In this document: positions 1-64,000 of the stretch, in pieces | Numbering within the stretch: position 1 is the stretch's first letter | Layout: every line of letters starts with the position of its first letter | NCBI GenBank assembly: GCA_902778455.1 | Contig: CACYXR010000004.1 | Span: forward strand, 124,001 to 188,000 | From: an uncultured Selenomonadaceae bacterium | GTDB taxonomy: Bacteria > Bacillota > Negativicutes > Selenomonadales > Selenomonadaceae | DNA: 64,000 bases | Direction: 5' to 3' | Notes under the pieces: model-generated | Databases searched by the model: none | Told to the model about the DNA's origin: nothing | What the model saw: the letters and a program-made list of their open reading frames with translations, nothing else | Translations under genes and position numbers: made by a program

Positions 1-2
1 AA

Positions 3-485
3 AAGGATCGATTTGACGATCTCGACGCGCAGCTCGCCAACTATGAACTCTGTTTCGCCTGTCACGGCATTTCGGTGTTCCGGTTGCTGGACGAAGAAGG
101 CCGCGCGCTGGTGCTCTTTTATCGGGCCGATGCGCTGGACGCTGTTCTTCGCCGGCGGGAAGCGAGGATGCTTCTCCGGCGATACGGGTATCGTCCGTCG
201 GATTCGCTTGCAGCAATGCTGGAGCGGCTTCGTCAGCGTGTCCAACCAAAGCCGGGCGAAGGCTTTCCGCATGAGATTGGCCTCTTTCTCGGCTACCCCC
301 CGCATGATGTCAGAGGCTTCATCGAACACAAGGGACGCGGCTTTCTTTGCTGCGGTTTCTGGAAGGTCTACGCCGACGCGGATGCGTCGAGGGCGCTTTT
401 CAAGCGATACGCCGACTGCACAGCGCGCTTCTGCACACGGCTCGCCAGCGGCGTCCCGATGGCCGAACTTCTCCAAGCCGTTTAA
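3..485 (+). CDS. DUF3793 family protein (5' end outside window)
   Basis: The reading frame is open from the first bases of the window, so the start lies upstream; 160 residues are visible. The stretch EIGLFLGYPPHDVRGFIEH followed by GRGFLCCGFWKVY is the conserved core of DUF3793, a family of unknown function common in anaerobic Firmicutes. An internal GTG at 75 could be read as a start, but the frame upstream of it also looks coding (YELCFACHGISVF), so it is not the true start. The gene sits 76 bases before a flavodoxin gene on the same strand, a pairing I recall from related genomes, which hints at a redox or iron-linked role. The family assignment is strong; the function is unknown. Confidence 0.85.
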   Translation, partial: KDRFDDLDAQLANYELCFACHGISVFRLLDEEGRALVLFYRADALDAVLRRREARMLLRRYGYRPSDSLAAMLERLRQRVQPKPGEGFPHEIGLFLGYPPHDVRGFIEHKGRGFLCCGFWKVYADADASRALFKRYADCTARFCTRLASGVPMAELLQAV

Positions 486-561
486 GTTGCCTTGTTCGTC
501 ATCCCCCCGACGAACGAGGCGGCCTTATTCGGATAATTACTTCCAAAGAAAGGAGCAATCT

Positions 562-993
562 ATGAAGAAAATCGCGGTAGTCTATTGGAGCGGCGGCGGA
601 AATACGGAAGCGATGGCGCAGGCCGCTGTCGACGGCGCGAACAAAGCCGGCGGCGAAGCGACGCTGTTCCGTGTGGACGCGTTTTCCGCCCAGGACATGA
701 AAGACTACGACGGCTTTCTCTTCGGCTGCCCAGCGATGGGCGCCGAGGTTCTCGAGGAAGCGGAGTTCGAGCCGTTTTTTCAGGAGGCCGAGTCCAGGAT
801 TTCCGGCGTTTCCGTCGGTCTCTTCGGCTCCTACGGCTGGGGCGGCGGCGAGTGGATGCGTCAATGGGTTGCGCGCGTAAAAGATGATGGCGCGAAACTC
901 ATCGGCAGCCTCGCTGTCGAGAACACCCCCGACGAAAAAGGGCTCGCGGAGTGCGCGGCGCTTGGCGAAAGTCTCGTCAAAGCACTTGCGTGA
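562..993 (+). CDS. Flavodoxin
   Basis: A 143-residue short-chain flavodoxin, an FMN-binding cytosolic electron carrier that can replace ferredoxin when iron is scarce. Near the N-terminus SGGGNTEAMA (about residues 9-18) is the FMN phosphate-binding loop, and the GSYGWGGGEWM segment is the second flavin-contacting loop region. The length fits the family. The ATG at 562 has an AGGAG ribosome binding site 6-7 bases upstream; the same frame is open much further upstream, but that part overlaps the DUF3793 gene in another frame and is not coding. A strong terminator follows. PFOR at 35344-38877 would be a plausible electron donor (inference). Confidence 0.93.
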   Translation: MKKIAVVYWSGGGNTEAMAQAAVDGANKAGGEATLFRVDAFSAQDMKDYDGFLFGCPAMGAEVLEEAEFEPFFQEAESRISGVSVGLFGSYGWGGGEWMRQWVARVKDDGAKLIGSLAVENTPDEKGLAECAALGESLVKALA

Positions 994-1037
994 AGACTTA
1001 TTTGACAACCTCTCATTTTCTCTCCCATAAGCAGCAG

Positions 1038-1081
1038 CTCCCTACAGCTTTGTGATGCAAAGCTGCAGGGAGTTTCTGTTT
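1038..1081 (+). terminator. Rho-independent terminator after flavodoxin
   Basis: A 15-base stem (arms 1038-1052 and 1058-1072, one mismatch, five-base loop) is followed by a T-rich run. It closes the DUF3793-flavodoxin unit. Confidence 0.85.
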
Positions 1082-1127
1082 TCCGTACGGCGTCCAAAAC
1101 TATGATTACGTGCAAGAGAAATTCATC

Positions 1128-1156
1128 TTGACATTGAGTATTATATGCGATATTAT
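1128..1156 (+). promoter_or_regulatory. Sigma-70 promoter of the metal-ATPase operon
   Basis: TTGACA at 1128-1133 and TATTAT at 1151-1156 are separated by exactly 17 bases, 47 bases upstream of the first gene of the HMA/P-type ATPase cluster. Confidence 0.8.
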
Positions 1157-1162
1157 AGCTGT

Positions 1163-1175
1163 AATGATTTTCATT
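1163..1175 (+). promoter_or_regulatory. Fur-family-like operator
   Basis: AATGATTTTCATT is a palindrome (AATGA/TCATT around TTT). Its reverse complement differs from the core of the classical Fur box by one base. It lies just downstream of the -10 hexamer, where a bound repressor would block the start of transcription. Fur, PerR or Zur could be the binder; the sequence cannot tell which. Confidence 0.5.
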
Positions 1176-1202
1176 TTATAAAATACACAGGGGGAATGAA
1201 GA

Positions 1203-1409
1203 ATGTTTTCGAGAAGCGATTTTTGGATTGGAATGGCTGTGGGCGTTGTCGCCGGGGTTTTCGGCTACCGCTATATGCAGGAGCGTGAGCAGCAGATGCT
1301 GGCGCTGGCGGGCGGAGAGCCTGCGGGACAGGTGCCTCTGGCGGAGCTGGAGCGCCAGAAGGAAGAGCTTGAAGACATGATCGCGGCGCAGAAGGCGCAG
1401 GAAAAATAA
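1203..1409 (+). CDS. Small membrane protein heading the metal-ATPase operon
   Basis: A 68-residue protein with one N-terminal hydrophobic helix (about residues 7-23, DFWIGMAVGVVAGVFGY) and a charged, probably helical, cytoplasmic tail (residues 25-68, rich in Glu, Gln and Lys). A GGGGGA ribosome binding site lies 7 bases upstream of the ATG. It is the first gene after the promoter with the Fur-like box, and a hairpin separates it from the next gene. Small single-span proteins of this kind are seen ahead of HMA_2 proteins in related bacteria, but I know no function. It may be an accessory subunit or assembly factor for the ATPase (inference). Confidence 0.75.
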   Translation: MFSRSDFWIGMAVGVVAGVFGYRYMQEREQQMLALAGGEPAGQVPLAELERQKEELEDMIAAQKAQEK

Positions 1410-1415
1410 GTATTC

Positions 1416-1462
1416 AAAAGAAAGGAGACTGCCTTTTGTCGGACAGTCTCTTCTTTTGTTTG
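1416..1462 (+). terminator. Intra-operon hairpin, possible attenuator
   Basis: GAGACTG pairs with CAGTCTC, flanked by further A-rich/T-rich pairing (1416-1457) and a T-rich tail. It lies between the 68-aa gene and the HMA_2 gene, so it probably lowers or regulates expression of the three downstream genes. Confidence 0.6.
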
Positions 1463-1475
1463 CGGGGAGTTTTTT

Positions 1476-1949
1476 ATGAAGCAAATGTCACTGGGGCTGC
1501 CGCTGGCGGGGGCGGCGGCGGGAACGCTCCTTTCGTTGGCGCTGCCGTCGAAGCGGGGGCATATTATCTGCGGTCTCGCGTGGGCCGGGCTTTCGGCGAT
1601 CCATGCCTGGCAGTACCGCAAAAAACTCGCGCAAGATTTGAAAAAGAACGGTGGTTTTTTCTCTATGACGGATTTTCCGCAATCGAAGCTTGATTTTTTC
1701 GTCCGCACGGTAGAGGTCGCTTCGTACATTCCGGGCAGGGCGCGGCTTTATGCCCGTCCACTCGTCGGCAATGCAGCGCTGGCGAATCAGGTGGAAAAGG
1801 AGCTGTCCGGCGCGTCGGGCATGAAGAGCGTCCGCACAAACACGACGACCGGCTCGATCCTCATCGAGTACGATCCGGCGACACTTCGAAAGAATCCGGA
1901 GCTGGCGCGGATGGAGGAGTATATCAGAACGCATGTGAAAAGAAAGTGA
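1476..1949 (+). CDS. HMA_2-domain membrane protein
   Basis: A 157-residue protein. Two short hydrophobic segments at residues 4-23 and 28-45 form a membrane hairpin or anchor. They are followed by a ferredoxin-fold HMA_2-type domain (about residues 85-145) with SYIPGRARLYARPLVGN and, later, TTTGSILIEYDP. HMA_2 domains resemble copper-chaperone HMA domains but lack the CxxC metal motif, as here. A GGGGAG ribosome binding site precedes the ATG. The gene is second in an operon whose fourth gene is a P1B-type ATPase, so it probably assists metal recognition or stabilises the pump (inference). Confidence 0.8.
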   Translation: MKQMSLGLPLAGAAAGTLLSLALPSKRGHIICGLAWAGLSAIHAWQYRKKLAQDLKKNGGFFSMTDFPQSKLDFFVRTVEVASYIPGRARLYARPLVGNAALANQVEKELSGASGMKSVRTNTTTGSILIEYDPATLRKNPELARMEEYIRTHVKRK

Positions 1950-1998
1950 GCCTTCCCCCATGGGGAAGGACGAATTTACGGAAAGGGAAGGTGATTAT

Positions 1999-2604
1999 AT
2001 GAATTATATGTCCGGTATGATGATGGGGTTGGCCTTTGGGCAGGGCGTCCGGCGTTTTTTGACGGGAGGCGCATCGAAGCGCCGCGAAACGCCTGCCTTC
2101 ACATTGGCGCGGGCCATTCCGGGGCGGCGGCGGTATTACGCAAAAGGACTGCTCGGAAACGAAGCTTTGGCAACGGCTTTGGAGGAAGCCCTGTCGAAAA
2201 TCGACTACATTGACGAGGTGAAGGCGAACCATGTTTCGGGGAGCCTTTTGCTCGTTTACCACGGCGAAGAAGCGCAGATAGACGCGATTGCCGAACGGCT
2301 GGAAAACCGCGTGTTTTCCGTGCCCGCGCAAGATACGGAAATGGGGGCGTCCGATGTCTCGACTTGCCATGAGGGAACGGCGGAGGGGCTGGCCTCGTTT
2401 GGACAAAGCATTCGCGGCACGTTCAACGCGCTGAACCATCAGATGAAGTTCCTGACGAAGGGATGGCTCGATCTGCCGTCGCTTTTGTCCTTTGTGTTCA
2501 CGATTCGCGGCCTGCAAAAAATTTTGCTGGCGAAGCAGCTCCCTTCCGGGCCGCAGCTGATTTGGTGGGCGTTTTCATTGTTGAGAGGATGGCGGATCGC
2601 ATGA
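1999..2604 (+). CDS. HMA_2-domain protein, second paralogue
   Basis: A 201-residue protein. ATG 1999 is preferred over ATG 1960 because it has a GGGAAGG ribosome binding site 8 bases upstream. The HMA_2 domain (about residues 35-110) opens with AIPGRRRYYAKGLLGNEAL, clearly related to the preceding gene, and again has no CxxC. The C-terminal part (about residues 150-195) is hydrophobic and ends WWAFSLLRGWRIA. The stop overlaps the start of the ATPase gene in an ATGA arrangement, which implies translational coupling and matched amounts of the two proteins. Confidence 0.8.
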   Translation: MNYMSGMMMGLAFGQGVRRFLTGGASKRRETPAFTLARAIPGRRRYYAKGLLGNEALATALEEALSKIDYIDEVKANHVSGSLLLVYHGEEAQIDAIAERLENRVFSVPAQDTEMGASDVSTCHEGTAEGLASFGQSIRGTFNALNHQMKFLTKGWLDLPSLLSFVFTIRGLQKILLAKQLPSGPQLIWWAFSLLRGWRIA

Positions 2605-4688
2605 GCTATCGTCTCGTTACCGTTCCGCTTTCGGCGGAGCTGTCCCATGAGGCACGTATTCTTGCAGGGGCGCGGCTTCGCGCCGCGCGCGGCGTCGTCT
2701 CCGTGGCGGCGGAGGGCAAAGCGCTTCGCGTTTGGCACACAGGGGCGCGGCTTTCGCCCGCCGCTCTGCGGCTCGTCCGGCATATCCGGGAGGAATCCGA
2801 GGCGCGCACCGCCGAGCCGACGATGGCCGACTACCGCCGGGACGCCCTGATTTCCGTCGGCGTCTTCGCGGCGATGAAGTTATTGGAAAAGAACGCGCCC
2901 GCCGCTTACGCAGGGCTTCGTGTAATCCGCAGCCTGCTCGTGCTCGGCATGGCGCGGAATCTGTTTGAAAGCGGCTACGGCGGCCTGATTCGCGATCGTC
3001 GTCCGAACGCAGACACCTTGACCGCCACGGCGGTGGCCGCTTCGGTGCTTTCCGGCCGTCCCGAATCGAGCCTGACGCTTTTGACGCTGTCAAACGTTGC
3101 CGAAATGCTGACCAGCTACGCCGCCGAGCGGGCGCGCCGCCAGATTTCCGGCCTCCTGAATCTGAATCAGCGGTATGTCTGGCTGGTGGACGAGGGTGTC
3201 GAACGGAAGGTTCCCGTGGAATCGTTGAAGGCTGGAGACAAGATCGCCGCCCACGCGGGGGAAATGATCTGCATCGACGGGCGGGTTCTGGCGGGCTCCG
3301 CCGCCGTAAACCAGTCATCGATCACCGGCGAGTCGAATCCAGCCATGAAGCAGATAAAATCCCGCGTCTATGCGGGCAGCGTAGTCGAGGCTGGAGAGCT
3401 TGTCATTCTCGTTGAGAAGACCGGGAAAGACACGTCTCTCGCCCATATCGTGCATCTCGTCGAAGAAGCACAGGCCCAGCGCGCCCCCGTACAGAATTTC
3501 GCAGACCAGATGGCGAATCTGCTTGTTCCCGTTTCGCTTTTGGGAGCGTTCGTGGTGTACGGCGCGACGCGAGACTGGCAGCGGGTGCTGAACCTCCTGT
3601 TTATCGACTTTTCCTGCGGTCTGAAGCTTTCCACCGCGACGGCGATTTCCGCCGCCATTGCCGCCGCTGCGAAAAAAGGCATTCTCGTCAAGGGCGGCAA
3701 TTACATCGAGGCGTTGGCCGGAGCCGACACCGTAGTTCTGGACAAGACCGGCACTTTGACCGTGGGCGTGCCGCAGATTTCCTATATCCGCACCGTCGAG
3801 AACGCCGACGAAAAGGAAACGGTGCTTTTGGCGGCTTCGGCGGAGATGCATTCCATCCACCCGTTGGCAGTCGCCATCCAAAAATATGTGCGGGAAAAGA
3901 ATTGGGAAGTGCCGCAGCATAAAAGTTCCACTACCGTCGTAGCCCGCGGAATGAAAGCCGTAGTGCCGGACTTCGAGAAGTTCAAGGGCGGTTCGGTTCT
4001 GGTGGGCAGCCGAAAATTCATGGAGGAATCGAAGGTCAGGAATCTTGATGACGTAATGATCGAAGAAACGGCACCGAACCGCATTTATGTGGCACGGGAC
4101 AAAAAACTGCTCGGCGTCATCGGCATCAATGACCCGATCCGTCCGAAGATGAAAAAGACGCTGAACCAAATGCGCCGCTATGGCATCGACGAGATCGTGA
4201 TGCTGACCGGGGACTCGAAAGAGGTCGCCGCCGAGGTGGCGCGGGACATGGACATAGATGCCTACTATGCCGAAGTGTTGCCCGAGGACAAAGCGAATTA
4301 TGTGCAAAAGCTCAAGGAACGCGGCTGCATCATGATGGTCGGCGACGGCATCAACGACGCCCCCGCGCTGGCCTTCGCCGACGTCGGCGTCAGCCTCGGC
4401 GGGCAGCAGACCGACATCGCCGCCGAGTCCGGCGCGGTAACAATCCGCTCCGAAGATCCCGAAGGATTGATGACCGCGCTGACCATCGGGCGGCGCACCA
4501 TGAACCTGATCCGTCAAAACTTCATGGCGACTATCACTGTGAACTCCGCCGCGATGCTCCTCGGCGCTCTCGGTAAAATCAATCCGCTTTGGGCCGCGAT
4601 TATCCACAACACCGCGACGCTGGCGGTTGTCCTGAACAGCGCGAGAATTTTAGGCGACGCCAAATCAAGTTTTTCTTTTGCAAGGTGA
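2601..4688 (+). CDS. P1B-type metal-translocating ATPase
   Basis: A 695-residue pump. The motifs run in order: an N-terminal ferredoxin-like region without CxxC (1-66), actuator-domain TGES (242-245), SCG in the ion-pathway helix (338-340) where copper and zinc pumps have CPC, phosphorylation site DKTGT (381-385), HP of the nucleotide domain (420-421) and GDGIND (581-586). The last helix carries HNTATLAVVLNSAR. The absence of CPC argues against copper or zinc. CtpC-like manganese or iron exporters are a possible match, but the substrate is uncertain. ATG 2601 overlaps the previous stop (ATGA), with GAGAGGA upstream. A Fur-like box lies at the operon promoter. Confidence 0.88.
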   Translation: MSYRLVTVPLSAELSHEARILAGARLRAARGVVSVAAEGKALRVWHTGARLSPAALRLVRHIREESEARTAEPTMADYRRDALISVGVFAAMKLLEKNAPAAYAGLRVIRSLLVLGMARNLFESGYGGLIRDRRPNADTLTATAVAASVLSGRPESSLTLLTLSNVAEMLTSYAAERARRQISGLLNLNQRYVWLVDEGVERKVPVESLKAGDKIAAHAGEMICIDGRVLAGSAAVNQSSITGESNPAMKQIKSRVYAGSVVEAGELVILVEKTGKDTSLAHIVHLVEEAQAQRAPVQNFADQMANLLVPVSLLGAFVVYGATRDWQRVLNLLFIDFSCGLKLSTATAISAAIAAAAKKGILVKGGNYIEALAGADTVVLDKTGTLTVGVPQISYIRTVENADEKETVLLAASAEMHSIHPLAVAIQKYVREKNWEVPQHKSSTTVVARGMKAVVPDFEKFKGGSVLVGSRKFMEESKVRNLDDVMIEETAPNRIYVARDKKLLGVIGINDPIRPKMKKTLNQMRRYGIDEIVMLTGDSKEVAAEVARDMDIDAYYAEVLPEDKANYVQKLKERGCIMMVGDGINDAPALAFADVGVSLGGQQTDIAAESGAVTIRSEDPEGLMTALTIGRRTMNLIRQNFMATITVNSAAMLLGALGKINPLWAAIIHNTATLAVVLNSARILGDAKSSFSFAR

Positions 4689-4739
4689 ACAAGTCCGTCC
4701 TTCATGATCCGACAGCGACGGAAACTGTCCTGCTCCAAA

Positions 4740-4778
4740 CGAACCGTCCGGCTTCCCGGGCGGTTCGTTTTGTTTTCT
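4740..4778 (+). terminator. Terminator of the metal-ATPase operon
   Basis: A 12-bp stem (4740-4751 with 4756-4767, one G-U pair, four-base loop) is followed by a T-rich run. Confidence 0.85.
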
Positions 4779-4784
4779 TGTGCA

Positions 4785-4889
4785 CTCGCGGCCACCCTCG
4801 TATTTCACGCGCATGGCGCATGAAATAATGCCGGCAATCATCAACAGATGTTTTTGCACCTCGCCGATTTCACCATCTTCCGCCTTCAT
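4785..4889 (-). pseudogene. Decayed fragment of an ATP synthase epsilon (atpC) gene
   Basis: Read on the minus strand this stretch encodes KAEDGEIG, then HL.MIA.II.CAMRVK, which matches residues 26-59 of the intact AtpC at 17789-18217. By my count 25 of 34 positions are identical. The nucleotide match is also obvious, with whole blocks shared. No start, N-terminal strand or C-terminal helical domain is present, and the frame runs into unrelated sequence. It is therefore a relic of a duplicated or second ATP synthase gene, lying between the metal-ATPase terminator and the TetR promoter. Confidence 0.75.
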
Positions 4890-4944
4890 CGCGCTCGTTA
4901 TCGCAGCAATACTCGCCGCCCTCCACCGAGATAAACAGGATTTG

Positions 4945-4976
4945 TTTCAAATACGACTTTATTGACTTATTTGAAA
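4945..4976 (+). promoter_or_regulatory. Inverted repeat over the TetR promoter, candidate operator
   Basis: TTTCAAATA (4945-4953) and its exact reverse complement TATTTGAAA (4968-4976) flank and overlap the -35 box. A self-regulating TetR protein is the natural candidate binder (inference). Confidence 0.5.
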
Positions 4977-4990
4977 TCGTTTTGTATAAT
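4962..4990 (+). promoter_or_regulatory. Sigma-70 promoter of the TetR/RND unit
   Basis: TTGACT (4962-4967), a 17-base spacer and a perfect TATAAT (4985-4990) lie 37 bases before the TetR start codon. Confidence 0.85.
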
Positions 4991-5027
4991 TTAACAATAA
5001 CATCTTACAACAGAGAGGCAAATAGGC

Positions 5028-5561
5028 ATGGCATTTGACAGAGAGGAACTTTTGAAAAAGCTGGCGATGGCGCTGGCCGCGAATCCCGGCAGCACGATGC
5101 AGGAGCTGGCGGACAGCGCGGGAATCAGCAAGGCGAGCCTGCACCGCATTTACTCGACAAAAGAAAAATTACAGGCCACCATCGTGGAGCGGGTGCGGGA
5201 CGTGTTTGCCGAAATCCGCCGGACCATCCAAAAGCCGCATGAGGATTACATGGAAGCGCTGCGGGAGCTGATCGCGATCCATTGCCGCAACAGCACCTAT
5301 GTCCTCTTTATCGGTAGGGACGTTTTTTTTGAGATGCTCCAGGACGGGGAATGGGACGCTTACTACAATGATCTGGAAATATTTTTCCGCGAGGGACAGG
5401 AACGGGGTATCCTGACGCTGGACTTCTCGGCGGGCGTCATCGGCGATATTTTCATCAGCCTCGTCACGGGGATACTGGAATGTCATCTCTGGGGACATCT
5501 GACGGAACGGGAAATGGAAAAAACAATTCTTCGGGCGCTGTTGGGCGGCGTCGAGAGATAG
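5028..5561 (+). CDS. TetR/AcrR-family transcriptional regulator
   Basis: A 177-residue regulator. The N-terminal helix-turn-helix (about residues 22-46) includes MQELADSAGISKASLHRIY and the following KEKL, typical of TetR. The C-terminal half is an all-helical ligand domain without recognisable ligand specificity. It is 22 bases upstream of the RND pump remnant on the same strand, so it was presumably the pump's repressor. The pump is now broken, so the regulator may be an orphan or may control other genes. The inverted repeat at its own promoter suggests autoregulation. Confidence 0.88.
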   Translation: MAFDREELLKKLAMALAANPGSTMQELADSAGISKASLHRIYSTKEKLQATIVERVRDVFAEIRRTIQKPHEDYMEALRELIAIHCRNSTYVLFIGRDVFFEMLQDGEWDAYYNDLEIFFREGQERGILTLDFSAGVIGDIFISLVTGILECHLWGHLTEREMEKTILRALLGGVER

Positions 5562-5583
5562 GGAGAAACAGGGAGACTCATTC

Positions 5584-7469
5584 ATGACCGGATTTTTTAT
5601 CAGGCATCCATTGTCGGCGATCGTCGCCGCGCTGCTTTTGACCATATTCGGGCTGCTTTCCGCCTTTTCGCTGCCCATCGCCCAGTACCCGGAAATCGCG
5701 CCGCCCACGGTGATGGTTTCCACCACGTATATCGGCGCTGACGCGGAAGTGCTCAACGACACGGTGGCGCAGGTCATCGAGAACGAAGTGAACGGCGTCG
5801 AGGGCATCGACTATATGAAGTCCACCTCCGATTCCTCGGGGGCCTATTACCTCGAAATCGTTTTCCGTCCAGAAATCGACGGCGACACCGCCGCGGTCAA
5901 GGTGCAGAACCGCATCTCCTCCGCGCTGCCGCAGCTGCCCGACGAGGTGCAGTCCTACGGCGTCACCACGACAAAGAGCTCCGAGGACATGGCGCTGGTC
6001 ATTTCGCTGATCTCGCCGAAGGGCAGTTATGACAGCATGTTCCTGAAAAACTATGCCAAGTGTATTTCATGGACAAGATCAAGCGTGTCTACGGTATCGG
6101 CTCCGTCACGGAGTACACCGACGATTTCGCCATACGGATCTGGCTGAACCCGGAAAAGCTCGCTTCGCACGGGCTCACGGTGACGGACGTCTCCGACGCC
6201 GTCAAGGAGCAGCACAAGCGGGCCTCCGTCGGCGCGCTGGGCAAGATGCCCGCCGACGAAGGGCAGGAAACCCAGTCCATCGGCCGCGCCGCAAATCGAA
6301 GGGAAACGCCGGAAGACTTTGCAAGTATTATTCTTCGTGCAGAGCCGGACGGCCGCTATGTGCGGCTCGGGGACGTGGCGGAAATCACCAACGGCGTACG
6401 GGACATGAATTATGTTTCGCTGCAGGACGGGCTGGAAACCGCCGCCTTCAGCGTTGCCCTGACGAACGACGCCAACGCCGTCGAGACCATCGGCCAGGTC
6501 AACGCGATTCTCGTGGAGGAGTCCCGCTCCTTTCCTCCGGACATGGAGTACCGCACCCTCGTTGACAGCACCCGCTATGTGGCGGAGTCGATGAAGGAAG
6601 TATCGAATACCTTCTGGGAGGCGCTGGCGCTCGTCGTCGCCATCATGTACCTGTTTCTGCGCGATCCGCGCGCCACCGTTATCGCCGTGCTGACGATTCC
6701 CGTCTCGCTGATCGCCACCTTTGCCGCCTTCAGGATTGCCGGTTTTTCCATCAACACGCTGACACTGTTCGCGATGGTGCTGGCCATCGGCATGGTGGTG
6801 GACGACGCGATCGTGGTCATCGAGAGCGTCGAGCAGCATCTCGAAAAGGGCGGCGGCATCCGCGAGGCGACGACGGCGGCCATGGACGCACTGGAGGAAA
6901 TCGCCAAAGAGGTCGCGCCGACGGGATTCCAGATCGCGTGGACGGGCGAGAGCCGCCAGCTGCGGGACGCCCAGGGCACGGTGCTGAAAGTGATGGGGCT
7001 TTCGCTGCTTTTCGTGTTCCTCTGCCTCGTCGCTCTCTATGAATCGTGGTCGATTCCCTTCTCCGTTTTATTGAGCGTCCCGGCGGGCGTCTTCGGCGCG
7101 CTCCTCACAGAACTTGCGATTGGGAGAGCGGGCAGTATCTATATGCAGATCGGCATCCTGATGGTCATCGGCCTCGCGGCGAAAAACGCGATCCTGATCG
7201 CCGAGTTCGCGAAGCTCCGCATGGACGCGGGCATGAAAGCCGTTCCCGCCGTATTCGCGGCGGCGAAGCTTCGGCTTCGTCCGATCCTGATGCCAGCGCT
7301 GACCTCGATCATCGGCTGCCTGCCGCTGGCCTTCGCTTCCGGCACGGGGGCGGAGGCAAGGGTCGGCATGGGCGCGGCGGTAGTCGGCGGCATGAGCGCC
7401 GCAACGATTCTCGGCCTGTTCTTCGTGCCGGTGCTGTTTGCACTGTTGGCACGAAAAAAGCTGAGATAA
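5584..7469 (+). pseudogene. RND multidrug efflux transporter (AcrB type), frameshifted and internally deleted
   Basis: Two frames together encode the start and end of an AcrB-like pump. The first frame (from ATG 5584) runs through TM1 and the first periplasmic part to NYAK (codon at 6058-6060). The protein then continues in another frame from 6060 as VYFMDKIKRVYGIGSV to the stop at 7469. Near 6880-6895 the sequence jumps from the helix after TM4 to the segment before TM8. About 400 residues are missing relative to E. coli AcrB, including TM5-TM7 and the second periplasmic loop. The proton-relay residues are retained: DD in TM4 (VVDDAIVVIE) and K in TM10 (AAKNAILIAEF). No adaptor or outer-membrane partner gene is adjacent. 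About 630 residues remain of the usual 1030-1050. Confidence 0.88.
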
Positions 7470-7492
7470 TCAAACAAAAATGTTTCTATAGA

Positions 7493-7533
7493 ATTTGAAA
7501 TATATTTGCATAAAGGGTATAATATTTTCAAAT
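7493..7533 (+). promoter_or_regulatory. Promoter of dinD with flanking inverted repeat
   Basis: TTGAAA (7495-7500), a 17-base spacer and TATAAT (7518-7523). The promoter is framed by ATTTGAAA (7493-7500) and TTTCAAAT (7526-7533), the same words as in the TetR promoter. The 31 bases from the -10 onward resemble those at 11107-11137. No clear LexA box was found. Confidence 0.7.
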
Positions 7534-7635
7534 GTGTGTGTGAAATCATTTGACGAAACGGACCGTTCCCGAATCCGCTTATTATAAAACCACTGAAACG
7601 TTCTATTTATTTGGTTCCTATACGGAGGAAAGTCC

Positions 7636-8496
7636 ATGAGAAACCTAAATGTGAAAGAATATAAAAAATTTGAAGATATTAAACAGGTTCGTGCAGACGG
7701 ATCCGAGTTTTGGAGTGCACGCGAACTGGCAATCGCACTTGATTACACCCAATGGAGAAACTTTAGCAAAGTGATTGACAGGGCAATGATAGCTTGCGAG
7801 AACAGTGGGCACAGTGTTTCAAGCGATTTTGCCGAGGTCAGCAAAATCGTGGAAGCGGGGGCAACCTCCAAGCCGAAAAAGGATTATGAATTGTCCCGTT
7901 ACGCTTGTTATCTTGTCGTACAGAACGGCGATCCACGAAAAGAAGTGATTGCGCTCGGCCAAACATATTTTGCAATCCAGACCTATCGTCAGGAAGTGGC
8001 TGACCATTTCAACCAACTTGACGAAGACAGAAGGCGGCTTGTCGTCCGGGGCGATATCAAGCAGTGGAATCAACTGCTGGCCGAAACCGCACACGACGCC
8101 GGAGTTATTACGAACGAAGAGTTTGCAATCTTCCAAAATGCTGGATATATGGGGCTATACGGAGGTCTTGACGTAGAGGATATTCACGCCAGAAAAGAAC
8201 TTGAAATCGGGCAGAAAATCTTGGATTATATGGGCAGCACGGAATTGATTGCCAACCTGTTCCGAATATCACAGACCGAGGAAAAGCTCCGCAAAGATCA
8301 TGTACAAGGAGCAGCGGCGGCAACAAGTGTCCATTATAACGTCGGTCGTGAAGTACGCTCCGCCATCAAGAAGATCGGCGGCACAATGCCGGAGGATTTG
8401 CCAAAGCCGGAAAAAAGTATCCAACAAATTGAGAAGGAGCAGCTTGCACGGCTTAGAGCAAAAGCGAAAAAAGGAAAAATCATGTTGGACGAATAA
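7636..8496 (+). CDS. dinD: DNA damage-inducible protein D (DinD)
   Basis: A 286-residue protein matching the DinD family throughout. The N-terminus reads FEDIKQVRADGSEFWSAREL, then YTQWRNFSKVI; the middle has YELSRYACYLVVQNGDPRKE, and the C-terminal half has NVGREVRSAIKKIGG.MPEDLP. E. coli DinD is SOS-induced and inhibits RecA-driven strand exchange. Here the leader is 100 bases long with an ATG preceded by GGAGGAAAG. Codon use is visibly more AT-rich than in the housekeeping genes of this window, consistent with horizontal acquisition. It is followed directly by the first copy of the repeat that carries the Gly-rich gene. Confidence 0.92.
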   Translation: MRNLNVKEYKKFEDIKQVRADGSEFWSARELAIALDYTQWRNFSKVIDRAMIACENSGHSVSSDFAEVSKIVEAGATSKPKKDYELSRYACYLVVQNGDPRKEVIALGQTYFAIQTYRQEVADHFNQLDEDRRRLVVRGDIKQWNQLLAETAHDAGVITNEEFAIFQNAGYMGLYGGLDVEDIHARKELEIGQKILDYMGSTELIANLFRISQTEEKLRKDHVQGAAAATSVHYNVGREVRSAIKKIGGTMPEDLPKPEKSIQQIEKEQLARLRAKAKKGKIMLDE

Positions 8497-8497
8497 T

Positions 8498-8662
8498 TTT
8501 TTCGTTTCGACACACTTCCGACACAATCGTCCTTTATACTTCAAACCATCAAAGAAAGCTTCTCTAAAAAAGAAAGGATGATTCAAATGAAGAAATTGAT
8601 GTTGGCGGCTATGGCGGCAATGGTGATCGGTTCGACGGGGACGGCGCTGGCGGCGACGCCGG
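8498..8662 (+). repeat. Long direct repeat, copy 1 (promoter, leader and signal-peptide codons)
   Basis: About 165 bases nearly identical to 12945-13110, starting one base after the dinD stop codon and running through the signal-peptide codons of the Gly-rich gene. It includes two CGACACA direct repeats 11 bases apart (8508-8514, 8519-8525) and a TATACT -10-like hexamer (8535-8540) with no good -35. This suggests an activator-dependent promoter (inference). Confidence 0.85.
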
Positions 8663-8826
8663 ATCGCGGGTTCTGCGGGGACAACGCTCCGGCCATCGAG
8701 ATGAGCTACGCGCATTGCGGCGGAGGATACCATCACGGCGGTCGCGGAGGACGTGGCGGCTACGGATGCGGCGGAGGCTATGGCGACGGGTACTGCTGGG
8801 GCAACGAAAACAATAACGAAGGCTGA
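8587..8826 (+). CDS. Secreted Gly/Cys/His-rich small protein, copy 1
   Basis: A 79-residue precursor. Residues 1-22 are a Sec signal peptide (MKKLML core, Ala-x-Ala before the cut GTALA|ATP). The mature part of about 57 residues has four cysteines (FCGD, AHCGGG, YGCGGG, GYCWGN), a His pair (YHHGG) and GGRGGRGGYG repeats. ATG 8587 is chosen over ATG 8578 because AGAAAGGA lies 8 bases upstream of it. The protein is secreted or periplasmic and may bind metal or form disulfides. No family is recognised. The second copy is at 13035-13262. Confidence 0.8.
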   Translation: MKKLMLAAMAAMVIGSTGTALAATPDRGFCGDNAPAIEMSYAHCGGGYHHGGRGGRGGYGCGGGYGDGYCWGNENNNEG

Positions 8827-8837
8827 GATGCAAAATA

Positions 8838-8880
8838 GACGGGCATCGGGGAGTATATACTCCTCAATGCCCGTCTTTTA
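8838..8880. terminator. Bidirectional terminator between the Gly-rich gene and the AlkZ-related gene
   Basis: GACGGGCAT pairs with ATGCCCGTC, with GAGTATATACTC as a self-complementary inner stem (8838-8875) and a T-run after it. It lies between convergent genes. Confidence 0.85.
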
Positions 8881-8887
8881 TTCTGAT

Positions 8888-9568
8888 CTAACCAAGAATC
8901 TTCAAAAGCTGCTTCTCGTTTGCCCTCGGCAGTATCCTTCGGAAATGGGTGAGCAACCGTTCTTTCGATTCTTCCGGCTTCCGTTGGTACACCGCCCCCG
9001 TAAAGGATTTGCCATAGTACTTCTCCGGCGTGGTGTACCGCGCCACGCCCCATCCATACGGATTGCCTTTCTTGTCCGTCATATATGTGAAATCAGCCAC
9101 AACAAGGTAACATTCCATCTGCAGCCGGGTAATAATGGTGTCAAAGCCTTTCTTCCCGCCCTTGCGGAACCCTCCCAGCTTTTTCAGTTCCTTCGACAGC
9201 ACAGAATCATCCCGCTGGTCAACCATGTCATAGACCAGCTTGTTATCATGAGACGCCTTGCCATCATCATAGAGCGCGTCGAAGTCGTAGCCGTCCCGCC
9301 GCCAGTTGGCGAGGTCTGGATACCACTCGCGGCTTACGAACCCAGCCTTCTTGTTGAACAGTTTTCCGTAGACGCATTTCTTCCGTCGCGCAATCGAGCC
9401 TTTCCAGCCCCATGCCTCCCAAGATCCATCGAAACCCGTGAACCAGTATTTCCCGTCAATACGTTCTTCGAGAGAAAAGCCCTCTATGTCATTGGCGAAG
9501 AAAGGGAGAAAACCCTGTTTCTCCACGACTTTTTCGATGTCCTCCAAGGATTTGATTTGTTTAGCCAC
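8888..9568 (-). CDS. AlkZ-related conserved protein
   Basis: A 226-residue protein resembling a family often labelled AlkZ-related. Recognisable pieces are GFLPFFANDIEGFSLEE near the N-terminus, YGKLFNKKAGFVSREWYPDL, RRDGYDFDALYDDGKAS and GFDTIITRLQMECYLVV. AlkZ proteins are DNA glycosylases for crosslinks or alkylation damage; whether this shorter relative has that activity is unknown. The GTG at 9568 is preferred over the GTG at 9592 because GAGGGA lies 6 bases upstream. It is the third gene of a minus-strand set with the 46-aa peptide and the DUF1643 gene. The set is AT-richer than its surroundings. Confidence 0.7.
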   Translation of the reverse strand: MAKQIKSLEDIEKVVEKQGFLPFFANDIEGFSLEERIDGKYWFTGFDGSWEAWGWKGSIARRKKCVYGKLFNKKAGFVSREWYPDLANWRRDGYDFDALYDDGKASHDNKLVYDMVDQRDDSVLSKELKKLGGFRKGGKKGFDTIITRLQMECYLVVADFTYMTDKKGNPYGWGVARYTTPEKYYGKSFTGAVYQRKPEESKERLLTHFRRILPRANEKQLLKILG

Positions 9569-9595
9569 ATTGATTCCCTCGCGCTTCCACACCGC

Positions 9596-9736
9596 TCATA
9601 ACAAGCACCAATACACAGCAAGCCCGCAGATAATAAAGCCGCGCATGAAGTCTTCCCAGACAGTTTTTTGTCCACGCCGTAATACTGCGAAAATGTGATA
9701 CGCAGTTATCACTACCATTATTGCTTTCATTGCCAT
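9596..9736 (-). CDS. 46-residue membrane peptide
   Basis: A short ORF (MAMKAIMVVITAYHIFAVLR, then a charged link GQKTVWEDF, then MRGFIICGLAVYWCLL) with two hydrophobic segments. AGAGGAG lies about 11 bases upstream of its ATG. It begins 17 bases after the DUF1643 gene ends and finishes 27 bases before the AlkZ-related gene starts, all on one strand, which supports a real three-gene operon. No family is recognised. The two helices would place both ends on the same side of the membrane. Confidence 0.6.
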   Translation of the reverse strand: MAMKAIMVVITAYHIFAVLRRGQKTVWEDFMRGFIICGLAVYWCLL

Positions 9737-9753
9737 TCTATAGATTACTCCTC

Positions 9754-10854
9754 TCAATGCGCCGTTTCTTCACGCGTCAAAATGTACTCCTCAATCTTAA
9801 ATGAGAGAAATTTTCCCTTTTCCGGAGCATAGAGCGGATGCCGAGGATGCCCTTTCCCAGTTAACTCGCCATAACGCAGCCATGAAGCACAGCCCTTCAG
9901 CAAGTCATAGATTTCTCTTAACGAATGGTATAAAAACTGATTTCCGGGCTTGTCAATACTGGCTCCCCATGCACACCAAATCGCATCTATATGAAAGAAC
10001 CGTTTCACCGCATCAAGCACCATCAGATTATTCTCTCTCCATATCTCATTCTCATACAGCTCATCAGGTTTCTTTGTCCGCTGCGGATGCAGATTCACCA
10101 TAATCCACCCATCATACCCCTGATTTCGAGTAATCTTGCGGACTCTTTTAGTCGTTGGATCATCATCCCCAGGTTTAGCACTACTTGGATTAACACCAAA
10201 AACAAGCATGTTCTTTTTTCCCGGTTGTCCCAGCACGTATCTCTCATTGTCGTTTCCGAGGTAAACCCATAATTTTTGCAGTCCACTCAATTTTTCCGAA
10301 TCAAGTTTCTTAGGCTGGTAATCCTGATAAGACAATTCACATATCGTTTGCCAAACCTCGTCCGGCTGCCAATCAAGAGACTCTTCTTCAATCCCGAGGT
10401 TACTTTTATACGCATCAATTACGTCCTCGTGTACAAACATGACACAAGCTTCACCAAGATACCGCCAGTACCACGCACCGACTTTATTAGTTTTTGCACG
10501 CTGAATCTCGTCGATTGCGGGGAAAATCCCTGCCAGTTTTCTTGTGACACGTCCATCGGAAAGATTCACCCTGTATATTGCGCGGTCAATGTGGTAAAAA
10601 TCGCAGTAATTATCGTAATCGCGGCTGTTAACAAAGCAAAACCTCATCCCATTAAATAATGTCGAAGAAATTTCGCGCGGCGTAAGTTCGATTGGCTCCG
10701 GCGGATCGTAGTCACAGGCATCATCAAAATAACCATATTCGGCATCATCTTCAATTTGTTCTTCTAAAGTCATCGGTCTCTCATCCTTGTTCCTTAAAGC
10801 CTCGCCAGCTTTTTTGACCGCATCATCCATCCACTCCTTGCTCCACTTTTTCAT
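9754..10854 (-). CDS. DUF1643-domain protein with unique N-terminal half
   Basis: A 366-residue protein. The C-terminal 165 residues match DUF1643, seen in LVFGVNPSSAKPGDDDPT, GYDGWIMVNLHPQRTKKP and HPLYAPEKGKFLSF; this family of unknown biochemistry often appears on mobile or phage-like islands. The N-terminal 200 residues are unrecognised, with an acidic stretch (EEQIEDDAEYGYFDDACDYD). ATG 10854 has an excellent AGGAGGTGG 6-7 bases upstream, so the longer frame to 10956 is rejected. It leads the operon with the 46-aa peptide and the AlkZ-related gene. Confidence 0.8.
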   Translation of the reverse strand: MKKWSKEWMDDAVKKAGEALRNKDERPMTLEEQIEDDAEYGYFDDACDYDPPEPIELTPREISSTLFNGMRFCFVNSRDYDNYCDFYHIDRAIYRVNLSDGRVTRKLAGIFPAIDEIQRAKTNKVGAWYWRYLGEACVMFVHEDVIDAYKSNLGIEEESLDWQPDEVWQTICELSYQDYQPKKLDSEKLSGLQKLWVYLGNDNERYVLGQPGKKNMLVFGVNPSSAKPGDDDPTTKRVRKITRNQGYDGWIMVNLHPQRTKKPDELYENEIWRENNLMVLDAVKRFFHIDAIWCAWGASIDKPGNQFLYHSLREIYDLLKGCASWLRYGELTGKGHPRHPLYAPEKGKFLSFKIEEYILTREETAH

Positions 10855-10882
10855 TGATTTCCACCTCCTGTGATCTAATATT

Positions 10883-10891
10883 ATTATACCA
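10883..10891 (-). promoter_or_regulatory. Extended -10 promoter of the DUF1643 operon
   Basis: On the minus strand TGGTATAAT forms an extended -10 element 29 bases upstream of the DUF1643 start codon. There is no convincing -35. Confidence 0.5.
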
Positions 10892-10925
10892 CAACCCATG
10901 TGCATATTTTTACATGTACAAAAAA

Positions 10926-10968
10926 GACGGGCATCGAGAAAATACAAAATCCTCAATGCCCGTCTTTT
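10926..10968. terminator. Bidirectional hairpin terminator
   Basis: GACGGGCAT (10926-10934) pairs with ATGCCCGTC (10956-10964), flanked by A5 and T4. Its arms are the same words as in the terminator at 8838, so the two hairpins bracket the minus-strand DUF1643 set. Confidence 0.75.
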
Positions 10969-11061
10969 CTATTTCGCCGCACAAAAAATGACGGCAACCG
11001 CCGCCAGCACATACGCTATATTCCTTTGCCGCTCAATGCGCCGCTTCGTCCTTATAGACAA
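10969..11061 (-). CDS. Possible 30-residue single-span peptide
   Basis: From a TTG at 11061 (AGGGA upstream) a short frame encodes a basic start (SIRTKRRIERQR) and one hydrophobic helix (NIAYVLAAVAVIFCAAK), and stops at the edge of the hairpin at 10926-10964. Length and start codon make it weak. Its sequence around GCGGCGCATTGAG also echoes the 3' end of the DUF1643 gene, so it could be a relic. Confidence 0.25.
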   Translation of the reverse strand: MSIRTKRRIERQRNIAYVLAAVAVIFCAAK

Positions 11062-11083
11062 AAAAGGCCATTCCCTATAAGAT

Positions 11084-11112
11084 TTGCTATTATTTCATGC
11101 GAAGAATATAAT
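11084..11112 (+). promoter_or_regulatory. Promoter of the alpha/beta hydrolase
   Basis: TTGCTA (11084-11089), a 17-base spacer and TATAAT (11107-11112). From the -10 onward, 16 bases are identical to the dinD promoter region at 7518-7533. Confidence 0.65.
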
Positions 11113-11204
11113 ATTTTCAAATATTCGTGTGGAATCAACGGGACCTATCCCCGTGCGAAACCCGCCAAGGCTGTGCGCGTAAAAATCATCGAGGAGGAAA
11201 TGAA

Positions 11205-12158
11205 ATGAAAACGAAACTTGCCATTGCATTTCTCAACGTGTTTTGGCTCTTTGGAAGCGTCCTTTCCGCCATCGGTCAGGCCGCAGAAACGCCGCCGATA
11301 CGCTATTTCATGCAGCCGGAAAGCGTCAAGGGCAGCGATACACCTTACGGCAACAACCCGGCTGTCGGCCATTACGTCCAGGCGGATGATGCGAAAATCT
11401 ACTATGAGGTGTACGGCAAAGGACAGCCGATTTTCGTTTTTCACGGCGGCGGCGTAGGTACGCCTTATGAGATGGGAAGCATCATCGACCGACTGCGGAC
11501 GGATCATCAGGTCGTTGTCGTTTCGACGCGCGGGCATGGGCGCTCGGAAATCGGCCACAAGCCTTTGACGTATGAGCAAAAAGCTGACGACATGATTGCC
11601 GTGATGCGAAAAGTCACGGACGCGCCGGCCTCGATTATCGGATTCAGCGACGGCGCGTACACCGCCTACAAGGTCGCCGCCATGTACCCCGAAGCGGTGG
11701 AACGCGTCGCCGCTATCGGCGCGGGCACCCTTCACCCCGGATTTTTTACGGCGGGCACATTGAACGTCGCCGACATGGAGAAAATCGACAAGGCTTTTAT
11801 CGAGCAGCAAAAGCGAATCATGCCGGAACCGGAAAGATTGCAGGAGTTTTGGACAGATTACATGAACTTTTGGAGCCAAATGAACGTCGGCGCCGAGGTC
11901 TTCGGCGCTATCCGCTGCCCTGTCCTGCTCATCGCCGGGGACGAGGACGACCACGCCCCCATCGCCACCATGATGGAAGCGCACCAAATGATTCCCGATT
12001 CCCGTCTCTGCATCGTCCCGAAATCATGGCATACAGCGTTTCTCGACAATTTCGAGGTGACCTGGGCGGCGATGACTCCGTTCCTCCACGCGGATATAAA
12101 AGACTTGCAGCCAAGCCGCAAAGTGGAATATAACGCGCATTACCATTACCGGGAATAA
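11205..12158 (+). CDS. Exported alpha/beta hydrolase
   Basis: A 317-residue enzyme with an N-terminal signal peptide (about residues 1-25, hydrophobic core IAFLNVFWLFGSVLSAIG), so it acts outside the cytoplasm. The fold motifs are the oxyanion-hole HGGG, the nucleophile elbow GFSDG (Ser), the acid in AGDEDDHAP and the catalytic His in SWHTAFL. These residues complete a catalytic triad for an esterase- or hydrolase-type reaction; the substrate is not predictable. ATG 11205 has GAGGAGG 7 bases upstream; the longer frame from 11127 is non-coding leader. It has its own promoter and stands alone. Confidence 0.85.
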   Translation: MKTKLAIAFLNVFWLFGSVLSAIGQAAETPPIRYFMQPESVKGSDTPYGNNPAVGHYVQADDAKIYYEVYGKGQPIFVFHGGGVGTPYEMGSIIDRLRTDHQVVVVSTRGHGRSEIGHKPLTYEQKADDMIAVMRKVTDAPASIIGFSDGAYTAYKVAAMYPEAVERVAAIGAGTLHPGFFTAGTLNVADMEKIDKAFIEQQKRIMPEPERLQEFWTDYMNFWSQMNVGAEVFGAIRCPVLLIAGDEDDHAPIATMMEAHQMIPDSRLCIVPKSWHTAFLDNFEVTWAAMTPFLHADIKDLQPSRKVEYNAHYHYRE

Positions 12159-12241
12159 AAAGCCATCCTTCTTTTCGTGCGGGCAGGGCTTGTTATTCTT
12201 CCGCGCGGAGCATAGAATATCATCAAAAAAGGAAACTTACC

Positions 12242-12934
12242 ATGAGCGAGGAATGTTTGATTTGCAAGTCGCCGCTCGTCTACGCGGAAAACGATGAAAC
12301 GATGGAATGTGCTCTTTGCCATAAGCGGGAGGCAAGCAAAACAAAATGCGCCAACGGCCATTACATCTGCAACGACTGCCACACAAAGGGCATGGACGCT
12401 CTGATTGGATTTTGTTTCTCCGAGACCTCCAAAAATCCAATCGAGATTCTGCGGAAGATGATGCAAATGCCGTTCTGCCACATGCACGAGCCGGAACATC
12501 ATGTCATGGTGGGCGCTGCGCTTTTGACGGCGTTCAAGAATGCCGGTGGAGACATTGATCTCCATACTTCATTACTTGAAATGATGAATCGCGGGAAAAG
12601 CGTTCCCGGCGGCGCCTGCGGATTCTGGGGCGCCTGCGGCGCGGGCATAAGCACGGGAATGTTTATGTCCATTATCTCGAAATCGACGCCGCTTACCAAC
12701 GAACCCTTCGCATTATCCCATCAGATGACCTCGAAAGCCCTAGCTAGGATTGGCGAGATTGGCGGCCCCCGCTGCTGCAAACGTGATTCTTTCCTGTCCG
12801 TTTTGACGGCTATTGATTTTGTCGAAAAACATTTCGGCGTAAAGATGGAATCCGAAAAAGTTGTCTGCGGATTCTGGCCGCAAAACAGCCAATGTATCGA
12901 AGCTCGCTGTCCGTTTTTCAAGGCAAGGCAATAA
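12242..12934 (+). CDS. DUF5714-domain cysteine-rich protein
   Basis: A 230-residue protein with an N-terminal zinc-ribbon-like pair (CLICKSP, CALCHK) and a further CANGHYICNDC cluster. The DUF5714 core follows, with FCHMHEPEHHVMVGAALLTA, PGGACGFWGACGAGISTGMF and IGGPRCCKR. DUF5714 proteins are typically found in anaerobes, sometimes near radical-SAM or methyltransferase genes; the activity is unknown. The many Cys and His residues suggest metal or cofactor binding. The start at 12242 has AAGGAA upstream. The second copy of the Gly-rich repeat begins 10 bases after its stop codon. Confidence 0.82.
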   Translation: MSEECLICKSPLVYAENDETMECALCHKREASKTKCANGHYICNDCHTKGMDALIGFCFSETSKNPIEILRKMMQMPFCHMHEPEHHVMVGAALLTAFKNAGGDIDLHTSLLEMMNRGKSVPGGACGFWGACGAGISTGMFMSIISKSTPLTNEPFALSHQMTSKALARIGEIGGPRCCKRDSFLSVLTAIDFVEKHFGVKMESEKVVCGFWPQNSQCIEARCPFFKARQ

Positions 12935-12944
12935 TTTGAAAAAA

Positions 12945-13110
12945 TTTTTCGTTTCGACACACTTCCGACACAATCGTCCTTTATACTTCAAACCATCAAA
13001 GAAAACTTCTTTACAAAAAGAAAGGATGATTCAAATGAAAAAAATGATGTTGGCGGCTATGGCGGCAATGGTGATCGGTTCGACGGGGACGGCGCTGGCG
13101 GCGACGCCGG
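12945..13110 (+). repeat. Long direct repeat, copy 2
   Basis: Near-identical to 8498-8662, again starting just after a stop codon. It includes the CGACACA pair (12955-12961, 12966-12972) and TATACT (12982-12987). The two copies lie in the same orientation 4.45 kb apart, so recombination between them could delete everything in between. Confidence 0.85.
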
Positions 13111-13262
13111 GAGCCGTGGACTGCAGGGACAACGCGCCCTGCGTCGAAACGAGCTATGCACACTGCGGCGGAGGGTACTACGGCGGCGGCCGCGGAGGAC
13201 GCGGCGGCTACGGCTGCGGCGGTGGCGGGTACTGCTACGGCTACGAAAACCAAGAAGGATAA
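13035..13262 (+). CDS. Secreted Gly/Cys/His-rich small protein, copy 2
   Basis: A 75-residue precursor. The signal peptide differs from copy 1 by a single residue, and the mature part is divergent but alike: five cysteines (DCRD, APCVE, AHCGGG, YGCGGG, GYCYG), a GGRGGRGGYG repeat and a short acidic tail. Conservation of the cysteines in the second half against a changed first part suggests selection on a Cys/Gly-rich structure. ATG 13035 has AGAAAGGA 8 bases upstream. A perfect terminator follows, so it is a single-gene unit. Confidence 0.8.
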   Translation: MKKMMLAAMAAMVIGSTGTALAATPGAVDCRDNAPCVETSYAHCGGGYYGGGRGGRGGYGCGGGGYCYGYENQEG

Positions 13263-13270
13263 TCAAGAAA

Positions 13271-13319
13271 CAAGGAGGGCGTTGAGGAATTTTTCTTCCT
13301 CAACGCCCTCCTTGTTTTA
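13271..13319. terminator. Strong terminator between convergent genes
   Basis: A perfect 19-bp stem (13271-13289 with 13296-13314) with a six-base loop, followed by TTTTAT. Confidence 0.9.
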
Positions 13320-13388
13320 TACCGTCAATAATTTTCGGCGCCGATCCCGAAGCAAGACTGCGGATGGGCGCAGACCGGGCCGATGGTT

Positions 13389-14228
13389 TTACTTGCCGTC
13401 GCCGAGAATCGTCGCGACTCCGATATCGTATTTCTTTATGGGAACTCCGTTCCGGGCGTCGTCTTCCCCCTGCACTTTTCCGGCCAGGATGCGCTCCACG
13501 CCCGTGTAAAGCGGAACAATCAAATCCGGGGAAACGGGGAAGCTGCCGTGGGCCGGGTAGATGGTATCAAATCGGTCTTTAAAGTTTTCCAGGCGCTTCA
13601 GGCTCAGCACATAGGCGTGAAGCTCCCGCTGAACGCCGAACATATAGATGTTCCCGTCCTGTATCGGATCGCCGCTGATCAGAACGCGGTTCTTCACGTC
13701 CAGCACGGCAATGCTGCCCGGCGTATGCCCCGGCAGCCCGATGATCTCAAGCTCACGGTCCCCGAGGTCGAGTTTGTCCCCGTGCTCCACGGGAACGATG
13801 ATGCCTTTCCTGTTCTCGCCGTGGTAATAATTTGAGGCCTCGGCCATGCTCATATAGAACGTCCCGAATTCGTTGTTGCCTCCCACATGATCCCGGTCGG
13901 CATGGGTATTCATTAGCTTCACGGGAAGACTCGTCAGGCTCTCGGCAACCGCTTTCATGCTTGGCACGTGGAATCCGCTGTCGATCAGCAGCGCTTCCTT
14001 CGTTCCGGTCAAAAGAAAACTGCGGACCATGTCTTCCTGAATCCACCAGGTATTCTCGTTGATGGGAAAGATTTGCACTTCTCCGTGCTTGATGTCATAC
14101 GTCCCGGTGTTCCTGTCGGCTGCCAGCGCGGAGGAATATCCCGCGCCGTTTCCGCCGATCGGAAGCATCGGACTCAGAGCGGCCAGCCCCATCAGTTTTA
14201 CGAAATCACGGCGTGAACATTTTTTCAT
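13389..14228 (-). CDS. Tat-exported MBL-fold metallo-hydrolase
   Basis: A 279-residue protein. The N-terminus has a twin-arginine signal (SRRDFVKL, then a hydrophobic stretch), so it is exported folded with its metals. The metallo-beta-lactamase motifs are present: THADRDH (HxxxDH), a His in LPGHTPGS, an Asp in ISGDP and a His in YPAHGSF. That is a full dinuclear zinc or iron site. The family covers lactonases, thiolesterases and sulfatases; this member's substrate is unknown. The ATG has AAAGGAG 10 bases upstream. It converges on the Gly-rich gene across a shared terminator. Confidence 0.87.
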   Translation of the reverse strand: MKKCSRRDFVKLMGLAALSPMLPIGGNGAGYSSALAADRNTGTYDIKHGEVQIFPINENTWWIQEDMVRSFLLTGTKEALLIDSGFHVPSMKAVAESLTSLPVKLMNTHADRDHVGGNNEFGTFYMSMAEASNYYHGENRKGIIVPVEHGDKLDLGDRELEIIGLPGHTPGSIAVLDVKNRVLISGDPIQDGNIYMFGVQRELHAYVLSLKRLENFKDRFDTIYPAHGSFPVSPDLIVPLYTGVERILAGKVQGEDDARNGVPIKKYDIGVATILGDGK

Positions 14229-14407
14229 CGAAATCGGCTCCTTTCCTTCCGTTCTTCAATGAAAGATACTACGTTTTGAAAATTCTCCCCCCGAAAGGAT
14301 TTTTCCTGCCTGTCTGGAAAAATCTTTGAAAGGGAGAGAGCGGCAGACGTAGCGTCAAATACTGCTGCAGTTATGCCGACAGTTGGTTCATTGATTATTT
14401 TGAATAA

Positions 14408-14436
14408 TTGACATATGTCATTTTCTTTCGTATAAT
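14408..14436 (+). promoter_or_regulatory. Consensus promoter of the DUF134 fusion gene
   Basis: TTGACA (14408-14413), a 17-base spacer and TATAAT (14431-14436) are both perfect hexamers. Confidence 0.9.
14409..14420 (+). promoter_or_regulatory. Palindromic operator 1
   Basis: TGACATATGTCA is a perfect 12-bp palindrome lying over the -35 box. Its ten-base core is identical to operator 2. Confidence 0.7.
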
Positions 14437-14442
14437 AATTTT

Positions 14443-14454
14443 CGACATATGTCG
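14443..14454 (+). promoter_or_regulatory. Palindromic operator 2
   Basis: CGACATATGTCG is a perfect 12-bp palindrome between the -10 and the ribosome binding site, centred 34 bases from operator 1. Paired sites could hold a repressor dimer-of-dimers or a loop. The HTH domain of the encoded protein is the obvious candidate binder. Confidence 0.7.
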
Positions 14455-14468
14455 GAAAGGAGATGCTT

Positions 14469-15227
14469 ATGCCGAGACCAATCAGATGCCGTAGAATAGA
14501 GCGGTTGCCGGTCTATCGCAGTTTTTCGCCCGATGACATAGAAGCCGACGAGAGCGTCCGGATGACGGTGGATGAATTTGAGGCATTGCGCCTTTTGGAC
14601 GACGAAGGGCTGAACCAGGAAGCTTGCGCGTCCAGAATGAACATTGCCCGCACCACGGTTACCGCTATTTACGACAGCGCGAGGAAGAAGGTCGCGGAGG
14701 CCCTCGTTCACGGAAAGCGGCTCCTGATCGCGGGAGGCTGCTGTGAATTTGCGCCGGTGGAAATCCGGCAGGATATTATGGAGAAAGGAAGCATGACAAT
14801 GAGAATCGCGGTTACTTATGAACACGGAGAGATTTTCCAGCATTTCGGACATACGGAACAGTTCAAGCTGTACGATGTGGAAGACGGAAAGATCACGGGA
14901 GAACAGGTCGTTGACACCAACGGAAGCGGCCACGGCGCGCTGGCGGGATTCCTGCAGGCCGCCAAGGTCGACGCGCTGATTTGCGGCGGCATCGGCATGG
15001 GCGCGCAGATGGCGCTGGCCGACGTTGGAATCAAGCTCTACGCCGGCGTACAGGGAAACGCGGACGAGGCAGCGAAGGCACTTGCAGAAGGAACGCTGGC
15101 TTACGACCCGAACGCCCATTGCGATCACCATGACCATGCCCACGGCCATTGCGGCCATCACCATGAGCATGAACACGGCCATTGCGGCCATCATCATGGC
15201 GAAGACCATCACTGCCACGAACATTAA
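14469..15227 (+). CDS. DUF134 HTH protein fused to a FeMo-cofactor-type domain with a His-rich tail
   Basis: A 252-residue fusion. Residues 1-105 are DUF134: PRPIRCRRI at the start and an HTH around LNQEACASRMNIARTTVTAIYD. Residues 110-215 are a dinitrogenase iron-molybdenum cofactor (NifX/NifB-C) type domain: RIAVTYEHGEIFQHFGHTEQF and ICGGIGMGAQMAL. The last 35 residues are dense in His and Cys and surely bind metal. Start 14469 has AAAGGAG 6 bases upstream; ATG 14463 would sit on that site. No nitrogenase genes are nearby, so an iron-sulfur or metal-sensing regulator is more likely than nitrogen fixation (inference). Confidence 0.87.
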   Translation: MPRPIRCRRIERLPVYRSFSPDDIEADESVRMTVDEFEALRLLDDEGLNQEACASRMNIARTTVTAIYDSARKKVAEALVHGKRLLIAGGCCEFAPVEIRQDIMEKGSMTMRIAVTYEHGEIFQHFGHTEQFKLYDVEDGKITGEQVVDTNGSGHGALAGFLQAAKVDALICGGIGMGAQMALADVGIKLYAGVQGNADEAAKALAEGTLAYDPNAHCDHHDHAHGHCGHHHEHEHGHCGHHHGEDHHCHEH

Positions 15228-15234
15228 TACTACT

Positions 15235-15337
15235 CTTCGACCAAAATTTTAAATAAAATTTTGACCGAAGATACGCCTGCTTACCCTCGCTTTGTTCGGG
15301 ATGTGCGACACTAAGCGCTAAAGCGCTAAGTGTCGCA
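15235..15337 (+). other. Intergenic hairpin cluster
   Basis: Between the DUF134 fusion and the MATE gene (384 bases) two large hairpins stand out. One is at 15235-15270 (arms CTTCG..CAAAATTTTA, with a 2x2 internal loop). The other is at 15304-15337 (16-bp arms with one mismatch, two-base loop). Smaller ones follow at about 15350-15370 and 15390-15420. No ORF was seen. They may be repeats, RNA elements or mRNA 3'-end structures. Confidence 0.55.
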
Positions 15338-15474
15338 GCACGCAGGCTGCAGCCGCGCCTTCGGCGCGTCTGACGTCTCATAAATCTCAGTAAAGATTAA
15401 AAATCTCAACTGAGATTAGTATAACTTATGAATATTGTATCTGATTGTTTCCTGCCCCCTTGCGCACTCACCAT

Positions 15475-15512
15475 GACCGACCGGCATTCGCCGGGCGGTC
15501 ATTTTGTTTTTT
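15475..15512 (+). terminator. Terminator before the MATE gene
   Basis: An 11-bp stem with one mismatch (15475-15485 with 15490-15500) is followed by ATTTTGTTTTTT. Confidence 0.8.
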
Positions 15513-15532
15513 ACAAAACCTCAAATTATATC

Positions 15533-15561
15533 TTGATATTTATTTTCAACTATGATATGAT
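15533..15561 (+). promoter_or_regulatory. Promoter of the MATE/TetR unit
   Basis: TTGATA (15533-15538), a 17-base spacer and TATGAT (15556-15561). A TATTTGAAA word at 15591-15599 matches the motif at the TetR and dinD promoters. Confidence 0.7.
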
Positions 15562-15611
15562 ACCCTCACAATAAATTCCAACGTGCTATTTATTTGAAAG
15601 AGGGAAAATTT

Positions 15612-16979
15612 ATGAACGTATTCAACAAACTATTCAAGACCGCGGATGAACGGAAGTATTTCCACATTGCGCTGCCTGCGGCGGTAGAATGTGTATTCAT
15701 GAGTTTCCTGGCTTCCGCCGACCTGATCATGGTGGGCGCGCTGGGCGCGGTTTCCATTGCGGCTGTCAGTATCTTTGCGCAGCCCCGCATGATACTTCTC
15801 TGCTTCGCGCGTTCCATCGCATCCGCTGTCACGCTGCTGACCGCAAGGAAAGCCGGGGCGCAGGATGTTGCCGGCGTCTCGGAGCTGCTGCGCAAGTCGC
15901 TGTTCCTCTCCGGTATCTTTATGGGACTGCTTCATATCCTGTTCTATTTCTTGCTGGAAAAGATCTTATTGCTGATGGGCGCCGGAAGCGATTACCTTCC
16001 GCAGGCGCTGTTGTACAGCCGCATCGCCATCTTCTCGGTCTATGTCACTTCCATGACTTCGGTATTGCAGGCTGTCCAGCTTGGCTTCGGGGAAACGGGC
16101 GCGATCATGCGCACGAACGTGACCGGGAATATCGTGAACATCGTCGTGAACGGACTGCTGATCTTCGGGGTGGGCCCGTTCCCCGAACTGGGCGTCGTGG
16201 GCGCCGCCATCGGCACAGTGATCGGAACTATGTTCACTTTGTTATATACGGTTTATATCATGAACAACAACAAGTACTTTTCCCAGGGCGGCAGCTTCAT
16301 TCCCGACAGGAAGTACTTCAGGGAAATCTTGCCGATATTCGGCAGCATCATCAGCGAGCAGGGTTTCGAGCGTCTCGGCATGGTGCTTTTCACCCGGATG
16401 GCGGCGGGACTCGGCACGGTTCCCTTTGCGGTTCACAGTATCTGCATGAGCGTAGTGGACTATTACTGGGATTTTGCCACCGGACTGGGCAAGGCGAGCA
16501 TGGTCCTGGCCGGCCAGAGCTGCGGTGCGAAGAATGAACGGGACTGGCATACCTTCCGCAAGATCGGCGTCCGGTGGGGACTGATTTTTTCCGCTGTCAG
16601 CTTTGCGTTTATTTTCCTGCTGCGGGAGCCGATCTTCAAGGTTTACTCCGACGATCCGGCTGCGCTGGCGATGAGCGGGATCATCATGTTCCTGGTTGCC
16701 CTCGTAGGATTTCCGGAAGCGCAGGGTCTGGTGTGCGCCGGTATTCTGCGGGGCAGCGGGAAGACGGCTGTCGTTGCGCTGTATTCTTTTGTGTCCATCG
16801 CCGTGCTGCGTCCTCTGCTGACTGCTTTTTTCCTGTATGCAGCCGACCTGGGTCTGTTAGGGGCCTGGATCGCCTTATTCCTGGATCAGTCGATCCGCGC
16901 GGCCTGCGCGACGTTCTTGGTCCGACGCATGCAGCAAGATGCCGGACGCCACATGGAAGAACTGGCTCAAGCGGCTTGA
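15612..16979 (+). CDS. MATE-family efflux transporter
   Basis: A 455-residue inner-membrane antiporter with about 12 hydrophobic spans in two MATE halves. The N-terminal span contains ALPAAVECVFMSFLASADLI with an acidic residue, and the middle has FGETGAIMRTNVTGNIVNIVVNGLLIFG. MATE proteins expel drugs or cationic metabolites in exchange for Na+ or H+. ATG 15612 has AGAGGGA upstream. A TetR-type gene follows 47 bases later on the same strand and is the likely regulator; the promoter is shared. Confidence 0.88.
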   Translation: MNVFNKLFKTADERKYFHIALPAAVECVFMSFLASADLIMVGALGAVSIAAVSIFAQPRMILLCFARSIASAVTLLTARKAGAQDVAGVSELLRKSLFLSGIFMGLLHILFYFLLEKILLLMGAGSDYLPQALLYSRIAIFSVYVTSMTSVLQAVQLGFGETGAIMRTNVTGNIVNIVVNGLLIFGVGPFPELGVVGAAIGTVIGTMFTLLYTVYIMNNNKYFSQGGSFIPDRKYFREILPIFGSIISEQGFERLGMVLFTRMAAGLGTVPFAVHSICMSVVDYYWDFATGLGKASMVLAGQSCGAKNERDWHTFRKIGVRWGLIFSAVSFAFIFLLREPIFKVYSDDPAALAMSGIIMFLVALVGFPEAQGLVCAGILRGSGKTAVVALYSFVSIAVLRPLLTAFFLYAADLGLLGAWIALFLDQSIRAACATFLVRRMQQDAGRHMEELAQAA

Positions 16980-17026
16980 GTATGCTATACTTATGAATCA
17001 TACCAAGACAGACAGGACGGAGAGCG

Positions 17027-17665
17027 ATGGATTTCATCAGAGCGAGAAACGATGAACAGAAAACGATTCGTGTCGAACAGATCACGAACGCGGCTGCGGA
17101 ACTTTATGTGGAAATCGGCTACGACAAGATCACATTTTCGGAGATCGGGCGAAAGCTGAATTTTACGCGCCGCAACCTGTACAACTATTTTCGCTGCAAG
17201 GAAGATATTTTCCTGACGCTCCTGCTGCAGGATATCGAAACAATGGTGGACGACGCTGAAAAAACGTTTGTCAAAAAAGCAGAAGACCTGGAGGCCTTCT
17301 GCTTCGCCTGGGCCGAGATGCTGCTCCGCCATCGGCGGATGCTTTCTTTGCTCGGCATCGTGAACACGGTAATCCTGAAAGGCGCTTCCTCCCGGATGCA
17401 TAACAGTTTCCGTGTTGAGATGAATCGTTCTTTCAACAGGCTGAAGACGCTGGTGCAGCTCATCTTTCCGCAATTCACCGAGGAACAGGCTTATCAGTTC
17501 GTGGAGTGTGAAAACTGCTACGCTATGACCTTGTATCCGGCCAGCCTGGAATATAAAGAATCCCATCATATTGAAATATTCCCCGCCGCCGGTTTCGGCA
17601 CAAGGGACTTCATGTCCCAATTCGTCCAGTTTTTACGGATACTGCTGAAAGGGCTGCAGGAATGA
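17027..17665 (+). CDS. TetR/AcrR-family regulator of the MATE pump
   Basis: A 212-residue regulator. The N-terminal HTH (about residues 30-55) reads ITFSEIGRKLNFTRRNLYNYF, then KEDIFL. The C-terminal domain is helical with no assigned ligand. GGAGAG lies upstream of the ATG. Because it is downstream of the pump in one operon, pump and regulator would be induced together. A bidirectional terminator at 17723-17768 separates it from the convergent ATP synthase operon. Confidence 0.87.
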   Translation: MDFIRARNDEQKTIRVEQITNAAAELYVEIGYDKITFSEIGRKLNFTRRNLYNYFRCKEDIFLTLLLQDIETMVDDAEKTFVKKAEDLEAFCFAWAEMLLRHRRMLSLLGIVNTVILKGASSRMHNSFRVEMNRSFNRLKTLVQLIFPQFTEEQAYQFVECENCYAMTLYPASLEYKESHHIEIFPAAGFGTRDFMSQFVQFLRILLKGLQE

Positions 17666-17722
17666 CTTCCCTGTTTTCCCGGAAAACAAATCGGAACGCA
17701 ACGTAAAGGAACCGGAAGATCA

Positions 17723-17768
17723 AAAAAGGACTGCCGACGAAGAATGTTCTTCGTACGACAGTCCTTTT
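17723..17768. terminator. Bidirectional terminator, TetR gene / atp operon
   Basis: AAAAGGACTG pairs with CAGTCCTTTT around an inner ACGAAGAA/TTCTTCGT stem. A-runs and T-runs on both sides let it serve both converging units. Confidence 0.85.
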
Positions 17769-17788
17769 CATTTTGTTTCCTATAGAGT

Positions 17789-18217
17789 TTATGCTCCCAC
17801 AGACTTCGCAACCTTGAGACGCACGATGGCGCGCTGGAGCGCAGCCTCGGCACGGCTGATGTCGATGTCCGTGTGTTTCAGCGGCGCGGAATTGAACTTC
17901 TTGATTCGTTCCTCGGCCCGCTGGTATGCTTTTTCCGCCCGCAGGACATCGATTTGAATCGGCGTCTCCGCACAGGACGCAAGCACCGTAATCTTGTTTT
18001 GCAGGACTTCCATGAAGCCGCCGCCGCACGCGATCAGCTCCTCACGGCCATCCTCGTGTTTCACGCGCATGGCGCAGGGGATGATGCTGGCGATCATCGG
18101 CAGATGGTTCGGCATGACGCCGATCTCGCCATCCTCCGCCTTGACGACGAGCATGTGGATGTCCGCCTGATAGACCACCGCGTCCGGGGAAACGACCTCC
18201 AGCTTGATCGTCGGCAT
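17789..18217 (-). CDS. atpC: ATP synthase F1 subunit epsilon
   Basis: A 142-residue central-stalk subunit. The N-terminal beta domain holds LEVVSPD, VKAEDGEIGVMPNHLPM and MRVKHEDGREEL; the C-terminal two-helix domain is Ala/Arg-rich (RAEKAYQRAEERI). The epsilon subunit couples rotation and can inhibit ATP hydrolysis. It is the last gene of the operon, 3 bases after atpD, with GGAGG in the end of atpD. A decayed relative of this gene lies at 4785-4889. Confidence 0.97.
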   Translation of the reverse strand: MPTIKLEVVSPDAVVYQADIHMLVVKAEDGEIGVMPNHLPMIASIIPCAMRVKHEDGREELIACGGGFMEVLQNKITVLASCAETPIQIDVLRAEKAYQRAEERIKKFNSAPLKHTDIDISRAEAALQRAIVRLKVAKSVGA

Positions 18218-18220
18218 AGG

Positions 18221-19645
<1,425 letters not shown>

Positions 19646-19666
19646 TTAGGCAGCGAAGCCGCCGCC

Positions 19667-20878
19667 TTACTTCAATGCTTCCGCACCGCCCACGATCTCG
19701 GTGATCTCGCGGGTGATGTTCGCCTGACGTACCTTGTTGTAGAGCAGATCCAGCTTGCGCGTCAGCTCCTGCGCGTTGTCCGTCGCGCTCGACATTGCCG
19801 TCATGCGGGACGAAAGCTCGCTGGCCGCCGCCTGTAGCTGCGCCGCGTAAATCATCGTAACCAAATACTGCGGCAGCAGCGCGTTAAGCACGTCGTCCGC
19901 GTTCGGTATGAAGATGAACGGCTCTTCCTTGAATTCCTCCAGCGGCGTATCGTACGCGCTGAAATCAATGCTGTCCGTTTCTTCGTTTGGCAGCTCCGGC
20001 ATATCCGGGAGCGGCGGCAACGGGCCAAACCGCTCTTCCGCCTCTTTTGCTGCCTGGGCTTCCTTCGCTTTCGCCGCTTCCTCCGCGGCTGCTTCTGCCG
20101 CGGCCTCCGCGGCGGCTTTTTCCGCAGCCTCGTTCTTCGCGCGCTCCGCTTCGGCAGCCTCTTTCGCTTCCATCGCTTCGATCATTTCGTCGTAGCTCTG
20201 CGGCCCCGGCTGAGGCAGCTTCGCAAGCGCCGCCGCCTTCAAATGCGCGATGAACGCGCCCGCCTTGTCCAGTCTCGTCAGCTCGGCTTCCTCCGCCTCG
20301 CCGGTGATGCCCTCGAAAGGCAGGAGCTGGAACTTCTCCGGCACATTGACCATCGACGACACAAACCGCGCATAAATAATATGCACGGCGCTGTATTCGC
20401 CGGTTTCATAGCGCGTGGTCAGCTCCGCCGCGATTTGCTTCGCGATCTCGAAAGTGGGCCGCTCGCTGATGCCGAGATATTCCTTTACGATATGATAGCC
20501 CCGGTTGCGGAAATGTTCCTCGGTCTTTCGGCCGATGACGACAAGATCGGCTTTTTCCTTGTCGGGAATATGCCGAACCGCTTCCTTAAAAATATTCGAG
20601 GAATAGGCGCCCGCAAGACCTTTGTCTGCCGCGACGATCAGGAAAAGCTCCTTTTCCGCCGCGTCATAGGTCTCGAGAAGCGGGTGCTTGAAATCGGTGA
20701 CATTGGACGCGACGTTTTCCACGACCTCCGCCATCTTATCCGCATAGGGCTTGTTTGCGACAGCCGCCATCTGTGCGCGCCTGAGGCGCGCAGCCGCGAC
20801 CATTTTCATCGCCTTGGTGATCTGCTGGATGCTCTTTACGCTGCGTATTCTGCGGCGTATATCTTGCAAACTCGCCAT
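19667..20878 (-). CDS. atpG: ATP synthase F1 subunit gamma with large insertion
   Basis: A 403-residue central shaft where the family norm is about 285-300. The N-terminal helix (LQDIRRRIRSVKSIQQITKA) and C-terminal helix (SSATDNAQELTRKLDLLYNK) that form the rotor coiled coil are intact. Between LLPFEGI (about 185-191) and FIFIPNADDVLNALLPQYL (321-339) lie about 128 residues, where other bacteria have about 20. The extra part has a helical lead-in (202-220), a run almost purely of Ala, Glu and Lys (230-283, likely a long helix), and a Pro-rich acidic link (LPPLPDMPELPNEE). The frame is uninterrupted. It is probably a domain projecting from the globular part of gamma. Confidence 0.95.
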   Translation of the reverse strand: MASLQDIRRRIRSVKSIQQITKAMKMVAAARLRRAQMAAVANKPYADKMAEVVENVASNVTDFKHPLLETYDAAEKELFLIVAADKGLAGAYSSNIFKEAVRHIPDKEKADLVVIGRKTEEHFRNRGYHIVKEYLGISERPTFEIAKQIAAELTTRYETGEYSAVHIIYARFVSSMVNVPEKFQLLPFEGITGEAEEAELTRLDKAGAFIAHLKAAALAKLPQPGPQSYDEMIEAMEAKEAAEAERAKNEAAEKAAAEAAAEAAAEEAAKAKEAQAAKEAEERFGPLPPLPDMPELPNEETDSIDFSAYDTPLEEFKEEPFIFIPNADDVLNALLPQYLVTMIYAAQLQAAASELSSRMTAMSSATDNAQELTRKLDLLYNKVRQANITREITEIVGGAEALK

Positions 20879-20890
20879 TCAATCACCTCA

Positions 20891-22408
20891 TCACGCCATT
20901 TTGTAAGGAACGGTCTCCTTGAATTCTTCGATAGCCTGTCCGAGCGCGGCTTCCAGATTGTCATCCAGCTTCTGCTGCTCGGCAATCTTCTGCCCGATCT
21001 CCGGGTGGCTCTGCCGCATGAATTTCAGGAAATCATTCTGGAACGTGACGACCTTGTCCACGGGAATGTCCGCGAGATAGCCGCGAACCGCCGTGAAGAT
21101 GACCATGACCTGCTCCTGGACGACGAGCGGCGAATACTGGGTCTGCTTCAGCGTCTCCGTCATGCGCGCGCCGCGATCGAGCTGATCCTTCGTCGCCTTA
21201 TCAAGATCGGAGCCGAACTGCGCGAACGCCGCCAGCTCGCGATACTGCGCCAAATCCAAGCGCAGCGTACCGGCGACCTGTTTCATCGCCTTGATCTGCG
21301 CGCTGCCGCCGACACGGGATACCGAAAGGCCGACGTTGACCGCCGGACGGATTCCGGAATAGAACATATCGGTTTCCAGCATAATCTGGCCGTCTGTGAT
21401 CGAGATAACGTTCGTCGGAATGTAGGCGCCGACGTCGCCTGCCTGCGTCTCGATAATCGGAAGCGCGGTAATCGAGCCTGCACCGAGTTCATCGGACAGC
21501 TTCGCGGCGCGCTCCAGGAGACGCGAATGGAGATAGAATACGTCGCCCGGATACGCCTCGCGTCCGGGAGGACGACGGAGAAGCAGCGACATGGCGCGGT
21601 ACGCCGCCGCGTGCTTCGTGAGGTCGTCATAAATGCAAAGGCAGTGTCCGCCCTTCCGCATGAAATATTCCGCCATCGCGACGCCGGCATAGGGCGCCAT
21701 GTACTGGAGCGGCGAGGAATCCGACGCCGTCGCTGCGACAACGATCGAATACGCCATAGCCCCGGTGTCTTCCAGCGTCTTGACCACGCGGGCCACCGTA
21801 GACGCTTTCTGACCGATAGCGACATAAATGCAGATACAGTTCTGCCCCTTCTGATTTATCATCGTGTCGACGGCAATTGCCGTCTTGCCCGTGCCGCGGT
21901 CGCCGATAATCAATTCGCGCTGGCCGCGCCCAATGGGAACAAGTGCGTCGATAGCCTTGATACCCGTCTGGAGCGGCTCGTGAACCGACTTTCTGTCCGC
22001 GATGCCCGGCGCCGGACTTTCGATTTTCCGGTATTCCGTTGTTTCAATCGGTCCCTTGCCGTCGATAGGACGTCCGAGAGCGTCCACGACGCGCCCGATC
22101 ATCGCCTCGCCGACCGGCACCTGCAAGATGCGCCCTGTGCGCTTGACCGTGTCACCTTCCATGATCTCGTTCTCGCGGCCGAGAACGACGGCGCCCACGT
22201 TGTCCTGCTCCAGGTTCAGCACCAGTCCGAAAATATCATTTCCGAAATCGAGCAGCTCGCCGGCCATTGCTTTTTGCAGGCCATGAATATGAGCGATGCC
22301 GTCACCGATTTCGATAACAGTCCCCACCTCGTCAATCTCAAGATCCACTTCGTAGTTCTTGATCTGTTCTTTGATGATGGCTGTTATTTCTTCGGGATTC
22401 ATTTTCAT
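20891..22408 (-). CDS. atpA: ATP synthase F1 subunit alpha
   Basis: A 505-residue non-catalytic nucleotide-binding subunit. Walker A is GDRGTGKTA, and the segment [20 protein letters not shown] and the terminal [14 protein letters not shown] are standard. The first ATG (22408) has GAGGTGA 11 bases upstream; a second ATG follows one codon later. The gene sits between atpH and atpG with short spacers, as in most Firmicutes. Nothing unusual was seen. Confidence 0.97.
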
Positions 22409-22430
22409 AACTTAGCACTCACCTCAATTC

Positions 22431-22970
22431 CTAATCCGCCAAAAGCTGTGCTTCGAGTGCCTTCATGCGGCTTATGAGACTGCCGTCGATCAGCCGGTCG
22501 CCCATGCGAACCACCGCGCCGCCGAGCAGCTTCTCGTCCAAATGCTTCCGCAGCTTGATTGTCTTTCCCGTCAGCTCCCCGAGCTTTGCCTTGAGCCTGT
22601 CGCCGAGACTGTCGGACAGCTCCCTGGCCGTCGTGACATCCGCGACGAGAATGCCCTGCGCCTCGTTCGAGAAATTCTCATACTGGCGCACAATCTCCCC
22701 AAGGAGCGCTCCCCGCTGCTTGTCCAAGAGAAGGCGCAAGAAATTCATCACCATTGGGGAAAGTTCCCCGCCGAAAATCTTCTGCACCGCTTCCTGCTTC
22801 GCCTGCCGCGGGATCATCGGGCTTTCCAGGAACGCTTTGAGCTCCGGCGTGGCGTCCATTGCCTCGTCCAGCGCCTTGAGCTCCGCCCCGTACTCGACTA
22901 GCTTTCCTTCCTCTTGGGCGAGGAGGAACATCGCTTTTGAATACTTTGTGGCAAGCTGTAGATTCAGCAT
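22431..22970 (-). CDS. atpH: ATP synthase subunit delta
   Basis: A 179-residue peripheral-stalk subunit that ties F1 to the b subunits. The N-terminal six-helix domain begins LQLATKYSKAMFLLAQEEGK; the C-terminal part has GILVADVTTARELSDSL and LGGAVVRMGDRLIDGSL, typical of OSCP/delta. It overlaps the end of atpF by 7 bases, so the two are probably translationally coupled. Confidence 0.95.
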   Translation of the reverse strand: MLNLQLATKYSKAMFLLAQEEGKLVEYGAELKALDEAMDATPELKAFLESPMIPRQAKQEAVQKIFGGELSPMVMNFLRLLLDKQRGALLGEIVRQYENFSNEAQGILVADVTTARELSDSLGDRLKAKLGELTGKTIKLRKHLDEKLLGGAVVRMGDRLIDGSLISRMKALEAQLLAD

Positions 22971-23467
22971 GACAGATCACCCAGCTTTTCTTTGCTGAGA
23001 CTGTCGATGAAGTCGCCGACGAGCGCCTCATTGGCGGCGTCGTCCATGTTGCGGCCCATCAGCTTCGTGGCAGCCGCCAGCGAAAGCGCGACCATCTGCC
23101 CTTTCATTTTCTTCGCGGCCTCTTCGCGCTCCGCCTGGAGCTGCGCCTTTGCCGCGGCTTTCATCTGCTCGATCTCCTGCTGCGTTTCCTCGACGCGGGC
23201 ACGGTGCTCCGCCTCGCTGCGCTGCGTCGCGGAGTCGGTAATCTCCTGCGCGCGCTTCCTCGCATCGGAGAGCTTTTGCTCGTACTCCTTCTTCATCTCG
23301 GCCGCCTGCGCGCGGTCCTCGTCGGCCTGACGGATATTGTTCTGGATCTTGTCCGTCCGGTCATGGAGAACCTGAAGCAGAGGGCCCCATGCGAATTTCT
23401 TCAGCACGAGAAGGAGGACCAAGAAGTTGATAATCTGTATGAATAATGTTGAGTTGACATCTACCAT
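22964..23467 (-). CDS. atpF: ATP synthase Fo subunit b
   Basis: A 167-residue peripheral stalk. One N-terminal membrane helix (FIQIINFLVLLLVLKKFAWG) is followed by a long charged coiled coil (about residues 35-150). ATG 23467 is chosen over the upstream frame to 23512 because GGGAGGA lies 7 bases before it and the product then has the usual length. It is followed by atpH with an overlap. Confidence 0.95.
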   Translation of the reverse strand: MVDVNSTLFIQIINFLVLLLVLKKFAWGPLLQVLHDRTDKIQNNIRQADEDRAQAAEMKKEYEQKLSDARKRAQEITDSATQRSEAEHRARVEETQQEIEQMKAAAKAQLQAEREEAAKKMKGQMVALSLAAATKLMGRNMDDAANEALVGDFIDSLSKEKLGDLSC

Positions 23468-23548
23468 TCGCGGATCCTCCCTTCCGGCGTCTTTCGCACG
23501 AAAAGACGACAACCTGAAACAGCTGCCGCTTCCCGCCTAAGCCGCCAA

Positions 23549-23800
23549 TTACGCGATGAACGGATTCGCGAAGATGAGGATCAGGACAACGACGATAGCG
23601 ATAATAGGAATGGACTCAACAAGACCGCAGGATACGAGAGCGTTCGTGAACAGAGCATCCTTGACTTCCGGCTGGCGAACCGTGCCGTCCATCAAACGCA
23701 TCAGGACGCGGGAGTCACCATAAACAGCCATGATGATCGAAGTCATCGTGATGATAAGGATAACGATCAGGGACATGATAACGGGAGAAATAGTAGCCAT
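23549..23800 (-). CDS. atpE: ATP synthase Fo subunit c, unusual ion site and TM1
   Basis: An 83-residue rotor-ring subunit. The loop RQPE (42-45) and TM2 with ion-binding Glu62 followed by Ser63 (GLVESIPI) and the ending FANPF identify it. TM1 is atypical. The GxGxGxG packing motif is absent, replaced by bulky residues (SIIMAVYGDSRVLMRLMDG). Asp29 stands exactly 33 residues before Glu62, the spacing of Gln32 and Glu65 in Na+-binding c rings, and Glu62-Ser63 matches the Na+ signature. A double-carboxylate, probably Na+-type, site is inferred, like that known from Fusobacterium nucleatum. AGGAGG lies upstream. Confidence 0.93.
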   Translation of the reverse strand: MATISPVIMSLIVILIITMTSIIMAVYGDSRVLMRLMDGTVRQPEVKDALFTNALVSCGLVESIPIIAIVVVLILIFANPFIA

Positions 23801-23899
23801 GAGAAAAAAACCTCCTAATAATAAATAAATATTTTTTACGGCAAATTCTCACAGCGCGGGAAAGCCCCGCACCGGAACCGTTGCCACGGCTTACAAAAA

Positions 23900-24580
23900 T
23901 TACTCGTGATGATGCTCCTGCGCCGCCGGCGCGATATACACCAGCGAAAGCGTCGTGAAGATGTACGCCTGGATAATGCCGACCGCAAGGCTGAAGATAA
24001 CCCAGACTACATGCGGCGCCCAGTTCGCATACCAAGGAGCGAGATTCAGGATAATGATGATCAGCACCTCGCCCGCCAGGATGTTTCCGAAAAGACGGAA
24101 AGCCAGCGACGCGGGCCGTGCAAGCTCCTCAATGAGATGAATCAAGATGAAGGGAGCAAACGGCTCAAGGAAGTGCTTGAAATAGCCGATGCCGTTCCTC
24201 GCCACGCCGATGCCGTGATGAATCAGCATGGACATCGTGATTGCAAGGCCCAGCGTCGTATTCAAATCGTTTGTCGGCGACTCCATCGCCGGGAAAAGGC
24301 CCAGCCAGTTCGCGATCACCAGATACACGAACAATGTGAGGAAGATATGGGTCAGGGAACGCCCCGTCGGCCCAATCATCGTATTGATTTTATCCTCCCA
24401 CAGCTCGGCTATGGCCTCGATTGCGTTCTGCCACCCCGTGGGAACCTCCTTCAGGTTTCGCGATGCGAGAATCGCAATCAGAATGACGATGGCCATCGTG
24501 ATATAGTTCATGATGAGCGTCTCTTCATTGATGAGATAGCCGGCAAACTCCACGACTTCGCGATGACCGATTTTTTCCAT
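23900..24580 (-). CDS. atpB: ATP synthase Fo subunit a
   Basis: A 226-residue stator with about five to six membrane helices. The essential arginine is in LAFRLFGNILAGE, and TM5 has VVWVIFSLAVGIIQAYIF. It forms the ion half-channels against the c ring. The C-terminus ends in a His-rich EHHHE. GGGGAGG lies 6 bases before the ATG. Any Na+ coupling suggested by the c subunit would need matching residues here, which sequence reading alone cannot settle. Confidence 0.96.
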   Translation of the reverse strand: MEKIGHREVVEFAGYLINEETLIMNYITMAIVILIAILASRNLKEVPTGWQNAIEAIAELWEDKINTMIGPTGRSLTHIFLTLFVYLVIANWLGLFPAMESPTNDLNTTLGLAITMSMLIHHGIGVARNGIGYFKHFLEPFAPFILIHLIEELARPASLAFRLFGNILAGEVLIIIILNLAPWYANWAPHVVWVIFSLAVGIIQAYIFTTLSLVYIAPAAQEHHHE

Positions 24581-24613
24581 ACAACCCCTCCCCTTTAATC
24601 AACCCCTATCACT

Positions 24614-25012
24614 CTACGAAACCGCCTCCTCGCGGTTCTTCTTGATACGGGCCGCGATCAGGCAAGCGAACGCCGTCGCGAGAAACAGGAGATACGCCGC
24701 AATCGCCACCAGAAAAAACGGTTTTGAAACCTGCGCCGCAAGCCCCATGATCAGGCAAAGCGAACCCATGCGAATGAACAGCCCGTTCTGGAGCTGCGAG
24801 GCCGCTTTCTTCTCGTCGAAATGCCCGTCTTCCATGCGATTCGTCAACGTCCAGCAGAAAATGCCGCCCGCCAGATAGCCGACGAAAAGCCCGCCGATAA
24901 GCAGCCCCTTCCCCAAAAGGAGAAAGACCAGCGCACCCGCAAGCGTGCATCCCGCAAGAGCCTTCAGCGTCCAAACGCCGCCCCTGCCGTAGATTGATAA
25001 GAATTTTTCCAT
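24614..25012 (-). CDS. atpI: ATP synthase-associated AtpI-like membrane protein
   Basis: A 132-residue protein with four hydrophobic segments (ALAGCTLAGALVFLLLG; LLIGGLFVGYLAGGIFCW; LFIRMGSLCLIMGLAAQ; FLVAIAAYLLFLATAFACLI). It is first in the atp operon, the usual place of AtpI, which helps c-ring assembly or cation supply. ATG 25012 (MEKFLSIYG) has GAGGTGG just upstream; ATG 25033 is a weaker alternative. Sequence similarity within AtpI is low, so the name rests on topology and position. Confidence 0.75.
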   Translation of the reverse strand: MEKFLSIYGRGGVWTLKALAGCTLAGALVFLLLGKGLLIGGLFVGYLAGGIFCWTLTNRMEDGHFDEKKAASQLQNGLFIRMGSLCLIMGLAAQVSKPFFLVAIAAYLLFLATAFACLIAARIKKNREEAVS

Positions 25013-25069
25013 ATTCCACCTCGACGAAGTCATTCCATGCCCCCCGCCCGACGAAATATTTTCCGCCCT

Positions 25070-25099
25070 ATTATACTCCCAAGCATAAAAGCTTTGCAA
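25070..25099 (-). promoter_or_regulatory. Promoter of the atp operon
   Basis: On the minus strand TTGCAA (25099-25094), an 18-base spacer and a perfect TATAAT (25075-25070) lie about 58 bases before the atpI start. Confidence 0.75.
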
Positions 25100-25248
25100 G
25101 CTAATAACGAAATTTTTGCAGATTTTTTTCAGGAAGCGGTGAATGTTCCACTGTGCAATTCACAAATCCCCATCGGCTCGTTCCCTGACAACCCTGCAAC
25201 AATGATTGGAGTACAACAATCAAATTTTCTTTCGTCGCAATAAAAAAG

Positions 25249-25281
25249 CGCTGCCAAAGTTTGAAGCCTTCGACAGCGTTT
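25249..25281 (-). terminator. Probable terminator of the EAL gene
   Basis: On the minus strand CGCTG pairs with CAGCG across an imperfect inner stem, followed by a run of six T. Confidence 0.55.
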
Positions 25282-25286
25282 TCCGT

Positions 25287-28220
25287 CTATCCTTGTTTCT
25301 TTTCGCGCTCAATGAACGATTCAAATACGTCCGGCGGCACCGGGCGGGAGAAATAATAGCCCTGCACCAGGTCGCAGCCCGCGTTTTTCAGCATCGCCAT
25401 CTGATTTTCCGTTTCCACGCCCTCCGCGATCACGAGCATTTTCAGATTCTCGGCGATATCGAGGATCAGCTCCACCAGGCGGAAGTCCTGCTCGCTGTGC
25501 TCGATGTTCAGTATGAAGCCCCGGTCCATCTTCAGCACGTCCACCGGCATCGAAGAAAGCATATTCAGTGAGGAATAGCCGGAGCCGAAGTCGTCCATTT
25601 CGATTTCGTAGCCTTTGCTCCGCAGCCGTTCCATGACCTTCATCAGCTCGTCCGCATTGTCCGTGCAGGCGGACTCCGTCACCTCCAGCTTCAGGTCCTT
25701 GCGGTCCAGTCCGTTGCTTTCCACCAGCCCGTCGAGGATTTCCTCCAGCTGCGGGTCGAACATATCCACCCGGGACAAATTGATGGAAACCGGTATGGTA
25801 ACGCCGTATTTTTCCTTCCATTCGGCAATCTGCCGGGCAGCCTCAGCCCAGACATATTTGTCGACGAGGCTGATCTGCCCGTTTCCCTCGAACAGCGGGA
25901 TAAAATCGTTGGGCGGGATCAGGCCCAGCTCCGGATGCTGCCACCGGATCAGAGCCTCCGCGCTGGCCAGCCTCGGCGGGTCGCACTGGACGTTGTACTT
26001 GGGCTGATAATAGACCTTGAATTCCCGCTGCTCCACCGCCCGCCGCAGGTCGTTCAGCAGGCGCTGGCTGTAGTTTTCGCGGGAGCGGATTTCCTCATTG
26101 TAGATCATCAGATGCTTGTTGCCGCCCCGCACCATGTTGCAGGCCGACCACGCGCGCTCGAAGGCCTGGTCAGAGCCCAGCCCCTCCTGCCATGGCATGA
26201 CGCCCATGCGCAGGCGTATGCTGACGCTCCGCGACAGCTCGTTCAGCCGGTTCTGGAATTCCGCCAGCAGCGCCGGATAATCTTCCACATGCTTGCAGAA
26301 AATGTCGAACCTGTCCGCTTCGATACGGCCGGCGATGCCGATATTCCCCTCCAGGAACGTCTTGATTTCCTCGGCGAGGGAGCAAAGCACCATGTCGCCG
26401 TACTCGCGTCCGTTCAACTCGTTGACGAGATGGAACTGCTCGATATTCAGGACGATGGCGTCCGTCTTCAATCGTGGATAATCGCGGTTGAAGCGTCTCG
26501 CGTATTCGTAGAAAAAGCCCCGGCTGAACAGCCCGGTCAGGTCGTCGTTTTCCGTCACGGAAATGAGCTGCTGCCTGTCTTTCGCTTTTTTCCGGGCTTT
26601 CGCGCTGTACAGCGACAGGGAAAGCAGGAGCGTGGCGATAGTGGCGGCGACGGCGACGAACGGGACGAAATTGTCCTTTACGAAATCCGCGAAGCTGACC
26701 TTCTTCTCCGCGTAGGAGTGAGAAGCCAGCGACGAGTACACCTGCGTTTCCGGCACGAGATTGTTGAGCTTGTTGAGGATGGAGTAAAGCAGGGCGTCGT
26801 CCCGGCGCAGGGCGAAGGAGAAATGTATGTCCTCCCCGGTGGAAAGCGGCGCCAGATTGTATTTGGCGATTTGGTCGACAAGGCTGTTGAGTCTGTAAAG
26901 GGAAATCAGGCAGCAGTCCGCCTCGCCGGAGGCCACTGCCCGGAGCCGGTCCTCCCGTTTGTCGCAGAGCGTCACTTTCCATTCCGGGAAAAACTTCTTC
27001 ACGAAGTTCTCATGGTAATGGTTGCCCTTCACATACGCGACGCTCTCGATTTCCTGCAGGGAATATTTCTTGCGGTTTTCTCTCCGCACCACCGCGAACA
27101 TTTCCGAATGCATGGGCGGCGTCGATACCAGAACGTCCTCTTTCTCGCCGTCATAATCAGAAAAACTGACCGGGAACAGGCAGTCGATCTCCCCGTTTTT
27201 CAGTGCCTTCATCGCGGATTCCATGTCAGGGAACGCAATCGGATCAAAAACCAGGTTCGCGTTTTTCACGCCGGAGGCGGCAATTTTCAGGTAATCCTTC
27301 AGGGCGCCTGTCAGTATCCCCGTTTGCTCGTCCTTCCCGCAGTAAGGGAGGTAGTCGGCCCGGTAGCCCACCCGAACGACGCCGTGGCGCGCGAGCCATT
27401 CGCTTTCGGCGGGCGTGAGGTACGCGCCGAGGGCATTACTGTAAAAATACTTTTTGTTCATCTGCTGGTTGTAATACCGGTTTTCATCCTGGATCCGGTT
27501 CATGGCAGCATCCAGTTCCTGCAGCAGATCGGGGCGGTTCCGGCTCACCGCAAAGAAAAACGGAGAGGAGCCGACGCTGCAAATGGGAATGGGCCTGTCC
27601 TCGCCGACGCCGTTCTTGACGATGCTCGTGCCCACATAAATATCCAGCTCGCCCCGGTTCAGCTTTTGCAGCGAATCCTTTTCGCCGCCCGTCAGATCCA
27701 CGATTTCCGTCGAGATGCCGTATTTTTCCGCCCATGCGGCATAGAAATCCCGCTGCACGCTGCCCCGGTTTATGCCCACCCGCTTCCCGTTGAAGGAATC
27801 GAAATTGTCCAGACTGATTTGCGTATTCCGATTGGAAATATAAATATAATAATCTTCCTCGCCCATGGGCAGGGCGGAAAACAGCATATTCCCCGCCCGC
27901 TCCTCCGTATAGGAAACGTCGCTCAAAAGGTCGATCTCGCCCCGCTGGAGCATCTGCAAAAGCTCCGGCCAGCCCGCGTTTACATATTCATACTCCCAGC
28001 CGGTGTAGGCTGCAATCTTCTGTTGGTACTCGTAGGCAAAGCCGGAACGCCCGCCGAAGGAATCCGTGATATTGAACGGCGATTCGTACCACCCCACCCG
28101 CACGGTCTTTTTCCCGGAGGAAAACGCAAGCGCAGGAACAAGGAATACCAACAGCAGCAAAAGACAAAGCCGAAATGCGATCGTTTTTACGTTATTTGCA
28201 ACGGAAGGCGGTTTTTCCAT
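25287..28220 (-). CDS. EAL-domain c-di-GMP phosphodiesterase with tandem periplasmic sensor domains
   Basis: A 977-residue membrane sensor. The signal/anchor segment is residues 15-35. Two SBP_bac_3-type periplasmic domains follow (about 38-265 starting VRVGWYESPF, and 280-510 starting VRVGYRADYLPY), then a membrane helix (about 525-545). The GGDEF domain (about 565-715) is degenerate, with EADRF where GGDEF should be. The EAL domain (about 730-970) keeps EALIRW, MDDFGSGYSSL and EGVET. It should therefore degrade, not make, c-di-GMP in response to an extracellular amino-acid-like ligand (inference). The ATG has AGGTG upstream. It stands alone. Confidence 0.9.
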   Translation of the reverse strand: MEKPPSVANNVKTIAFRLCLLLLLVFLVPALAFSSGKKTVRVGWYESPFNITDSFGGRSGFAYEYQQKIAAYTGWEYEYVNAGWPELLQMLQRGEIDLLSDVSYTEERAGNMLFSALPMGEEDYYIYISNRNTQISLDNFDSFNGKRVGINRGSVQRDFYAAWAEKYGISTEIVDLTGGEKDSLQKLNRGELDIYVGTSIVKNGVGEDRPIPICSVGSSPFFFAVSRNRPDLLQELDAAMNRIQDENRYYNQQMNKKYFYSNALGAYLTPAESEWLARHGVVRVGYRADYLPYCGKDEQTGILTGALKDYLKIAASGVKNANLVFDPIAFPDMESAMKALKNGEIDCLFPVSFSDYDGEKEDVLVSTPPMHSEMFAVVRRENRKKYSLQEIESVAYVKGNHYHENFVKKFFPEWKVTLCDKREDRLRAVASGEADCCLISLYRLNSLVDQIAKYNLAPLSTGEDIHFSFALRRDDALLYSILNKLNNLVPETQVYSSLASHSYAEKKVSFADFVKDNFVPFVAVAATIATLLLSLSLYSAKARKKAKDRQQLISVTENDDLTGLFSRGFFYEYARRFNRDYPRLKTDAIVLNIEQFHLVNELNGREYGDMVLCSLAEEIKTFLEGNIGIAGRIEADRFDIFCKHVEDYPALLAEFQNRLNELSRSVSIRLRMGVMPWQEGLGSDQAFERAWSACNMVRGGNKHLMIYNEEIRSRENYSQRLLNDLRRAVEQREFKVYYQPKYNVQCDPPRLASAEALIRWQHPELGLIPPNDFIPLFEGNGQISLVDKYVWAEAARQIAEWKEKYGVTIPVSINLSRVDMFDPQLEEILDGLVESNGLDRKDLKLEVTESACTDNADELMKVMERLRSKGYEIEMDDFGSGYSSLNMLSSMPVDVLKMDRGFILNIEHSEQDFRLVELILDIAENLKMLVIAEGVETENQMAMLKNAGCDLVQGYYFSRPVPPDVFESFIEREKKQG

Positions 28221-28391
28221 GATAAATCACCTGCTCAACTGCACTGTCAGATTGGATTCTTTTCTATATACGAATATAACATAAATATATTCATTTTACA
28301 ATTATAATAGCGCGATGCGTTTTCATTTTGTTATTTTTCAAAAGTAACATAAATGCCGAAGAACATAGGCTTTGATTCCTTTCAAATGGTC

Positions 28392-29054
28392 TTAACGATT
28401 TTTCAGGAACGCGTCCGACGGGATCTCTCCGCCTTTTGGGACGACGATGAAATCCCCGTCGAAGGTTTCTTTTGCGATTTTGTGCAGAATGCCGCATTTT
28501 CCGTCAAGCAAAGTCATCGTGCCGGAAAGTATTTTGACCAGCGGCGCGACATAATCCTGCACCGCCCGCACATCATAACCGCCCGTGTCGATGATGTAGA
28601 ATTTGTTGCACGTCTTGTACAACCGGCGCAGAAAATCTTCGGCGGCCTCGCGCCCCATTTTCCCCGCCAGCTTGTCAAGGTCGATTTCGGATTCCTTAGT
28701 GCATTCCATCCAGCTTTCCGTAAAATAAACGCCGCCAATATCCCGCTGCAGGACGTCGAGACTGTCTCCGGAAAGCAGGATATCGAGGCAGTCCCGTGTA
28801 CGCGGCACGACAAGCTCCGCAGACGACGCGCGAAGCCCCGCAGTGCCGCCGCCGCATCCGCTGACACAGATCACAATCCGTTCCACATTGTAAAAACGGT
28901 CAATCATATCCTGCAAATATTCGTGCAGTTTTTTCGGGACGCTGTGCAGTTCCCGCGGGATAAAATACACGACGGCTTCCGAAGACGCCGCCGCAAGCGC
29001 GGCCTTCAGCTCCACCATCAGCGTCGGGCAGGAGAGGATCACGGTTTTCGGCAT
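28392..29054 (-). CDS. DUF1638-domain protein
   Basis: A 220-residue protein matching DUF1638. The N-terminus has VILSCPTLMVELKAAL; the body has IPRELHSVPKKLHEYL and VSGCGGGTAGLRA, followed by the PRTRDCLDILL block and later WMECTKES. The family is found in methanogens and anaerobic bacteria, often near corrinoid or methylamine genes, but its activity is not known to me. The conserved Cys in SGC, RDC and MEC may bind a metal. AAAGGTGG lies 7 bases before the ATG. The gene stands alone, after a terminator that closes the upstream Asp23 unit. Confidence 0.8.
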   Translation of the reverse strand: MPKTVILSCPTLMVELKAALAAASSEAVVYFIPRELHSVPKKLHEYLQDMIDRFYNVERIVICVSGCGGGTAGLRASSAELVVPRTRDCLDILLSGDSLDVLQRDIGGVYFTESWMECTKESEIDLDKLAGKMGREAAEDFLRRLYKTCNKFYIIDTGGYDVRAVQDYVAPLVKILSGTMTLLDGKCGILHKIAKETFDGDFIVVPKGGEIPSDAFLKNR

Positions 29055-29141
29055 AAAGACGCCACCTTTGCAAACAGCTTTTATTTTATAGAAAGTATTC
29101 TACGCTTCCGCCGTTTTTCCTTTATTTGCAGAACCAAAAAA

Positions 29142-29183
29142 GCAACTCCCCAAAACCTTACACAAAAGATTTTGGGGAGTTGC
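29142..29183 (-). terminator. Terminator after the Asp23/P-loop gene
   Basis: GCAACTCCCCAAAA pairs perfectly with TTTTGGGGAGTTGC; on the minus strand a T-run follows. Confidence 0.85.
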
Positions 29184-29201
29184 CTGGAATAAAATCACTT
29201 T

Positions 29202-30041
29202 TCAGGTCGCGCCCACATAGAGCGTGCGCACCATGATATTAACTTCCTGCACCACCATGCCGGTAACGCGCTCGATTTCTTCCTTAACCATTTCCTGCGT
29301 CTGATGGATCAGCGTCGGAATATGCTTGCCGTAGCGCAGCACAACTTCCAGCGAAACCTCGATACCCTGATCCTCGTCGCCGTCCTTCAGATGACGCACA
29401 CGAACATGGGCGACCTGGTTGACGAAATCTCTTTCGCCCACAAACCGCTTCACGATGGCCTTGATCACCGAATCGTCAATAATAAGCTTGCCGTAATAGC
29501 TGAACACCGGCCGAACAATGGATTTCTCACCCAGCTTCCGGCGTGGACGCGCTGATGAACGATGGAAGAAGGACTGGAGCGGATCGACCAGATAGCCGGA
29601 AAAATGCGGCTTCAACTCGATGGTCGGCACCGGGATGATATGCTTTCCTTCTTTCAGGCGATGATAGGCCGCCTTCTTCATGTCAGTCTCGGACGCGATA
29701 TCCTCGATGCGAACAATGCGGCTTGCCGGCGGCAGACGCAGAATTTTCGCGATTTTGTGCACCATGTTTTCCGACGTCGCAAGAATCAGCACGCGATTCG
29801 GCGCTTCACGATCCAGCGCCGCCCGCGCCTCCTCCGCGTGTCCGGGCAGGATGAAAATCGCCCGCCGCACCGCCATGATCCGGCTTTTCTCTTTCTTGGC
29901 CGAGCTGCCCGCGATAATTTTTCCGTCCTTGATCAAAAGGCCGTCGTCAATGATCACGTCCGCCTTGTACTGATTTGCAACCAGGAGCGCCCGATGGCTC
30001 TTTCCGGTCCCGCTGGGACCGACCAGCGCTATGACGTCCAT
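29202..30041 (-). CDS. P-loop ATPase fused to Asp23/Gls24-type domain
   Basis: A 279-residue protein. The N-terminus has a Walker A motif (GPSGTGKS, residues 8-15) in a short nucleotide-binding module of about 150 residues. A linker with HFSGYLVDPLQSFFHR follows, and the C-terminal 110 residues are an Asp23/Gls24 (alkaline-shock) domain with ISLEVVLRYG-like strands and VTGMVVQEVNIMV. ATG 30041 has GCAGGTG upstream; the frame to 30050 begins at a weaker GTG. It lies 18 bases after the PHP gene, so they are probably co-transcribed. The function is unknown; Asp23 proteins are usually envelope-stress related. Confidence 0.75.
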   Translation of the reverse strand: MDVIALVGPSGTGKSHRALLVANQYKADVIIDDGLLIKDGKIIAGSSAKKEKSRIMAVRRAIFILPGHAEEARAALDREAPNRVLILATSENMVHKIAKILRLPPASRIVRIEDIASETDMKKAAYHRLKEGKHIIPVPTIELKPHFSGYLVDPLQSFFHRSSARPRRKLGEKSIVRPVFSYYGKLIIDDSVIKAIVKRFVGERDFVNQVAHVRVRHLKDGDEDQGIEVSLEVVLRYGKHIPTLIHQTQEMVKEEIERVTGMVVQEVNIMVRTLYVGAT

Positions 30042-30059
30042 CACACTCACCTGCCAATG

Positions 30060-30887
30060 TTAATTCTGCGGCGGATGGAAAAACGGCGCCGCAAGTTCGT
30101 CATCCACGACGAACACGCCCAGCTCCGACGGCTCTCGCTGCGGAATCCCGTGGAAATCCGAGCCGCCTGTGACGCGCAGTCCTCGCGCTTCCGCCATTGC
30201 CAAATATCGCGCCGTATCTTCCGCGTCATGCCGTGGATAATACGCCTCGATTCCGCCAAAATCCAGTGCCAGCATCCGCTCGACAATCTTGTCGTCCTTC
30301 ACCAGCTTCGGATGAGCCAAAACCGGCACGCCGCCCGCGTTCCGGATCAAGGCTACCGCTTCCTCCGGCGCGATCCGATAATGCGGCACATACCCCGGCT
30401 GTCCGTAGTCCAAAAGCTTGTCGAAGGCTTCGCGGATCGTGCCGACCAGCCCTTTCTTCACCAACGCGCGCGCCATGTGCGCGCGCCCGATGGCGCGGGA
30501 CGTCCCGGCGATTTGCAGGACATCTCCTTCCGTAATGTCGTATCCGATGTCCTGCAGTTTCTCCACCATCGTGGAAAAACGCGCCCATCGCGATTCCGAA
30601 ATCTCCGTAACTTTGTCCGCCAAATCCTGATTGTAAATGTCGAAATCGTAACCGAGGATATGGACGTCGTGCTCATCCACCTCGCAGCTGAACTCGATTC
30701 CCGGAATGATATGCAAGGTTTTCGACGGATAAAGCCCCTGCTCGTACAAGTGCCGTATCCCGTCTACCGTGTCGTGATCGGTAATCGCAAGATACGAAAG
30801 CTTTGCCTCCTTCGCCGCAGCCACCAGTTCCTCCGGCGCGAGACGCCCATCCGAAAAACTCGTATGGGTATGTAGATCGCTTGCCAT
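30060..30887 (-). CDS. PHP-domain phosphoesterase
   Basis: A 275-residue member of the YciV/RNase AM-like PHP group. DLHTHTSFSDG at the N-terminus, ITDHDTVDG, a His in PGIEFSCEVDEHDVHILGY and GGSDFHG near the C-terminus make up the trinuclear metal site. Relatives hydrolyse 3',5'-nucleoside bisphosphates or trim RNA 5' ends. ATG 30887 is used; the frame to 30941 starts without a ribosome binding site. It lies in an RNA-metabolism neighbourhood (rny, ymdB), which fits a nucleotide-recycling job. Confidence 0.87.
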   Translation of the reverse strand: MASDLHTHTSFSDGRLAPEELVAAAKEAKLSYLAITDHDTVDGIRHLYEQGLYPSKTLHIIPGIEFSCEVDEHDVHILGYDFDIYNQDLADKVTEISESRWARFSTMVEKLQDIGYDITEGDVLQIAGTSRAIGRAHMARALVKKGLVGTIREAFDKLLDYGQPGYVPHYRIAPEEAVALIRNAGGVPVLAHPKLVKDDKIVERMLALDFGGIEAYYPRHDAEDTARYLAMAEARGLRVTGGSDFHGIPQREPSELGVFVVDDELAAPFFHPPQN

Positions 30888-31040
30888 AAACCTGCTTTCA
30901 CTTCCCGTTCCGCATTTAGGAAATACCAAACAAGCCCGCATCCCTGCGGCCTTTTGCGAAAATATCTGAAAAATGTATAAGCTATTATATCACATTCCCA
31001 GCGCGTTCGTCAAAAATTGAGGAAAAACCCTGAAAAAACA

Positions 31041-31832
31041 TCACGCAGCGTCCTCCCGGATCTGAATCCGTTCGATATTCGTCGCCTTCCCCGTCCCGTC
31101 GTCAACCGTCAAAAGAACCGCCGAATAAACCGCGGAACCGTCGGCGACCTCGAAACGCGCCGGCATTCCTGTTGTCGTCTTTGCCAGCACCGGCTCTTTC
31201 GTAAAACCGATCACGGAGTTCCACGGGCCGACCATGCCGAGGTCAGAAATAAACGCTGTTCCACCCGGCAAGATACGCTCGTCCGCCGTCTGCACATGGG
31301 TATGCGTACCGACCACCGCCGTCACGCGTCCGTCCAGATACCAGCCCATCGCCATTTTCTCCGATGTCGATTCCGCATGGAAATCCAGGAGCACCACGTC
31401 GCACTCGCCGGATAATTCCCGCAGCAAATCCTCCACACGCTGGAACGGGCAGTCCAGTTCCTGCATAAACGCGCGCCCCGAAAGGTTCATCACGCCGACA
31501 TTCTTTCCCCGCAGCGGATAGACACAGGCCCCTTTACCAGGAACGCCCGTCGGGTAATTCGCCGGTCGCAGCAGGTACGGCTCGTCGTCTATGAACTGAA
31601 GTACTTCTTTTTTGTCCCAGATATGATTGCCGCCGGTCACGACGTCCGCGCCGCCAAGCAAGAGCTCGTCCAGCGTCTTCTTCGTGACGCCCCTGCCCTC
31701 GGCGGAGTTCTCCCCGTTCACGACGACAAGGTCGACATTCTTTTCCTGCCGAAGCTTCGGCGTATATTTGGCAAAGGCCGCCCTTCCCGGGCGGCCTATT
31801 ACGTCTCCAACCATTAAAATTCGCAAAACCAT
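31041..31832 (-). CDS. ymdB: YmdB-family metallophosphoesterase (cyclic nucleotide phosphodiesterase)
   Basis: A 263-residue enzyme of the TIGR00282 family. Metal-binding motifs are GDVIGRPGR, NGENSAEG, GGNHIWD, DFHAE and GTHTHVQTAD. In Bacillus, YmdB acts on 2',3'-cyclic nucleotides and is encoded next to rny, as here. Its start is 4 bases after the stop of the unknown gene at 31837-32358. It is likely co-transcribed with rny and that gene. Confidence 0.93.
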   Translation of the reverse strand: MVLRILMVGDVIGRPGRAAFAKYTPKLRQEKNVDLVVVNGENSAEGRGVTKKTLDELLLGGADVVTGGNHIWDKKEVLQFIDDEPYLLRPANYPTGVPGKGACVYPLRGKNVGVMNLSGRAFMQELDCPFQRVEDLLRELSGECDVVLLDFHAESTSEKMAMGWYLDGRVTAVVGTHTHVQTADERILPGGTAFISDLGMVGPWNSVIGFTKEPVLAKTTTGMPARFEVADGSAVYSAVLLTVDDGTGKATNIERIQIREDAA

Positions 31833-31836
31833 TTCC

Positions 31837-32358
31837 TCACTTATTGAACACCAAAACCCGGCCTTCCTCGCGGATGCCGATCATGCGGTTTGTCACGCGC
31901 GAGATTTTCAGCGTGCCGATCATGTGGTCGATGGCGTTTTCATGGGCGGCAAGATCGAACTCGAAATCGTCGGGCCGGCTGTCGGGATCGACAATCAGCG
32001 TTTCCCCGAACCGTTCCCGCATGATCGTCGAAATCATGCTGATCTCGCCTTGCGAGATTGTACGGATATCGCGGATGACATGGAAAAACGCCGTATGTCC
32101 TTGCCCTTCGAGATATATTTCGATGCGCCCCTCGTCAAAGCCCTCGATGCTGTGATAGGTCAGGATGCTCTCGCGAATCAATTCCCCCGCACTCTCATAC
32201 TCCTGACGCGGAGGCACTTCATGGAGTGCAAAGGAAAAATGCAGCGCGTCTTCCTCCGGCTCATAGCTAATCGTGCCAATCTCAGGGTAGCACACCAAAA
32301 TGGACACTAAGAGATTGATCCCGTCGATGTTGGGCTTCTTTTTGCGACCAAATTGCAT
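31837..32358 (-). CDS. Conserved-looking protein of unknown function between rny and ymdB
   Basis: A 173-residue soluble protein I do not recognise. It starts MQFGRKKKPNIDGINLL, has acidic and aromatic-rich segments (YEPEEDALHFSFAL; GFDEGRIEIYLEGQGHTAFF), and no signal peptide, membrane span or known motif. The start is firm: AAGGAGG lies 7 bases before the ATG. Wedged between rny (125 bases upstream) and ymdB (4 bases downstream) on one strand, it probably takes part in RNA turnover or its control (inference from context only). Confidence 0.7.
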   Translation of the reverse strand: MQFGRKKKPNIDGINLLVSILVCYPEIGTISYEPEEDALHFSFALHEVPPRQEYESAGELIRESILTYHSIEGFDEGRIEIYLEGQGHTAFFHVIRDIRTISQGEISMISTIMRERFGETLIVDPDSRPDDFEFDLAAHENAIDHMIGTLKISRVTNRMIGIREEGRVLVFNK

Positions 32359-32399
32359 GACTACCCCTCCTTTACCATATCACTCCTGCACAAAACCTT

Positions 32400-32484
32400 A
32401 GGAACTGTTCAGAAATAAATTTTTGCTCTCGCTTGTCTTCATTTCCCTGTGCGATAACTTAAAATTTATTTCTTTCCAGTTCCT
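32400..32484. repeat. MITE-like inverted-repeat element, 85 bp
   Basis: Its ends are inverted repeats: AGGAACTG and AGAAATAAATTTT on the left, mirrored by AAAATTTATTTCT and CAGTTCCT on the right, separated in each arm by TTC. The right end abuts the rny stop codon. A related, longer element with the same GGAACTGT ends is at 44804-44959. Confidence 0.6.
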
Positions 32485-34010
32485 TATTTCGCGTAATCGA
32501 CAACCCGTGTCTCGCGGATGACCGTCGCCTTGATCTGGCCCGGATATTCAAGCTCCGACTCAATTTTCTTGACAATATCATGCGCCAACGCGATGGACGC
32601 CACATCGTCCACCTTGTCCGGCTTCACCATGATACGGACCTCACGGCCCGCCTGAATTGCGTAGCAGTTGTCCACGCCGTCGAAGGACTTCGCGATTTCT
32701 TCCAGACGCGTCAGACGTTTCAGATACGTCTCGAGGCTCTCGCGACGTGCTCCCGGACGGGCCGCCGAAATAGCGTCCGCCGCCGCGACCAACACGGCCT
32801 CCACCGAAGTCGCTTCCTCGTCTCCGTGATGCGCAGCAATCGCATTAATAACTTCCGCGGACTCGCGATGCTTACGCGCAATGTCCGCACCGATGGTCAC
32901 ATGGGTTCCGTCGCTCTCATGGTCGATGGCCTTGCCGATATCGTGCAGAAGACCGCCGCGCTTCGCCAGCGCAACGTCCACGCCCAACTCCGCGGCCATG
33001 ACGCCCGCGAGCTGCGCGACCTCGATGGAATGGTTCAGCACATTCTGCCCATAGCTTGTGCGATAACGGAGGCGTCCCAAAAGCCGCACCAATTCCGGAT
33101 GCAGCCCGTGAACGCCCGTATCGAATGTCGCCTGCTCGCCGGCTTCCTTGATACGTTGGTCGACTTCGCGCTTCGCCTTGTCCACCATCTCCTCGATACG
33201 GGCCGGATGAATGCGGCCGTCCGTAATCAGCTTTTCTAGAGCAATCCGCGCGATTTCGCGGCGCACCGGATCGAAGCCGGACAGGATAACCGCTTCCGGC
33301 GTATCGTCAATGATCAGGTCGATTCCGGTTAAAGTTTCCAGCGCGCGGATATTTCGCCCTTCGCGACCGATAATGCGGCCTTTCATTTCGTCATTCGGCA
33401 ACGCGACAACGGAAACGGTAGTCTCCGCCACCTGATCGGCGGCGCAGCGCTGGATCGCCTGCGACACGATGTCGCGGGCGCGCTTGTCCGCCTCGTCCTT
33501 CGCCTGCTGCTCGTACTCCTTGATCATCATGGCCTTCTCGTGGCGCATTTCCTCTTCCGCCTCGGCCATCAACATCGCTTTCGCTTCTTCCGTCGTCAGC
33601 TTCGAGATACGCTCCAATTCCGCCTTCTGCTTTTCGTGCATTTCGGCGGCACGGCTGCGCTCCTCTTCCAGCGACGCGTCCTTCGCGATCAAAGCCTCTT
33701 CTTTCTTTTCCAGCGTTTCCAGCTTGCGGTCGAGATTCTCTTCCTTCTGCTGAAGGCGGCGTTCCTGACGCGCCATATCCGCTTTGCGTTCTTTCGTATC
33801 CTTGTCAAGGCTCTGCCGCATCTGGTGGATTTCTTCCTTCGCCTCGAGCACGGCCTCCTTCTTTCTGGCCTCGCCCGCCGCCTCTGCTTTCTCCACGATG
33901 CGCCGTGCCTCTTCCTCGGCGGAGCCGATTGCTCCCTCCGCCTGTTGCTTTCGTACATAATAACCGCCGCCGGCGCCGACAATCAAAGCCAGCGCGGACG
34001 CCAAAACCAA
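32484..34010 (-). CDS. rny: Ribonuclease Y
   Basis: A 508-residue endoribonuclease. The domains are an N-terminal membrane helix ([18 protein letters not shown]), a long coiled coil (about 25-190), a KH domain ([16 protein letters not shown]) and an HD domain ([15 protein letters not shown]) with metal ligands. It initiates mRNA decay at the membrane. The start is uncertain. TTG 34010 is the first standard codon, but the only good ribosome binding site, GGGAGG, lies 17 bases further up. It would better fit an ATC or ATT a few codons upstream. Confidence 0.95.
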
Positions 34011-34286
34011 TTCAATGATACTATGCGCCTCCCATTTGTTAAATTTTTTTGCTGCCTTTCGGCTTTTAGTTCCTTTGTCAATATAGCCTTGAATGTGGCA
34101 AAGCTATACGAGCTTATTTTATATTGTTTTCCGGGGAGTGTCAAGGAAACGGAGAAACAACGAAAAAACAACGATCTTGCGCCTTTTTTCCTCTGTATCC
34201 GCCGCAACTAAAATGGTACAATATTGGAAACGAAAATATAAGGACAAGGTCGACAAAGCAGCAACTGCTGAAAGGAGAGACAACTC

Positions 34287-34742
34287 ATGCTGGAAATCGG
34301 AACCAAGGCGCCGGATTTCGCGCTGCCGGACCAAAACGGAAACACGCGCACCCTCAAGGAATTTCGCGGACAAAAAGTGATCCTGTATTTTTATCCGAAG
34401 GACATGACCTCCGGCTGCACGAAGCAGGCCTGCGGCTTCGGCGAGAAATATCCGCTGTTTCAGGAAAAGGGCGCGGTGGTCGTCGGCGTCAGCAAAGACA
34501 CCGTCGCGTCCCACAAGAAATTCGAGGAAAAATACAACCTCCCCTTCGTCCTGCTCTCAGACACGGAAAAAGAAGTGCTGCAAGCCTACGACGTATGGAA
34601 GGAAAAGAAAAACTACGGCAAAGTCTCCATGGGCGTCGTCCGCACGACGTACCTGATCGACGAAAAAGGAATCATCGTCAAAGCCATGGACAAGGTAAAA
34701 GCGGCGGAAAACCCGGCGCAGATGCTGGAACTGCTCGGGTAG
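34287..34742 (+). CDS. bcp: Thioredoxin-dependent thiol peroxidase (BCP)
   Basis: A 151-residue peroxiredoxin of the BCP/PrxQ type. FYPKDMTSGCTKQACGF holds peroxidatic Cys44 and resolving Cys49; most relatives have TPGC where this has TSGC. It reduces peroxides with thioredoxin, giving an anaerobe oxygen tolerance. GAAAGGAG lies upstream of the ATG. It is a single gene pointing away from rny. Confidence 0.94.
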   Translation: MLEIGTKAPDFALPDQNGNTRTLKEFRGQKVILYFYPKDMTSGCTKQACGFGEKYPLFQEKGAVVVGVSKDTVASHKKFEEKYNLPFVLLSDTEKEVLQAYDVWKEKKNYGKVSMGVVRTTYLIDEKGIIVKAMDKVKAAENPAQMLELLG

Positions 34743-34761
34743 GCGGAAAAATCATCATAGC

Positions 34762-34794
34762 AAAAGCGGCGCTCCGCCATGGAACGCCGCTTTT
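34762..34794 (+). terminator. Terminator of bcp (repeat copy A)
   Basis: AAAAGCGGCG pairs with CGCCGCTTTT. The whole 33-base sequence recurs exactly at 35293-35325. Confidence 0.8.
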
Positions 34795-34876
34795 CTTTAC
34801 CCCTTCCTCTGCCGCAAAAGCCGCAAACATTGTTTCCAGAAACCGGGATACAAATTGATGAAGAAGAAAAGAAACG

Positions 34877-34928
34877 GTGCATCCCCCCACCACCGCTTCG
34901 CGGTCCCCCGCCCCCTAGGGGGCGGACA
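34877..34928 (+). repeat. GC-rich inverted repeat, left arm
   Basis: Contains two small hairpins (CCACCGC..GCGG and CCGCCCC..GGGGCGG). It matches the reverse complement of 35078-35129 with few differences. Confidence 0.7.
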
Positions 34929-34947
34929 AAGATCAGTGCTTCGACGG
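34912..34947 (+). repeat. 36-base direct repeat, copy 1
   Basis: Begins CCCCTAGG and ends GCTTCGACGG. It differs from 34976-35011 at four positions. Confidence 0.65.
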
Positions 34948-34975
34948 ATATGTATCTAAGCTGTAGCTTCTCCAG

Positions 34976-35011
34976 CCCCTAGGTGGCGGACAAAAATCGG
35001 CGCTTCGACGG
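34976..35011 (+). repeat. 36-base direct repeat, copy 2
   Basis: Second copy of the repeat at 34912. It runs into a short open frame ending LLEKQELLQAALMQEYFG before a stop at about 35068, which looks like the tail of a lost gene. Confidence 0.6.
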
Positions 35012-35077
35012 CTCCTTGAAAAGCAGGAGCTTTTGCAGGCGGCACTGATGCAAGAGTATTTCGGGTAGATATAAAAA

Positions 35078-35129
35078 TGTCCGCCCCTTCGGGGGCGGGG
35101 GACCGCCGCAGGCGGTGGTGGGGGCGCAT
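35078..35129 (+). repeat. GC-rich inverted repeat, right arm
   Basis: Reverse-complement partner of 34877-34928. The 600-base gap between bcp and PFOR holds no gene I can support, only these repeats and possible gene debris. Confidence 0.7.
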
Positions 35130-35292
35130 ATCATTGTCCCTACTCAAGAATCCCAAACTCCTGCCGAGAGCAAAAACCATGCGTCGGAATATGACGAAAG
35201 AAGGATGTCATTTAGTTTTGATTATTTGCGAGGTTACAAACCGCACTTCAAGCGTCAACGAATCGCAGGCAATTATATTTAAAATCACAAGA

Positions 35293-35325
35293 AAAAGCGG
35301 CGCTCCGCCATGGAACGCCGCTTTT
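35293..35325 (-). terminator. Terminator of PFOR (repeat copy B)
   Basis: The same 33 bases as the bcp terminator. On the minus strand it follows the PFOR stop codon by 18 bases and has a T-run. Confidence 0.8.
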
Positions 35326-35343
35326 TTGTTCTCTGTATTCTTT

Positions 35344-38300
35344 TTACGCTTGCCCTGCCAGCTTCTTGTAACCTTCAAGCCGCGCCTTCGCGTCGCACTC
35401 GGTTTTTGCGTAGAGCTCGTCCGCGATCTCGGGGAATGCGCGCTTCAGCGAGCTGAAGCGGACCTCGCCTTGCAGGAACTCCTGGAAGCTCTCCGTCGGC
35501 TCCTTCGAGTCGAGGGTGAACGGGTTCTTGTCCGTGCCCACCAGTTCCGGATTGTAGCGGTAGGTCGCCCAGTAGCCGGACTTGACCGCCTTTTCTTCCT
35601 CCCGCTGGCTCTTGCCCATGCCCGCGCGGATGCCGTGGTTGATGCACGGCGCGTAGGCGATGACGAGGGACGGGCCGTGGTAGGCTTCCGCCTCGCAGAT
35701 GGCCTTCAGCGTCTGGTTCTTGTCCGCGCCCATCGCGACCTGCGCGACATAGACGTAGCCGTAGCTCATAGCCATCATGCCGAGGTCCTTCTTCTTCGTG
35801 CGCTTGCCGCTGGCCGCGAACTGCGCGATGGCCGCCGCAGGCGTCGACTTCGAGGACTGGCCGCCGGTGTTGGAATAAACTTCCGTATCGAGCACCAGCA
35901 CGTTGACGTCCTCGCCGGAAGCCAGCACATGGTCGAGTCCGCCGTAGCCGATGTCGTAGCTCCAGCCGTCGCCGCCGATGATCCACTGGGAGCGCTTGAC
36001 GAGGAAGTCCTTCTTGTCGTAAATCTTGCCCAGGAGAGCGTCGCTTCCCTTTTCCTTCTCAAGCAGCGCGGTCAGCTTCGCCGCACGGTCGCGGGTGCCG
36101 TCGCCCTCGTTCATGTTCTCTTTCCATTCCTTCATGGCCGCCTGCAAATCAGCCGAGCCTTTACCCGCTGCGATTGCTTCATTGACAGCCGCTGCCAGCG
36201 CGTCGCGAACGGCCTTCGTGCCGAGGAACATGCCGAGACCGAATTCCGCGTTGTCCTCGAACAGAGAATTGCCCCAAGCCGGGCCCTGTCCGAGGTGGTT
36301 CTTCGTGTAAGGCATCGACGGAGCGGACGCGCCCCAGATCGACGAGCAGCCGGTAGCGTTCGCGATCATCATACGGTCGCCGAAGAGCTGGGTGACGAGC
36401 TTTACATACGGCGTCTCGCCGCAGCCCGCGCAGGCGCCGGAGAATTCCAAGAGCGGCTTCTCGAACTGGCTGCCCTTGACGGTCTTCTTGTTCATCGGGT
36501 TCTGCTTCGGCGCAACCTTGTTGACGCCGTAGTCGAATACCGGCTGCTTGTGCTCCTGCGTGCCGAACGGCTTCATGACGAGAGCCTTTCCCTTCGGCGC
36601 GGGGCAGATCTCGGCGCAGTTGCCGCAGCCGAGGCAGTCCATCTGCGAGACCGACATCGTAAAGAACAAATCCTTCGCGCCGAGGGCGGGATTCGCCTGC
36701 GTGCCTTCCGGCGCTTTCGCCTTTTCGTCCGCCGTCATCAGGATCGGACGGATAGCCGCGTGCGGGCAGACGAATGCGCACTGGTTGCACTGGATGCAGA
36801 GGTCGGGCTGCCACTCCGGCACGTCGATGGCGATGCCGCGCTTCTCGTAAGCCGAAGTGCCGGCCGGGAAGGTACCGTCTACGACGCCGAGCTTCTCGAA
36901 TACGCCGACGGGGATTTTTTCGCCCTCCTGCCGGTTCATGATGTCCTGCGCCGCCGTGATGTATTCAGGCGCATCCTTCTTCGGCGCAGGCTCATCCTTC
37001 GCATTCGCCCAATCCGCGGGGACCTTGACCTCAATCAGAGCCGCCGGGTCGATGCCCTTGTCGATGGCGGCGTTGTTCATGTCGATGACCTTTTGCCCCT
37101 TGTTGCCATAAGAAGTGACCACCGAATCCTTCAGATACTTGACCGCCTTGTCCAGCGGGATGATATTCGCCAGCTTGAAGAACGCGGACTGCATGATCAT
37201 ATTGAAGCGACCGCCGAGCCCCAGCTCCTGCGCCGCCTCGACGGCGTTGATGATATAGAATTTGACATGCTTCTCTGCCAAAACGCGCTTCATGGCCGCA
37301 GGCAGATGCTCGCCCAGTTCCGACTCCTTCCAAACCGTGTTCAGCAGGAACGTGCCGCCGTCCTTGATGCCCGCCAAGAGGTCATATTGGTGCACATAGG
37401 ACTCCTTCGAGCAGGAAATGAAATTCGCCTTGTTGATCAGATACGGGGAGCGGATCGGCAGCTTGCCGAAACGCAGATGCGACATCGTGATGCCGCCGGA
37501 CTTCTTCGAGTCGTAGGCGAAATACGCCTGCGCATACATATCGGTATTGTCGCCGATGATCTTGATCGCGGACTTGTTGGCGCCGACGGTGCCGTCGGAG
37601 CCGAGGCCCCAGAACTTGCAGGCCGTCGTGCCCTCCGGCGTCAAATCGACGTCGGAATGCGCGGGCGCAAGGGAAAGATTTGTCACATCGTCTTCGATGC
37701 CGATGGTGAAGCTGTTCTTCGGCGCGTCCTTCTTCAGTTCCTCGAATACGCCGAAAATCTGGTCCGGCGTCACGTCCTTGCCGCCGAGGCCGTAACGGCC
37801 GCCGACGATGACCGGTTTCTCCGCCGCGTCGTAATACGCCGCCTTGACGTCGAGATAGAGCGGCTCGCCAAGCGCGCCCGGCTCCTTCGTGCGATCGAGC
37901 ACCGCGATCTTCTTCACGGTCTTCGGCAGCGCGGAAAGGAAATGCTTGACGGAGAACGGACGATAGAGATGGACGGACACGACGCCGACCTTCTCGCCCT
38001 GCGAGGTCAGGTAGTCGACAGCTTCCGCCGCCGCCTCGGTGACGGAGCCGATGGCGATAATCACGCGCTCTGCGTCCTTCGCGCCGTAGTAGTCGAAAAT
38101 GTGATGCTCGCGGCCCGTGATTTTCGCAAGCTCCGCCATCGCCTCCTCGACCATGTCGGGAATCTTCGTATAGTATTCGTTGACGCCCTCGCGGGTCTGG
38201 AAATAGATATCGGGGTTCTGCGCCGTACCGCGGATCACCGGATGATCCGGATTCAGCGCGCGATGGCGGAACGCCTCGACGGCGTCCCAATCCAGCAGCC

Positions 38301-38877
38301 TGCCGAGGTCGGCGTAGTCAATGGTCTCAATTTTCTGGATCTCATGGGACGTGCGGAAGCCGTCGAAGAAGTTGATGAACGGCACGCGCCCTTTGATCGC
38401 GACGAGATGCGCGACGGCGCCGAGGTCCATGACCTCCTGCACGCTTGCCTCGGCCAGCATCGCGACGCCGGTCTGGCGCGCCGCCATGACGTCCTGATGG
38501 TCGCCAAAGATATTCAGCGACGAAGCCGCCAGCGCTCGGGCGCTGATATGGAATACACCCGGCAGGAGCTCGCCGGCGATCTTATACATATTCGGGATCA
38601 TCAAGAGCATGCCCTGCGACGCCGTGTAAGTCGTCGTAAGTGCGCCGGCCTGGAGCGAGCCGTGCACTGCGCCTGCCGCGCCGCCTTCGGACTGCAGCTC
38701 GATGACGCGCACCTGCTGACCGAACAGGTTCTTTTCCCCCCGCGCCGCCATCTCGTCCACATGCTCCGCCATCGGCGAGGACGGCGTAATCGGATAGATC
38801 GCCGCGACGTCGGTAAACGCATACGAGATATACGCAGCCGCCGTGTTGCCGTCCATCGTCTTCATTTTCTTTCCCAT
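35344..38877 (-). CDS. nifJ: Pyruvate:ferredoxin (flavodoxin) oxidoreductase
   Basis: A 1177-residue single-chain enzyme that converts pyruvate and CoA to acetyl-CoA, CO2 and reduced ferredoxin or flavodoxin, the central step of anaerobic pyruvate use. The N-terminal domain starts MDGNTAAAYISYAFTDVAAI and has YPITPSSPMAEHVDE. Two 4Fe-4S clusters are bound by CIQCNQCAFVCP and CLGCGNCAEICP. The TPP-binding C-terminal part has a Cys-rich SGACAGCGETPYVKL and GGDGWSYDIGYGGLDHVLAS. GGGGGA lies upstream of ATG 38877. The gene stands alone. The opposite strand has a very long open frame, which is a GC-rich shadow. Confidence 0.97.
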   Translation of the reverse strand: MGKKMKTMDGNTAAAYISYAFTDVAAIYPITPSSPMAEHVDEMAARGEKNLFGQQVRVIELQSEGGAAGAVHGSLQAGALTTTYTASQGMLLMIPNMYKIAGELLPGVFHISARALAASSLNIFGDHQDVMAARQTGVAMLAEASVQEVMDLGAVAHLVAIKGRVPFINFFDGFRTSHEIQKIETIDYADLGRLLDWDAVEAFRHRALNPDHPVIRGTAQNPDIYFQTREGVNEYYTKIPDMVEEAMAELAKITGREHHIFDYYGAKDAERVIIAIGSVTEAAAEAVDYLTSQGEKVGVVSVHLYRPFSVKHFLSALPKTVKKIAVLDRTKEPGALGEPLYLDVKAAYYDAAEKPVIVGGRYGLGGKDVTPDQIFGVFEELKKDAPKNSFTIGIEDDVTNLSLAPAHSDVDLTPEGTTACKFWGLGSDGTVGANKSAIKIIGDNTDMYAQAYFAYDSKKSGGITMSHLRFGKLPIRSPYLINKANFISCSKESYVHQYDLLAGIKDGGTFLLNTVWKESELGEHLPAAMKRVLAEKHVKFYIINAVEAAQELGLGGRFNMIMQSAFFKLANIIPLDKAVKYLKDSVVTSYGNKGQKVIDMNNAAIDKGIDPAALIEVKVPADWANAKDEPAPKKDAPEYITAAQDIMNRQEGEKIPVGVFEKLGVVDGTFPAGTSAYEKRGIAIDVPEWQPDLCIQCNQCAFVCPHAAIRPILMTADEKAKAPEGTQANPALGAKDLFFTMSVSQMDCLGCGNCAEICPAPKGKALVMKPFGTQEHKQPVFDYGVNKVAPKQNPMNKKTVKGSQFEKPLLEFSGACAGCGETPYVKLVTQLFGDRMMIANATGCSSIWGASAPSMPYTKNHLGQGPAWGNSLFEDNAEFGLGMFLGTKAVRDALAAAVNEAIAAGKGSADLQAAMKEWKENMNEGDGTRDRAAKLTALLEKEKGSDALLGKIYDKKDFLVKRSQWIIGGDGWSYDIGYGGLDHVLASGEDVNVLVLDTEVYSNTGGQSSKSTPAAAIAQFAASGKRTKKKDLGMMAMSYGYVYVAQVAMGADKNQTLKAICEAEAYHGPSLVIAYAPCINHGIRAGMGKSQREEEKAVKSGYWATYRYNPELVGTDKNPFTLDSKEPTESFQEFLQGEVRFSSLKRAFPEIADELYAKTECDAKARLEGYKKLAGQA

Positions 38878-39094
38878 AAAACGTGATCCCCCTCTAAAAT
38901 GAAATTATATAAATTTTGATTGAAAATGCTGATTTAGCAAGAATCAAACACAATCTATATAGCAAAGATACTTTTATATTATAACGCTATTGTTCCGATT
39001 TTGTCGAGAGACAAAATATTCCTTTTATGCGTTTCGACAAGACCGGGGAACACGTCTTGTCATACACCCTGAAAAAACAACTGTAAATCAAAAA

Positions 39095-39116
39095 TCCCCC
39101 GGAAATTTCCGGGGGA
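39095..39116 (-). terminator. Terminator after the zinc-ribbon gene
   Basis: A perfect 22-base palindrome (TCCCCCGGAAATTTCCGGGGGA) with a T-run on the minus strand. Confidence 0.8.
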
Positions 39117-39135
39117 CGCCAAATTCTTTTGTCTT

Positions 39136-39744
39136 TTAGGCGCGGCTCGGCGCACGCAGGCCGACGCCGAAACGCAGCTTTTCCAGGTCGCCCGCGCTCT
39201 CCGCGCGGAGCACGCAATAGCTGCCGCAATGCTCACATTCAAGCACGATATAGCTGCCTCGTATATCCGCCGTCAGTTCCTCGCTGCCGCAGGGACATAC
39301 GACGTCGCCCGCCCTTGCCAAATCATGGATGCGGTTCAGCGCCTCGAGCAAAATGCGCTGCTTCTCGATAAAATTCTTTCCGTCATAAGGGTGAAGCGCT
39401 TCGAATTCTTCCTGGTTGAAGCGCATCAACTCCTCGATTCGTCTGCGGCGCCCGATATAACCAAGCTCAAAACGATCCGTCGTGCAATAAATCTTTTCGA
39501 GACCGATATGACGAAGGCGGCGAAGCGCGTACACGAAGCGGTTTTCCGTGCCGCAAACGACACAAGACGCCTCGACGGCGACGCGCCCGTGGGGAAGACG
39601 AAGAAGCCGCGCCTTCTCATGTCCGCAGCTTTCACACAAAAGCCGCGTCCGCTGTTCGTCGGGAAAAAAAGGAACATCATGGATGTGTATGCTTCCGCAA
39701 TGCTGGCAATACAGCGCCAGACCGCACGCGTCCCGAATCAGCAT
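39136..39744 (-). CDS. Zinc-ribbon protein of unknown function
   Basis: A 202-residue soluble protein with four CxxC-type knuckles: CQHC, CESC, CVVC and, in the C-terminal part, CPCG with CEHC. Paired knuckles suggest two zinc ribbons flanking a helical middle (RRIEELMRFNQEEFEAL). I recall similar proteins in Negativicutes but no named function; transcription or RNA-linked roles are common for such ribbons. ATG 39744 is preferred, with GGGAGG 10 bases upstream, over a TTG at 39765. It is a single-gene unit closed by a palindromic terminator. Confidence 0.75.
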   Translation of the reverse strand: MLIRDACGLALYCQHCGSIHIHDVPFFPDEQRTRLLCESCGHEKARLLRLPHGRVAVEASCVVCGTENRFVYALRRLRHIGLEKIYCTTDRFELGYIGRRRRIEELMRFNQEEFEALHPYDGKNFIEKQRILLEALNRIHDLARAGDVVCPCGSEELTADIRGSYIVLECEHCGSYCVLRAESAGDLEKLRFGVGLRAPSRA

Positions 39745-39856
39745 GACCGCTTCGCCTCCCTTCAACCGTCATTTATTTTTCTTATTATTTTATTCGCGAC
39801 AAATGTAAAAAATCCTGCCGTTTTCCCTTATTCTTTTCAAAATAAACGCAAAAAAA

Positions 39857-39879
39857 CACCGGAAGGAAACCCTCCGGTG
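39857..39879 (-). terminator. Terminator of the 103-aa gene
   Basis: CACCGGA/TCCGGTG stem with a GAAA-type loop and seven T on the minus strand. Confidence 0.8.
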
Positions 39880-39899
39880 CAAACTTACTGAATTACAGA

Positions 39900-40211
39900 T
39901 TACTGGGAAATGTCCATGGTGTTCTGGCGGATTGCCGCAAGCGTCGCGTTTTTCGTGTACGCCTGTTTTTCCTCGAACTGCTCGAAGGTGCTTATCGTCT
40001 CCTGCATCTTCTCCGCCGTCGCACGACCGCCCTCGCGCGCTACCATCTCATTCGACTGCTGGAACTTGGACGACCCCAACTTTGTCTCGCCCCCGAAATT
40101 GGACACGCTCAGATTCCTCGAAGCCTCTTTCGAAGCTGCGTGTGCCGCGCTGTATCCATCCTGCGCCGTTTGATTGGCAATCGTGTTGAGTCCTACACTG
40201 CCGATCAACAT
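39900..40211 (-). CDS. Small helical protein of unknown function
   Basis: A 103-residue soluble protein, low in Cys and aromatics, with polar helical stretches (ATAEKMQETISTFEQFEEKQ; YTKNATLAAIRQNTMDI). There is no signal peptide or membrane span. Its composition resembles small motility-associated or secreted helical proteins, but I cannot assign a family. Two in-frame ATGs lie two codons apart; 40211 is preferred since AAGGAGG is then 8 bases upstream. It has its own terminator and is probably well expressed, judging by the strong ribosome binding site. Confidence 0.65.
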   Translation of the reverse strand: MLIGSVGLNTIANQTAQDGYSAAHAASKEASRNLSVSNFGGETKLGSSKFQQSNEMVAREGGRATAEKMQETISTFEQFEEKQAYTKNATLAAIRQNTMDISQ

Positions 40212-40312
40212 TTTCATTACCTCCTTGTCTTATATTGATTCAACTTTATTATATAGCAAAGATTTATCCAACGCAAGCCTTTTATATAAAATTTTATAAG
40301 AAAATTTCCCCA

Positions 40313-40882
40313 TTAGCCATCATAAACAAAATTCAGTCCCGACGCGACGCGCTCAGCAAGAAGGGGCGCGTTCCTGTCCTTGTCCGAAAGAATAACGGGA
40401 CGTATCGGCCACTCGACCCCGATTTCCGGATCGTCCCAGCGAACGCCGCCGTCATGCTCCAGCGAATAATAATTGTCCGCCTTGTACTGCACCTCGACGT
40501 CGTCGGTCAGCGTGATGAATCCATGGGCAAAGCCCCGAGGGATAAAAAGCTGTTTCTTGTTTTCCGCCGACAGCCGCACACCCGCCCACCGGGCATACTG
40601 CGGCGAGCCTTTGCGGATATCCACCGCCACGTCGAAAATCTCGCCCCGCGTCACCCGCAGGATTTTCGCCTGCGCCATGGGGTTCAGCTGGTAATGGAGC
40701 CCGCGCAGCGTCCCTTTCTCCGCCGAGAACGAATGATTGTCCTGCACAAAAAAGGCGTCGATGCCCGCCGCCTTCAGTTCCCGATCCGACCAACTTTCCA
40801 GGAACCATCCCCGCGCATCGCCGAACACCTTCGGCAAAATCTCGAAAACGCCCTTCAGGTTTGTTTCCTTTATCTCCAGCAT
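40313..40882 (-). CDS. rfbC: dTDP-4-dehydrorhamnose 3,5-epimerase
   Basis: A 189-residue cupin enzyme. VFGDARGWFLESW, FVQDNHSFS, GTLRGLHYQ (with the catalytic His) and FIPRGFAHGF are diagnostic. It makes dTDP-4-keto-L-rhamnose for cell-surface polysaccharide. ATG 40882 has GAGGTG 6 bases upstream. It follows rfbA by 25 bases on the same strand, so the pair is an operon; rfbB and rfbD are not in this window. Confidence 0.95.
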   Translation of the reverse strand: MLEIKETNLKGVFEILPKVFGDARGWFLESWSDRELKAAGIDAFFVQDNHSFSAEKGTLRGLHYQLNPMAQAKILRVTRGEIFDVAVDIRKGSPQYARWAGVRLSAENKKQLFIPRGFAHGFITLTDDVEVQYKADNYYSLEHDGGVRWDDPEIGVEWPIRPVILSDKDRNAPLLAERVASGLNFVYDG

Positions 40883-40907
40883 GTATCTCACCTCATAAAA
40901 TGCAGGG

Positions 40908-41786
40908 TCATCCCTCTTTGATGATCCTCCGCAAATATTTGCCGTACTCGTTTTTCAGCAGCGGCTTCGCCAGCCGCTCCACCTGCGACGCGTCGATATA
41001 GCCCATGCGGAAAGCGATTTCCTCGACGCAGGCGATTTTGAGTCCTTGCCGCGCCTGGATTGTCTGCACGAAGGACGCAGCCGCCAAAAGCGTCTCATGG
41101 GTTCCCGTGTCGAGCCACGCAAAACCGCGCCTCATTTTTTCCACGCGCAGCTTGCCCCGCGAAAGATATTCGCGGTTCACATCGGTGATCTCCAGTTCGC
41201 CGCGCGACGACGGTTTCACGCTGCGGGCAATTTCCACAATATCCTTGTCGTAGAAATAAAGTCCCGTTACCGCGAAATTCGAGCGGGGCTTTTTCGGCTT
41301 TTCCTCCAGGCTCACTGCTGTCCCCGAGCTGTCGAATTCCACGACGCCATAGCGTTCCGGATCGCTGACATAGTAAGCGAAGACCGTCGCACCGTCATCC
41401 TGGCTTGCTGCCCGCTGCAGGGAAACGGCCAAATCGGAGCCGTAAAAAATATTGTCGCCGAGAATCAGCGCGCAGCTATCCCCCGCGATAAATTCCTCCC
41501 CAATCAGGAACGCCTGCGCCAGTCCGTCCGGGCTTGGCTGCTCGGCGTAGGAAAGGTCAAGCCCCCATTGGCTGCCGTCGCCCAAAAGCGCCCGAAAACT
41601 CCCACTGTCCTGCGGCGTCGTGATCACGAGGATATCCCGAATCCCGGCGAGCATCAGCGTCGAAAGCGGATAATAAACCATCGGCTTGTCATAAACCGGC
41701 ATCAGTTGCTTTGAAACAACCCGAGTCAGCGGGTACAACCGCGTTCCCGAGCCGCCCGCTAGAATGATTCCCTTCCGTATCACCAT
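40908..41786 (-). CDS. rfbA: Glucose-1-phosphate thymidylyltransferase
   Basis: A 292-residue enzyme that makes dTDP-glucose, the first step to dTDP-rhamnose. The nucleotide-binding signature [13 protein letters not shown] is at the N-terminus; [15 protein letters not shown] and the [18 protein letters not shown] motifs follow. ATG 41786 has GGGAGG upstream; the frame to 41798 begins at a TTG inside that site. It is co-transcribed with rfbC. Confidence 0.96.
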
Positions 41787-41815
41787 TCTCCCTCCCAACT
41801 GACAAAACTGACAAA

Positions 41816-41841
41816 AAAAGCGGGGCTCTCTCCCCGCTTTT
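41816..41841. terminator. Terminator downstream of cheX
   Basis: A perfect 10-bp stem (AAAAGCGGGG / CCCCGCTTTT) with a six-base loop and A/T runs. Confidence 0.85.
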
Positions 41842-41855
41842 ATGCATTTATGTTC

Positions 41856-42317
41856 CTAAGCCTGCACCGCGATGTTCAGCTCCATGGTTTGCCCGCCGAT
41901 ATCCATGTCCACGACAAGATAATTCTCACTGCTGATCTTGATCTGGAAATCCTGCCCTACGGTCAGGCTCGGCGTGGAAATATCCACTGTGTAGCCCATC
42001 GCCGCTAAATTCGTCGCGGCGTTGGCTGTCAGCATATTGCTCATTTCCGACAGCGCGCTCTGCGCCATCTCGTCCAGCTCTGCCACCGGCATGCCCATCA
42101 TCATTTTCGAGGCCACGAATTTCGCCGCGTCCGCCGACATATTGTAAACCACGTTCCCGCGGAGGCCCTTGGTAAAGCCCACGATAATGGAAACGCCGAG
42201 GCTTTTGCAGGTCTGGTTCTTTACGCCCATTTTCGTACGCTTCGGCACTTCAAAGCCCATTTGAGGCATCACGGCGACAAGAGCGTCGATGAATGGATTG
42301 ACCAATTTTGCATCCAT
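41856..42317 (-). CDS. cheX: CheX-type chemotaxis phosphatase
   Basis: A 153-residue CheC/CheX-family protein. The catalytic signature is ExxN, here Glu91 and Asn94 in ALSEMSNMLTANA, with a single copy as in CheX. Family members dephosphorylate CheY-P and so reset flagellar signalling. It begins 4 bases after the response-regulator/CheX fusion gene and is surely co-transcribed with it. Confidence 0.88.
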   Translation of the reverse strand: MDAKLVNPFIDALVAVMPQMGFEVPKRTKMGVKNQTCKSLGVSIIVGFTKGLRGNVVYNMSADAAKFVASKMMMGMPVAELDEMAQSALSEMSNMLTANAATNLAAMGYTVDISTPSLTVGQDFQIKISSENYLVVDMDIGGQTMELNIAVQA

Positions 42318-42321
42318 GCCC

Positions 42322-43185
42322 TCATTCCCCCTCCGCGAACCCGACGTTCATGCAAATATTTCCGAAGCGCGTCTGCGCCTCGATATAATACGAAGAGATT
42401 TTAAAATTCGCGATGCGGATATTTTTGCCGACAATCGTACCCGGCGGCGAAATCCGCATGTCGACGTCCTTCAAGTCGTTGACGACAGACGCGCAACGCC
42501 CCGCAATGATATTCGCGGCCTCCTCGATGACGTCGCTGGCCTCCTCAGCGGTCATCTTGTCGTCGTCGCCCTTCATCAGGATAGCCCGCGCAACCCCGTA
42601 CATAGTATCCATATCCATATAGATGACGGCGCGTCCCATCGGGCAGCCAGTCAGGCCGATGATAACAGCGATCCCTGAAGCGATATCGAGATAAGACCCC
42701 TCCGCTCTCGTCGTGCTGACTTCGCTGTGAACGCCCACCAGACTGAACAGGCTCTGCCGGAGAACTTTCGCGAAGGACTGGATATAAAGGTCGCGCACCC
42801 CCGTAGTCCGCTTCACATCGTCGGAAACAATGCAGGAAAGCGCGTCAATCAGTTCATAGGGACTGACCGGCTTTTGCAGGAAAGAAGAAATGCCGGCTTC
42901 ACGCCCGCGCTCTATCAAGCTCGAGTCTTTCATCGCGCTGATCATGACAATGCGCGCGTTCGGGTCGATCTCCCGGATACGGCGGCTGCACTCGATGCCG
43001 TCGGCGTCGGGCAAATTCATGTCCATCGTGACCGCCATCGGCTGGAGCGTCTGATATTTGAGCACCGCGTCCGCGGCATTGGAAGCCATACCGCAGACCT
43101 CAAAATTCGTCTTTGACATCATATTGGCAAGCATCGCGCAACTGACGCGCGAGTCATCCACTATCAAAACCTTGATTCGTTCCAT
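42322..43185 (-). CDS. Response regulator receiver fused to a CheX-like domain
   Basis: A 287-residue two-domain protein. Residues 1-125 are a receiver: acidic pair at 10-11 (VDDS), phospho-acceptor Asp55 (VTMDMNLPD), Lys in FLQKPVSPYEL. Residues 140-287 form a CheX-type domain with an ExxN-like EEAANIIAGR (Glu, Asn). The protein could be a CheY that carries its own phosphatase, or a phosphorylation-controlled phosphatase. It is paired with cheX; no CheA or receptor gene is nearby. The partners cheV and cheX in this window suggest a motile cell. Confidence 0.88.
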   Translation of the reverse strand: MERIKVLIVDDSRVSCAMLANMMSKTNFEVCGMASNAADAVLKYQTLQPMAVTMDMNLPDADGIECSRRIREIDPNARIVMISAMKDSSLIERGREAGISSFLQKPVSPYELIDALSCIVSDDVKRTTGVRDLYIQSFAKVLRQSLFSLVGVHSEVSTTRAEGSYLDIASGIAVIIGLTGCPMGRAVIYMDMDTMYGVARAILMKGDDDKMTAEEASDVIEEAANIIAGRCASVVNDLKDVDMRISPPGTIVGKNIRIANFKISSYYIEAQTRFGNICMNVGFAEGE

Positions 43186-43351
43186 TTGCTTCCCCCGCCC
43201 TGTTTAGGTAGTTATACTGAACACTTATTTATTTCGACACGAATGACAAAATCCCTTCTCCCGTATCGGAAAAATCTTTTGAGAACCCCCTTCTAATAGT
43301 ATATAGAAAAAGCCTCATTCGCACAAGGGCATTTCTCCTATTTTTTCATTT

Positions 43352-44737
43352 TTACCCCATCCGCGACAGAATCGTCCGGGCGACATATACGCCGCTGGCG
43401 CCCGCCTGCGAAAGCCCCCGTGTGACGCCCGCTCCGTCGCCTGCCGCAAAAATATTTTTCAGAGGCATTTCCAGTTCCTTCGTCAGCGTAATCCGTGAGC
43501 TGTAGAACTTAACCTCGACGCCGTAGAGCAGCGTATCGTCGTTCGTCATGCCCGGCGCGATATTGTTCAGAGCCTGGATCATCTCGAGAATATTGTCGAG
43601 ATGCCGCTTCGGCAGCACCAGCGAAAGATCGCCCGGCGTCGCCTGCAAGGTCGGCTTCGTGAAGCTCTTGGACAGCCGGTCCATATCAGTGCGCCTCCCC
43701 TTGAACAGGTCGCCGTACCGTTGGAGCAGCGCGCCCCCCGCCAGCATGTTCGAGAACGAGGCAATCCGCTTGCCGTATTTGTATGGTTCCTTGAACGGCT
43801 CGGTAAAACGGTTCGATACCAGAAGCGCGAAATTCGTGTTATGACTTTGCAGCTTCGGGTCGCTGTAAGAGTGGCCGTTTACCGTCATGACGCCGTCGGT
43901 GTTTTCCATGACCACATGGCCGTGGGGATTCATGCAGAACGTCCGCACAAGGTCGCCGTACCGCTTCGTGCGGTAGACCAGCTTCGCCTCGTAAACCTTC
44001 GATGTGATATGGTCCCAGATCTCGTCGGGCACCTCAACCCGCACGCCCACGTCCACCTGGTTGTTCAAGAGCTCGACACCGAGGCGGCGGCACTCGTCGC
44101 TGAACCACTCCGCCCCGGCGCGTCCCGGCGCGACAATCAGATACTCCGCTTCAATGCGCTCGCCGTTTTCGAGGATAAGCGCGTTCGTGCCAGCGCTGTC
44201 GGTCTCGATTTTCGAGACCGGCGAAAGAAAACGGAACTCCGCTTTTTCTTTCAAGCCGCCGTACATCTTGCGCAGCATATTCACATTGTTCTCCGTACCG
44301 AGATGGCGCACGCTGGCGTCGAGAAGATGAAGATCGTATGCCAGCGCAAATTTTTTGATCTCGCTGCCTTCGGTGGTGAAAACCTTGGACGGCGCTCCGT
44401 TCTTTTGGTTGATCTCGTCAACATAATAGATCAGCTTCATGACCTCGTCGTCGTCCAGGTATTCGTTGAGCCAGCCGCCGAACTGCGTCGTGAAATTGTA
44501 CTTGCCGTCGGAAAACGCCCCGGCGCCGCCGAAGCCGCGCATAATGCTGCAAGGCACGCAGCCGATGCACCGCTTGACCTTTCCCTGCGCGATTGGGCAG
44601 CTCCGCTGGTCAATATCCTTGCCGCTCTCGAGAACAATGACTTTCAATTCCGGCTTTTTCGCCAAAAGCTCATAGGCCGCGAAAGAGCCCGCAGGCCCCG
44701 CGCCCACAATGGCCACGTCATATTGCTTCGCACCCAT
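43352..44737 (-). CDS. FAD-dependent oxidoreductase (geranylgeranyl-reductase-like/uncharacterised FAD family)
   Basis: A 461-residue flavoprotein. The N-terminal Rossmann motif is VAIVGAGPAGSFAAYEL and the C-terminal FAD motif is FAAGDGAGVTRGLSQAGASG. A CIGCVPC cluster near residue 58 and GFGGAGAFSDGKYNF just after are typical of a conserved Firmicute FAD-protein family without a proven reaction. ATG 44737 has GAGAGGA 5 bases upstream; the frame to 44767 lacks a site. The CxxCxxC could bind iron-sulfur or be redox-active (inference). Confidence 0.85.
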   Translation of the reverse strand: MGAKQYDVAIVGAGPAGSFAAYELLAKKPELKVIVLESGKDIDQRSCPIAQGKVKRCIGCVPCSIMRGFGGAGAFSDGKYNFTTQFGGWLNEYLDDDEVMKLIYYVDEINQKNGAPSKVFTTEGSEIKKFALAYDLHLLDASVRHLGTENNVNMLRKMYGGLKEKAEFRFLSPVSKIETDSAGTNALILENGERIEAEYLIVAPGRAGAEWFSDECRRLGVELLNNQVDVGVRVEVPDEIWDHITSKVYEAKLVYRTKRYGDLVRTFCMNPHGHVVMENTDGVMTVNGHSYSDPKLQSHNTNFALLVSNRFTEPFKEPYKYGKRIASFSNMLAGGALLQRYGDLFKGRRTDMDRLSKSFTKPTLQATPGDLSLVLPKRHLDNILEMIQALNNIAPGMTNDDTLLYGVEVKFYSSRITLTKELEMPLKNIFAAGDGAGVTRGLSQAGASGVYVARTILSRMG

Positions 44738-44803
44738 TCGTTTCCTCTCCCCGTATTCACACTTCACTTCTATATTATATCATATTTTTCGTTTTCTTTC
44801 CAC

Positions 44804-44959
44804 GGAACTGTTACGAATGATCCTTGCATTAGGACTTGTCTAAATCTCCGTGTGCCTCGTTGTCGTCAGTCGCCACAGCACCACTATGACGCCCTTCTCC
44901 GCCTCGCACACGATAATTTAACCCGCGCCCTATTTGCAAGTATATTTCTGCACAGTTCC
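44804..44959. repeat. MITE-like element with GGAACTGT ends, 156 bp
   Basis: GGAACTGT (44804-44811) and ACAGTTCC (44952-44959) are exact inverted ends. The inner right part (CGATAATTTAA .. TATTTCT) resembles the element at 32400-32484. No ORF was seen. It fills most of the space between the divergent FAD and putP genes. Confidence 0.5.
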
Positions 44960-44963
44960 TCGC

Positions 44964-44993
44964 TTGCGCTCCCCCTGCCTTATTATGTATAAT
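44964..44993 (+). promoter_or_regulatory. Promoter of putP
   Basis: TTGCGC (44964-44969), an 18-base spacer and TATAAT (44988-44993). The -35 lies next to the end of the GGAACTGT element. Confidence 0.65.
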
Positions 44994-45026
44994 AGGACTT
45001 ATCATTGAATCAGGAGGGATTTTTCC

Positions 45027-46505
45027 TTGTCTCAGAATATTTCCATCGTTGCCGCATTCATCATCTACCTTTCCGTGATGATGTTCATCGGCATTTATTT
45101 TTACCGTCGGACACAAAATATGTCCGACTACATCCTCGGCAGCCGGAAGCTCGGCGCGTGGGTCATCTCCATGAGCGCCGAGGCCTCCGACATGAGCGGC
45201 TGGATGCTGATGGGCCTGCCGGGCTACGCGTATATCGCCGGGCTGAACGCGGGCTGGATCGCCCTCGGTCTCGGGCTCGGCACATGGGCGAACTGGAAGC
45301 TTGTCGCCGCACGGCTCCGGAAATACACCGAGCTGGCGAACAACTCGCTGACGCTGCCGGACTTCCTGCTCAACCGCTATCAGGACAAAAGCAATCTCTT
45401 ACGGATTGTCCCTGCCGTTTTCATTTTGATTTTCTTCATTATATACACCTCATCCAGCTTCGTCGCCAGCGGCAAGCTGTTCGAGACAGTCTTCGGACTT
45501 CCCTATGTCTGGGCGCTGGTCCTCGGCGGCGCTGTCGTCATTTTCTACACCAGCGTCGGTGGTTTCCTCGCCGTGGTCTGGACCGACTTCATCCAGGGCA
45601 TCATGATGTTCTGCGCGATCTTCCTCGTTCCCGTCATGGCGGCCTACGCTCTCGGCGGAATCTCCGCCACGGAAAGCGCCATCCTCGCCTCCAACCCGAA
45701 CTTTTTCGCGCCGCTGACGAAGCCCGACGGCTCCGCCATGACATTCGTCGAGCTGATTTCCCTGCTGGGCTGGGGACTCGGCTACTTCGGCCAGCCGCAT
45801 ATCCTCGTCCGGTTCATGGCGATCCGTTCCCTCGGCGCCCTTCGCCATGCTACGCGGATCGCGATGACATGGGTCGTCGTTTCCCTGGCCGCCGCCGTGC
45901 TTGTAGGCATGGTCGGACGTCCGTTCCTCGCCAATGAATTGACGGGCGCAGGCGCCGAAAAAGTTTTCCTGGTCATGACGCATGAACTGTTCTCCCCGTT
46001 CTTCGCGGGCATCATTCTTTCCGCCGTGCTGGCGGCCATCATGAGCACCGTTTCTTCCCAGCTTCTCGTCGCATCCTCCGCCTTCGCACAGGATCTTTAC
46101 CACACCATGCTGCGGAAGGACGCAAGCGAAAACGAACTGGTCTGGGTCAACCGGATTTCCACCTTTGCGATCGCGGCCATCGCCATGGTGCTGGCGCTGA
46201 ATCCCGACAGCTTTATCCTCGACATCGTTGCTTACGCATGGGCAGGCTTCGGCGCGGCCTTCGGCCCGGCGATTCTCGCGTCGCTGTTCTGGCGACGCGC
46301 GACACGGAACGGTGTCCTCGCCGGCATCGTCGTCGGCGGCCTCACTGTCCTGATCTGGAAACAACTCGCGCTGTTCGGCCTCTACGAGATTATCCCCGGC
46401 TTCTTCCTGTCCGCCCTCGCGATTTACATCGTAAGCAGAACGGACGCGCCGCCCTCGGAGGAAATCACCGCCGTGTTCGACGAAGTGGAAAAAAGCGGAA
46501 TATAA
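45027..46505 (+). CDS. putP: Sodium/proline symporter
   Basis: A 492-residue SSS-family transporter with about 13 membrane spans. SAEASDMSGWML places the Na+-site Asp at residue 55, the same number as in E. coli PutP, and GQPHILVRFMAIRS and STVSSQLLVASSAFAQDLY are family motifs. It imports proline with Na+, which links to a sodium economy along with the ATP synthase c subunit. Translation starts at TTG 45027, supported by AGGAGGG 8 bases upstream. Confidence 0.93.
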   Translation: MSQNISIVAAFIIYLSVMMFIGIYFYRRTQNMSDYILGSRKLGAWVISMSAEASDMSGWMLMGLPGYAYIAGLNAGWIALGLGLGTWANWKLVAARLRKYTELANNSLTLPDFLLNRYQDKSNLLRIVPAVFILIFFIIYTSSSFVASGKLFETVFGLPYVWALVLGGAVVIFYTSVGGFLAVVWTDFIQGIMMFCAIFLVPVMAAYALGGISATESAILASNPNFFAPLTKPDGSAMTFVELISLLGWGLGYFGQPHILVRFMAIRSLGALRHATRIAMTWVVVSLAAAVLVGMVGRPFLANELTGAGAEKVFLVMTHELFSPFFAGIILSAVLAAIMSTVSSQLLVASSAFAQDLYHTMLRKDASENELVWVNRISTFAIAAIAMVLALNPDSFILDIVAYAWAGFGAAFGPAILASLFWRRATRNGVLAGIVVGGLTVLIWKQLALFGLYEIIPGFFLSALAIYIVSRTDAPPSEEITAVFDEVEKSGI

Positions 46506-46510
46506 GCGAA

Positions 46511-46549
46511 AAATGCCCCTACGCTTTCAGCCGAAGCGCAGGGGCATTT
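46511..46549. terminator. Bidirectional terminator, putP / glycosyltransferase
   Basis: AAATGCCCCT..GCTT pairs with AAGC..AGGGGCATTT between two convergent genes. Confidence 0.85.
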
Positions 46550-46566
46550 CTGTATCCGTGTTTGCT

Positions 46567-47538
46567 CTATTTTGTTCTCGCGCCTACCGCCGACGGGCCG
46601 CCGTTGGCCTCGTCCTTCGGCTTCCCCCTTGCGATCAGGTACAGCGGGCGTCCCTTCGTTTCCTCGAAAATGCGTCCGATATACTCGCCCATGATGCCGA
46701 GGATGATGAGCTGGAATCCTCCGAAGAACAGCACGCAGCCCAGGATGGTCGCCCAGCCTGGGACAGCGTCGTTCTCGATATACTTGACGAATAACACATG
46801 CAGGAACAAGCAGAAGCTGACAAAGCCGCAGAACACGCCGCCGTAAAGGGCGAACCGGAGCGGCAGCGTCGAATAGGCGAGGATCCCGTCCAGCGCGAAA
46901 TGCAGCATTTTCCGCGGCGAGAATTTCGACACACCGGCAAAGCGCGGCGGCGCGACGAACTCGATTTTCTTCTGCCGGTAGCCCATGGCGCCCACCATGC
47001 CGCGGATGAATCGCGCATGCTCGCGGTAACGGCGGAACGCCCGCACCACGACGCCGTCCATCAGCCGGAAGTCGGAGCCGCCGGGCTGGATCGGAACCGT
47101 GGAAATCATGTTCAGCAGCTTGTAATAGAGATTCGACGTCGCTTTCTTGATGAACGAGACGCCCTCCGTGGTCTTGCGGATCGTCTGCACGACCTCATAG
47201 CCGTTTTCCCACTCCGCTAGAAGCGTCGGAATCATTTCCGGCGGATGCTGCATGTCGCCGTCCATCATGATGACCGCGTCGCCGTCCGCGTAATCGAGGC
47301 CGCAGGTCAGCGCAAGCTGGTGGCCGGAGTTCCGCGCGAGAAAAATCGGCTGCACCCGCTCGTCCTCCTGCTCCAGCGCGTGCAGAATGCTCCGGCTGGA
47401 ATCCGTCGAACCGTCGTCGACGAAGATCAGCTCAAAGGTATAAGGCAGCGGTTCCATCACCGCCCGAATCGCCTCGTAAAAGTGCCGGATATTCACTTCC
47501 TCGTTGTAAACCGGCACCACAATCGAAATCAGCTTCAA
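46567..47538 (-). CDS. DPM1/ArnC-like membrane glycosyltransferase, GT2
   Basis: A 323-residue enzyme. The GT2 domain has SIVVPVYNEEVNI, FVDDGSTD, LARNSGHQLAL, MDGDMQHPPE and, later, SDFRLMD. Two C-terminal membrane spans follow (about 225-255 and 265-290). Relatives transfer a sugar from a nucleotide to undecaprenyl phosphate for surface glycan modification. A TTG at 47538 with AAGGGG 5 bases upstream is the likely start; the longer frame to 47613 is leader. It stands alone. Confidence 0.88.
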   Translation of the reverse strand: MKLISIVVPVYNEEVNIRHFYEAIRAVMEPLPYTFELIFVDDGSTDSSRSILHALEQEDERVQPIFLARNSGHQLALTCGLDYADGDAVIMMDGDMQHPPEMIPTLLAEWENGYEVVQTIRKTTEGVSFIKKATSNLYYKLLNMISTVPIQPGGSDFRLMDGVVVRAFRRYREHARFIRGMVGAMGYRQKKIEFVAPPRFAGVSKFSPRKMLHFALDGILAYSTLPLRFALYGGVFCGFVSFCLFLHVLFVKYIENDAVPGWATILGCVLFFGGFQLIILGIMGEYIGRIFEETKGRPLYLIARGKPKDEANGGPSAVGARTK

Positions 47539-47617
47539 GAAATCCCCTTCTCTTTGTAGAAAAATTGCCTTGCCTATCATATCACATCCGCCGCACGAAA
47601 ACAACGAACCCATAGAA

Positions 47618-47648
47618 AAGCCGCCGCGCGATTTTTGCGCGGCGGCTT
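47618..47648 (-). terminator. Terminator of cheV
   Basis: A perfect 12-bp GC-rich stem (AAGCCGCCGCGC / GCGCGGCGGCTT) just after the cheV stop codon on the minus strand. Confidence 0.8.
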
Positions 47649-47666
47649 CTTTCTTAATCTTCCCTG

Positions 47667-48602
47667 TCAGTCGTCCTGCTTTTTCTTGACGCCGAAAATC
47701 AGATCGTCCAAAAGACCAATCAACTGGTTGATCTCCGGCTTCGCGATCTGGCCGTTGGCGCCCAGTTCGTTGCCCTTGCGGCGCATTTCCTCGTTGATCA
47801 GCGAGGAGAACAGCACGACGGGGATGTCATGCAGACGATCGTTCTCGCGAATCAGCTTCAGCAAACGATGGCCGTCCATCTGCGGCATTTCAATATCGGT
47901 GACGACGAGGCGGACGAGGGTTTCTATCGGCGCGTCCTTCTTGGCCAGCGCTTCGAGATAGTCCCAAGCCTCCTTGCCGTTCGCGTATGGCTTGACGTAA
48001 ACGTAACCGGACTCGTGCAGCGTCGTGGTCAAGAGGTCGCGCAGCATCGGCGAGTCCTCTGCGACGACGATATGCTCCTTCGAACGGCGCTCCTTCAGGT
48101 CGGCCTCCGCCTCCTCGAAGGTGGTCAGCTTCGCGTTGATTTCCGGATTGACCTCGGCGATAATCGTCTCAAAGTCAAGCAGCAATACGATTTTCTCGCC
48201 AAACTTCACGATGCCGACGACGCGGGACTGATCGCCGACCTCCGGCGCCGGTTCCATGTCCTTCCACGACACGCGATGGATGCGGGACACGTTGTCGACC
48301 AGGAAGCCGATATAGTAAGCGTTGATTTCCGTGACGATGATGTTCTTCGCACGCTCCGTGCCTCCGACGTTCAGGCAGCGCGGCAGGTTGACGAGCGGCA
48401 TGGAACGCCCGCGCAGCGTGAACAAACCGTCAATATATGGATGGGCCTGCGGCATTTCCGTGACCGGGAAATCCGCCGCCGTAATGACCTCGCGCACCTT
48501 CGCGACGTTGATTCCGTAGTTGACGTCGCCAATGCCAAACTCGACGATTTCAAATTCGTTCGTCCCTGTTTCCAGAAGGATGCCTTTTTTGTCCTCTGCC
48601 AT
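47667..48602 (-). CDS. cheV: Chemotaxis coupling protein CheV
   Basis: A 311-residue fusion. A CheW domain (about 15-155: FEIVEFGIGDVNYGINVAKV, GRSMPLVNLP, RIHRVSW) is followed by a receiver (about 180-305) with acidic pair VVAEDS, phospho-Asp in LVVTDIEMPQMDG and Lys in AKPEIN. It couples receptors to CheA, with adaptation through its receiver. ATG 48602 has GGGGGC upstream. It is a single-gene unit; with cheX and the CheX fusion at 42-43 kb it shows that a chemotaxis system exists elsewhere in the genome. Confidence 0.94.
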   Translation of the reverse strand: MAEDKKGILLETGTNEFEIVEFGIGDVNYGINVAKVREVITAADFPVTEMPQAHPYIDGLFTLRGRSMPLVNLPRCLNVGGTERAKNIIVTEINAYYIGFLVDNVSRIHRVSWKDMEPAPEVGDQSRVVGIVKFGEKIVLLLDFETIIAEVNPEINAKLTTFEEAEADLKERRSKEHIVVAEDSPMLRDLLTTTLHESGYVYVKPYANGKEAWDYLEALAKKDAPIETLVRLVVTDIEMPQMDGHRLLKLIRENDRLHDIPVVLFSSLINEEMRRKGNELGANGQIAKPEINQLIGLLDDLIFGVKKKQDD

Positions 48603-48776
48603 GCAATCGCCCCCAAAATCTCCCCCGCCCCGCACGAGACGGAAGTTCTCATACAATGATAATTCGCCATGTGCGAAAAATTTCCTGCTTTACTCTAAAA
48701 AAAGCTTTTTCGCATAACTCCCTGTGTATTATATCATAGCTGTCAGAAATTTTACAACGCTTTCTTCATTTCTTTT

Positions 48777-49730
48777 TCATTTCTTTTGGGAATCTTCGAT
48801 ATTTGCTTCCCCGTTTCCCAGCATGAATGTCCAGCCGTCCCGCTGCTCAATTTTTCCTTCCTTCAGCAGACGGCCGAGGGCGCGCTTGAACGCCGCCTTA
48901 CTGACGCCGAACTTGTCGCGGATGATTTCCGGCGAGGTTTCGTCGCTGTAAGGCATCCGCCCATGACGTTCCCGCATCAGCGCAAGGATCGCGTCGCTGT
49001 CCGTAACCAACGCCTTTTCCTTGATCTCGCGAAGTGAGGCGTTGAGCCGCCCGTCCTCCCGCAGGAAAGTCACGCGTGCCGTAACGGTCTCGCCGACCCG
49101 CGGACGCGTTTTCATTTCCCGGTTGTCGATGAATACGATATAGCGCTCCCTGGAAAACAGGAACGCCCCCTTATCCGTGTAATTGTAGATTTCCCCTGTT
49201 ACGCTGTCGCCGACCTTGACGCCCTCGGCGGGCTTCGAAGCGCGGCGCATCTCGTCCTCGACCTCCATGGTCACGGCAAGGCGTCCCGATTTGTCAGTGT
49301 AAAGCTTCGCCCAGACGCGCTCGCCGATCCGGGGCCGCCCGCGCATCTCGGCGAAGGGCATGAAAATCCCCCGCTCCGCGCCGACGTCAAGAAACGCGCC
49401 GTCCTTGCTGACATTGACGACCTTCATCCGCGCAATCTGCCCTTCCTTCATCTTCGGCACTCGCATGCTGGCGGTCAGGCGGCGCTTCGGATCGCGATAG
49501 AGAAAGACCTCGACCTCGTCGCCGACGGCGACGGGCGCTGTCTGCTGCTGCGTATGCAAAAGCACGTCGTCGCTGGTATTGCCCGTTTCCGCATCCAGGA
49601 ACGCCCCCATCTCGCCGAGCCGCACGACGCGCATGGTCGCCACCATGCCCTCATGGACAGTCCGCCGCTTGCGCGTGGGGATTTGCTGCTCCTCCCCGAA
49701 TTCCGTCATATGGTTTTGCTCGTCCGTCAT
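48777..49730 (-). CDS. cvfB: S1-domain RNA-binding protein (CvfB/YitL-like)
   Basis: A 317-residue protein. Three S1-like OB folds follow one another (about 25-90, 95-160, 165-230: GEMGAFLDAETG, SKDGAFLDVGAERGIFMP, YTDKGAFLFSRERYIVFI), then a winged helix (about 240-305: ILALMRERHGRMPYSDETSPE and DGWTFML). CvfB relatives influence virulence and RNA processing in cocci. ATG 49730 lies 3 bases after the rsfS stop codon, so the two are co-translated. Confidence 0.9.
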   Translation of the reverse strand: MTDEQNHMTEFGEEQQIPTRKRRTVHEGMVATMRVVRLGEMGAFLDAETGNTSDDVLLHTQQQTAPVAVGDEVEVFLYRDPKRRLTASMRVPKMKEGQIARMKVVNVSKDGAFLDVGAERGIFMPFAEMRGRPRIGERVWAKLYTDKSGRLAVTMEVEDEMRRASKPAEGVKVGDSVTGEIYNYTDKGAFLFSRERYIVFIDNREMKTRPRVGETVTARVTFLREDGRLNASLREIKEKALVTDSDAILALMRERHGRMPYSDETSPEIIRDKFGVSKAAFKRALGRLLKEGKIEQRDGWTFMLGNGEANIEDSQKK

Positions 49731-49733
49731 CGA

Positions 49734-50084
49734 TCAATCCTCGTAAGGCGTCAGCTCCGCATCGCCCCAAAGCTGCTCCAGCGCATAATATTCGCGGCTG
49801 TCGCGAGTAAAGACGTGCAGCACGCAGTCGCCATAGTCCATCAGAATCCATTCACCTTCGCGGTAGCCCTCCTTGTGGCTGAACGGGACGCCCGCCTCGT
49901 CCAGTTTTTCCTCCACCGCATCGGCGATGGCGCGAGTCTGGGTCGTCGAGTTCGCCGAGCAGACGACGAAATAATCGGTTGCGACTGTCAGCCCCTCCAT
50001 CTTCATCAGAACGATGTCGTGCGCTTTCTTGCTGCTGGCCGCCTCGGCAATCGCCTCGGCCAGCTCTTTCGATGTGGCAAACAA
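49734..50084 (-). CDS. rsfS: Ribosome silencing factor
   Basis: A 116-residue RsfS/Iojap protein. KAHDIVLMKMEGLTVATDYF, VVCSANSTTQTRAIAD, EGEWILMDYGD and VLHVFTRDSREYYALE.LW are diagnostic. It binds L14 and keeps 50S subunits from joining 30S in starvation. The start is TTG 50084 with AAGGAGG 7 bases upstream. It lies in the yqeK-LCP-rsfS order usual in Firmicutes. Confidence 0.95.
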   Translation of the reverse strand: MFATSKELAEAIAEAASSKKAHDIVLMKMEGLTVATDYFVVCSANSTTQTRAIADAVEEKLDEAGVPFSHKEGYREGEWILMDYGDCVLHVFTRDSREYYALEQLWGDAELTPYED

Positions 50085-50110
50085 ATGGTTTCCTCCTTTT
50101 CTTCCTGAAA

Positions 50111-51121
50111 CTATTTATTCTCTGTCTCCGCGTTTTCCTCTGCCTTCGGGAAAAGCGTTTTCATTTTTGCCGTGATGTGCTCCCTGTCGGGCATCCAGAT
50201 ACTTTCATCGCCCGCATAAGGCGAGCCCGGCAACATGATCGTCTCGGGGTCTTCCTTCGAGAGTATCTGCAAAACCTCCGCCAAATGCGCGCTGTCCCAG
50301 ACCTCAACATTGGTATCGACCTGCTCCTGCAAAATCTTCATCAACGCCGGCAAGTGCCCCAAGGTGTTCACATTCAGCAGCCGCGTGTACAGTGCCTTCA
50401 GGAAACGGTGCTGCCGCTGAACGCGGCCGACGTCCCCCAGCTCGCCGCTTCGATACCGCAGATATTTTTGCGCGGTATCGCCGTCCATGTGCTGAACCCC
50501 CTGCGGGATATGGATGGAAAGCCCGAGTTCAGGGTCCTCGTAGTCCATGCGCATTTCGACGTAAACGTCGATCCCGCCCAGCGCATCGATGAAATCGTCC
50601 AGCGCTTTCGTGTCCATGACGACATAATAATGGATGGAAACGCCCAAAAGATTGCGCACGGCATCAGTCATGCCCGAAACGCCAATCTCGGAATATTTTT
50701 CGCCGAGCCGCTCCCATGTCTTGCCGTCCGCCGCCGTCACCACCGTGCCGCGGGGGATCGAGATGATACGCACTTTCCCTGTCGCATTGTCAAGGCTGAC
50801 CAGCAACATAGTATCCGCATGGCCGCCGCTGAAGTCGCCGCCCCGGTCCACGCCGAGCACCAGAATATTCATGTACGACTCGAACTTCTCATCCAGCGGC
50901 ACGCGCGCCGCATCCCGCCGCTCGCGGTAATTCTCATATTTCGCATGATACTCTCGGTAGACCGCCGCGCCCCTGCAAAGCTCCAGCCAGGACGCCCATC
51001 CGACGGCGACGAGGACACAAAGAAGCAAGGCGAGCCTGATGAGGCCGAAGATCGCGCGGAGCAGCCGTTTCCTGCGCTTCGCGCGTATATTGTTCCGCGT
51101 CTCGCTGTGCTTTTTCGTCAT
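50111..51121 (-). CDS. LytR-CpsA-Psr (LCP) family glycopolymer transferase
   Basis: A 336-residue membrane-anchored enzyme. One N-terminal helix (RLALLLCVLVAVGWASWL) is followed by the extracytoplasmic LCP domain: NILVLGVDRGG, GGHADTMLLVSLD, IISIPRGT, GGIDVYV and RYRSGELGDVGRVQRQ. LCP enzymes move lipid-linked polymers onto peptidoglycan or other acceptors. Most have SIPRDT; this one has a Gly in place of Asp. It lies between yqeK and rsfS. GGGGGC stands before the ATG. Confidence 0.92.
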   Translation of the reverse strand: MTKKHSETRNNIRAKRRKRLLRAIFGLIRLALLLCVLVAVGWASWLELCRGAAVYREYHAKYENYRERRDAARVPLDEKFESYMNILVLGVDRGGDFSGGHADTMLLVSLDNATGKVRIISIPRGTVVTAADGKTWERLGEKYSEIGVSGMTDAVRNLLGVSIHYYVVMDTKALDDFIDALGGIDVYVEMRMDYEDPELGLSIHIPQGVQHMDGDTAQKYLRYRSGELGDVGRVQRQHRFLKALYTRLLNVNTLGHLPALMKILQEQVDTNVEVWDSAHLAEVLQILSKEDPETIMLPGSPYAGDESIWMPDREHITAKMKTLFPKAEENAETENK

Positions 51122-51165
51122 CTCGCCCCCTTTCCCGCAAAACCAGTCCCCAATTAAATTTCAAT

Positions 51166-51738
51166 CTAAATCCGGCGTGCCAGCAAAATCTCGTTCCTCG
51201 CCAGCACCGTGTCCGGGTGAACCAAATGGCCTTTCTCCAATACAAAGGCAATCGATCGCGTCAGCCCCGCCAGCGTCATCTCATCCAGCGAAGCGCTGCG
51301 CGCAAGCTCGCGCAATTTTTCGACGCCCGGATAATCCCGCGTCGGCTCCATCATATCCGCGAAATAGATGATTTTATCCAGCTCCGTCATCGAGCTGCCT
51401 CCCACCGTATGCCGCGCAATCGACCGCAGGACTTCTTCATCCTCCACGCCGTAAACTTCCCGGGCGACACAGGCGCCCAGCGGTGCGTGCAGGAGCAGCG
51501 GCATGGCCCGCTCGACTTCGCCGTATGCAATGCCCCGGGCATCCGCCTCCGCCGTCATCGCCTCGTTCGGAAACATCCGCGCGCAGTCGTGCAAAAGCCC
51601 CGCCAAACGCGCCCGGGATTCGTCCGCGCCAAACCGCTTCGCGAGAAACGCCGCCGTGTCCGCGACGCCCAACGAATGCTCATAGCGGCTCTTTTTCAAG
51701 CGGCGGGAAAGCTCCCTCTTCATTCCCTCGTAATTCAT
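51166..51738 (-). CDS. yqeK: HD-domain diadenosine tetraphosphatase YqeK
   Basis: A 190-residue HD hydrolase. RYEHSLGVADTAAFLA, ARLAGLLHDCARMF, LLLHAPLGACVA and TVGGSSMTELDKIIYFADMMEP carry the metal-binding His and Asp residues. YqeK splits Ap4A symmetrically, lowering this stress nucleotide. ATG 51738 overlaps the nadD stop by one base (TGATG), so it is translationally coupled; the longer frame to 51993 lies inside nadD. Confidence 0.95.
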   Translation of the reverse strand: MNYEGMKRELSRRLKKSRYEHSLGVADTAAFLAKRFGADESRARLAGLLHDCARMFPNEAMTAEADARGIAYGEVERAMPLLLHAPLGACVAREVYGVEDEEVLRSIARHTVGGSSMTELDKIIYFADMMEPTRDYPGVEKLRELARSASLDEMTLAGLTRSIAFVLEKGHLVHPDTVLARNEILLARRI

Positions 51739-52352
51739 CAGCGATACAGACCTTTTTTGTAAATGTACTGCTCCACCTCGCGGGGCACGATGTACCGGAT
51801 CGAGGCTCCGCGGGCGACGCGTTCGCGAATATCCGTCGACGAGATTTCCAGCTCCGGCGTGTTCAGCAGGTGAATCTGCCGCACGCCGAGGTCGCCCAAG
51901 AGCGCGCGAGTCTTTTCCACGTCGGGACGGCAGCCGGGACGGGATGCCGCAATGAACGGGCAGATTTCCAAAAGCTCCTCGATACGTTCCCAAGTGTGGA
52001 TTTCACGGACAATATCCGTGCCCGCGATAAAGAAAAATTCCGTATCGCCGCCGGACGCCCGCATAAGCGCGCGCACCGTGTCGATGCTGTAGGACGGCCC
52101 CTCGCGGCGCATCTCGATATCCGAGACCTCGAAGGTGGGATTTGAGCAGGTTGCCAGCACCGTCATCAGATAACGGTCCTCGGCGGGGGAAATTTTGCGC
52201 CCCAATTTGTGCGGCGGCTGCGCAGCGGGAATGAACAGTACCGTTTCCAGTTCGTACTCGTCCCGCACCGCCTCTGCCAGCATCAGATGACCGATATGGA
52301 TCGGGTCGAAGGTGCCGCCGAGAATGCCGACGCGATGTTTTGTCTCTGCCAT
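51738..52352 (-). CDS. nadD: Nicotinate-nucleotide adenylyltransferase
   Basis: A 204-residue enzyme of NAD synthesis that adenylates nicotinate mononucleotide. GILGGTFDPIHIGHLMLAE is the nucleotidyl-transfer signature, FFFIAGTDI and ISSTDIRERVARG complete it. GGGAG lies before the ATG. It is 9 bases downstream of the 50-aa membrane-peptide gene and overlaps yqeK. Confidence 0.96.
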   Translation of the reverse strand: MAETKHRVGILGGTFDPIHIGHLMLAEAVRDEYELETVLFIPAAQPPHKLGRKISPAEDRYLMTVLATCSNPTFEVSDIEMRREGPSYSIDTVRALMRASGGDTEFFFIAGTDIVREIHTWERIEELLEICPFIAASRPGCRPDVEKTRALLGDLGVRQIHLLNTPELEISSTDIRERVARGASIRYIVPREVEQYIYKKGLYR

Positions 52353-52361
52353 AGAGCTCCC

Positions 52362-52514
52362 TCATTTCCCAAACACGAACATCGCCGCGCCCGTGGCAAG
52401 CGCCATTGTCGCCGCGACAATCATCACCGCCCGTGCCGCGTCAATCATGTCAAAGCGGTTTTTCGGGTCGCGCCAGGCGTCCCGAAGCGACGAAACATAA
52501 TCCGAAAGACTCAT
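52362..52514 (-). CDS. 50-residue membrane peptide coupled to proA
   Basis: A short ORF starting MSLSDYVSSLRDAWRDPKN with a polar first half and one hydrophobic C-terminal helix (AVMIVAATMALATGAAMFVFG). Its ATG overlaps the proA stop (ATGA) and its own stop is 9 bases before nadD, so it is embedded in a tight operon and almost certainly translated. No known family. Too short for ordinary ORF calling. Confidence 0.7.
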   Translation of the reverse strand: MSLSDYVSSLRDAWRDPKNRFDMIDAARAVMIVAATMALATGAAMFVFGK

Positions 52515-53770
52515 TTGCGAATCTGCCCCTCGCCGAAAATCAGGTATTTCGTACTGGTCAATTCATTCAGTCCCATAGGGCCCCTGGCGTGAAGCTTCTG
52601 CGTACTGATGCCGATCTCCGCGCCGAAACCGAACTCAAAGCCGTCGGTGAATCGCGTGGATGCGTTCACATAGACCGCCGCCGCGTCCACCTCCCGCTGG
52701 AATCGATGCGCGCGGTTCAAATCGTTCGTGACGATGGTCTCTGAATGGCCGGTATTGAAACAGTTGATATGGGCAATCGCCTCGTCGATATCCTTCACGA
52801 CCTTGACCGAAAGAATCAGGTCGTCGTATTCCGTCGCCCAGTCCTCCTCCGACGCTTCGGCCATGTCCGTCACAACTGCCCGCGCCGCCGCGTCACCGCG
52901 AAGCTCGACGCTCTTTTCACGCATCACCTTCGCCACTTTCGGCAAAAATGCCTTCGCGACGCTTTCATGCACCAACAGTGTTTCCATCGCGTTGCAGACG
53001 GCGGGCCGGGAGGTCTTCGCGTTCAGCGCGATACGGAGCGCCATGTCGAGGTCAGCGCCCGCGTCCACATACGTATGGCAAATCCCCGCGCCAGTCTCGA
53101 TGACTGGAACGGCGCTTTCCGTGACCACGCGCCGAATCAGCCCCGCGCCGCCGCGCGGAATGATCACGTCGAGAAGCCCGGTCAGGTTCATCATCACGCC
53201 CACAGCGTCTCGGCCAGGGCTGTCGATGAATTGCAGCGAATCCTTCGGCACACCCGCTTTTTCGGCAGCATCCGCCAAAATCCCGCTGATAGCACGGTTT
53301 GACTTCAATGCCTCCGATCCGCCGCGCAATAGCACCGCGTTGCCCGATTTCAGGCAAAGAGCGGCGGCGTCCGCCGTCACATTCGGCCGTGCCTCGTAAA
53401 TGATGCCGATGACGCCGATGGGCACCTTCACGCGGCGGATTTCCAGCCCGTTCGGGCGAATCGTCTCCATCTCGCCCTCACCGATAGGATCGGGCAGCAT
53501 GGCCGTTTGGCGAAGCCCGTCCGCCATGCCGTGGATTCGTTTCTCATCCAGCATCAGCCGATCGAGCATCGCGCGGGGCGTTCCCTTCGCCTCCGCTGCT
53601 TTCATATCCTCGCCGTTCGCCGCGAGAATCGCGCCGGCGTTTTTCTCCAGCGCGTCCGCCATCGCGCGAAGCGCCGCATCCTTCACAGCCGAGGAGGTCA
53701 CCGCCAGCCGCCGCGAAGCCTCCTTCGCCGCTTGCGCCTGATCGCGGACGATTTTTTCTATATCATTCAT
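52511..53770 (-). CDS. proA: Gamma-glutamyl phosphate reductase
   Basis: A 419-residue NADPH enzyme, second step of proline synthesis. IGVIGIIYEARPNVTADAAA, LRGGSEALKSNRA, and the catalytic Cys in RPAVCNAMETLLVH are present. ATG 53770 has GGAGG 8 bases upstream; the frame to 53812 is terminator sequence. It starts a cluster proA, 50-aa peptide, nadD, yqeK, LCP, rsfS, cvfB. A terminator separates it from proB. Confidence 0.96.
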   Translation of the reverse strand: MNDIEKIVRDQAQAAKEASRRLAVTSSAVKDAALRAMADALEKNAGAILAANGEDMKAAEAKGTPRAMLDRLMLDEKRIHGMADGLRQTAMLPDPIGEGEMETIRPNGLEIRRVKVPIGVIGIIYEARPNVTADAAALCLKSGNAVLLRGGSEALKSNRAISGILADAAEKAGVPKDSLQFIDSPGRDAVGVMMNLTGLLDVIIPRGGAGLIRRVVTESAVPVIETGAGICHTYVDAGADLDMALRIALNAKTSRPAVCNAMETLLVHESVAKAFLPKVAKVMREKSVELRGDAAARAVVTDMAEASEEDWATEYDDLILSVKVVKDIDEAIAHINCFNTGHSETIVTNDLNRAHRFQREVDAAAVYVNASTRFTDGFEFGFGAEIGISTQKLHARGPMGLNELTSTKYLIFGEGQIRK

Positions 53771-53783
53771 GCGTAATTCCTCC

Positions 53784-53823
53784 AAAAAAAGAAAAAAGGA
53801 AAACAGCGTCAACTGTTTTCCTT
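53784..53823 (-). terminator. Terminator between proB and proA
   Basis: On the minus strand AAGGAAAACAG pairs perfectly with CTGTTTTCCTT (six-base loop), followed by a long T-rich run. Read-through or a promoter inside it must feed proA. Confidence 0.85.
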
Positions 53824-53876
53824 ATTATTACACACCAAAAGCACTTCGTCAATTTTTCGTGTAATGAATCGCGCAC

Positions 53877-55001
53877 TTATATCATCATCACCAGATTGTC
53901 CCGATGGATGACCTCGTCGTGAGTCGCCTCGGGAAGAATCTTGATGATTTCCTTTGTCTTTTTGCCGGCGATGCGGCGAATCTCATTCGCGCCGTAGTTC
54001 ACCACGCCCCGAGCGATTTCCCTGCCGTCGGGTCCCAATACGCGCACCGTGCTTTTCGGCTGAAAGTCGCCGTCCACGGATTTGATTCCCGCCGCAAGCA
54101 GGCTCGCGCCGCTCCGCATGGCCCGAACACACCCTTCGTCTACCGTCAGGTTTCCTCCGATATGCCGACCGAAGGCAAGCCACGCCTTTCGTGCGCGCAA
54201 ATGCTCGTCCTTCGCGAAAAAGACCGTGCCGACAGGTTTGCCCTCCAGCACTTCGCGCATGACGCCAAACCTGTCGCCCCGCGCAATGGCCATCGTAACC
54301 CCCGCGCTCATGGCGATTTTCGCCGCCGCCAGCTTCGTGACCATGCCGCCGGTTCCGCCCGCTGTCCCCGCGCCGCCCGCGAGCGCCTCGATTTCCGGCG
54401 TGACCTCCCGCACTTCGGAAATCAGTTTCGCATCGGGATGCTCCTGCGGATTTGCCGTATAAAGGCCGTCCACGTCGGAAAGGATGATCAGCGCGTCAGC
54501 GTCCACTAAAGACGCCACCGTCGCTGAAAGCGTATCGTTGTCGCCGATTTTCAGCTCGTCGACGGAAACCGCGTCGTTTTCATTAACGACAGGCACGACG
54601 CCCATAGCAATCATGGCGAGCAGCGCGTTTCGGGAGTTCGTGTACTGGTTGTGGCGCACAGAGTTTTCCTTCGTCAAAAGGACCTGTCCAGCAGTCTGCC
54701 CGTAAGACGCGAACATCGTCTCATAGAGGTGCATCAGTACCCCCTGACCAACGGCGGCCAGCGCCTGCCGCTTGGAAACGTCCTTCGGCCGCGTTTTGAG
54801 ACCCATTCGGTTCATACCCGCCGCAATCGCGCCCGATGTGACCAGCACCATCTCGCGGCCCTCGTCCGCGAGGCCGGCGATTTCCCGCGCGATCTCCTCC
54901 ATGCGGACGAGATTCGCGCCGCCCGTCGGACGGGTAATCGTGCTGGTGCCGACCTTGACGACAACACGTTTCGCCGTTTTCAATCCTTCCCTGACGTCCA
55001 T
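53877..55001 (-). CDS. proB: Glutamate 5-kinase
   Basis: A 374-residue enzyme, first step of proline synthesis. The kinase domain starts RVVVKVGTSTIT and has LVTSGAIAAGMNRMG and NENDAVSVDELKIGDNDTLSA. The C-terminal PUA domain (about residue 280 onward) is present, as in long-form ProB. ATG 55001 is used, with GAGGCG upstream. It follows yhbY by 24 bases and obgE before it. Confidence 0.95.
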   Translation of the reverse strand: MDVREGLKTAKRVVVKVGTSTITRPTGGANLVRMEEIAREIAGLADEGREMVLVTSGAIAAGMNRMGLKTRPKDVSKRQALAAVGQGVLMHLYETMFASYGQTAGQVLLTKENSVRHNQYTNSRNALLAMIAMGVVPVVNENDAVSVDELKIGDNDTLSATVASLVDADALIILSDVDGLYTANPQEHPDAKLISEVREVTPEIEALAGGAGTAGGTGGMVTKLAAAKIAMSAGVTMAIARGDRFGVMREVLEGKPVGTVFFAKDEHLRARKAWLAFGRHIGGNLTVDEGCVRAMRSGASLLAAGIKSVDGDFQPKSTVRVLGPDGREIARGVVNYGANEIRRIAGKKTKEIIKILPEATHDEVIHRDNLVMMI

Positions 55002-55025
55002 GCCGTTTCGCCTCACTACAAAAAA

Positions 55026-55331
55026 TTACTCGGGGAATTCGATCTTCGGTTTCTTGAAATTGCGTTTGAACAGCAGCCCGTTCCGCCCGATGACCTGCAC
55101 GAGATCGGCGTCCACGCGTTCCGTCAGGCGCTTGATAGCGTCCTTCGGCTCCTCCGGCGAATTCTGAAGCACGCGCACCTTGATCAATTCGCGTTTCGTG
55201 ATCGCGTCCTTCGCCGACTCCACCACCGTCGGCGTCACGCCCTCCTTGCCGATGTTTACCACTGGATCCAGCTCCGTTCCCATCGCGCGAAGAAACTGCT
55301 TCTGCTTGCTCGTCAATGATTTCCGAATCAA
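55026..55331 (-). CDS. yhbY: YhbY/CRM-domain RNA-binding protein
   Basis: A 101-residue CRM-fold protein linked to 50S ribosome assembly. LTSKQKQFLRAMGTELDPVVNIGKEGVT and the loop QVIGRNGLLFKRN (a GxxG-type RNA contact) are the family core. The start is probably TTG 55331 (IRKSLTSK follows), with GGGAGG 7 bases upstream. It lies 21 bases after obgE, the usual ribosome-biogenesis pairing. Confidence 0.93.
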   Translation of the reverse strand: MIRKSLTSKQKQFLRAMGTELDPVVNIGKEGVTPTVVESAKDAITKRELIKVRVLQNSPEEPKDAIKRLTERVDADLVQVIGRNGLLFKRNFKKPKIEFPE

Positions 55332-55352
55332 AATATGTCCTCCCAAACCAAA

Positions 55353-56636
55353 TCACGCGTGATATTCAAACTCCATCGCGCCGATGCGCACGGTGTCGCC
55401 TTCCTGGATGCCGCGCTTCAGGAGCTTCGCGTCGAGCCCCTTCATACGCCAAATATATTGAAATCTCCGGATTGCCTCGTCGTTGCCGAAATTCGTCATG
55501 GCGACGAGCTTCTCCAGCGCCTTGCCGCTGACGACAAAGGCCCCGTCGTCCGCCCGCTTGATCTCGACGCGCTCCGGGTCTTCCTCCTGCGACGCGTCAT
55601 AGACCTTCACGCCGTCCTCATGCTCCGGCTCCTCGACGTATGCGTCCAATGCCTCCGCCGTGTGTTCCACCAGCGTGCGCAGTCCCTCCTGCGTCGCCGC
55701 CGACACCGCCAGCATCAGAATCTTTTCTTCCGCCGCCAGCTTTTCAAGCCGCGGTAGGTTTTCCTCCGCCCCCGGCAGGTCGATCTTGTTCGCAACGAGA
55801 ATCTGCGGACGACGCGCCAGCTTTTCGCTGTACCGTTTCAGTTCGTGGTTGATGCGATGATAATCCTCGACGGGATCGCGCCCCTCAATGCCTGACGCGT
55901 CGACGACATGCAGGATGACTTTCGTGCGCTCGATATGGCGAAGAAATTCATGGCCGAGCCCGGCGCCGTCCGCTGCGCCCTCGATCAGGCCCGGAATATC
56001 CGCCATCACAAAGCTCTTTTCCTCGTCCACGCCCACGACGCCCAGTACCGGCGTAATCGTCGTAAAATGGTACTCGGCGATCTCAGGCCGCGCCGACGAG
56101 ACGCAGGAAATGATGCTGGACTTTCCGACGCTTGGGTAGCCGACGAGACCGACGTCCGCGAGAAGCTTCATTTCCAACAGAAGCTCCTTCTGCTCCCCCG
56201 GCTCGCCCAGCTCTGCGAACGTAGGCGCCTTGTTGCGGCTCGACGCGAATTTCGCGTTGCCGCGCCCGCCGCGTCCGCCCCGGGCGATAATCTCGCGCTG
56301 GCCGACCTCGGTCATGTCCGCCAGCACCTCGCCCGTTTTCACGTCCTTGACGATGGTTCCCGGAGGTACCTTGACAATGCAGGGCGGCGCGCAGGCGCCG
56401 AACTGGTTCTTGATGTCGCCGTTCTCGCCGTTCTGCCCGAGGAATTTCCGATGATAGCGGAACTCCAGCAGCGTATTCATATTGTTGTCCACGACGAAAA
56501 CGATATCCGCGCCGCGCCCGCCGTCGCCTCCCGACGGGCCGCCCTTCGGCACGAATTTTTCGCGGCGGAAAGCCGACTTGCCGTTGCCGCCGTCCCCGCC
56601 TTTTACAATGATTGTCGTGCGGTCTATAAATTGCAT
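55353..56636 (-). CDS. obgE: GTPase ObgE
   Basis: A 427-residue ribosome-assembly and stress GTPase. The Gly-rich Obg fold comes first (GGDGGNGKSAFRREKFVPKG), then the G domain (GYPSVGKSSI, DIPGLIEGAADGAGLGHEFL, NKIDLPG), then a C-terminal OCT domain (about 350-427). A terminator lies just upstream, between rpmA and obgE, so its own promoter or read-through is needed. Confidence 0.97.
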   Translation of the reverse strand: MQFIDRTTIIVKGGDGGNGKSAFRREKFVPKGGPSGGDGGRGADIVFVVDNNMNTLLEFRYHRKFLGQNGENGDIKNQFGACAPPCIVKVPPGTIVKDVKTGEVLADMTEVGQREIIARGGRGGRGNAKFASSRNKAPTFAELGEPGEQKELLLEMKLLADVGLVGYPSVGKSSIISCVSSARPEIAEYHFTTITPVLGVVGVDEEKSFVMADIPGLIEGAADGAGLGHEFLRHIERTKVILHVVDASGIEGRDPVEDYHRINHELKRYSEKLARRPQILVANKIDLPGAEENLPRLEKLAAEEKILMLAVSAATQEGLRTLVEHTAEALDAYVEEPEHEDGVKVYDASQEEDPERVEIKRADDGAFVVSGKALEKLVAMTNFGNDEAIRRFQYIWRMKGLDAKLLKRGIQEGDTVRIGAMEFEYHA

Positions 56637-56652
56637 AGAGAAAACCTTTCTG

Positions 56653-56684
56653 AAAAAAATACCTGCGCCGCAAAGCGCAGGTAT
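56653..56684 (-). terminator. Terminator between rpmA and obgE
   Basis: A perfect 10-bp stem (ATACCTGCGC / GCGCAGGTAT) with seven T after it on the minus strand. It would allow far more ribosomal protein than GTPase to be made. Confidence 0.85.
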
Positions 56685-56710
56685 CTTAAAACTGTTCCAA
56701 GCGGACGGAA

Positions 56711-57019
56711 TCAGACCGCCGCAGTCTCCTCCACCGGGTACACGCTGACCTGGCGGTTGTAACGCCCCTTGCGCTCGAAGGCGACCTTTCCGGCGACCTT
56801 CGCGAACAGCGTATCATCCTTGCCGCGACCGACGTTCGTTCCCGGATGGAAATGCGTACCGCGCTGGCGCACGAGAACGCGGCCCGCAGTCACCAGCGTG
56901 CCCGCCTGCTCCTTGACGCCAAGACGCTTCGCATGGCTGTCGCGCCCGTTGCGCGTGCTCGAAACGCCTTTCTTATGCGCGAAAAGCTGCAAATCAAACG
57001 TAAAATTCAAAACCTTCAC
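56711..57019 (-). CDS. rpmA: Ribosomal protein L27 with cleavable N-terminal leader
   Basis: A 102-residue L27 precursor. Residues 1-13 ([13 protein letters not shown]) are an extension ending LQLF, cut before AHKKG; in Firmicutes the protease Prp removes it, because the extension would block the peptidyl-transferase centre. The body ([38 protein letters not shown]) is standard. It overlaps the prp stop by 4 bases. Confidence 0.97.
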
Positions 57020-57348
57020 CTCCCGGATTCTTTCGTAATCCGCACCCGGACGGCGTCGGGGTACGCTCTTTCTATCTCCGCAATCCCCAGACGCATCGTC
57101 CTCAATATGGCTTCCGATAATTCATCAGGCGCTTCCCTGAGCTTCAGCCGAAGGTCCCCGCTCGGATCGATATGAAAATCTATATCCCGATGCAAATGCC
57201 TTCCCAAGCCCAAAAGAGCGGTCTGCGCCAAAGCGGAAACGCCCGCGCAGACAATATCCCGGCCCTTCGGCGCCGTGCCGCTGTGCCCGTGCACAGAAAA
57301 GGCGGATATCCTGCCGTCTCTTTCTTCTTTGATTTCGACCTCGATCAT
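57016..57348 (-). CDS. prp: Ribosomal-processing cysteine protease Prp
   Basis: A 110-residue protease that trims L27. The catalytic dyad is His22 (HGHSG) and Cys34 ([10 protein letters not shown]), the same positions as in the Staphylococcus enzyme. Encoded between rplU and rpmA with an ATGA overlap to rpmA, so enzyme and substrate are made together. Confidence 0.95.
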
Positions 57349-57354
57349 AGAGGC

Positions 57355-57666
57355 TTACGCCTCGATTTTCTCGATGGCGACCTTCGTAAACGGCTGACGA
57401 TGGCCCTGACGGCGACGGTAGTTGGATTTGGCCTTATACTTGAAGACGAGGATCTTCTTCTCTTTGCCCTGCTCCAGAACCTTGCCCGTGACCTTCGCGC
57501 CCGAAACAAGCGGCTTGCCGACCGTGACGCTGCCGTCGTTCACAACCGTAAGCACCTGATCAAACGTGACGGCATCGTCCACAGCAGCCTCGAGCTTCTC
57601 GACATAAATCGTGTCGCCCTCGGCAACCTTGTACTGCTTGCCGCCGGTCTTGATAATCGCGTACAT
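57355..57666 (-). CDS. rplU: Ribosomal protein L21
   Basis: A 103-residue 50S protein. [14 protein letters not shown] at the start and [17 protein letters not shown] near the end are diagnostic. It is the first gene of rplU-prp-rpmA, behind a consensus promoter and a 5' leader of about 175 bases. The ATG has GGGAGGTG upstream. Confidence 0.97.
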
Positions 57667-57845
57667 TCTTCTCTTACACCTCCCATATGGTTACTCGCCG
57701 ACTACGGTAGCACCCTCGCTTGCCCAAATTTCCATATGCGTCGAACGCCTTCCGCCTGGCCTATGAAAATTTGTTCGGCGCGAGTTCGCGTTTCAAAAAA
57801 CCTCGCCGCGCGGTTGGGGAAAACGCGCTTACGCGCATTTGACCG
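57667..57845 (-). ncRNA. 5' leader of rplU, probable L21-type regulatory leader
   Basis: The transcript from the promoter at 57851-57879 would carry about 175 untranslated bases with GC-rich hairpins (for example GCGCGTAAGCGCG) before rplU. Such leaders bind r-protein for feedback control in Firmicutes. The exact family was not confirmed. Confidence 0.5.
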
Positions 57846-57850
57846 TCGAT

Positions 57851-57879
57851 ATGATACCACAAGGAAGAGGGGTTGTCAA
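57851..57879 (-). promoter_or_regulatory. Promoter of rplU-prp-rpmA
   Basis: On the minus strand TTGACA (57879-57874), 17 bases, TATCAT (57856-57851). Confidence 0.85.
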
Positions 57880-57991
57880 ACGAAGAAAACGATTCCACAA
57901 AAGAAAATTTTTCCCGCCCCTGTTATGCGTCCCAATTTTATTGTATAATTTGTTTGCAAAGAAAACTTGGTAATTGAAGGAGAAATCAACC

Positions 57992-58348
57992 ATGAATCCG
58001 ACGGCAACTCTCGGCAGGAAGATCGTAAGCATCTCGTCAAAACGGCAAATCACGATTCCGCAAAAGTTTTTTCACGCGCTTCATTTCGACACAGAGGCCG
58101 AATGCCTTCTGCGAAACGGCGAACTTGTGCTGCGGCCGTCACGCCCCGCCGCATCGGAAGACTTCTCCGAAGAAATCCTCGCGGAACTGGTCGCTGAAGG
58201 ATTGTCCGGCAAGGAACTCCTGGCGGCGTTTCGCGCACGACGGTCAAAAATCCATTCCGCAATCCAAGCCATGCGTGCCGACGCAGCGAAAGCCGCAAAA
58301 GGCGAAAGCGAGTTTTTCACGGCAGACGAAATATTCGGGGAGGACTGA
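57992..58348 (+). CDS. AbrB/SpoVT-type antitoxin
   Basis: A 118-residue protein. The swapped-hairpin DNA-binding domain is at the N-terminus (KIVSISSKRQITIPQKFF), and the C-terminal half is charged and helical, suited to wrapping the toxin. ATG 57992 has AAGGAG 9 bases upstream; a TTG at 57974 is less likely. It is 3 bases ahead of a RelE-type gene, forming a type II toxin-antitoxin operon in the gap between two housekeeping blocks. Confidence 0.85.
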   Translation: MNPTATLGRKIVSISSKRQITIPQKFFHALHFDTEAECLLRNGELVLRPSRPAASEDFSEEILAELVAEGLSGKELLAAFRARRSKIHSAIQAMRADAAKAAKGESEFFTADEIFGED

Positions 58349-58351
58349 GCC

Positions 58352-58648
58352 GTGATTGACGTGCGTTTTCTCCCTCCCGCCGCAAAATATTTGAAAAAGC
58401 TGAAAGATAAAAACCTCAAGCAAAGATACAAGAATGCAATCGAAAAAATCCGGGAGAATCCGAAAATCGGCGAACAGAAAACCGGTGACCTCACCGGAAT
58501 CTTCGGCTACGATATTTTCTATAACCGTACAAACTACGAACTGGCGTACACCATCGAAATCGGCAACGACGGAAAGACAGTCGTCGTCATCATGGCGGGC
58601 ACGCGGGAAAATTTCTATGAACAATTGAAACGGTATATCAAATCGTGA
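58352..58648 (+). CDS. RelE/ParE-family toxin
   Basis: A 98-residue protein with the RelE fold pattern: FLPPAAKYLKKLKDKNLKQ at the N-terminus, then GDLTGIFGYDIFYNRTNYELAY and VVVIMAGTRENFYEQL at the C-terminus. RelE members cut mRNA on the ribosome; ParE members poison gyrase, and the sequence does not decide which. The start is GTG 58352, directly after the antitoxin. Confidence 0.88.
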   Translation: MIDVRFLPPAAKYLKKLKDKNLKQRYKNAIEKIRENPKIGEQKTGDLTGIFGYDIFYNRTNYELAYTIEIGNDGKTVVVIMAGTRENFYEQLKRYIKS

Positions 58649-58672
58649 AGCGAATAAAGATAACGTCATCAA

Positions 58673-58713
58673 AAAAACACCTCCGTTTCTGCAAACGCAG
58701 AGAACAGAGGTGT
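58673..58713. terminator. Bidirectional terminator, toxin / sbcC
   Basis: AACACCTC with TCTGC pairs with GCAGA and GAGGTGTT around AAAC; A- and T-runs flank it. Confidence 0.8.
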
Positions 58714-58733
58714 TTTTTCATCCATTTTTTCAA

Positions 58734-61499
58734 TCACGCCTCGATTTTGACGCTGCTTCCCTGTTCTCTCGCTTTCGTCACGACAATCTTCCTGTCGATC
58801 CGTTCCTTCAGCGCTTCGACATGGGAAATGACACCGACGAGGCGGCGGCCTTCCGTCAGGTCCGCCAGCGCGCGCATGGCCTGCTCCAGCGATTCGTCGT
58901 CGAGGGAGCCGAAGCCCTCGTCCACGAACATCGTGTCCAGCTCCACGCCGCCCGCCGAGGACTGGATCTCGTCGGCGAGGCCGAGGGCGAGGGAAAGGGA
59001 CGCCTTGAAGGACTCGCCGCCGGACAGCGTTTCGACGCCCCGGATCGAGCCGTTGTAATGGTCGACTACATCAAGCTCGAGGCCGCTCTGCCCTTTATTG
59101 CTCGCAGCCGCAGCGCGCCGCTTGAGCTCGTATTGGCCGCCGGACATCACCAGTAAGCGCACGTTCGCCCGCGAGACGATGCGCTCGAAATAGCGCATCT
59201 GTACATAAGTTTCCAGCATGACCTTTTCCTTGCCGCTGATCTGTCCCGTCAACGTCTCGGCCAAAGCCTTCAGCCAGGTATAACGCTTCTCCGCCTCCGC
59301 CAGCCGCGCCGCTTCTTCTTGCAATCCGGCCAGCGTCCCCCGGTTCTTTTCGAGCCGCGCGTGAAGCGTTTTCTGCCGCTCCTGGAACCCGCGCCGCTCG
59401 GCGGCCTTCGCCGCGTTTTCCTCCCGCAGTTTTCCGAGGTCCTCCTGCGGCGCTTCGGCGAGGCTTTTTTTCAACGATTCGATGAGCCCGGCCAGCTCCT
59501 GCAGCGTCTTTTCCACCGCACGAAGGGCATCTTCCGCGCGTTTCTTTTCGTCCTGCCGTTTCTCGTACTCTTTGCGGAGGCTCGCCCTGCGCGCCTCCGC
59601 TTCTTTTTGGGTCGGGAAGCGCAGCTTCGCGGAAATCTCCTTTGCCGCCTGTTCCGCCGCCGCCCGGGCCGTCTCCGCCGCCGCCCGCTTCGCGCCCGCG
59701 TCCGCGAGCCGTGTATCGGCGTCCGCGCTTGCCTTCTCGTCCTGCGGAATGCTCGTTTCCAGCGCCGCCTTCCGCTTCGCCTCCCGTTCCTTTTCCCGCA
59801 GCTTTTTGTCAACGGCGGCGATTTCCTCATCCAGTTCGACCAGCGCCTTCGGCAGCCGATCCCGTGCCTCGCTGGTCGTATAGTCGCCAAGACGGGCTTT
59901 GATTGACTGCAGAAGAGATTCCTTGCGCTCGCCGAATTCTTTCTTCCCCTGCTCAAAACGACCGCGAAGCTCCATCGCCGCCGTCTGCGCCGCGCTCCAG
60001 GCTTCCTGCAATGCGCGCAGGCTCGCCTCGTCGATTGCGTCTTCTGAAAGCTCCGCCGGGCAGGGATGCTCTGTCGAACCGCAGACCGGGCATGGTTTGC
60101 CCGGCGTCAAATTTTTCGCGATATGTCCCGCCTGCGCCGCGAGGAAGGCTTCGTCCGCCGCGTTATAGGCCGCCTCCTTTTTCCGCCAGTCTTCCGTTCG
60201 GGCAATCAGTTCCTTATGTGCGCCATCCACTTCGCGGTACAGTTTCTCATATTTCTTCATTTCCTCCGCCAGCGCGCCGATTTCTTCGCGGCGGCGCGTT
60301 TTTTCCCGCTGCTCGGCGGCGAGCTTTTCCCGCTCTTCCCCGGCGTGCGCCAGCGCCGCCAGTTCTTCTTTCGCCGCTTTCAGGCGCCTCTGTACGGCTT
60401 CCTTCGCCTTTTTCGCCTCGGCTTCTTCCAAAGCGGCCTTTTTCGCTTCCTCCTCGAAGCGCGAAAGCTCCTTCCGCTTCGCTTCCGCCGCCGCGTAATC
60501 GGGCAGTTCTTTCTCGATCTGCGCCTCCTCCCGCATGAGGGCTTCCGCGTCCGCCGCCCGCTGCGCCGCTTTTTCCGCCGTTTCTTTCGCCGCTGTCAGT
60601 TCGGGCTTTTTCCGCGCTTCCTCCGCCGTGGCCGCACGAAGCTCCTCCCGCGCCTTTTCCAGCTCGCCCGCGCGTCCGATCCGCGTATTGAGCCCGTTGA
60701 TTTCTTCGTCGATCCGATCCAGCGTCACCTTCTCCTCCGCCATTGCGCGCTGATCGTCCGCGATCAGCGCTTCCAGCAGCGTCTTCACGTCCTCCGGCAA
60801 AAGCTCGCCCGCCTTCGCCTTTTCCACTTCCTCCGCCCGCGGATGATCCTCCACACAATCAACGGCAGCCATCAGGTCGTCCACCTTGTCCCGGACGCGC
60901 TCGCACAATCGCGCCGCTTCGTTGGCGTCGCCGTTCACCGCCGCCGCCAGCCGCTCGAACCGCTCCGTATGGAAAATGCCGCGGAATATCGCCTGACGTT
61001 CCTTCGTATCCGCCAAGAGCAGGCGCAGGAATTTCCCCTGGGCGATCATGGCGATCTGCATGAACTGCGCCGCGTCCAATCCCAAAATCTCCCCGATGCG
61101 CGCCGTGACCTCCTGCTTTTTCGTCACAACGCTGCCGTCCGGCAGGCAAAGCTCCGCTCCCGCGGTCGATTTCGTCATGCCCTCCCCGCGCTGCTTGGCC
61201 CGCATATATTCGGGATTCCGCTTCACGACGTATTCCTTGCCCCGGAGCAGGAACCGAAGCTCCACCTCGGTGGGCGTTGACGGCGCTGCGTATTTCGAGC
61301 GGAGCATGGAAGCCGTGCGCATGCCGCCACTGGTCTCGCCGTACAGCGCGAACACGATCGCGTCGAAAATCGTCGTCTTGCCCGCGCCGGTATCGCCGGT
61401 AATCAGATAAAGCCCCCGTGCCCCCAGCCGCGTGAAATCAATCGTCTCGCTTCCGGCGTAAGGGCCGAAGCCCGTCATCTTCAACGTCAACGGTCTCAT
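58734..61499 (-). CDS. sbcC: Exonuclease SbcCD subunit C
   Basis: A 921-residue SMC-like ATPase. Walker A (GDTGAGKTT) is near residue 37, a long coiled coil rich in Glu/Lys/Ala is broken by the zinc hook CPVC (mid-protein), and the C-terminal lobe has LSGGESFKASL and FVDEGFGSLDD. With SbcD it opens hairpins and double-strand ends. ATG 61499 overlaps the sbcD stop (ATGA). Confidence 0.95.
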   Translation of the reverse strand: MRPLTLKMTGFGPYAGSETIDFTRLGARGLYLITGDTGAGKTTIFDAIVFALYGETSGGMRTASMLRSKYAAPSTPTEVELRFLLRGKEYVVKRNPEYMRAKQRGEGMTKSTAGAELCLPDGSVVTKKQEVTARIGEILGLDAAQFMQIAMIAQGKFLRLLLADTKERQAIFRGIFHTERFERLAAAVNGDANEAARLCERVRDKVDDLMAAVDCVEDHPRAEEVEKAKAGELLPEDVKTLLEALIADDQRAMAEEKVTLDRIDEEINGLNTRIGRAGELEKAREELRAATAEEARKKPELTAAKETAEKAAQRAADAEALMREEAQIEKELPDYAAAEAKRKELSRFEEEAKKAALEEAEAKKAKEAVQRRLKAAKEELAALAHAGEEREKLAAEQREKTRRREEIGALAEEMKKYEKLYREVDGAHKELIARTEDWRKKEAAYNAADEAFLAAQAGHIAKNLTPGKPCPVCGSTEHPCPAELSEDAIDEASLRALQEAWSAAQTAAMELRGRFEQGKKEFGERKESLLQSIKARLGDYTTSEARDRLPKALVELDEEIAAVDKKLREKEREAKRKAALETSIPQDEKASADADTRLADAGAKRAAAETARAAAEQAAKEISAKLRFPTQKEAEARRASLRKEYEKRQDEKKRAEDALRAVEKTLQELAGLIESLKKSLAEAPQEDLGKLREENAAKAAERRGFQERQKTLHARLEKNRGTLAGLQEEAARLAEAEKRYTWLKALAETLTGQISGKEKVMLETYVQMRYFERIVSRANVRLLVMSGGQYELKRRAAAASNKGQSGLELDVVDHYNGSIRGVETLSGGESFKASLSLALGLADEIQSSAGGVELDTMFVDEGFGSLDDESLEQAMRALADLTEGRRLVGVISHVEALKERIDRKIVVTKAREQGSSVKIEA

Positions 61500-62635
61500 G
61501 CCTGTTCCTCCCATACGGTTTCCGCCAGCCGCCTCATGTATTCGGACTGCGCCTCGTTCATCGGCTGCCCGTTCTGCAGTGCGTAAAACTCCGACACCAG
61601 CTCCATCGGCGTTTTCGTCTCCGCCTCCGGCAGAACCTCGACGGCGCCGCCGCTTTTCGTCCGCGCGTTGTCGTAATCAAGCCGCAGGAGGTTCGGATAA
61701 ACGGTCTTCAATTTCCGCATCGCGTCCGGCACGTCGTCCTCATTCGTCAATATAATATGAAGGTAATCGTCCGTCGCCGTCCCCGCATAGTTTTCCTTTT
61801 TCATCAGCGCATCATAGGTTCCCCTGATCTCCCGCAGATCGTGTTGCGGCTTCAATGGAATCGTGCGAACGGAGACCGCTCCTTTTCCGTCCAGCTCCGC
61901 CATCGTGATGGACTTCCCGTCCCTCGCCTCGGAAAACGAATATTTGAGCGGCGTGCCCGAATAGCGTATTCGCGGCGAGCCGATATTCTGCGGGCGATGG
62001 ATATGGCCGAGAGCGACATAGGAAAAAGGAGCGAACACGGCGGCGTCCACATTGTCCAGCCCGCCGACGGAAACCTCCTCCGAATCCGAGCGCACCGCGC
62101 CCGTCACGAACTGGTGAGCGACCAGCACGCTGCGCCGCTTTGGATCGACGGGCATTCTCTCCACGGCGACGCGCAGCGCGTCCGTATAGCTTTCGATTTT
62201 CTCCTCCGGAAACGCCAGCGACACATGGATCGGCTTGATGAACGGCAGCAGATAGATATCGACGCGGCCGTCGTTGTCCTCCAATGACGCCGAAAACACC
62301 TCGCCTCGATATTCGGGGGCGGAGAGATAGACGCCGCTCTTCGCCATGATGCGCCCCCCGTAGGCCACCCGCGCCGCCGAGTCGTGATTGCCGCTGATGG
62401 CGAAAACCATCTGCCCGTCCGCCGAAAGCTCCGAAAGGAAATCGTCAAACAGCCGCACCGCCTCCGCCGACGGCGCGCTCTTGTCGTAAATATCCCCGGC
62501 GATCAGCACCGCGTCCGGCTTCTCGTCCCGCAATATTTTACAGATTTCTTCCAAAATATACGCCTGATCCTCCAAAAAAGAAACCTCATGCAGCCGCTTC
62601 CCCAGATGCAAATCGGAAATATGCGCGAATCTCAT
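61496..62635 (-). CDS. sbcD: Exonuclease SbcCD subunit D
   Basis: A 379-residue Mn-dependent nuclease (Mre11 type). FAHISDLHLGKRL, IAGDIYDKSAPS, ISGNHDS and ALGHIHRPQ carry the metal ligands; the C-terminal cap follows. ATG 62635 has GGGGAGG 8 bases upstream; the frame to 62692 lacks one. It is transcribed with sbcC. Confidence 0.95.
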   Translation of the reverse strand: MRFAHISDLHLGKRLHEVSFLEDQAYILEEICKILRDEKPDAVLIAGDIYDKSAPSAEAVRLFDDFLSELSADGQMVFAISGNHDSAARVAYGGRIMAKSGVYLSAPEYRGEVFSASLEDNDGRVDIYLLPFIKPIHVSLAFPEEKIESYTDALRVAVERMPVDPKRRSVLVAHQFVTGAVRSDSEEVSVGGLDNVDAAVFAPFSYVALGHIHRPQNIGSPRIRYSGTPLKYSFSEARDGKSITMAELDGKGAVSVRTIPLKPQHDLREIRGTYDALMKKENYAGTATDDYLHIILTNEDDVPDAMRKLKTVYPNLLRLDYDNARTKSGGAVEVLPEAETKTPMELVSEFYALQNGQPMNEAQSEYMRRLAETVWEEQA

Positions 62636-62723
62636 CGGCCATCCTCCCCGAAAATTTTGATGCAAAAAAATAATACCATAATCGGCATGCAAAATCCTGC
62701 ACGTCGATACATTTTACCAAAAG

Positions 62724-62750
62724 CAGCTTGTGCAGGATTTGCACAAGCTG
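62724..62750 (-). terminator. Probable terminator after ispF
   Basis: A perfect 11-bp stem (CAGCTTGTGCA / TGCACAAGCTG) with a short T-run on the minus strand. Confidence 0.55.
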
Positions 62751-62766
62751 TCAAGTGATGGATCCT

Positions 62767-63243
62767 CTATGCCTTCTCGATCCCTGCCACCGCGTAGGCC
62801 GACATGCCTTCGCCGCTGCCGGTGAAGCCCAGGCGTTCCTCCGTCGTCGCCTTAACGTTCACCGCGTCCCGCTCGACGCCCAGCACCTTCGCGATATTTT
62901 CCGTCATTTCCTCGATATGAGGCGCCAGCTTCGGCGCCTGCGCAACAATAGTCGCGTCGACGTTTCCGACCGTGTACCCCTTTTCGCGGACGAGGCGGGC
63001 AACTTCCGCCAGGAGCTTCCTGCTGTCCGCGCCCTTGAATTTGTCGTCGGTATCGGGAAAATGCTTCCCGATGTCGCCTAAAGCCGCCGCGCCAAGCAAT
63101 GCGTCCGCGATCGCGTGCAGCAGCACGTCGGCGTCCGAATGACCGAGCAGTCCCTTTTCCCACGGAATTTCCACGCCGCCGAGGATCAGCTTCCGCCCCG
63201 CGACGAGACGGTGCACATCGTACCCCATGCCAAACCGAGTCAT
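62767..63243 (-). CDS. ispF: 2-C-methyl-D-erythritol 2,4-cyclodiphosphate synthase
   Basis: A 158-residue enzyme of the MEP isoprenoid pathway. [10 protein letters not shown] and [20 protein letters not shown] hold the zinc ligands. The ATG overlaps the ispD stop (ATGA), so the two are co-translated; the longer frame to 63408 lies within ispD. The enzyme supplies precursors for quinones and undecaprenyl lipids. Confidence 0.97.
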
Positions 63244-64000
63244 TTCTTTCCCTCCTGTTGCTCCGCGTATTCCTTCACCTTGGCTGCGGCGTCCGAAACC
63301 TTGTCCGCCAGTTCGTCCAGCAGTTCGCCAAACTCCATGCCTGCATTCTTGACGCTTTCCTTCGCCATGCCCAACGCATCGCGCCCCAAAAACATTTCCG
63401 CGGTCCAAAGGTCTTCCGGCGTCGTCAGCTTGATATTGCGCTCGTCGCCTTCGACCACGTGCACGGTGAGACCCAAACGCTCCACAAGAGCCGCGTCGTC
63501 CGTTCCGAGATAACCTTCCTGCTCCGCGCGCCTATACGCCTCCTCCAAAATGTCGCGGCGAAAGCCCTGCGGCGTCTGAACTTCCCAAAGCCGTGCCCGA
63601 TCCGGCGTGCTCTCCACGACGCCGTCACCCCGCACGATCTTGATCGTGTTCTTCGCGCGAACCGCCGCGATAGCCGCGCCGGTACGCCATGCCTCCGCCA
63701 CCACCGCCTCAATGGTCTTGACCGTCACCAGCGGACGCGCCGCATCGTGGACAAGCACGATTTCCGCATCCGGTGAAAGCGCCGCCAGCGCATTCTGCAC
63801 GCTGTACTGCCGCTCCGATCCGCCCGCCACCACACGGAACGGCCTCAGCCCCGGCGTTTTGTCGAGCAGCCGCGAAACCTCGTTCACTTCCTCCTCACCC
63901 ACAGCAACAATGAAATCGTCGACCTTGTCACACCCGGAAAAAGCGAGCATTGTCCGCACCAATATCGGCTTGCCGCAAAGGCTGATCAACGCCTTGTTCC
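63240..64000 (-). CDS. ispD: 2-C-methyl-D-erythritol 4-phosphate cytidylyltransferase, N-terminus outside window
   Basis: About 253 residues visible; the first residues lie beyond position 64000 ([16 protein letters not shown] is the first part seen). VHDAARPLV, the acidic [14 protein letters not shown] block and [12 protein letters not shown] are IspD signatures. After the usual end the chain continues for about 45 residues ([20 protein letters not shown] and on), a predicted helix not seen in most IspD. It overlaps ispF. Confidence 0.95.

What the first reader, a model, noticed from the sequence alone, without database searches (positions are those of the whole stretch)
8498..13262. Duplicated secreted Gly/Cys/His-rich mini-protein bracketing a 4.4-kb cassette
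Two genes (8587-8826, 13035-13262) share about 165 bases of promoter, leader and signal-peptide sequence, while the mature parts diverge but keep Cys, His and GGRGG repeats. They match no family I know. Each copy begins just after a neighbour's stop codon, and between them lie an AlkZ-related gene, a 46-aa membrane peptide, a DUF1643 gene, an exported hydrolase and a DUF5714 gene. The arrangement suggests repeated insertion of a mobile gene unit or a cassette that can be lost by recombination.
Basis: partly seen in the sequence, partly recalled or inferred. Interest (0 to 1): 0.65.

Follow-up and report, generated by a model that had tools for sequence, protein, structure and literature searches.

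The report
Duplicated signal-regulated secreted mini-protein genes
The two repeated genes belong to a family of tiny exported glycine-, cysteine- and histidine-rich proteins whose shared DNA is a dedicated switch, probably worked by a two-protein sensor system that in related bacteria sits right beside the gene.

Summary
In detail: two near-identical promoter/leader/signal-peptide blocks precede two diverged Gly/Cys/His/Tyr-rich mini-proteins flanking about 4.4 kb. The interpretation needs changing. These are two of four intact copies (plus two remnants) of a Schwartzia gene family. 10 of 11 genus genomes examined carry 1-5 copies, with relatives across Selenomonadaceae. What the copies share is a regulated promoter: two 7-bp direct repeats 11 bp apart (YGACACA-N4-YGACACA), exactly 9 bp before TATACT. 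The genome has four such sites, all before family genes; 29 of 30 exact hits in 189 family genomes precede a family gene, and the other ends at a contig edge. In related genera the single gene lies divergently beside an MtrA/RpaB-like response regulator and a WalK-like sensor kinase with a His/Met/Cys-rich periplasmic loop, and the same motif recurs in the regulator's own promoter, including this genome's. I conclude the mini-proteins are periplasmic outputs, probably feedback/ligand-buffering accessories, of this two-component system (CpxP/ZraP-like in arrangement, unrelated in sequence), unlinked and multiplied in Schwartzia. Flanks recombine at the copies, but no mobility gene, plasmid or phage association was found. 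Regulation is well supported; periplasmic function and metal binding are inference.

The parts
8508..8540 (+). Promoter motif of copy A: CGACACA-CTTC-CGACACA-9 bp-TATACT (two direct repeats, 11-bp period, no usable -35)
   Evidence: exact motif, PWM score 42.2; the only two window sites at score 5 or more are A and B
8587..8826 (+). Copy A: exported 79-aa Gly/Cys/His/Tyr-rich mini-protein
   Evidence: signal peptide judged by eye
8834..8879 (+). Hairpin/terminator GACGGGCAT...ATGCCCGTC after copy A; the same hairpin follows the C18 copy and a C19 remnant
12955..12987 (+). Promoter motif of copy B, identical to A
13035..13262 (+). Copy B: exported 75-aa mini-protein
13268..13317 (.). Perfect 22-bp hairpin after copy B (terminator-like)
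7636..8496 (+). dinD (DNA damage-inducible protein D), upstream neighbour of copy A
   Evidence: NF008573, 395 bits against cut-off 242
8888..9592 (-). AlkZ-related gene inside the bracketed segment
   Evidence: PF24741, E 6.8e-82
9596..9736 (-). 46-aa membrane peptide
   Evidence: ORF only
9754..10854 (-). DUF1643 gene
   Evidence: PF07799, E 5e-27
10920..10968 (.). Orphan copy of the GACGGGCAT hairpin, next to a dispersed small tail-anchored peptide (minus strand, ending near 10972)
11205..12158 (+). Exported alpha/beta hydrolase
   Evidence: PF00561, E 2.6e-15
12242..12934 (+). DUF5714 gene, upstream neighbour of copy B
   Evidence: PF18978, E 2e-70
13389..14228 (-). Metallo-beta-lactamase-fold gene downstream of copy B; the flank is found after another copy in G010

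Best explanation
The two genes encode periplasmic mini-proteins that form the dedicated output of an OmpR-type two-component system: an MtrA/RpaB/YycF-like response regulator plus a Cache-HAMP-HisKA sensor kinase with a His/Met/Cys-rich loop. In this genome the system is on contig C8 (L155:384-2671). When the kinase fires, the regulator binds the two 7-bp repeats that stand in for a -35 box and switches on its own operon and all mini-protein copies together. In the ancestral arrangement, still present in sister genera, the mini-protein gene lies divergently beside the regulator. In Schwartzia it was unlinked, duplicated into 3-5 dispersed copies that keep the promoter and export signal while the mature parts vary, and the copies recombine with each other. 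Shown by sequence: the family, the promoter, the divergent linkage, and the motif in the regulator's own promoter. Inferred: binding by this regulator, activation rather than repression, and export. Inferred and weaker: the mature protein binds the ligand that the kinase loop senses (metal or thiol-reactive stress) and so buffers it and damps the kinase, as CpxP and ZraP do for their kinases.
For: Copies: 4 in own genome; 10 of 11 genus genomes examined. Promoter: of 32 protein-defined copies, 28 carry the exact motif, 3 differ by one base, 1 has a roughly 150-bp insertion between motif and gene. Repeats and -10 carry 1.6-2 bits per column (1.0 at one degenerate repeat position), the 9-bp spacer 0.3-1.0. 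30 exact motif hits in 189 family genomes, 0 in reversed controls: 29 precede a family gene, 1 ends 1 nt later at a contig edge. Linkage: regulator orthologue in 45 of 189 genomes; a family gene lies divergent 117-466 nt away in 17 of 45 and in 4 more by special cases (1.2 kb away beyond a recombinase gene, a contig edge, two by ORF scan). Autoregulation: a PWM built only from mini-protein promoters finds a sense site in the regulator's own promoter at 15 of 19 non-linked loci with at most 1 of 300 shuffles as good, own genome included; besides the C18 and C19 copies it is the only site at score 10 or more in 276 kb (both strands counted) of other own-genome sequence. Three of the four loci without a site (G169, G170, G137) are in genomes without any family hit. 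Sensor loop with CR[RHQY] in 27 of 30 kinases. Streptomyces MtrA site GtnAcC-n5-GTnAcn and mycobacterial GTCACA repeats match the GTAACA-N5-GTCACA form seen in sister genera (PMC13189361, passages).
Against: No expression or binding data. Six g16 genomes (G025, G183-G187) keep a family gene with a GTCACA-type site but have no orthologous regulator at E<=1e-65; their best regulators are 42-47% identical to the g16 regulator, as paralogues are. In Schwartzia the system is not beside any copy. The PWM includes sites chosen by eye from sister genera. Own regulator promoter site is degenerate (score 18.8 against 42.2). Four genus MAGs (G002, G005, G006, G007) lack the regulator at E<=1e-65; it lies near contig ends (beside the 16S 5' end here, recalled primer sequence), which MAGs often lose. 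AlphaFold gives no fold for the mini-protein (pLDDT 43), so nothing structural supports ligand binding or kinase contact. L177 reaches 0 of 300 but with a low score (6.1).
Confidence: 0.62

Rival explanations
1. The mini-proteins are end effectors of the same two-component system (periplasmic metal/thiol buffer or envelope protectant) with no feedback on the kinase.
For: Multiplication to 3-5 copies fits a dosage-driven protective product; Cys/His/Tyr/Gly composition fits metal or oxidant buffering.
Against: In sister genera a single copy sits divergent from the kinase operon, the arrangement typical of feedback accessories; the sensor loop and mini-protein share His/Gly/Cys-rich character (by eye, not tested).
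Confidence: 0.25
2. Another OmpR-type regulator (a WalR/PhoB-like paralogue present in all genomes) controls the motif, and the linkage reflects history only.
For: Six g16 genomes keep gene and site without the orthologous regulator.
Against: Motif in the regulator's own promoter at 15 of 19 non-linked loci, missing in three genomes that lack the family gene; no site at score 10 or more in the fetched loci of the paralogous regulators on C9 and C14.
Confidence: 0.12
3. One reading: a mobile gene unit or a cassette lost by recombination between the copies.
For: Dispersed copies, remnants, changed flanks.
Against: No mobility gene or defined ends; none in phages or plasmids; the shared block is a conserved promoter; deletion product not seen.
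Confidence: 0.08
4. Secreted antimicrobial peptides (bacteriocin-like) with varied mature parts.
For: Conserved export signal, diverse mature sequence.
Against: No immunity, maturation or dedicated transporter gene among the neighbours inspected; linkage to a sensor system instead.
Confidence: 0.04

Closest known systems
CpxP with CpxRA (E. coli)
   Same: Small periplasmic protein strongly induced by its own OmpR-type two-component system and feeding back on it (PMC4985592, abstract and passages); divergent gene order is recalled.
   Different: Mini-proteins are about 55 aa, Gly/Cys/His-rich, no confident fold, no Pfam match at E<=0.1; feedback untested.
ZraP with ZraSR
   Same: Periplasmic accessory that answers a zinc-responsive system, with the operon autoregulated (PMC7657598, passages).
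   Different: ZraR is sigma54-dependent; here the regulator is OmpR-type and the mini-proteins match no Pfam family.
MtrA/MtrB (Actinobacteria)
   Same: Regulator's second-best NCBIfam match; direct-repeat site with the same 11-bp period.
   Different: 216 bits against the MtrA cut-off of 300; different phylum and kinase sensor.
WalK (YycG) sensor kinase
   Same: Best NCBIfam for the kinase core and best PDB fold match, with an extracytoplasmic Cache domain.
   Different: 228 bits against cut-off 725; no PAS domain found; carries an inserted His/Met/Cys loop.

Membership tests
CpxP/Spy/ZraP (LTXXQ) family | sequence match to the family profile | tested here: not met
   no Pfam match at E<=0.1
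CpxP/Spy/ZraP (LTXXQ) family | helical hook-shaped dimer fold (recalled) | tested here: inconclusive
   AlphaFold pLDDT 43, no fold
Periplasmic accessory of a two-component system (works like) | gene controlled by the system it serves | tested here: inconclusive
   shared promoter motif and divergent linkage; no expression data
Periplasmic accessory of a two-component system (works like) | modulates the kinase | not testable with these tools
   needs experiment
MtrA response regulator | NCBIfam equivalog cut-off | tested here: not met
   216 against 300 bits
MtrA response regulator | direct-repeat GTnAC-type site, 11-bp period | tested here: met
   GTAACA-N5-GTCACA in g3 and g16 compared with PMC13189361
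OmpR/PhoB-type response regulator | Response_reg plus Trans_reg_C domains | tested here: met
WalK sensor kinase | NCBIfam equivalog cut-off | tested here: not met
   228 against 725 bits
Mobile element | transposase/integrase or defined ends | tested here: not met
   none in the unit; flanks listed

The most novel reading that the evidence does not exclude
A previously undescribed envelope or metal-stress circuit of the Negativicutes: a WalK/MtrA-like sensor system whose kinase senses through a His/Met/Cys loop and is damped by disordered mini-proteins that imitate that loop. In Schwartzia the feedback gene was cut loose and multiplied into a recombining family with variable mature parts, so the strength and ligand range of feedback evolve by gene dosage, and the copies also act as recombination points in the chromosome.
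Probability: 0.3. Interest if true: 0.68.

Novelty: new variant of a known kind. Interest (0 to 1): 0.55.

Why it matters
It turns orphan genes with no family into the likely regulon of a specific sensor system, with a 33-bp signature that can be tested directly. Little is known of envelope signalling in diderm Firmicutes: searches for Negativicutes + envelope stress + two-component system gave 0 papers, and Selenomonas + two-component system + response regulator + periplasmic gave 6, none on such a system by title and abstract start. It also offers a rare case of a probable feedback protein multiplied away from its kinase.

Tried and rejected
Sigma-70 promoter: the consensus scan lists no site at the motif; TATACT lies 11 or 22 nt from GACA-type hexamers, so an activator is probably needed. 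Phage or plasmid origin: no hits; the one viral-contig hit looks like host DNA beside serine recombinases. Known protein families: none; PDB profile search 0 hits. Profile search hits above about 1e-5 are mostly signal-peptide matches, many inside long frames (about 450 aa), and were ignored unless beside the regulator. Rfam on the contig end beside the regulator: 0. Fold of the mini-protein: no confident model, so no fold search was run on it. Positional orthology as the rule: rejected, because copy A is closest (98%) to G009's copy at the C18-type site, not to the dinD-site copy of G002 (92%). Other literature searches gave nothing on this family (listings only).

Rows dropped: of 30 regulator loci 10 were left out as linked and 1 (L159) had no upstream sequence; 15 of the 45 regulator genomes had no locus under the cap. 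In one search the ORF filter required MK[KR] and at least 85 nt upstream, so copies with other starts (for example G004's) are not among the 32. In one search some of the loci listed (for example L059, L060, L068) gave no copy with that ORF filter and have no row.
Full report
What is there. The two ORFs lie at 8587-8826 and 13035-13262. Their 5' parts repeat as an 81-nt block at 94% and a 212-nt block at 86%; promoter/leader is 95%, signal peptide 97% and mature part 75% identical. The mature proteins (counted from Thr24) are 56 and 52 aa with 19 and 18 Gly, 4 and 5 Cys, 3 and 1 His, 5 and 7 Tyr. No Pfam, NCBIfam or PHROGs family fits.

The family. The genome (2.6 Mb, 34 contigs) holds two more intact copies, on C19 and C18, a tail remnant 3.1 kb before the C18 copy, and a decayed copy on C19. 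Of 60 genomes searched (own and relatives), 13 have a match: 10 of 11 genomes of the genus, with 1-5 copies each, and three outside it, weakly. Named records among these are called Schwartzia sp. from rumen samples, which gives the genus. A profile search reached further genera of Selenomonadaceae.

The shared block is a promoter. Upstream of the copies lies YGACACA-N4-YGACACA-N9-TATACT. In 32 protein-defined copies, 28 have it exactly, 3 with one change, and 1 has it displaced by an insertion. The repeats and the -10 are nearly invariant while the 9-bp spacer is not. In the own genome the motif occurs four times, all before the four copies, with none else up to 3 mismatches and none for the reversed control. 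Across 189 family genomes there are 30 exact hits in 12 genomes, control 0; 29 precede a family gene, one ends directly at a contig edge. An 11-bp-period direct repeat in place of a -35 box is the signature of an OmpR/PhoB-type regulator site (general knowledge).

The regulator. In genera g3 and g16 the single family gene is transcribed away from a response regulator followed by a sensor kinase. The regulator orthologue is found once in each of 45 of 189 genomes. In 17 of 45 a family gene is divergent at 117-466 nt; in four more the link is seen through an insertion (G180, 1.2 kb), a contig edge (G198) or by ORF scan (G012, G024). The site facing the gene there is GTAACA-N5-GTCACA with the same 9-bp step to CATAAT. 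This is the published form of MtrA sites: GtnAcC-n5-GTnAcn in Streptomyces, GTCACA repeats in Mycobacterium (PMC13189361, passages; also PMC2945938, passages). The regulator's best NCBIfam matches are RpaB and MtrA, both below cut-off.

The own genome has this system on C8 (regulator 62%, kinase 45% identical to the g16 proteins), at a contig edge beside what looks like the 16S rRNA start, not beside a copy. Its promoter contains CGACATA-TTTT-TGCCATA-N9-TATCAT. A weight matrix made only from mini-protein promoters finds such a site, in sense, in the regulator's promoter at 15 of 19 non-linked loci (at most 1 of 300 shuffles as good); L172, L174, L175 and L176 fail. The genomes behind L174-L176 have no family hit; of the 15 with a site, 12 have a family hit at E<=0.001, 2 have one by ORF scan only, and 1 (G210) has none. 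In the window the matrix finds only copies A and B at score 5 or more, and in 276 kb (both strands counted) of other own-genome loci only the regulator promoter and the C18 and C19 copies at score 10 or more.

The kinase. It is a WalK-like histidine kinase with HAMP, HisKA and HATPase domains; the sensor models as a Cache domain (best PDB match WalK, E 1.9e-5) with a disordered insert at residues 56-104. That stretch is rich in His, Met, Gly and Arg, and a following CR[RHQY] is present in 27 of 30 kinases. The mini-proteins carry GYC[WY] and His/Gly runs; the likeness is by eye and untested.

Evolution in Schwartzia. Copies sit at recurring sites, but flanks and gene types are mixed. G010 joins the flank upstream of this genome's C18 copy to the flank downstream of copy B; G001 has dinD-side sequence, a copy, then the C18 upstream region, then another copy. 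Two leader types and two signal-peptide types occur in all four combinations, and copy A is closest to a copy at another site in G009 (98%). This is what recombination or gene conversion among dispersed paralogues would give. MAG mis-joins at repeats could produce some of these junctions. No mobility gene belongs to the unit.

Most likely working. Sensor activated, regulator binds the repeats, own operon and all mini-protein copies rise together; the mini-proteins act in the periplasm, most likely binding the sensed ligand and damping the kinase. The arrangement copies that of CpxP and ZraP (PMC4985592; PMC7657598; passages), without sequence relation. Regulon membership I hold at about 0.8, feedback at about 0.4.

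Against. Six g16 genomes retain the gene and a site without an orthologous regulator. No transcription, binding or export has been measured. The mini-protein gives no structure model.

Noticed in passing
window 10972-11094 (minus strand); L156, L033, L056, L061: A second dispersed element: a small tail-anchored peptide ending RRIERQRNIAYVLAAVAVIFCAAK, in a roughly 130-bp block 84-97% identical between loci and species, beside the GACGGGCAT hairpin.
   Followed up: partly
window 8834-8879, 10920-10968; L156:7609, 8506; L157 about 2894: Near-identical bidirectional hairpin GACGGGCAT...ATGCCCGTC recurs at copies and elsewhere; the 9-mer ATGCCCGTC occurs 8 times in the window against 0.83 expected. 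Possibly a repeated terminator or uptake-type signal.
   Followed up: partly
L086:1563-1735 (G007): About 150-bp insertion between motif and start codon of one copy; not examined further.
   Followed up: no
L121 (G180), 6537-7244: MerR-type/resolvase gene of IS607 kind (recalled) lies between regulator and mini-protein gene.
   Followed up: no
L091: 4.4-kb viral contig with two large serine recombinases next to a family copy at its end.
   Followed up: no
L068 (G004): Copy with a one-base change of frame just after the start codon; pseudogene, other start or assembly error.
   Followed up: no
window 12242-12934: DUF5714 protein also matches the metal-binding selenoprotein family MbdU below its cut-off (132 of 600 bits).
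   Followed up: no

What the first reader, a model, noticed from the sequence alone, without database searches (positions are those of the whole stretch)
19925..20308. Insertion of about 120 residues in ATP synthase subunit gamma
Gamma is 403 residues instead of about 290. The extra part (about residues 191-318) contains a 50-residue Ala/Glu/Lys helix and a Pro-rich acidic link, in frame and between intact conserved blocks. It sits in the globular part of gamma, where the chloroplast and mycobacterial regulatory loops also lie. It could act as a ratchet, a brake on hydrolysis, or a contact to the c ring or epsilon. Paired with the odd c subunit it hints at a remodelled rotor.
Basis: partly seen in the sequence, partly recalled or inferred. 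Interest (0 to 1): 0.75.

Follow-up and report, generated by a model that had tools for sequence, protein, structure and literature searches.

The report
Helical arm inserted in ATP-synthase rotor
A group of gut and rumen bacteria (Selenomonadaceae) has added a roughly 110-130-residue helical arm to the rotating gamma shaft of its only ATP synthase, at the point where plants and cyanobacteria carry a regulatory hairpin and in step with an unusually altered membrane rotor subunit, which suggests a rebuilt rotor rather than a sequencing quirk.

Summary
Gamma (window 19667-20878, minus strand) is 403 aa and the genome's only gamma. Residues 191-318 (19925-20308) are an in-frame insert between intact core blocks. 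All 10 congeneric genomes with a readable gamma carry it (382-413 aa), as do two sister genera (378-421 aa); two earlier-branching genera carry short acidic expansions (301, 308 aa); most other relatives have about 285 aa. dN/dS in the insert is 0.22-0.26, against 0.04-0.08 in the core. AlphaFold2 gives two helices (195-219, 229-284) and a disordered Pro-rich link.

The insertion point is that of the chloroplast/cyanobacterial hairpin, just before the residues that contact the c-ring in E. coli. The mycobacterial loop lies about 30 residues upstream, so that comparison fails.

New here: the arm co-occurs with a c subunit whose TM1 glycine motif is replaced by bulky residues. Among 75 taxa, every loop of 30 aa or more (15) has at most 2 TM1 glycines; none of 49 glycine-rich taxa has one. 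This rests on one stepwise lineage plus one or two weak independent cases. Acidobacterial inserts at the same site have glycine-rich c, so the link is not universal.

Best reading: a structural foot coupling gamma/epsilon to an altered c-ring (0.4). A brake on hydrolysis (0.3) and tolerated drift (0.2) remain open.

The parts
19667..20878 (-). atpG, ATP synthase F1 subunit gamma, 403 aa
   Evidence: PF00231 1.3e-87; TIGR01146 285 bits over cut-off 194; only gamma in the genome
19925..20308 (-). insert, gamma residues 191-318
   Evidence: absent from solved gammas and from most relatives; same point as the spinach redox insert
20222..20296 (-). insert helix A, residues 195-219, core KAgaFIaHLKaAaLAkL conserved through the genus and sister genus g49
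   Evidence: AlphaFold2 helix, block mean pLDDT 77-85 for residues 201-220; alignment
20027..20194 (-). insert helix B, residues 229-284, Ala/Glu/Lys-rich, variable in sequence
   Evidence: AlphaFold2 block mean pLDDT 92-93 for residues 241-270; sequence replaced in G004 and G247
19964..20026 (-). Pro-rich link, residues 285-305
   Evidence: block mean pLDDT 56-58; length varies between species
19919..19975 (-). conserved tail of the insert, residues 302-320 (DSIDFxAYxxPLEEFKEEP)
   Evidence: kept, with substitutions, in the genus and in g49
19904..19918 (-). FIFIP, residues 321-325, equivalent of the E. coli strand ending Tyr207-Glu208-Pro; the Glu is I/L/V in this genus
   Evidence: alignment; E. 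coli Tyr207/Glu208 contact the c-ring (PMC5376962)
20067..20131 (.). imperfect 24-bp tandem repeat (2.7 copies) within the helix B coding DNA
   Evidence: Tandem Repeats Finder, score 74
23549..23800 (-). atpE, subunit c, 83 aa, TM1 glycine motif lost (VIMSLIVILIITMTSIIMAVYGDS)
   Evidence: PF00137 2.6e-8; TIGR01260 45.6 bits over cut-off 43.95; alignments
23711..23782 (-). c residues 7-30, TM1, one Gly where most relatives have 7
23900..24580 (-). atpB, subunit a, with clade-specific changes
   Evidence: 15 positions near-invariant in the outgroup and changed across the long-insert members, e.g. K155R, P78H
18221..19633 (-). atpD, subunit beta; DELSEED region MEELSDADK nearly unchanged
17789..18217 (-). 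atpC, subunit epsilon, both Pfam domains present

Best explanation
The insert is a lineage-specific expansion of the gamma loop that in phototrophs became the regulatory hairpin. It forms a helical arm (a short conserved helix, a long Ala/Glu/Lys helix, a flexible Pro-rich return and a conserved tail) leaving gamma next to the strand that touches the c-ring. It most likely braces the gamma/epsilon foot against, and couples it to, a c-ring whose inner-helix packing has changed. Shown: the insert, its clade distribution, insertion point, purifying selection, and co-occurrence with a glycine-poor c TM1 and with changes in gamma's c-ring-contact motif and in subunit a. Inferred: that the c-ring is altered in size or shape, that the arm contacts it, and that this is its selected role.
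For: Loop length and c TM1 change together step by step along one lineage: G032 (loop 32 aa, 2 Gly), G029 (39, 1 Gly), g13 (109-126, 1 Gly), genus plus g49 (113-143, 1 Gly). In 380 class genomes the window-type c (85 bits or more) occurs in 14, and all 13 with a readable gamma have an expanded loop. In 75 taxa, loop >=30 aa: 15 of 15 Gly-poor; Gly-rich: 0 of 49. Independent contrasts: r = 0.43 with TM1 residue volume, -0.38 with Gly count. A second, distant case, G057 (loop 70, c with 1 Gly). Insertion abuts the equivalent of E. coli Tyr207/Glu208, which contact the c-ring (PMC5376962), and that Glu is lost in this genus. Gly-to-Ala changes in TM1 can raise c-ring stoichiometry (PMC5376962).
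Against: Mostly one evolutionary lineage; without it the contrast is weak (Gly r = -0.27, p = 0.03; volume not significant). Taxon-level counts overstate independence. Eleven Gly-poor taxa have loops under 30 aa, two of them of normal length (L109, L187). Acidobacteria have inserts at this site with Gly-rich c. The c17 ring of B. pseudomallei needs no gamma enlargement (PMC5376962). No structure of the complex; pTM only 0.69.
Confidence: 0.4

Rival explanations
1. Regulatory brake: as in phototrophs, the arm rises along the central stalk (or reaches the stator) and hinders rotation in the hydrolysis direction or stabilises MgADP inhibition.
For: Exactly the insertion point of the phototroph hairpin, which extends along the stalk to the beta DELSEED loop and whose truncation raises ATP hydrolysis (PMC8390522; PMC8106487). 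The helices are long enough to reach it (25 and 56 residues).
Against: No sequence or predicted-fold resemblance to the phototroph beta-hairpin and no cysteines; DELSEED region almost unchanged; epsilon keeps its C-terminal helices; does not explain the linked change in c.
Confidence: 0.3
2. Tolerated expansion: the exposed loop grows by repeat slippage and is kept because it does little harm; the link with c is historical.
For: Low complexity, 24-bp repeats, variable length and replaced middle; dN/dS 3-5 times that of the core; this loop varies in several bacterial lineages.
Against: dN/dS 0.22-0.26 is still well below 1; helix A and the tail motif persist across two genera; kept by every genome of the clade; stepwise parallel with c.
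Confidence: 0.2
3. Assembly or partner role: the arm is a docking or chaperone-recognition element used in building the unusual c-ring/F1 junction, or is cut after assembly.
For: Acidic, flexible and helical; adjacent to the gamma/epsilon/c junction (inference).
Against: No processing site or partner identified; nothing tested here bears on it directly.
Confidence: 0.1

Closest known systems
Chloroplast/cyanobacterial gamma hairpin (spinach Cys240-Cys246 redox loop; T. elongatus 198-222)
   Same: Same insertion point, between the ..LLP strand and the strand leading to the C-terminal helix; occurs in enzymes with larger-than-average c-rings (c13-c15; PMC8106487)
   Different: 30-40 residues of beta-hairpin there, about 128 residues of helix plus Pro-rich link here; no Cys; no sequence similarity; phototroph c keeps glycines (established knowledge, not tested here)
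Mycobacterial gamma loop 166-179
   Same: Lineage-specific gamma insertion in the globular domain
   Different: About 30 residues upstream and about 14 residues long
Acidobacterial (Terriglobia) long gamma, found here
   Same: Insert at the same site, partly helical in prediction
   Different: Shorter, different sequence and fold, a second insert elsewhere, c with Gly-rich TM1
B. pseudomallei N-type c17 ring and alkaliphile c13 ring
   Same: Departure from the TM1 GxGxGxG motif
   Different: Gly to Ala there, Gly to Val/Ile/Leu/Met/Thr here; no gamma insert in B. pseudomallei (PMC5376962)
F. nucleatum two-carboxylate Na+ c-ring (PMC3692424)
   Same: A carboxylate in TM1 at the position of Glu32 (Asp in GDS) and the following Ser after the TM2 Glu
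   Different: Family-wide in Negativicutes, not specific to this clade; Tyr70 and Thr67 equivalents absent

Membership tests
F-type ATP synthase gamma (PF00231 / TIGR01146) | N- and C-terminal coiled-coil helices and Rossmann domain; family score | tested here: met
   PF00231 294.6 bits, TIGR01146 285.4 over cut-off 194.45; AF2 helices 4-59 and 327-402; Foldseek TMt 0.87-0.90 to the best solved gammas
Phototroph-type regulatory gamma insertion | Insertion between the LLP strand and the pre-C-helix strand | tested here: met
   spinach residues 230-~283 aligned to the same flanks
Phototroph-type regulatory gamma insertion | Beta-hairpin fold of 25-40 residues (and CDxNGxC in plants) | tested here: not met
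   predicted helices, 128 residues, no Cys
Phototroph-type regulatory gamma insertion | Contact with DELSEED and effect on MgADP inhibition | not testable with these tools
   needs the complex structure and enzymology
Mycobacterial gamma loop | Short insertion at residues 166-179 | tested here: not met
   M. smegmatis match breaks at chain 164 / query 160; insert here starts at 191
F-type subunit c (PF00137 / TIGR01260) | Hairpin with RQPE loop and essential TM2 carboxylate | tested here: met
   RQPE and ES present; PF00137 34.4 over 24, TIGR01260 45.6 over 43.95
Canonical c-ring packing | TM1 glycine motif GxGxGxG (a conserved packing feature, not required for membership of the c family) | tested here: not met
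   one Gly in the 24-residue segment; motif positions read M/A-V-G-S
N-type ATPase | Alternate-type gamma and c (TIGR03323, TIGR03322) | tested here: not met
   85.4 vs cut-off 282.35 and 31.0 vs 130.85; standard a-c-b-delta-alpha-gamma-beta-epsilon order
Two-carboxylate Na+ c-ring | Carboxylate at position 32 plus Ser66, Tyr70 | tested here: inconclusive
   Asp at 32-equivalent and Ser at 66-equivalent present, Tyr70 equivalent is Ile

The most novel reading that the evidence does not exclude
A distinct F-ATP-synthase rotor type: a c-ring packed without the glycine motif (possibly unusually large or differently shaped) that needs an extra helical foot domain on gamma, evolved in steps in one Selenomonadaceae clade and perhaps again in a distant Negativicute.
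Probability: 0.3. Interest if true: 0.8.

Novelty: new variant of a known kind. Interest (0 to 1): 0.52.

Why it matters
c-ring stoichiometry sets the ion cost of ATP and is thought to be dictated by c alone, with gamma/epsilon fitting rings of many sizes. A clade in which gamma grew a foot in step with loss of the glycine packing motif would be a natural experiment on how rotor halves are matched, with living intermediates (loops of 32, 39, ~115 and ~135 residues). It also shows that the loop used by plants for redox control has been independently enlarged in non-phototrophs.

Tried and rejected
Assembly artefact or frameshift: rejected, insert open in all readable congeneric genomes. Second specialised gamma: rejected, only one in the genome. 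Same site as the mycobacterial loop: rejected. N-type ATPase: rejected. Universal rule 'insert needs Gly-poor c': rejected by Acidobacteria. Any long gamma counts: rejected, Pectinatus and genus g12 have a different insert after residue ~104 with normal c. Viral copies of c: none. G319, congener of G057 with a normal gamma, could not be used as a test because its c TM1 is broken by Ns. Literature searches with taxon terms (Selenomonas, Negativicutes) found no report of this insert; the library holds open-licence papers only. The primary paper on engineered c-ring stoichiometry was not held.

Full report
What is there. The window holds a complete F-type ATP synthase operon on the minus strand in the usual order a, c, b, delta, alpha, gamma, beta, epsilon. 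Gamma is window 19667-20878, 403 aa, ATG start, no internal stop. It is the only gamma in a 2.6-Mb genome rated 100% complete. Pfam PF00231 and the solved gammas match it in two blocks, residues 1-~190 and ~320-403. Measured between the invariant LLP187 and F321, the loop is 133 aa; in most relatives it is 11-19 aa.

Who has it. All 10 congeneric genomes in which gamma can be read carry the insert, open, with total lengths 382-413 aa; one 77%-complete genome gave no gamma. Two sister genera carry it: g49 (G247, 421 aa) and g13 (G022 and G252, about 378-397 aa). Two earlier-branching genera have short acidic expansions: G032 (301 aa) and G029 (308 aa). Most other Selenomonadaceae have 281-294 aa. 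The nearest named record, RUG12289 (L031, contig CACYUQ010000024.1), is an 'uncultured Selenomonadaceae bacterium'; I did not establish the genus name.

Anatomy. AlphaFold2 with 64 aligned gammas gives mean pLDDT 88 and pTM 0.69. It predicts helix A (195-219), helix B (229-284, block means 92-93 at residues 241-270), a Pro-rich link of low confidence (285-~305) and a short tail. Helix A (KAgaFIaHLKaAaLAkL) and the tail (DSIDFxAYxxPLEEFKEEP) are kept across the genus and in g49. The middle is not: it is replaced or shortened in G004 and G247, so the 56-residue helix itself is not the conserved core. The helix-B DNA holds an imperfect 24-bp repeat, a plausible route of growth. Pooled dN/dS in the genus is 0.24, 0.22 and 0.26 for three parts of the insert, against 0.08 and 0.04 for the flanking core: purifying selection, weaker than in the core. 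Few sequences in the folding alignment carry the insert, and the orientation of the arm relative to the core cannot be read from the output.

Where it sits. The cyanobacterial hairpin is there too (PMC8390522). The mycobacterial loop (166-179) is about 30 residues upstream. The strand right after the insert is the equivalent of E. coli Tyr207-Glu208, which contact the c-ring (PMC5376962). In this genus that Glu is I, L or V; in G022, G252, G247, G029, G032 and most of the family it is Glu.

The odd c subunit. Most of the family have about seven glycines in TM1 (e.g. VAAALVGAGITMGLAAIGAGIGDG). The window has one (VIMSLIVILIITMTSIIMAVYGDS). Among 380 genomes of the class the window-type c (85 bits or more) occurs in 14; the 13 of these with a readable gamma all have an expanded loop (G248's gamma is cut). 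In a 75-taxon table, all 15 taxa with a loop of 30 aa or more have two or fewer TM1 glycines, none of 49 glycine-rich taxa has such a loop, and 11 glycine-poor taxa have shorter loops. An alpha+beta tree nests the steps: G032 (loop 32, 2 Gly, mean volume 120), G029 (39, 1 Gly, 130), then g13 (109-126) and the genus with g49 (113-143, volume 135-140). Phylogenetic contrasts give r = 0.43 (volume) and -0.38 (Gly count); without this clade they fall to 0.17 (not significant) and -0.27 (p = 0.03). So the evidence is essentially one stepwise lineage, plus G057 in a distant family (loop 70, 1 Gly) and a weak tendency in family f33 (loops 14-39, 0-3 Gly).

Limits on the link. Terriglobia (Acidobacteria) have gamma inserts at the same site but c subunits with a glycine-rich TM1; one was folded and its insert is a strand plus two short helices, unlike this one. 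The c17 ring of B. pseudomallei goes with an ordinary gamma (PMC5376962). An insert therefore does not require a changed c, and a large ring does not require an insert.

Other subunits. In subunit a, 15 positions near-invariant in the outgroup are changed throughout the long-insert members (e.g. K155R near the RLFGN motif, P78H); epsilon has one, alpha seven, beta four, b eleven. The beta DELSEED region is nearly unchanged. This is compatible with remodelling on the Fo side, but rates were not normalised per subunit, so it is only a hint.

Mechanism. I favour a rotor-foot role (0.4): the arm leaves gamma at the c-ring interface and changed in parallel with c and with gamma's own c-ring-contact motif. 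That glycine changes in TM1 alter ring packing and can raise stoichiometry is established for Gly-to-Ala (PMC5376962, citing earlier work); that Val/Ile/Leu/Met/Thr do so here, and to what ring size, is inference. A brake on hydrolysis (0.3) is the obvious alternative because the phototroph hairpin at this point does that (PMC8390522). Drift (0.2) is supported by low complexity and raised dN/dS. Sequence alone cannot decide.

Known or new. As a gamma subunit it is an ordinary family member. As an insertion it is a new variant of a known kind: same site as the phototroph insert, but three to four times longer, helical, unrelated in sequence, and linked to a c subunit that lacks the TM1 glycine motif. 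I found no report of it in the open-licence literature searched.

Noticed in passing
L143, L144, L033 (G015, G021, Pectinatus frisingensis): A different gamma insertion of about 35-50 residues after the equivalent of residue ~104, in Pectinatus (g6) and apparently most of the large genus g12 (open frame 358 aa in G021; split matches in most g12 genomes), with normal glycine-rich c. A 2025 P. aeruginosa structure places the epsilon C-terminal helix in the gamma 96-132 cleft (PMC12796488).
   Followed up: partly
L172-L183 (family f33, Negativicutes): c subunits with TM1 glycines replaced by Ala/Ser/Asn/Cys, gamma loops of 14-39 aa, and the c-ring-contact Glu of gamma replaced by Leu or Met: a possible milder parallel case.
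   Followed up: partly
L145 (G057, family f22): Independent 70-residue acidic gamma loop with a glycine-poor c TM1; its congener G319 has a normal gamma, but its c is interrupted by Ns.
   Followed up: partly
L037, L041, L045, L047, L056, L077, L078, L080, L083, L084, L086 (Acidobacteria): Long gammas (345-380 aa) with inserts at the same site; those checked (L045, L056) have a second insert further upstream.
   Followed up: partly
window 24614-25099, minus strand: 161-aa hydrophobic ORF just upstream of atpB, in the position of atpI, with no Pfam match and no significant NCBIfam match.
   Followed up: no
window 23549-23800, minus strand: Asp at the position of the second ion-site carboxylate (position 32) in c; present in most Negativicutes examined, so possibly a two-carboxylate site in much of the class.
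   Followed up: no

What the first reader, a model, noticed from the sequence alone, without database searches (positions are those of the whole stretch)
23549..23800. ATP synthase c subunit with two carboxylates and no glycine motif
Asp29 and Glu62 are exactly 33 residues apart, like Gln32 and Glu65 of Na+-type c subunits, and Glu62 is followed by Ser as in Na+ sites. A two-carboxylate Na+ motif is known from the Fusobacterium nucleatum c ring (Glu/Glu); here the TM1 partner would be Asp. In addition, the GxGxGxG packing motif of TM1 is replaced by bulky residues, which should change ring packing and perhaps stoichiometry. PutP in the same window fits a sodium economy.
Basis: partly seen in the sequence, partly recalled or inferred. 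Interest (0 to 1): 0.78.

Follow-up and report, generated by a model that had tools for sequence, protein, structure and literature searches.

The report
Rebuilt ATP synthase rotor in Schwartzia
The paired acidic residues noticed in this ATP synthase rotor protein are ordinary for this group of bacteria and do not show that it runs on sodium, but its first membrane helix really has lost the glycine pattern that packs such rotors tightly, in one small bacterial lineage that also enlarged the rotor's shaft protein.

Summary
The ORF at 23549-23800 (-) is a real atpE (F-ATP synthase subunit c) in a complete atp operon and the only PF00137 gene found in the genome. Asp29 and Glu62 do sit at the Gln32/Glu65 ion-site positions of Ilyobacter. 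That pair is unremarkable: Asp is there in 31 of 33 other Selenomonadaceae c subunits, is common across the class, and the same Asp/Glu pair is in solved mycobacterial (H+) rings. The sodium reading is weak: Ser63 is present, but the Thr67 and Tyr70 equivalents are Ile, and the Negativicute Sporomusa ovata has a fuller Na+ motif yet a Na+-indifferent ATPase.

The loss of the glycine motif is real and is the interesting part. GxGxGxGxG has become I-M/A-V-G-S within a conserved 'YGDS[RK]' segment. It is confined to five genera (14 of 189 genomes of the order) forming one clade; other Negativicutes lost glycines independently. The same clade's gamma subunit gained up to ~120 residues in the interval where chloroplast gamma has its regulatory insert. 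Most likely this is a functional ring with looser packing, probably wider or with more subunits; ring size and coupling ion were not shown here.

The parts
23549..23800 (-). atpE, F-ATP synthase subunit c, 83 aa
   Evidence: ORF; PF00137 34.4 bits; only such gene in the genome; conserved in relatives
23811..23816 (-). AGGAGG ribosome-binding site of atpE
   Evidence: read directly
23711..23737 (-). TM1 glycine-motif region, residues 22-30 (IIMAVYGDS): motif positions I22, M24, V26, G28, S30
   Evidence: alignment on the RQP loop and to solved c subunits
23714..23716 (-). Asp29 codon, TM1 ion-site position (Gln32 of Ilyobacter)
23612..23617 (-). Glu62 and Ser63 codons, TM2 ion site (Glu65, Ser66 of Ilyobacter)
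23900..24580 (-). atpB, subunit a; stator Arg162; clade-specific R155 and A157 close to it
   Evidence: PF00119; alignment
22964..23512 (-). atpF, subunit b
   Evidence: PF00430
22431..22970 (-). atpH, subunit delta
   Evidence: PF00213
20891..22408 (-). atpA, subunit alpha (used for the tree)
   Evidence: ORF; homologues in the relatives and tree
19667..20878 (-). atpG, subunit gamma, 403 aa, long
   Evidence: PF00231; lengths in relatives
19919..20311 (-). gamma residues 190-320: about 130 residues where ordinary gamma has about 11
   Evidence: gap between the two aligned stretches of solved gamma subunits; relatives
18221..19633 (-). atpD, subunit beta
   Evidence: ORF; homologues in the relatives
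17789..18217 (-). atpC, subunit epsilon
   Evidence: ORF; homologues in the relatives

Best explanation
This is the working c subunit of the cell's only detected rotary ATP synthase, in a lineage (Schwartzia and four neighbouring genera) whose TM1 was rebuilt, probably once. Ion coupling is of the usual kind: E62 on TM2 binds and releases the transported ion at subunit a (stator Arg162), while D29 most likely stays protonated and hydrogen-bonds E62, as concluded for other two-carboxylate rings. The coupling ion is somewhat more likely H+ (or mixed) than Na+, about 60:40. The new feature is mechanical: with I22, M/A24 and V26 where relatives have small residues, the inner helices should not pack as closely on the periplasmic side of the site, while G28 and S30 keep them close at the site itself. 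By the known relation between residue size and ring size, the ring should be wider and probably have more subunits (13 or more), allowing ATP synthesis at a lower ion-motive force. Shown: the gene, the alignment, the clade, the conservation. Inferred: protonation of D29, coupling ion, ring size, physiological benefit.
For: Real, conserved, constrained gene in a complete operon, the only PF00137 gene. Register fixed by solved c subunits. TM1 diverged out of proportion: 29% identity to canonical family members, which share 80% with one another, against 54% and 83% for TM2. One clade of five genera: 14 of 189 genomes of the order score 95 bits or more, the rest 70 or less; alpha tree support 99/96. 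An alanine version of the motif goes with a wide c13 ring (PMC2914638); smaller residues go with smaller rings (PMC7003800). The TM1 carboxylate is protonated in two-carboxylate rings (PMC3692424).
Against: No structure or ring count. The AlphaFold hairpin is weak (pLDDT 64) and its fold search gave no significant match. Known cases of glycine replacement involve Ala, Ser and similar small changes, so extrapolating to Ile/Val/Met is uncertain: bulk on the helix could be taken up by tilt without changing the number of subunits. The coupling ion cannot be read from the sequence.
Confidence: 0.55

Rival explanations
1. One reading: a Na+-driven ring with an Asp/Glu two-carboxylate Na+ site, fed by Na+-pumping decarboxylases.
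For: D29, E62 and S63 match Gln/Glu32, Glu65 and Ser66. The genome has a Na+-transporting decarboxylase beta subunit with a gamma subunit beside it and three SSF symporters.
Against: Thr67 and Tyr70 equivalents are Ile; Asp/Glu also occurs in mycobacterial H+ rings; Sporomusa ovata has a fuller motif and a Na+-independent ATPase; the decarboxylase beta subunit is in 62 of 81 relatives, so it does not mark this c subunit.
Confidence: 0.35
2. Relaxed packing without functional consequence: the glycine motif drifted, compensating changes keep the ring at an ordinary size.
For: Glycine-poor c subunits arose several times in Negativicutes (G067, G069, G088, G105, G113, G114, G119), so the motif is dispensable there. 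G28 and S30 remain small.
Against: The new TM1 is itself strongly conserved (YGDS[RK] in all members; invariant Y27, G28, D29, S30 and R31 in Schwartzia) and dN is well below dS, which is not drift.
Confidence: 0.25
3. The c and gamma changes are one adaptation: the long gamma loop next to a remodelled ring acts as a clutch that limits ATP hydrolysis, in the way of the phototroph gamma insert.
For: Within the clade gamma length rises with bulk at the motif: 301 and 308 in G032 and G029, 380 in G022, 382-421 in Schwartzia and G038. The extra residues lie in the interval of the chloroplast insert. G069, an independent glycine-poor lineage, has a 340-aa gamma.
Against: Mostly one clade, so the correlation (Spearman 0.67) is not independent evidence; G067, G088, G105, G113 and G114 are glycine-poor with gamma of 284-293 aa. 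The gamma model is unusable (pLDDT 44). The window's insert has no cysteine.
Confidence: 0.2

Closest known systems
Mycobacterial F-ATP synthase c ring (M. phlei 4v1f, M. smegmatis 7jg5), c9, H+
   Same: Asp in TM1 and Glu in TM2 at the same positions
   Different: Keeps GAGIGDG; Ala follows Glu65 where Ser63 stands here
Fusobacterium nucleatum c11 ring (3zk1), Na+, two carboxylates
   Same: Two carboxylates 33 residues apart, then Ser (PMC3692424)
   Different: Glu not Asp in TM1; has Thr67 and Tyr70 (Ile here); glycine motif present
Bacillus pseudofirmus OF4 c13 ring (3zo6, 2x2v), AxAxAxA motif, H+
   Same: Glycine motif replaced; TM2 similar (EAVPIIAIV there, ESIPIIAIV here)
   Different: Alanines there, Ile/Met/Val here; no TM1 carboxylate reported at its site
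Burkholderia pseudomallei N-type ATPase c17 ring
   Same: Two-carboxylate site reported (Glu30, Glu61; PMC5376962)
   Different: N-type operon and a second enzyme of its cell; here an ordinary F operon with delta, and the only ring
Canonical c subunits of other Selenomonadaceae
   Same: Asp/Glu pair, loop and TM2
   Different: Keep GAGIGDG; their TM1 shares only 29% with the window's

Membership tests
F-type ATP synthase subunit c | Match to PF00137 above the curated cut-off | tested here: met
   34.4 bits against 24; also above TIGR01260 (45.6 against 43.95)
F-type ATP synthase subunit c | Two helices joined by an RQP loop, TM2 carboxylate | tested here: met
   R42-Q43-P44 and E62; helices 6-37 and 44-78 in a weak model
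F-type ATP synthase subunit c | Lies in an atp operon with a, b, delta | tested here: met
F-type ATP synthase subunit c | GxGxGxG motif in TM1 (usual, not universal) | tested here: not met
   I-M-V-G-S at the five positions
Na+-type c ring (Ilyobacter, Fusobacterium) | Gln or Glu at 32, Glu at 65, Ser or Thr at 66 | tested here: met
   D29 (acidic equivalent), E62, S63
Na+-type c ring (Ilyobacter, Fusobacterium) | Thr67 (water) and Tyr70 | tested here: not met
   Ile64 and Ile67 (positions from PMC3692424)
Na+-type c ring (Ilyobacter, Fusobacterium) | Na+-stimulated ATPase, Na+ protection against DCCD | not testable with these tools
   needs the enzyme
Two-carboxylate c ring | Second carboxylate in TM1 at the ion site | tested here: met
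   D29 at position 32
N-type ATPase c subunit | N-type operon (no delta) and the sequence features of the N-like c genes seen in the class (GQGKAIAS, AQQPDE) | tested here: not met
   delta present; the N-like c genes L007 and L071 differ throughout
Enlarged c ring (13 or more) | Subunit number | not testable with these tools
   no ring structure; the monomer model is weak

The most novel reading that the evidence does not exclude
Schwartzia and its neighbours run an F-ATP synthase whose nearly glycine-free inner helices give an unusually large ring (13 or more subunits, possibly beyond the known maximum of 17), with a gamma subunit enlarged to match, tuned to make ATP from the small ion gradient of decarboxylation-based fermentation.
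Probability: 0.2. Interest if true: 0.7.

Novelty: new variant of a known kind. Interest (0 to 1): 0.42.

Why it matters
How the c sequence sets ring size, and so the ion cost of an ATP, is still not fully understood. Here is a lineage in which the packing motif was almost wholly replaced by Ile, Val and Met, with graded relatives (SACG in G032, AMVG in G029, VAVG in G022, IMVG/IAVG in Schwartzia) and canonical relatives in the same family: a natural series for testing the packing rule. It also shows that an Asp/Glu pair followed by Ser should not be read as a Na+ signature in Negativicutes.

Tried and rejected
Sequencing error, frameshift or pseudogene: rejected; nearly the same protein in independent assemblies, dN well below dS. 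A second c gene or V-type ring in the genome: none found. Import of the whole operon from far away: not supported; the alpha subunit places the clade inside the family. A general rule that glycine loss goes with a long gamma: not supported outside this clade plus G069. AlphaFold of c and gamma gave weak models (pLDDT 64 and 44; only close relatives were allowed in the alignments) and the fold search no significant match. Papers on Schwartzia and ATP synthase: none in the library. The mycobacterial c-ring paper is not held, so its H+ coupling rests on PMC3692424 and PMC8106487.

Full report
WHAT IS THERE. The ORF at 23549-23800 on the minus strand encodes 83 residues, MATISPVIMSLIVILIITMTSIIMAVYGDSRVLMRLMDGTVRQPEVKDALFTNALVSCGLVESIPIIAIVVVLILIFANPFIA, with an AGGAGG ribosome site. 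It belongs to PF00137 and lies between atpB and atpF in a complete operon: a 23900-24580, c, b 22964-23512, delta 22431-22970, alpha 20891-22408, gamma 19667-20878, beta 18221-19633, epsilon 17789-18217. It is the only PF00137 match in the 2.6 Mb assembly, so no second F- or V-type ring was found. The close relatives are MAGs; three are titled Schwartzia sp., all from rumens. The genus is therefore inferred from neighbours, not from a label on this genome.

THE CARBOXYLATE PAIR. Matches to solved c subunits hold a constant offset of 3 (query 28-82 to 31-85 in Fusobacterium 3zk1 and Ilyobacter 1yce; 22-81 to 25-84 in M. phlei 4v1f), so D29 is at position 32 and E62 at 65. I extracted the c subunits of the relatives. 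Asp is there in 31 of 33 other Selenomonadaceae c genes and in 20 of 38 from other families of the class, with Asn in 14.

WHAT THE PAIR MEANS. In Fusobacterium Na+ is held by Glu32, Glu65, Ser66, the Val63 carbonyl and a water that leans on Thr67, with Tyr70 locking Glu65 (PMC3692424). The authors conclude that the TM1 carboxylate is constitutively protonated and contributes to selectivity like Gln or Asn, and expect the same in H+-driven two-carboxylate synthases such as those of M. tuberculosis and S. pneumoniae. Here Ser66 is met (S63), but Thr67 and Tyr70 are Ile64 and Ile67. In the same class, Sporomusa ovata carries the Q...ET/S motif and yet its ATPase was not stimulated by NaCl (PMC9430772). 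The genome does hold Na+-transporting decarboxylase beta and gamma subunits, has no NQR2/RnfD/RnfE match and has a PutP-type symporter at 45027-46505. But the decarboxylase beta subunit is found in 62 of 81 relatives, so it does not mark this c subunit. I put H+ or mixed coupling slightly ahead of Na+; sequence cannot settle it.

THE GLYCINE MOTIF. At the five motif positions canonical relatives read A-G-G-G-G or close to it; the window reads I-M-V-G-S. TM1 has only 29% identity to 26 canonical family members, which share 80% with one another; TM2 has 54% against 83%. A profile of the Schwartzia c, run over the 189 held genomes of the order, splits cleanly: 14 genomes in five genera score 95 bits or more, everything else 70 or less. 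Three genera are intermediate (G032 SACG-S, G029 AMVG-S, G022 VAVG-S) and all share YGDS[RK]. In the alpha-subunit tree the group is one clade (99/96) inside the family, so the change was probably made once; G067 and G069 lost glycines separately. Glycine-poor versions made mostly of Ala and Ser also occur in G088, G105, G113, G114 and G119. Glycine-poor rings are thus uncommon but recurrent in Negativicutes; bulky replacements like these are rarer (G067, partly G114). dN is 0.005-0.08 against dS 0.17-0.66, so the protein is under constraint.

LIKELY EFFECT. An alanine version of the motif goes with a wide c13 ring (PMC2914638); smaller residues allow closer packing and smaller rings, and larger rings work at lower ion-motive force (PMC7003800); the known range is c8 to c17 (PMC8106487). 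By that rule I22, M24 and V26 should loosen the inner helices, while G28 and S30 keep them close at the ion site. By ideal helix geometry Y27 and R31 face roughly away from D29, towards the ring's lumen (inference, not modelled). A larger ring would suit a fermenter with a small gradient (inference). The c model was weak and its fold search gave no significant match.

CHANGES ELSEWHERE IN THE ENZYME. Subunit a of the clade has fixed differences near the stator Arg162, K155R and I157A among others. Gamma is 382-421 aa in Schwartzia and G038, 380 in G022, 308 and 301 in G029 and G032, against about 285. The extra residues lie between residues 189 and 321, the gap between two stretches that align to ordinary gamma subunits; the chloroplast match ends its first stretch at the same query residue. 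Phototrophs combine a large ring with a gamma insert that limits hydrolysis (PMC8106487), a suggestive parallel only. Outside this clade the link holds in G069 but not in G067, G088, G105, G113 or G114, so I do not claim that one change requires the other.

VERDICT. An ordinary ion-site pair; an unsupported sodium claim; and a real, lineage-specific remodelling of TM1 for which I found no description (no paper on Schwartzia and ATP synthase in the library). It is a new variant of a known kind.

Noticed in passing
19919-20311 (-), gamma residues 190-320: Ala/Glu-rich then Pro-rich insertion of about 120 residues in the gamma subunit, shared by the clade with the remodelled c subunit and varying in length between species (382-421 aa in all).
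   Followed up: partly
L049 (G067, another Negativicute family): A separately derived c subunit with TM1 'ATKNNREVAVK': no motif glycines, Asn at the TM1 ion position and extra charged residues beside it.
   Followed up: partly
L083 (G021), L023 (G015) and L031 (G043): Long gamma subunits (358 and 335 aa) in relatives with canonical or nearly canonical c subunits; in G021 the loop itself is of ordinary length, so its extra residues lie elsewhere.
   Followed up: no
L131, L132, L133 (G105): One Negativicute genome with three PF00137 genes at separate places, two of them weak matches; what the extra ones do was not examined.
   Followed up: no
25287-28220 (-): A 977-aa protein that by eye looks like two periplasmic solute-binding domains followed by GGDEF and EAL domains; not searched.
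   Followed up: no
24614-25099 (-): A 161-aa membrane protein at the head of the atp operon, in the place of AtpI, with no Pfam or NCBIfam match.
   Followed up: no
   Followed up: yes
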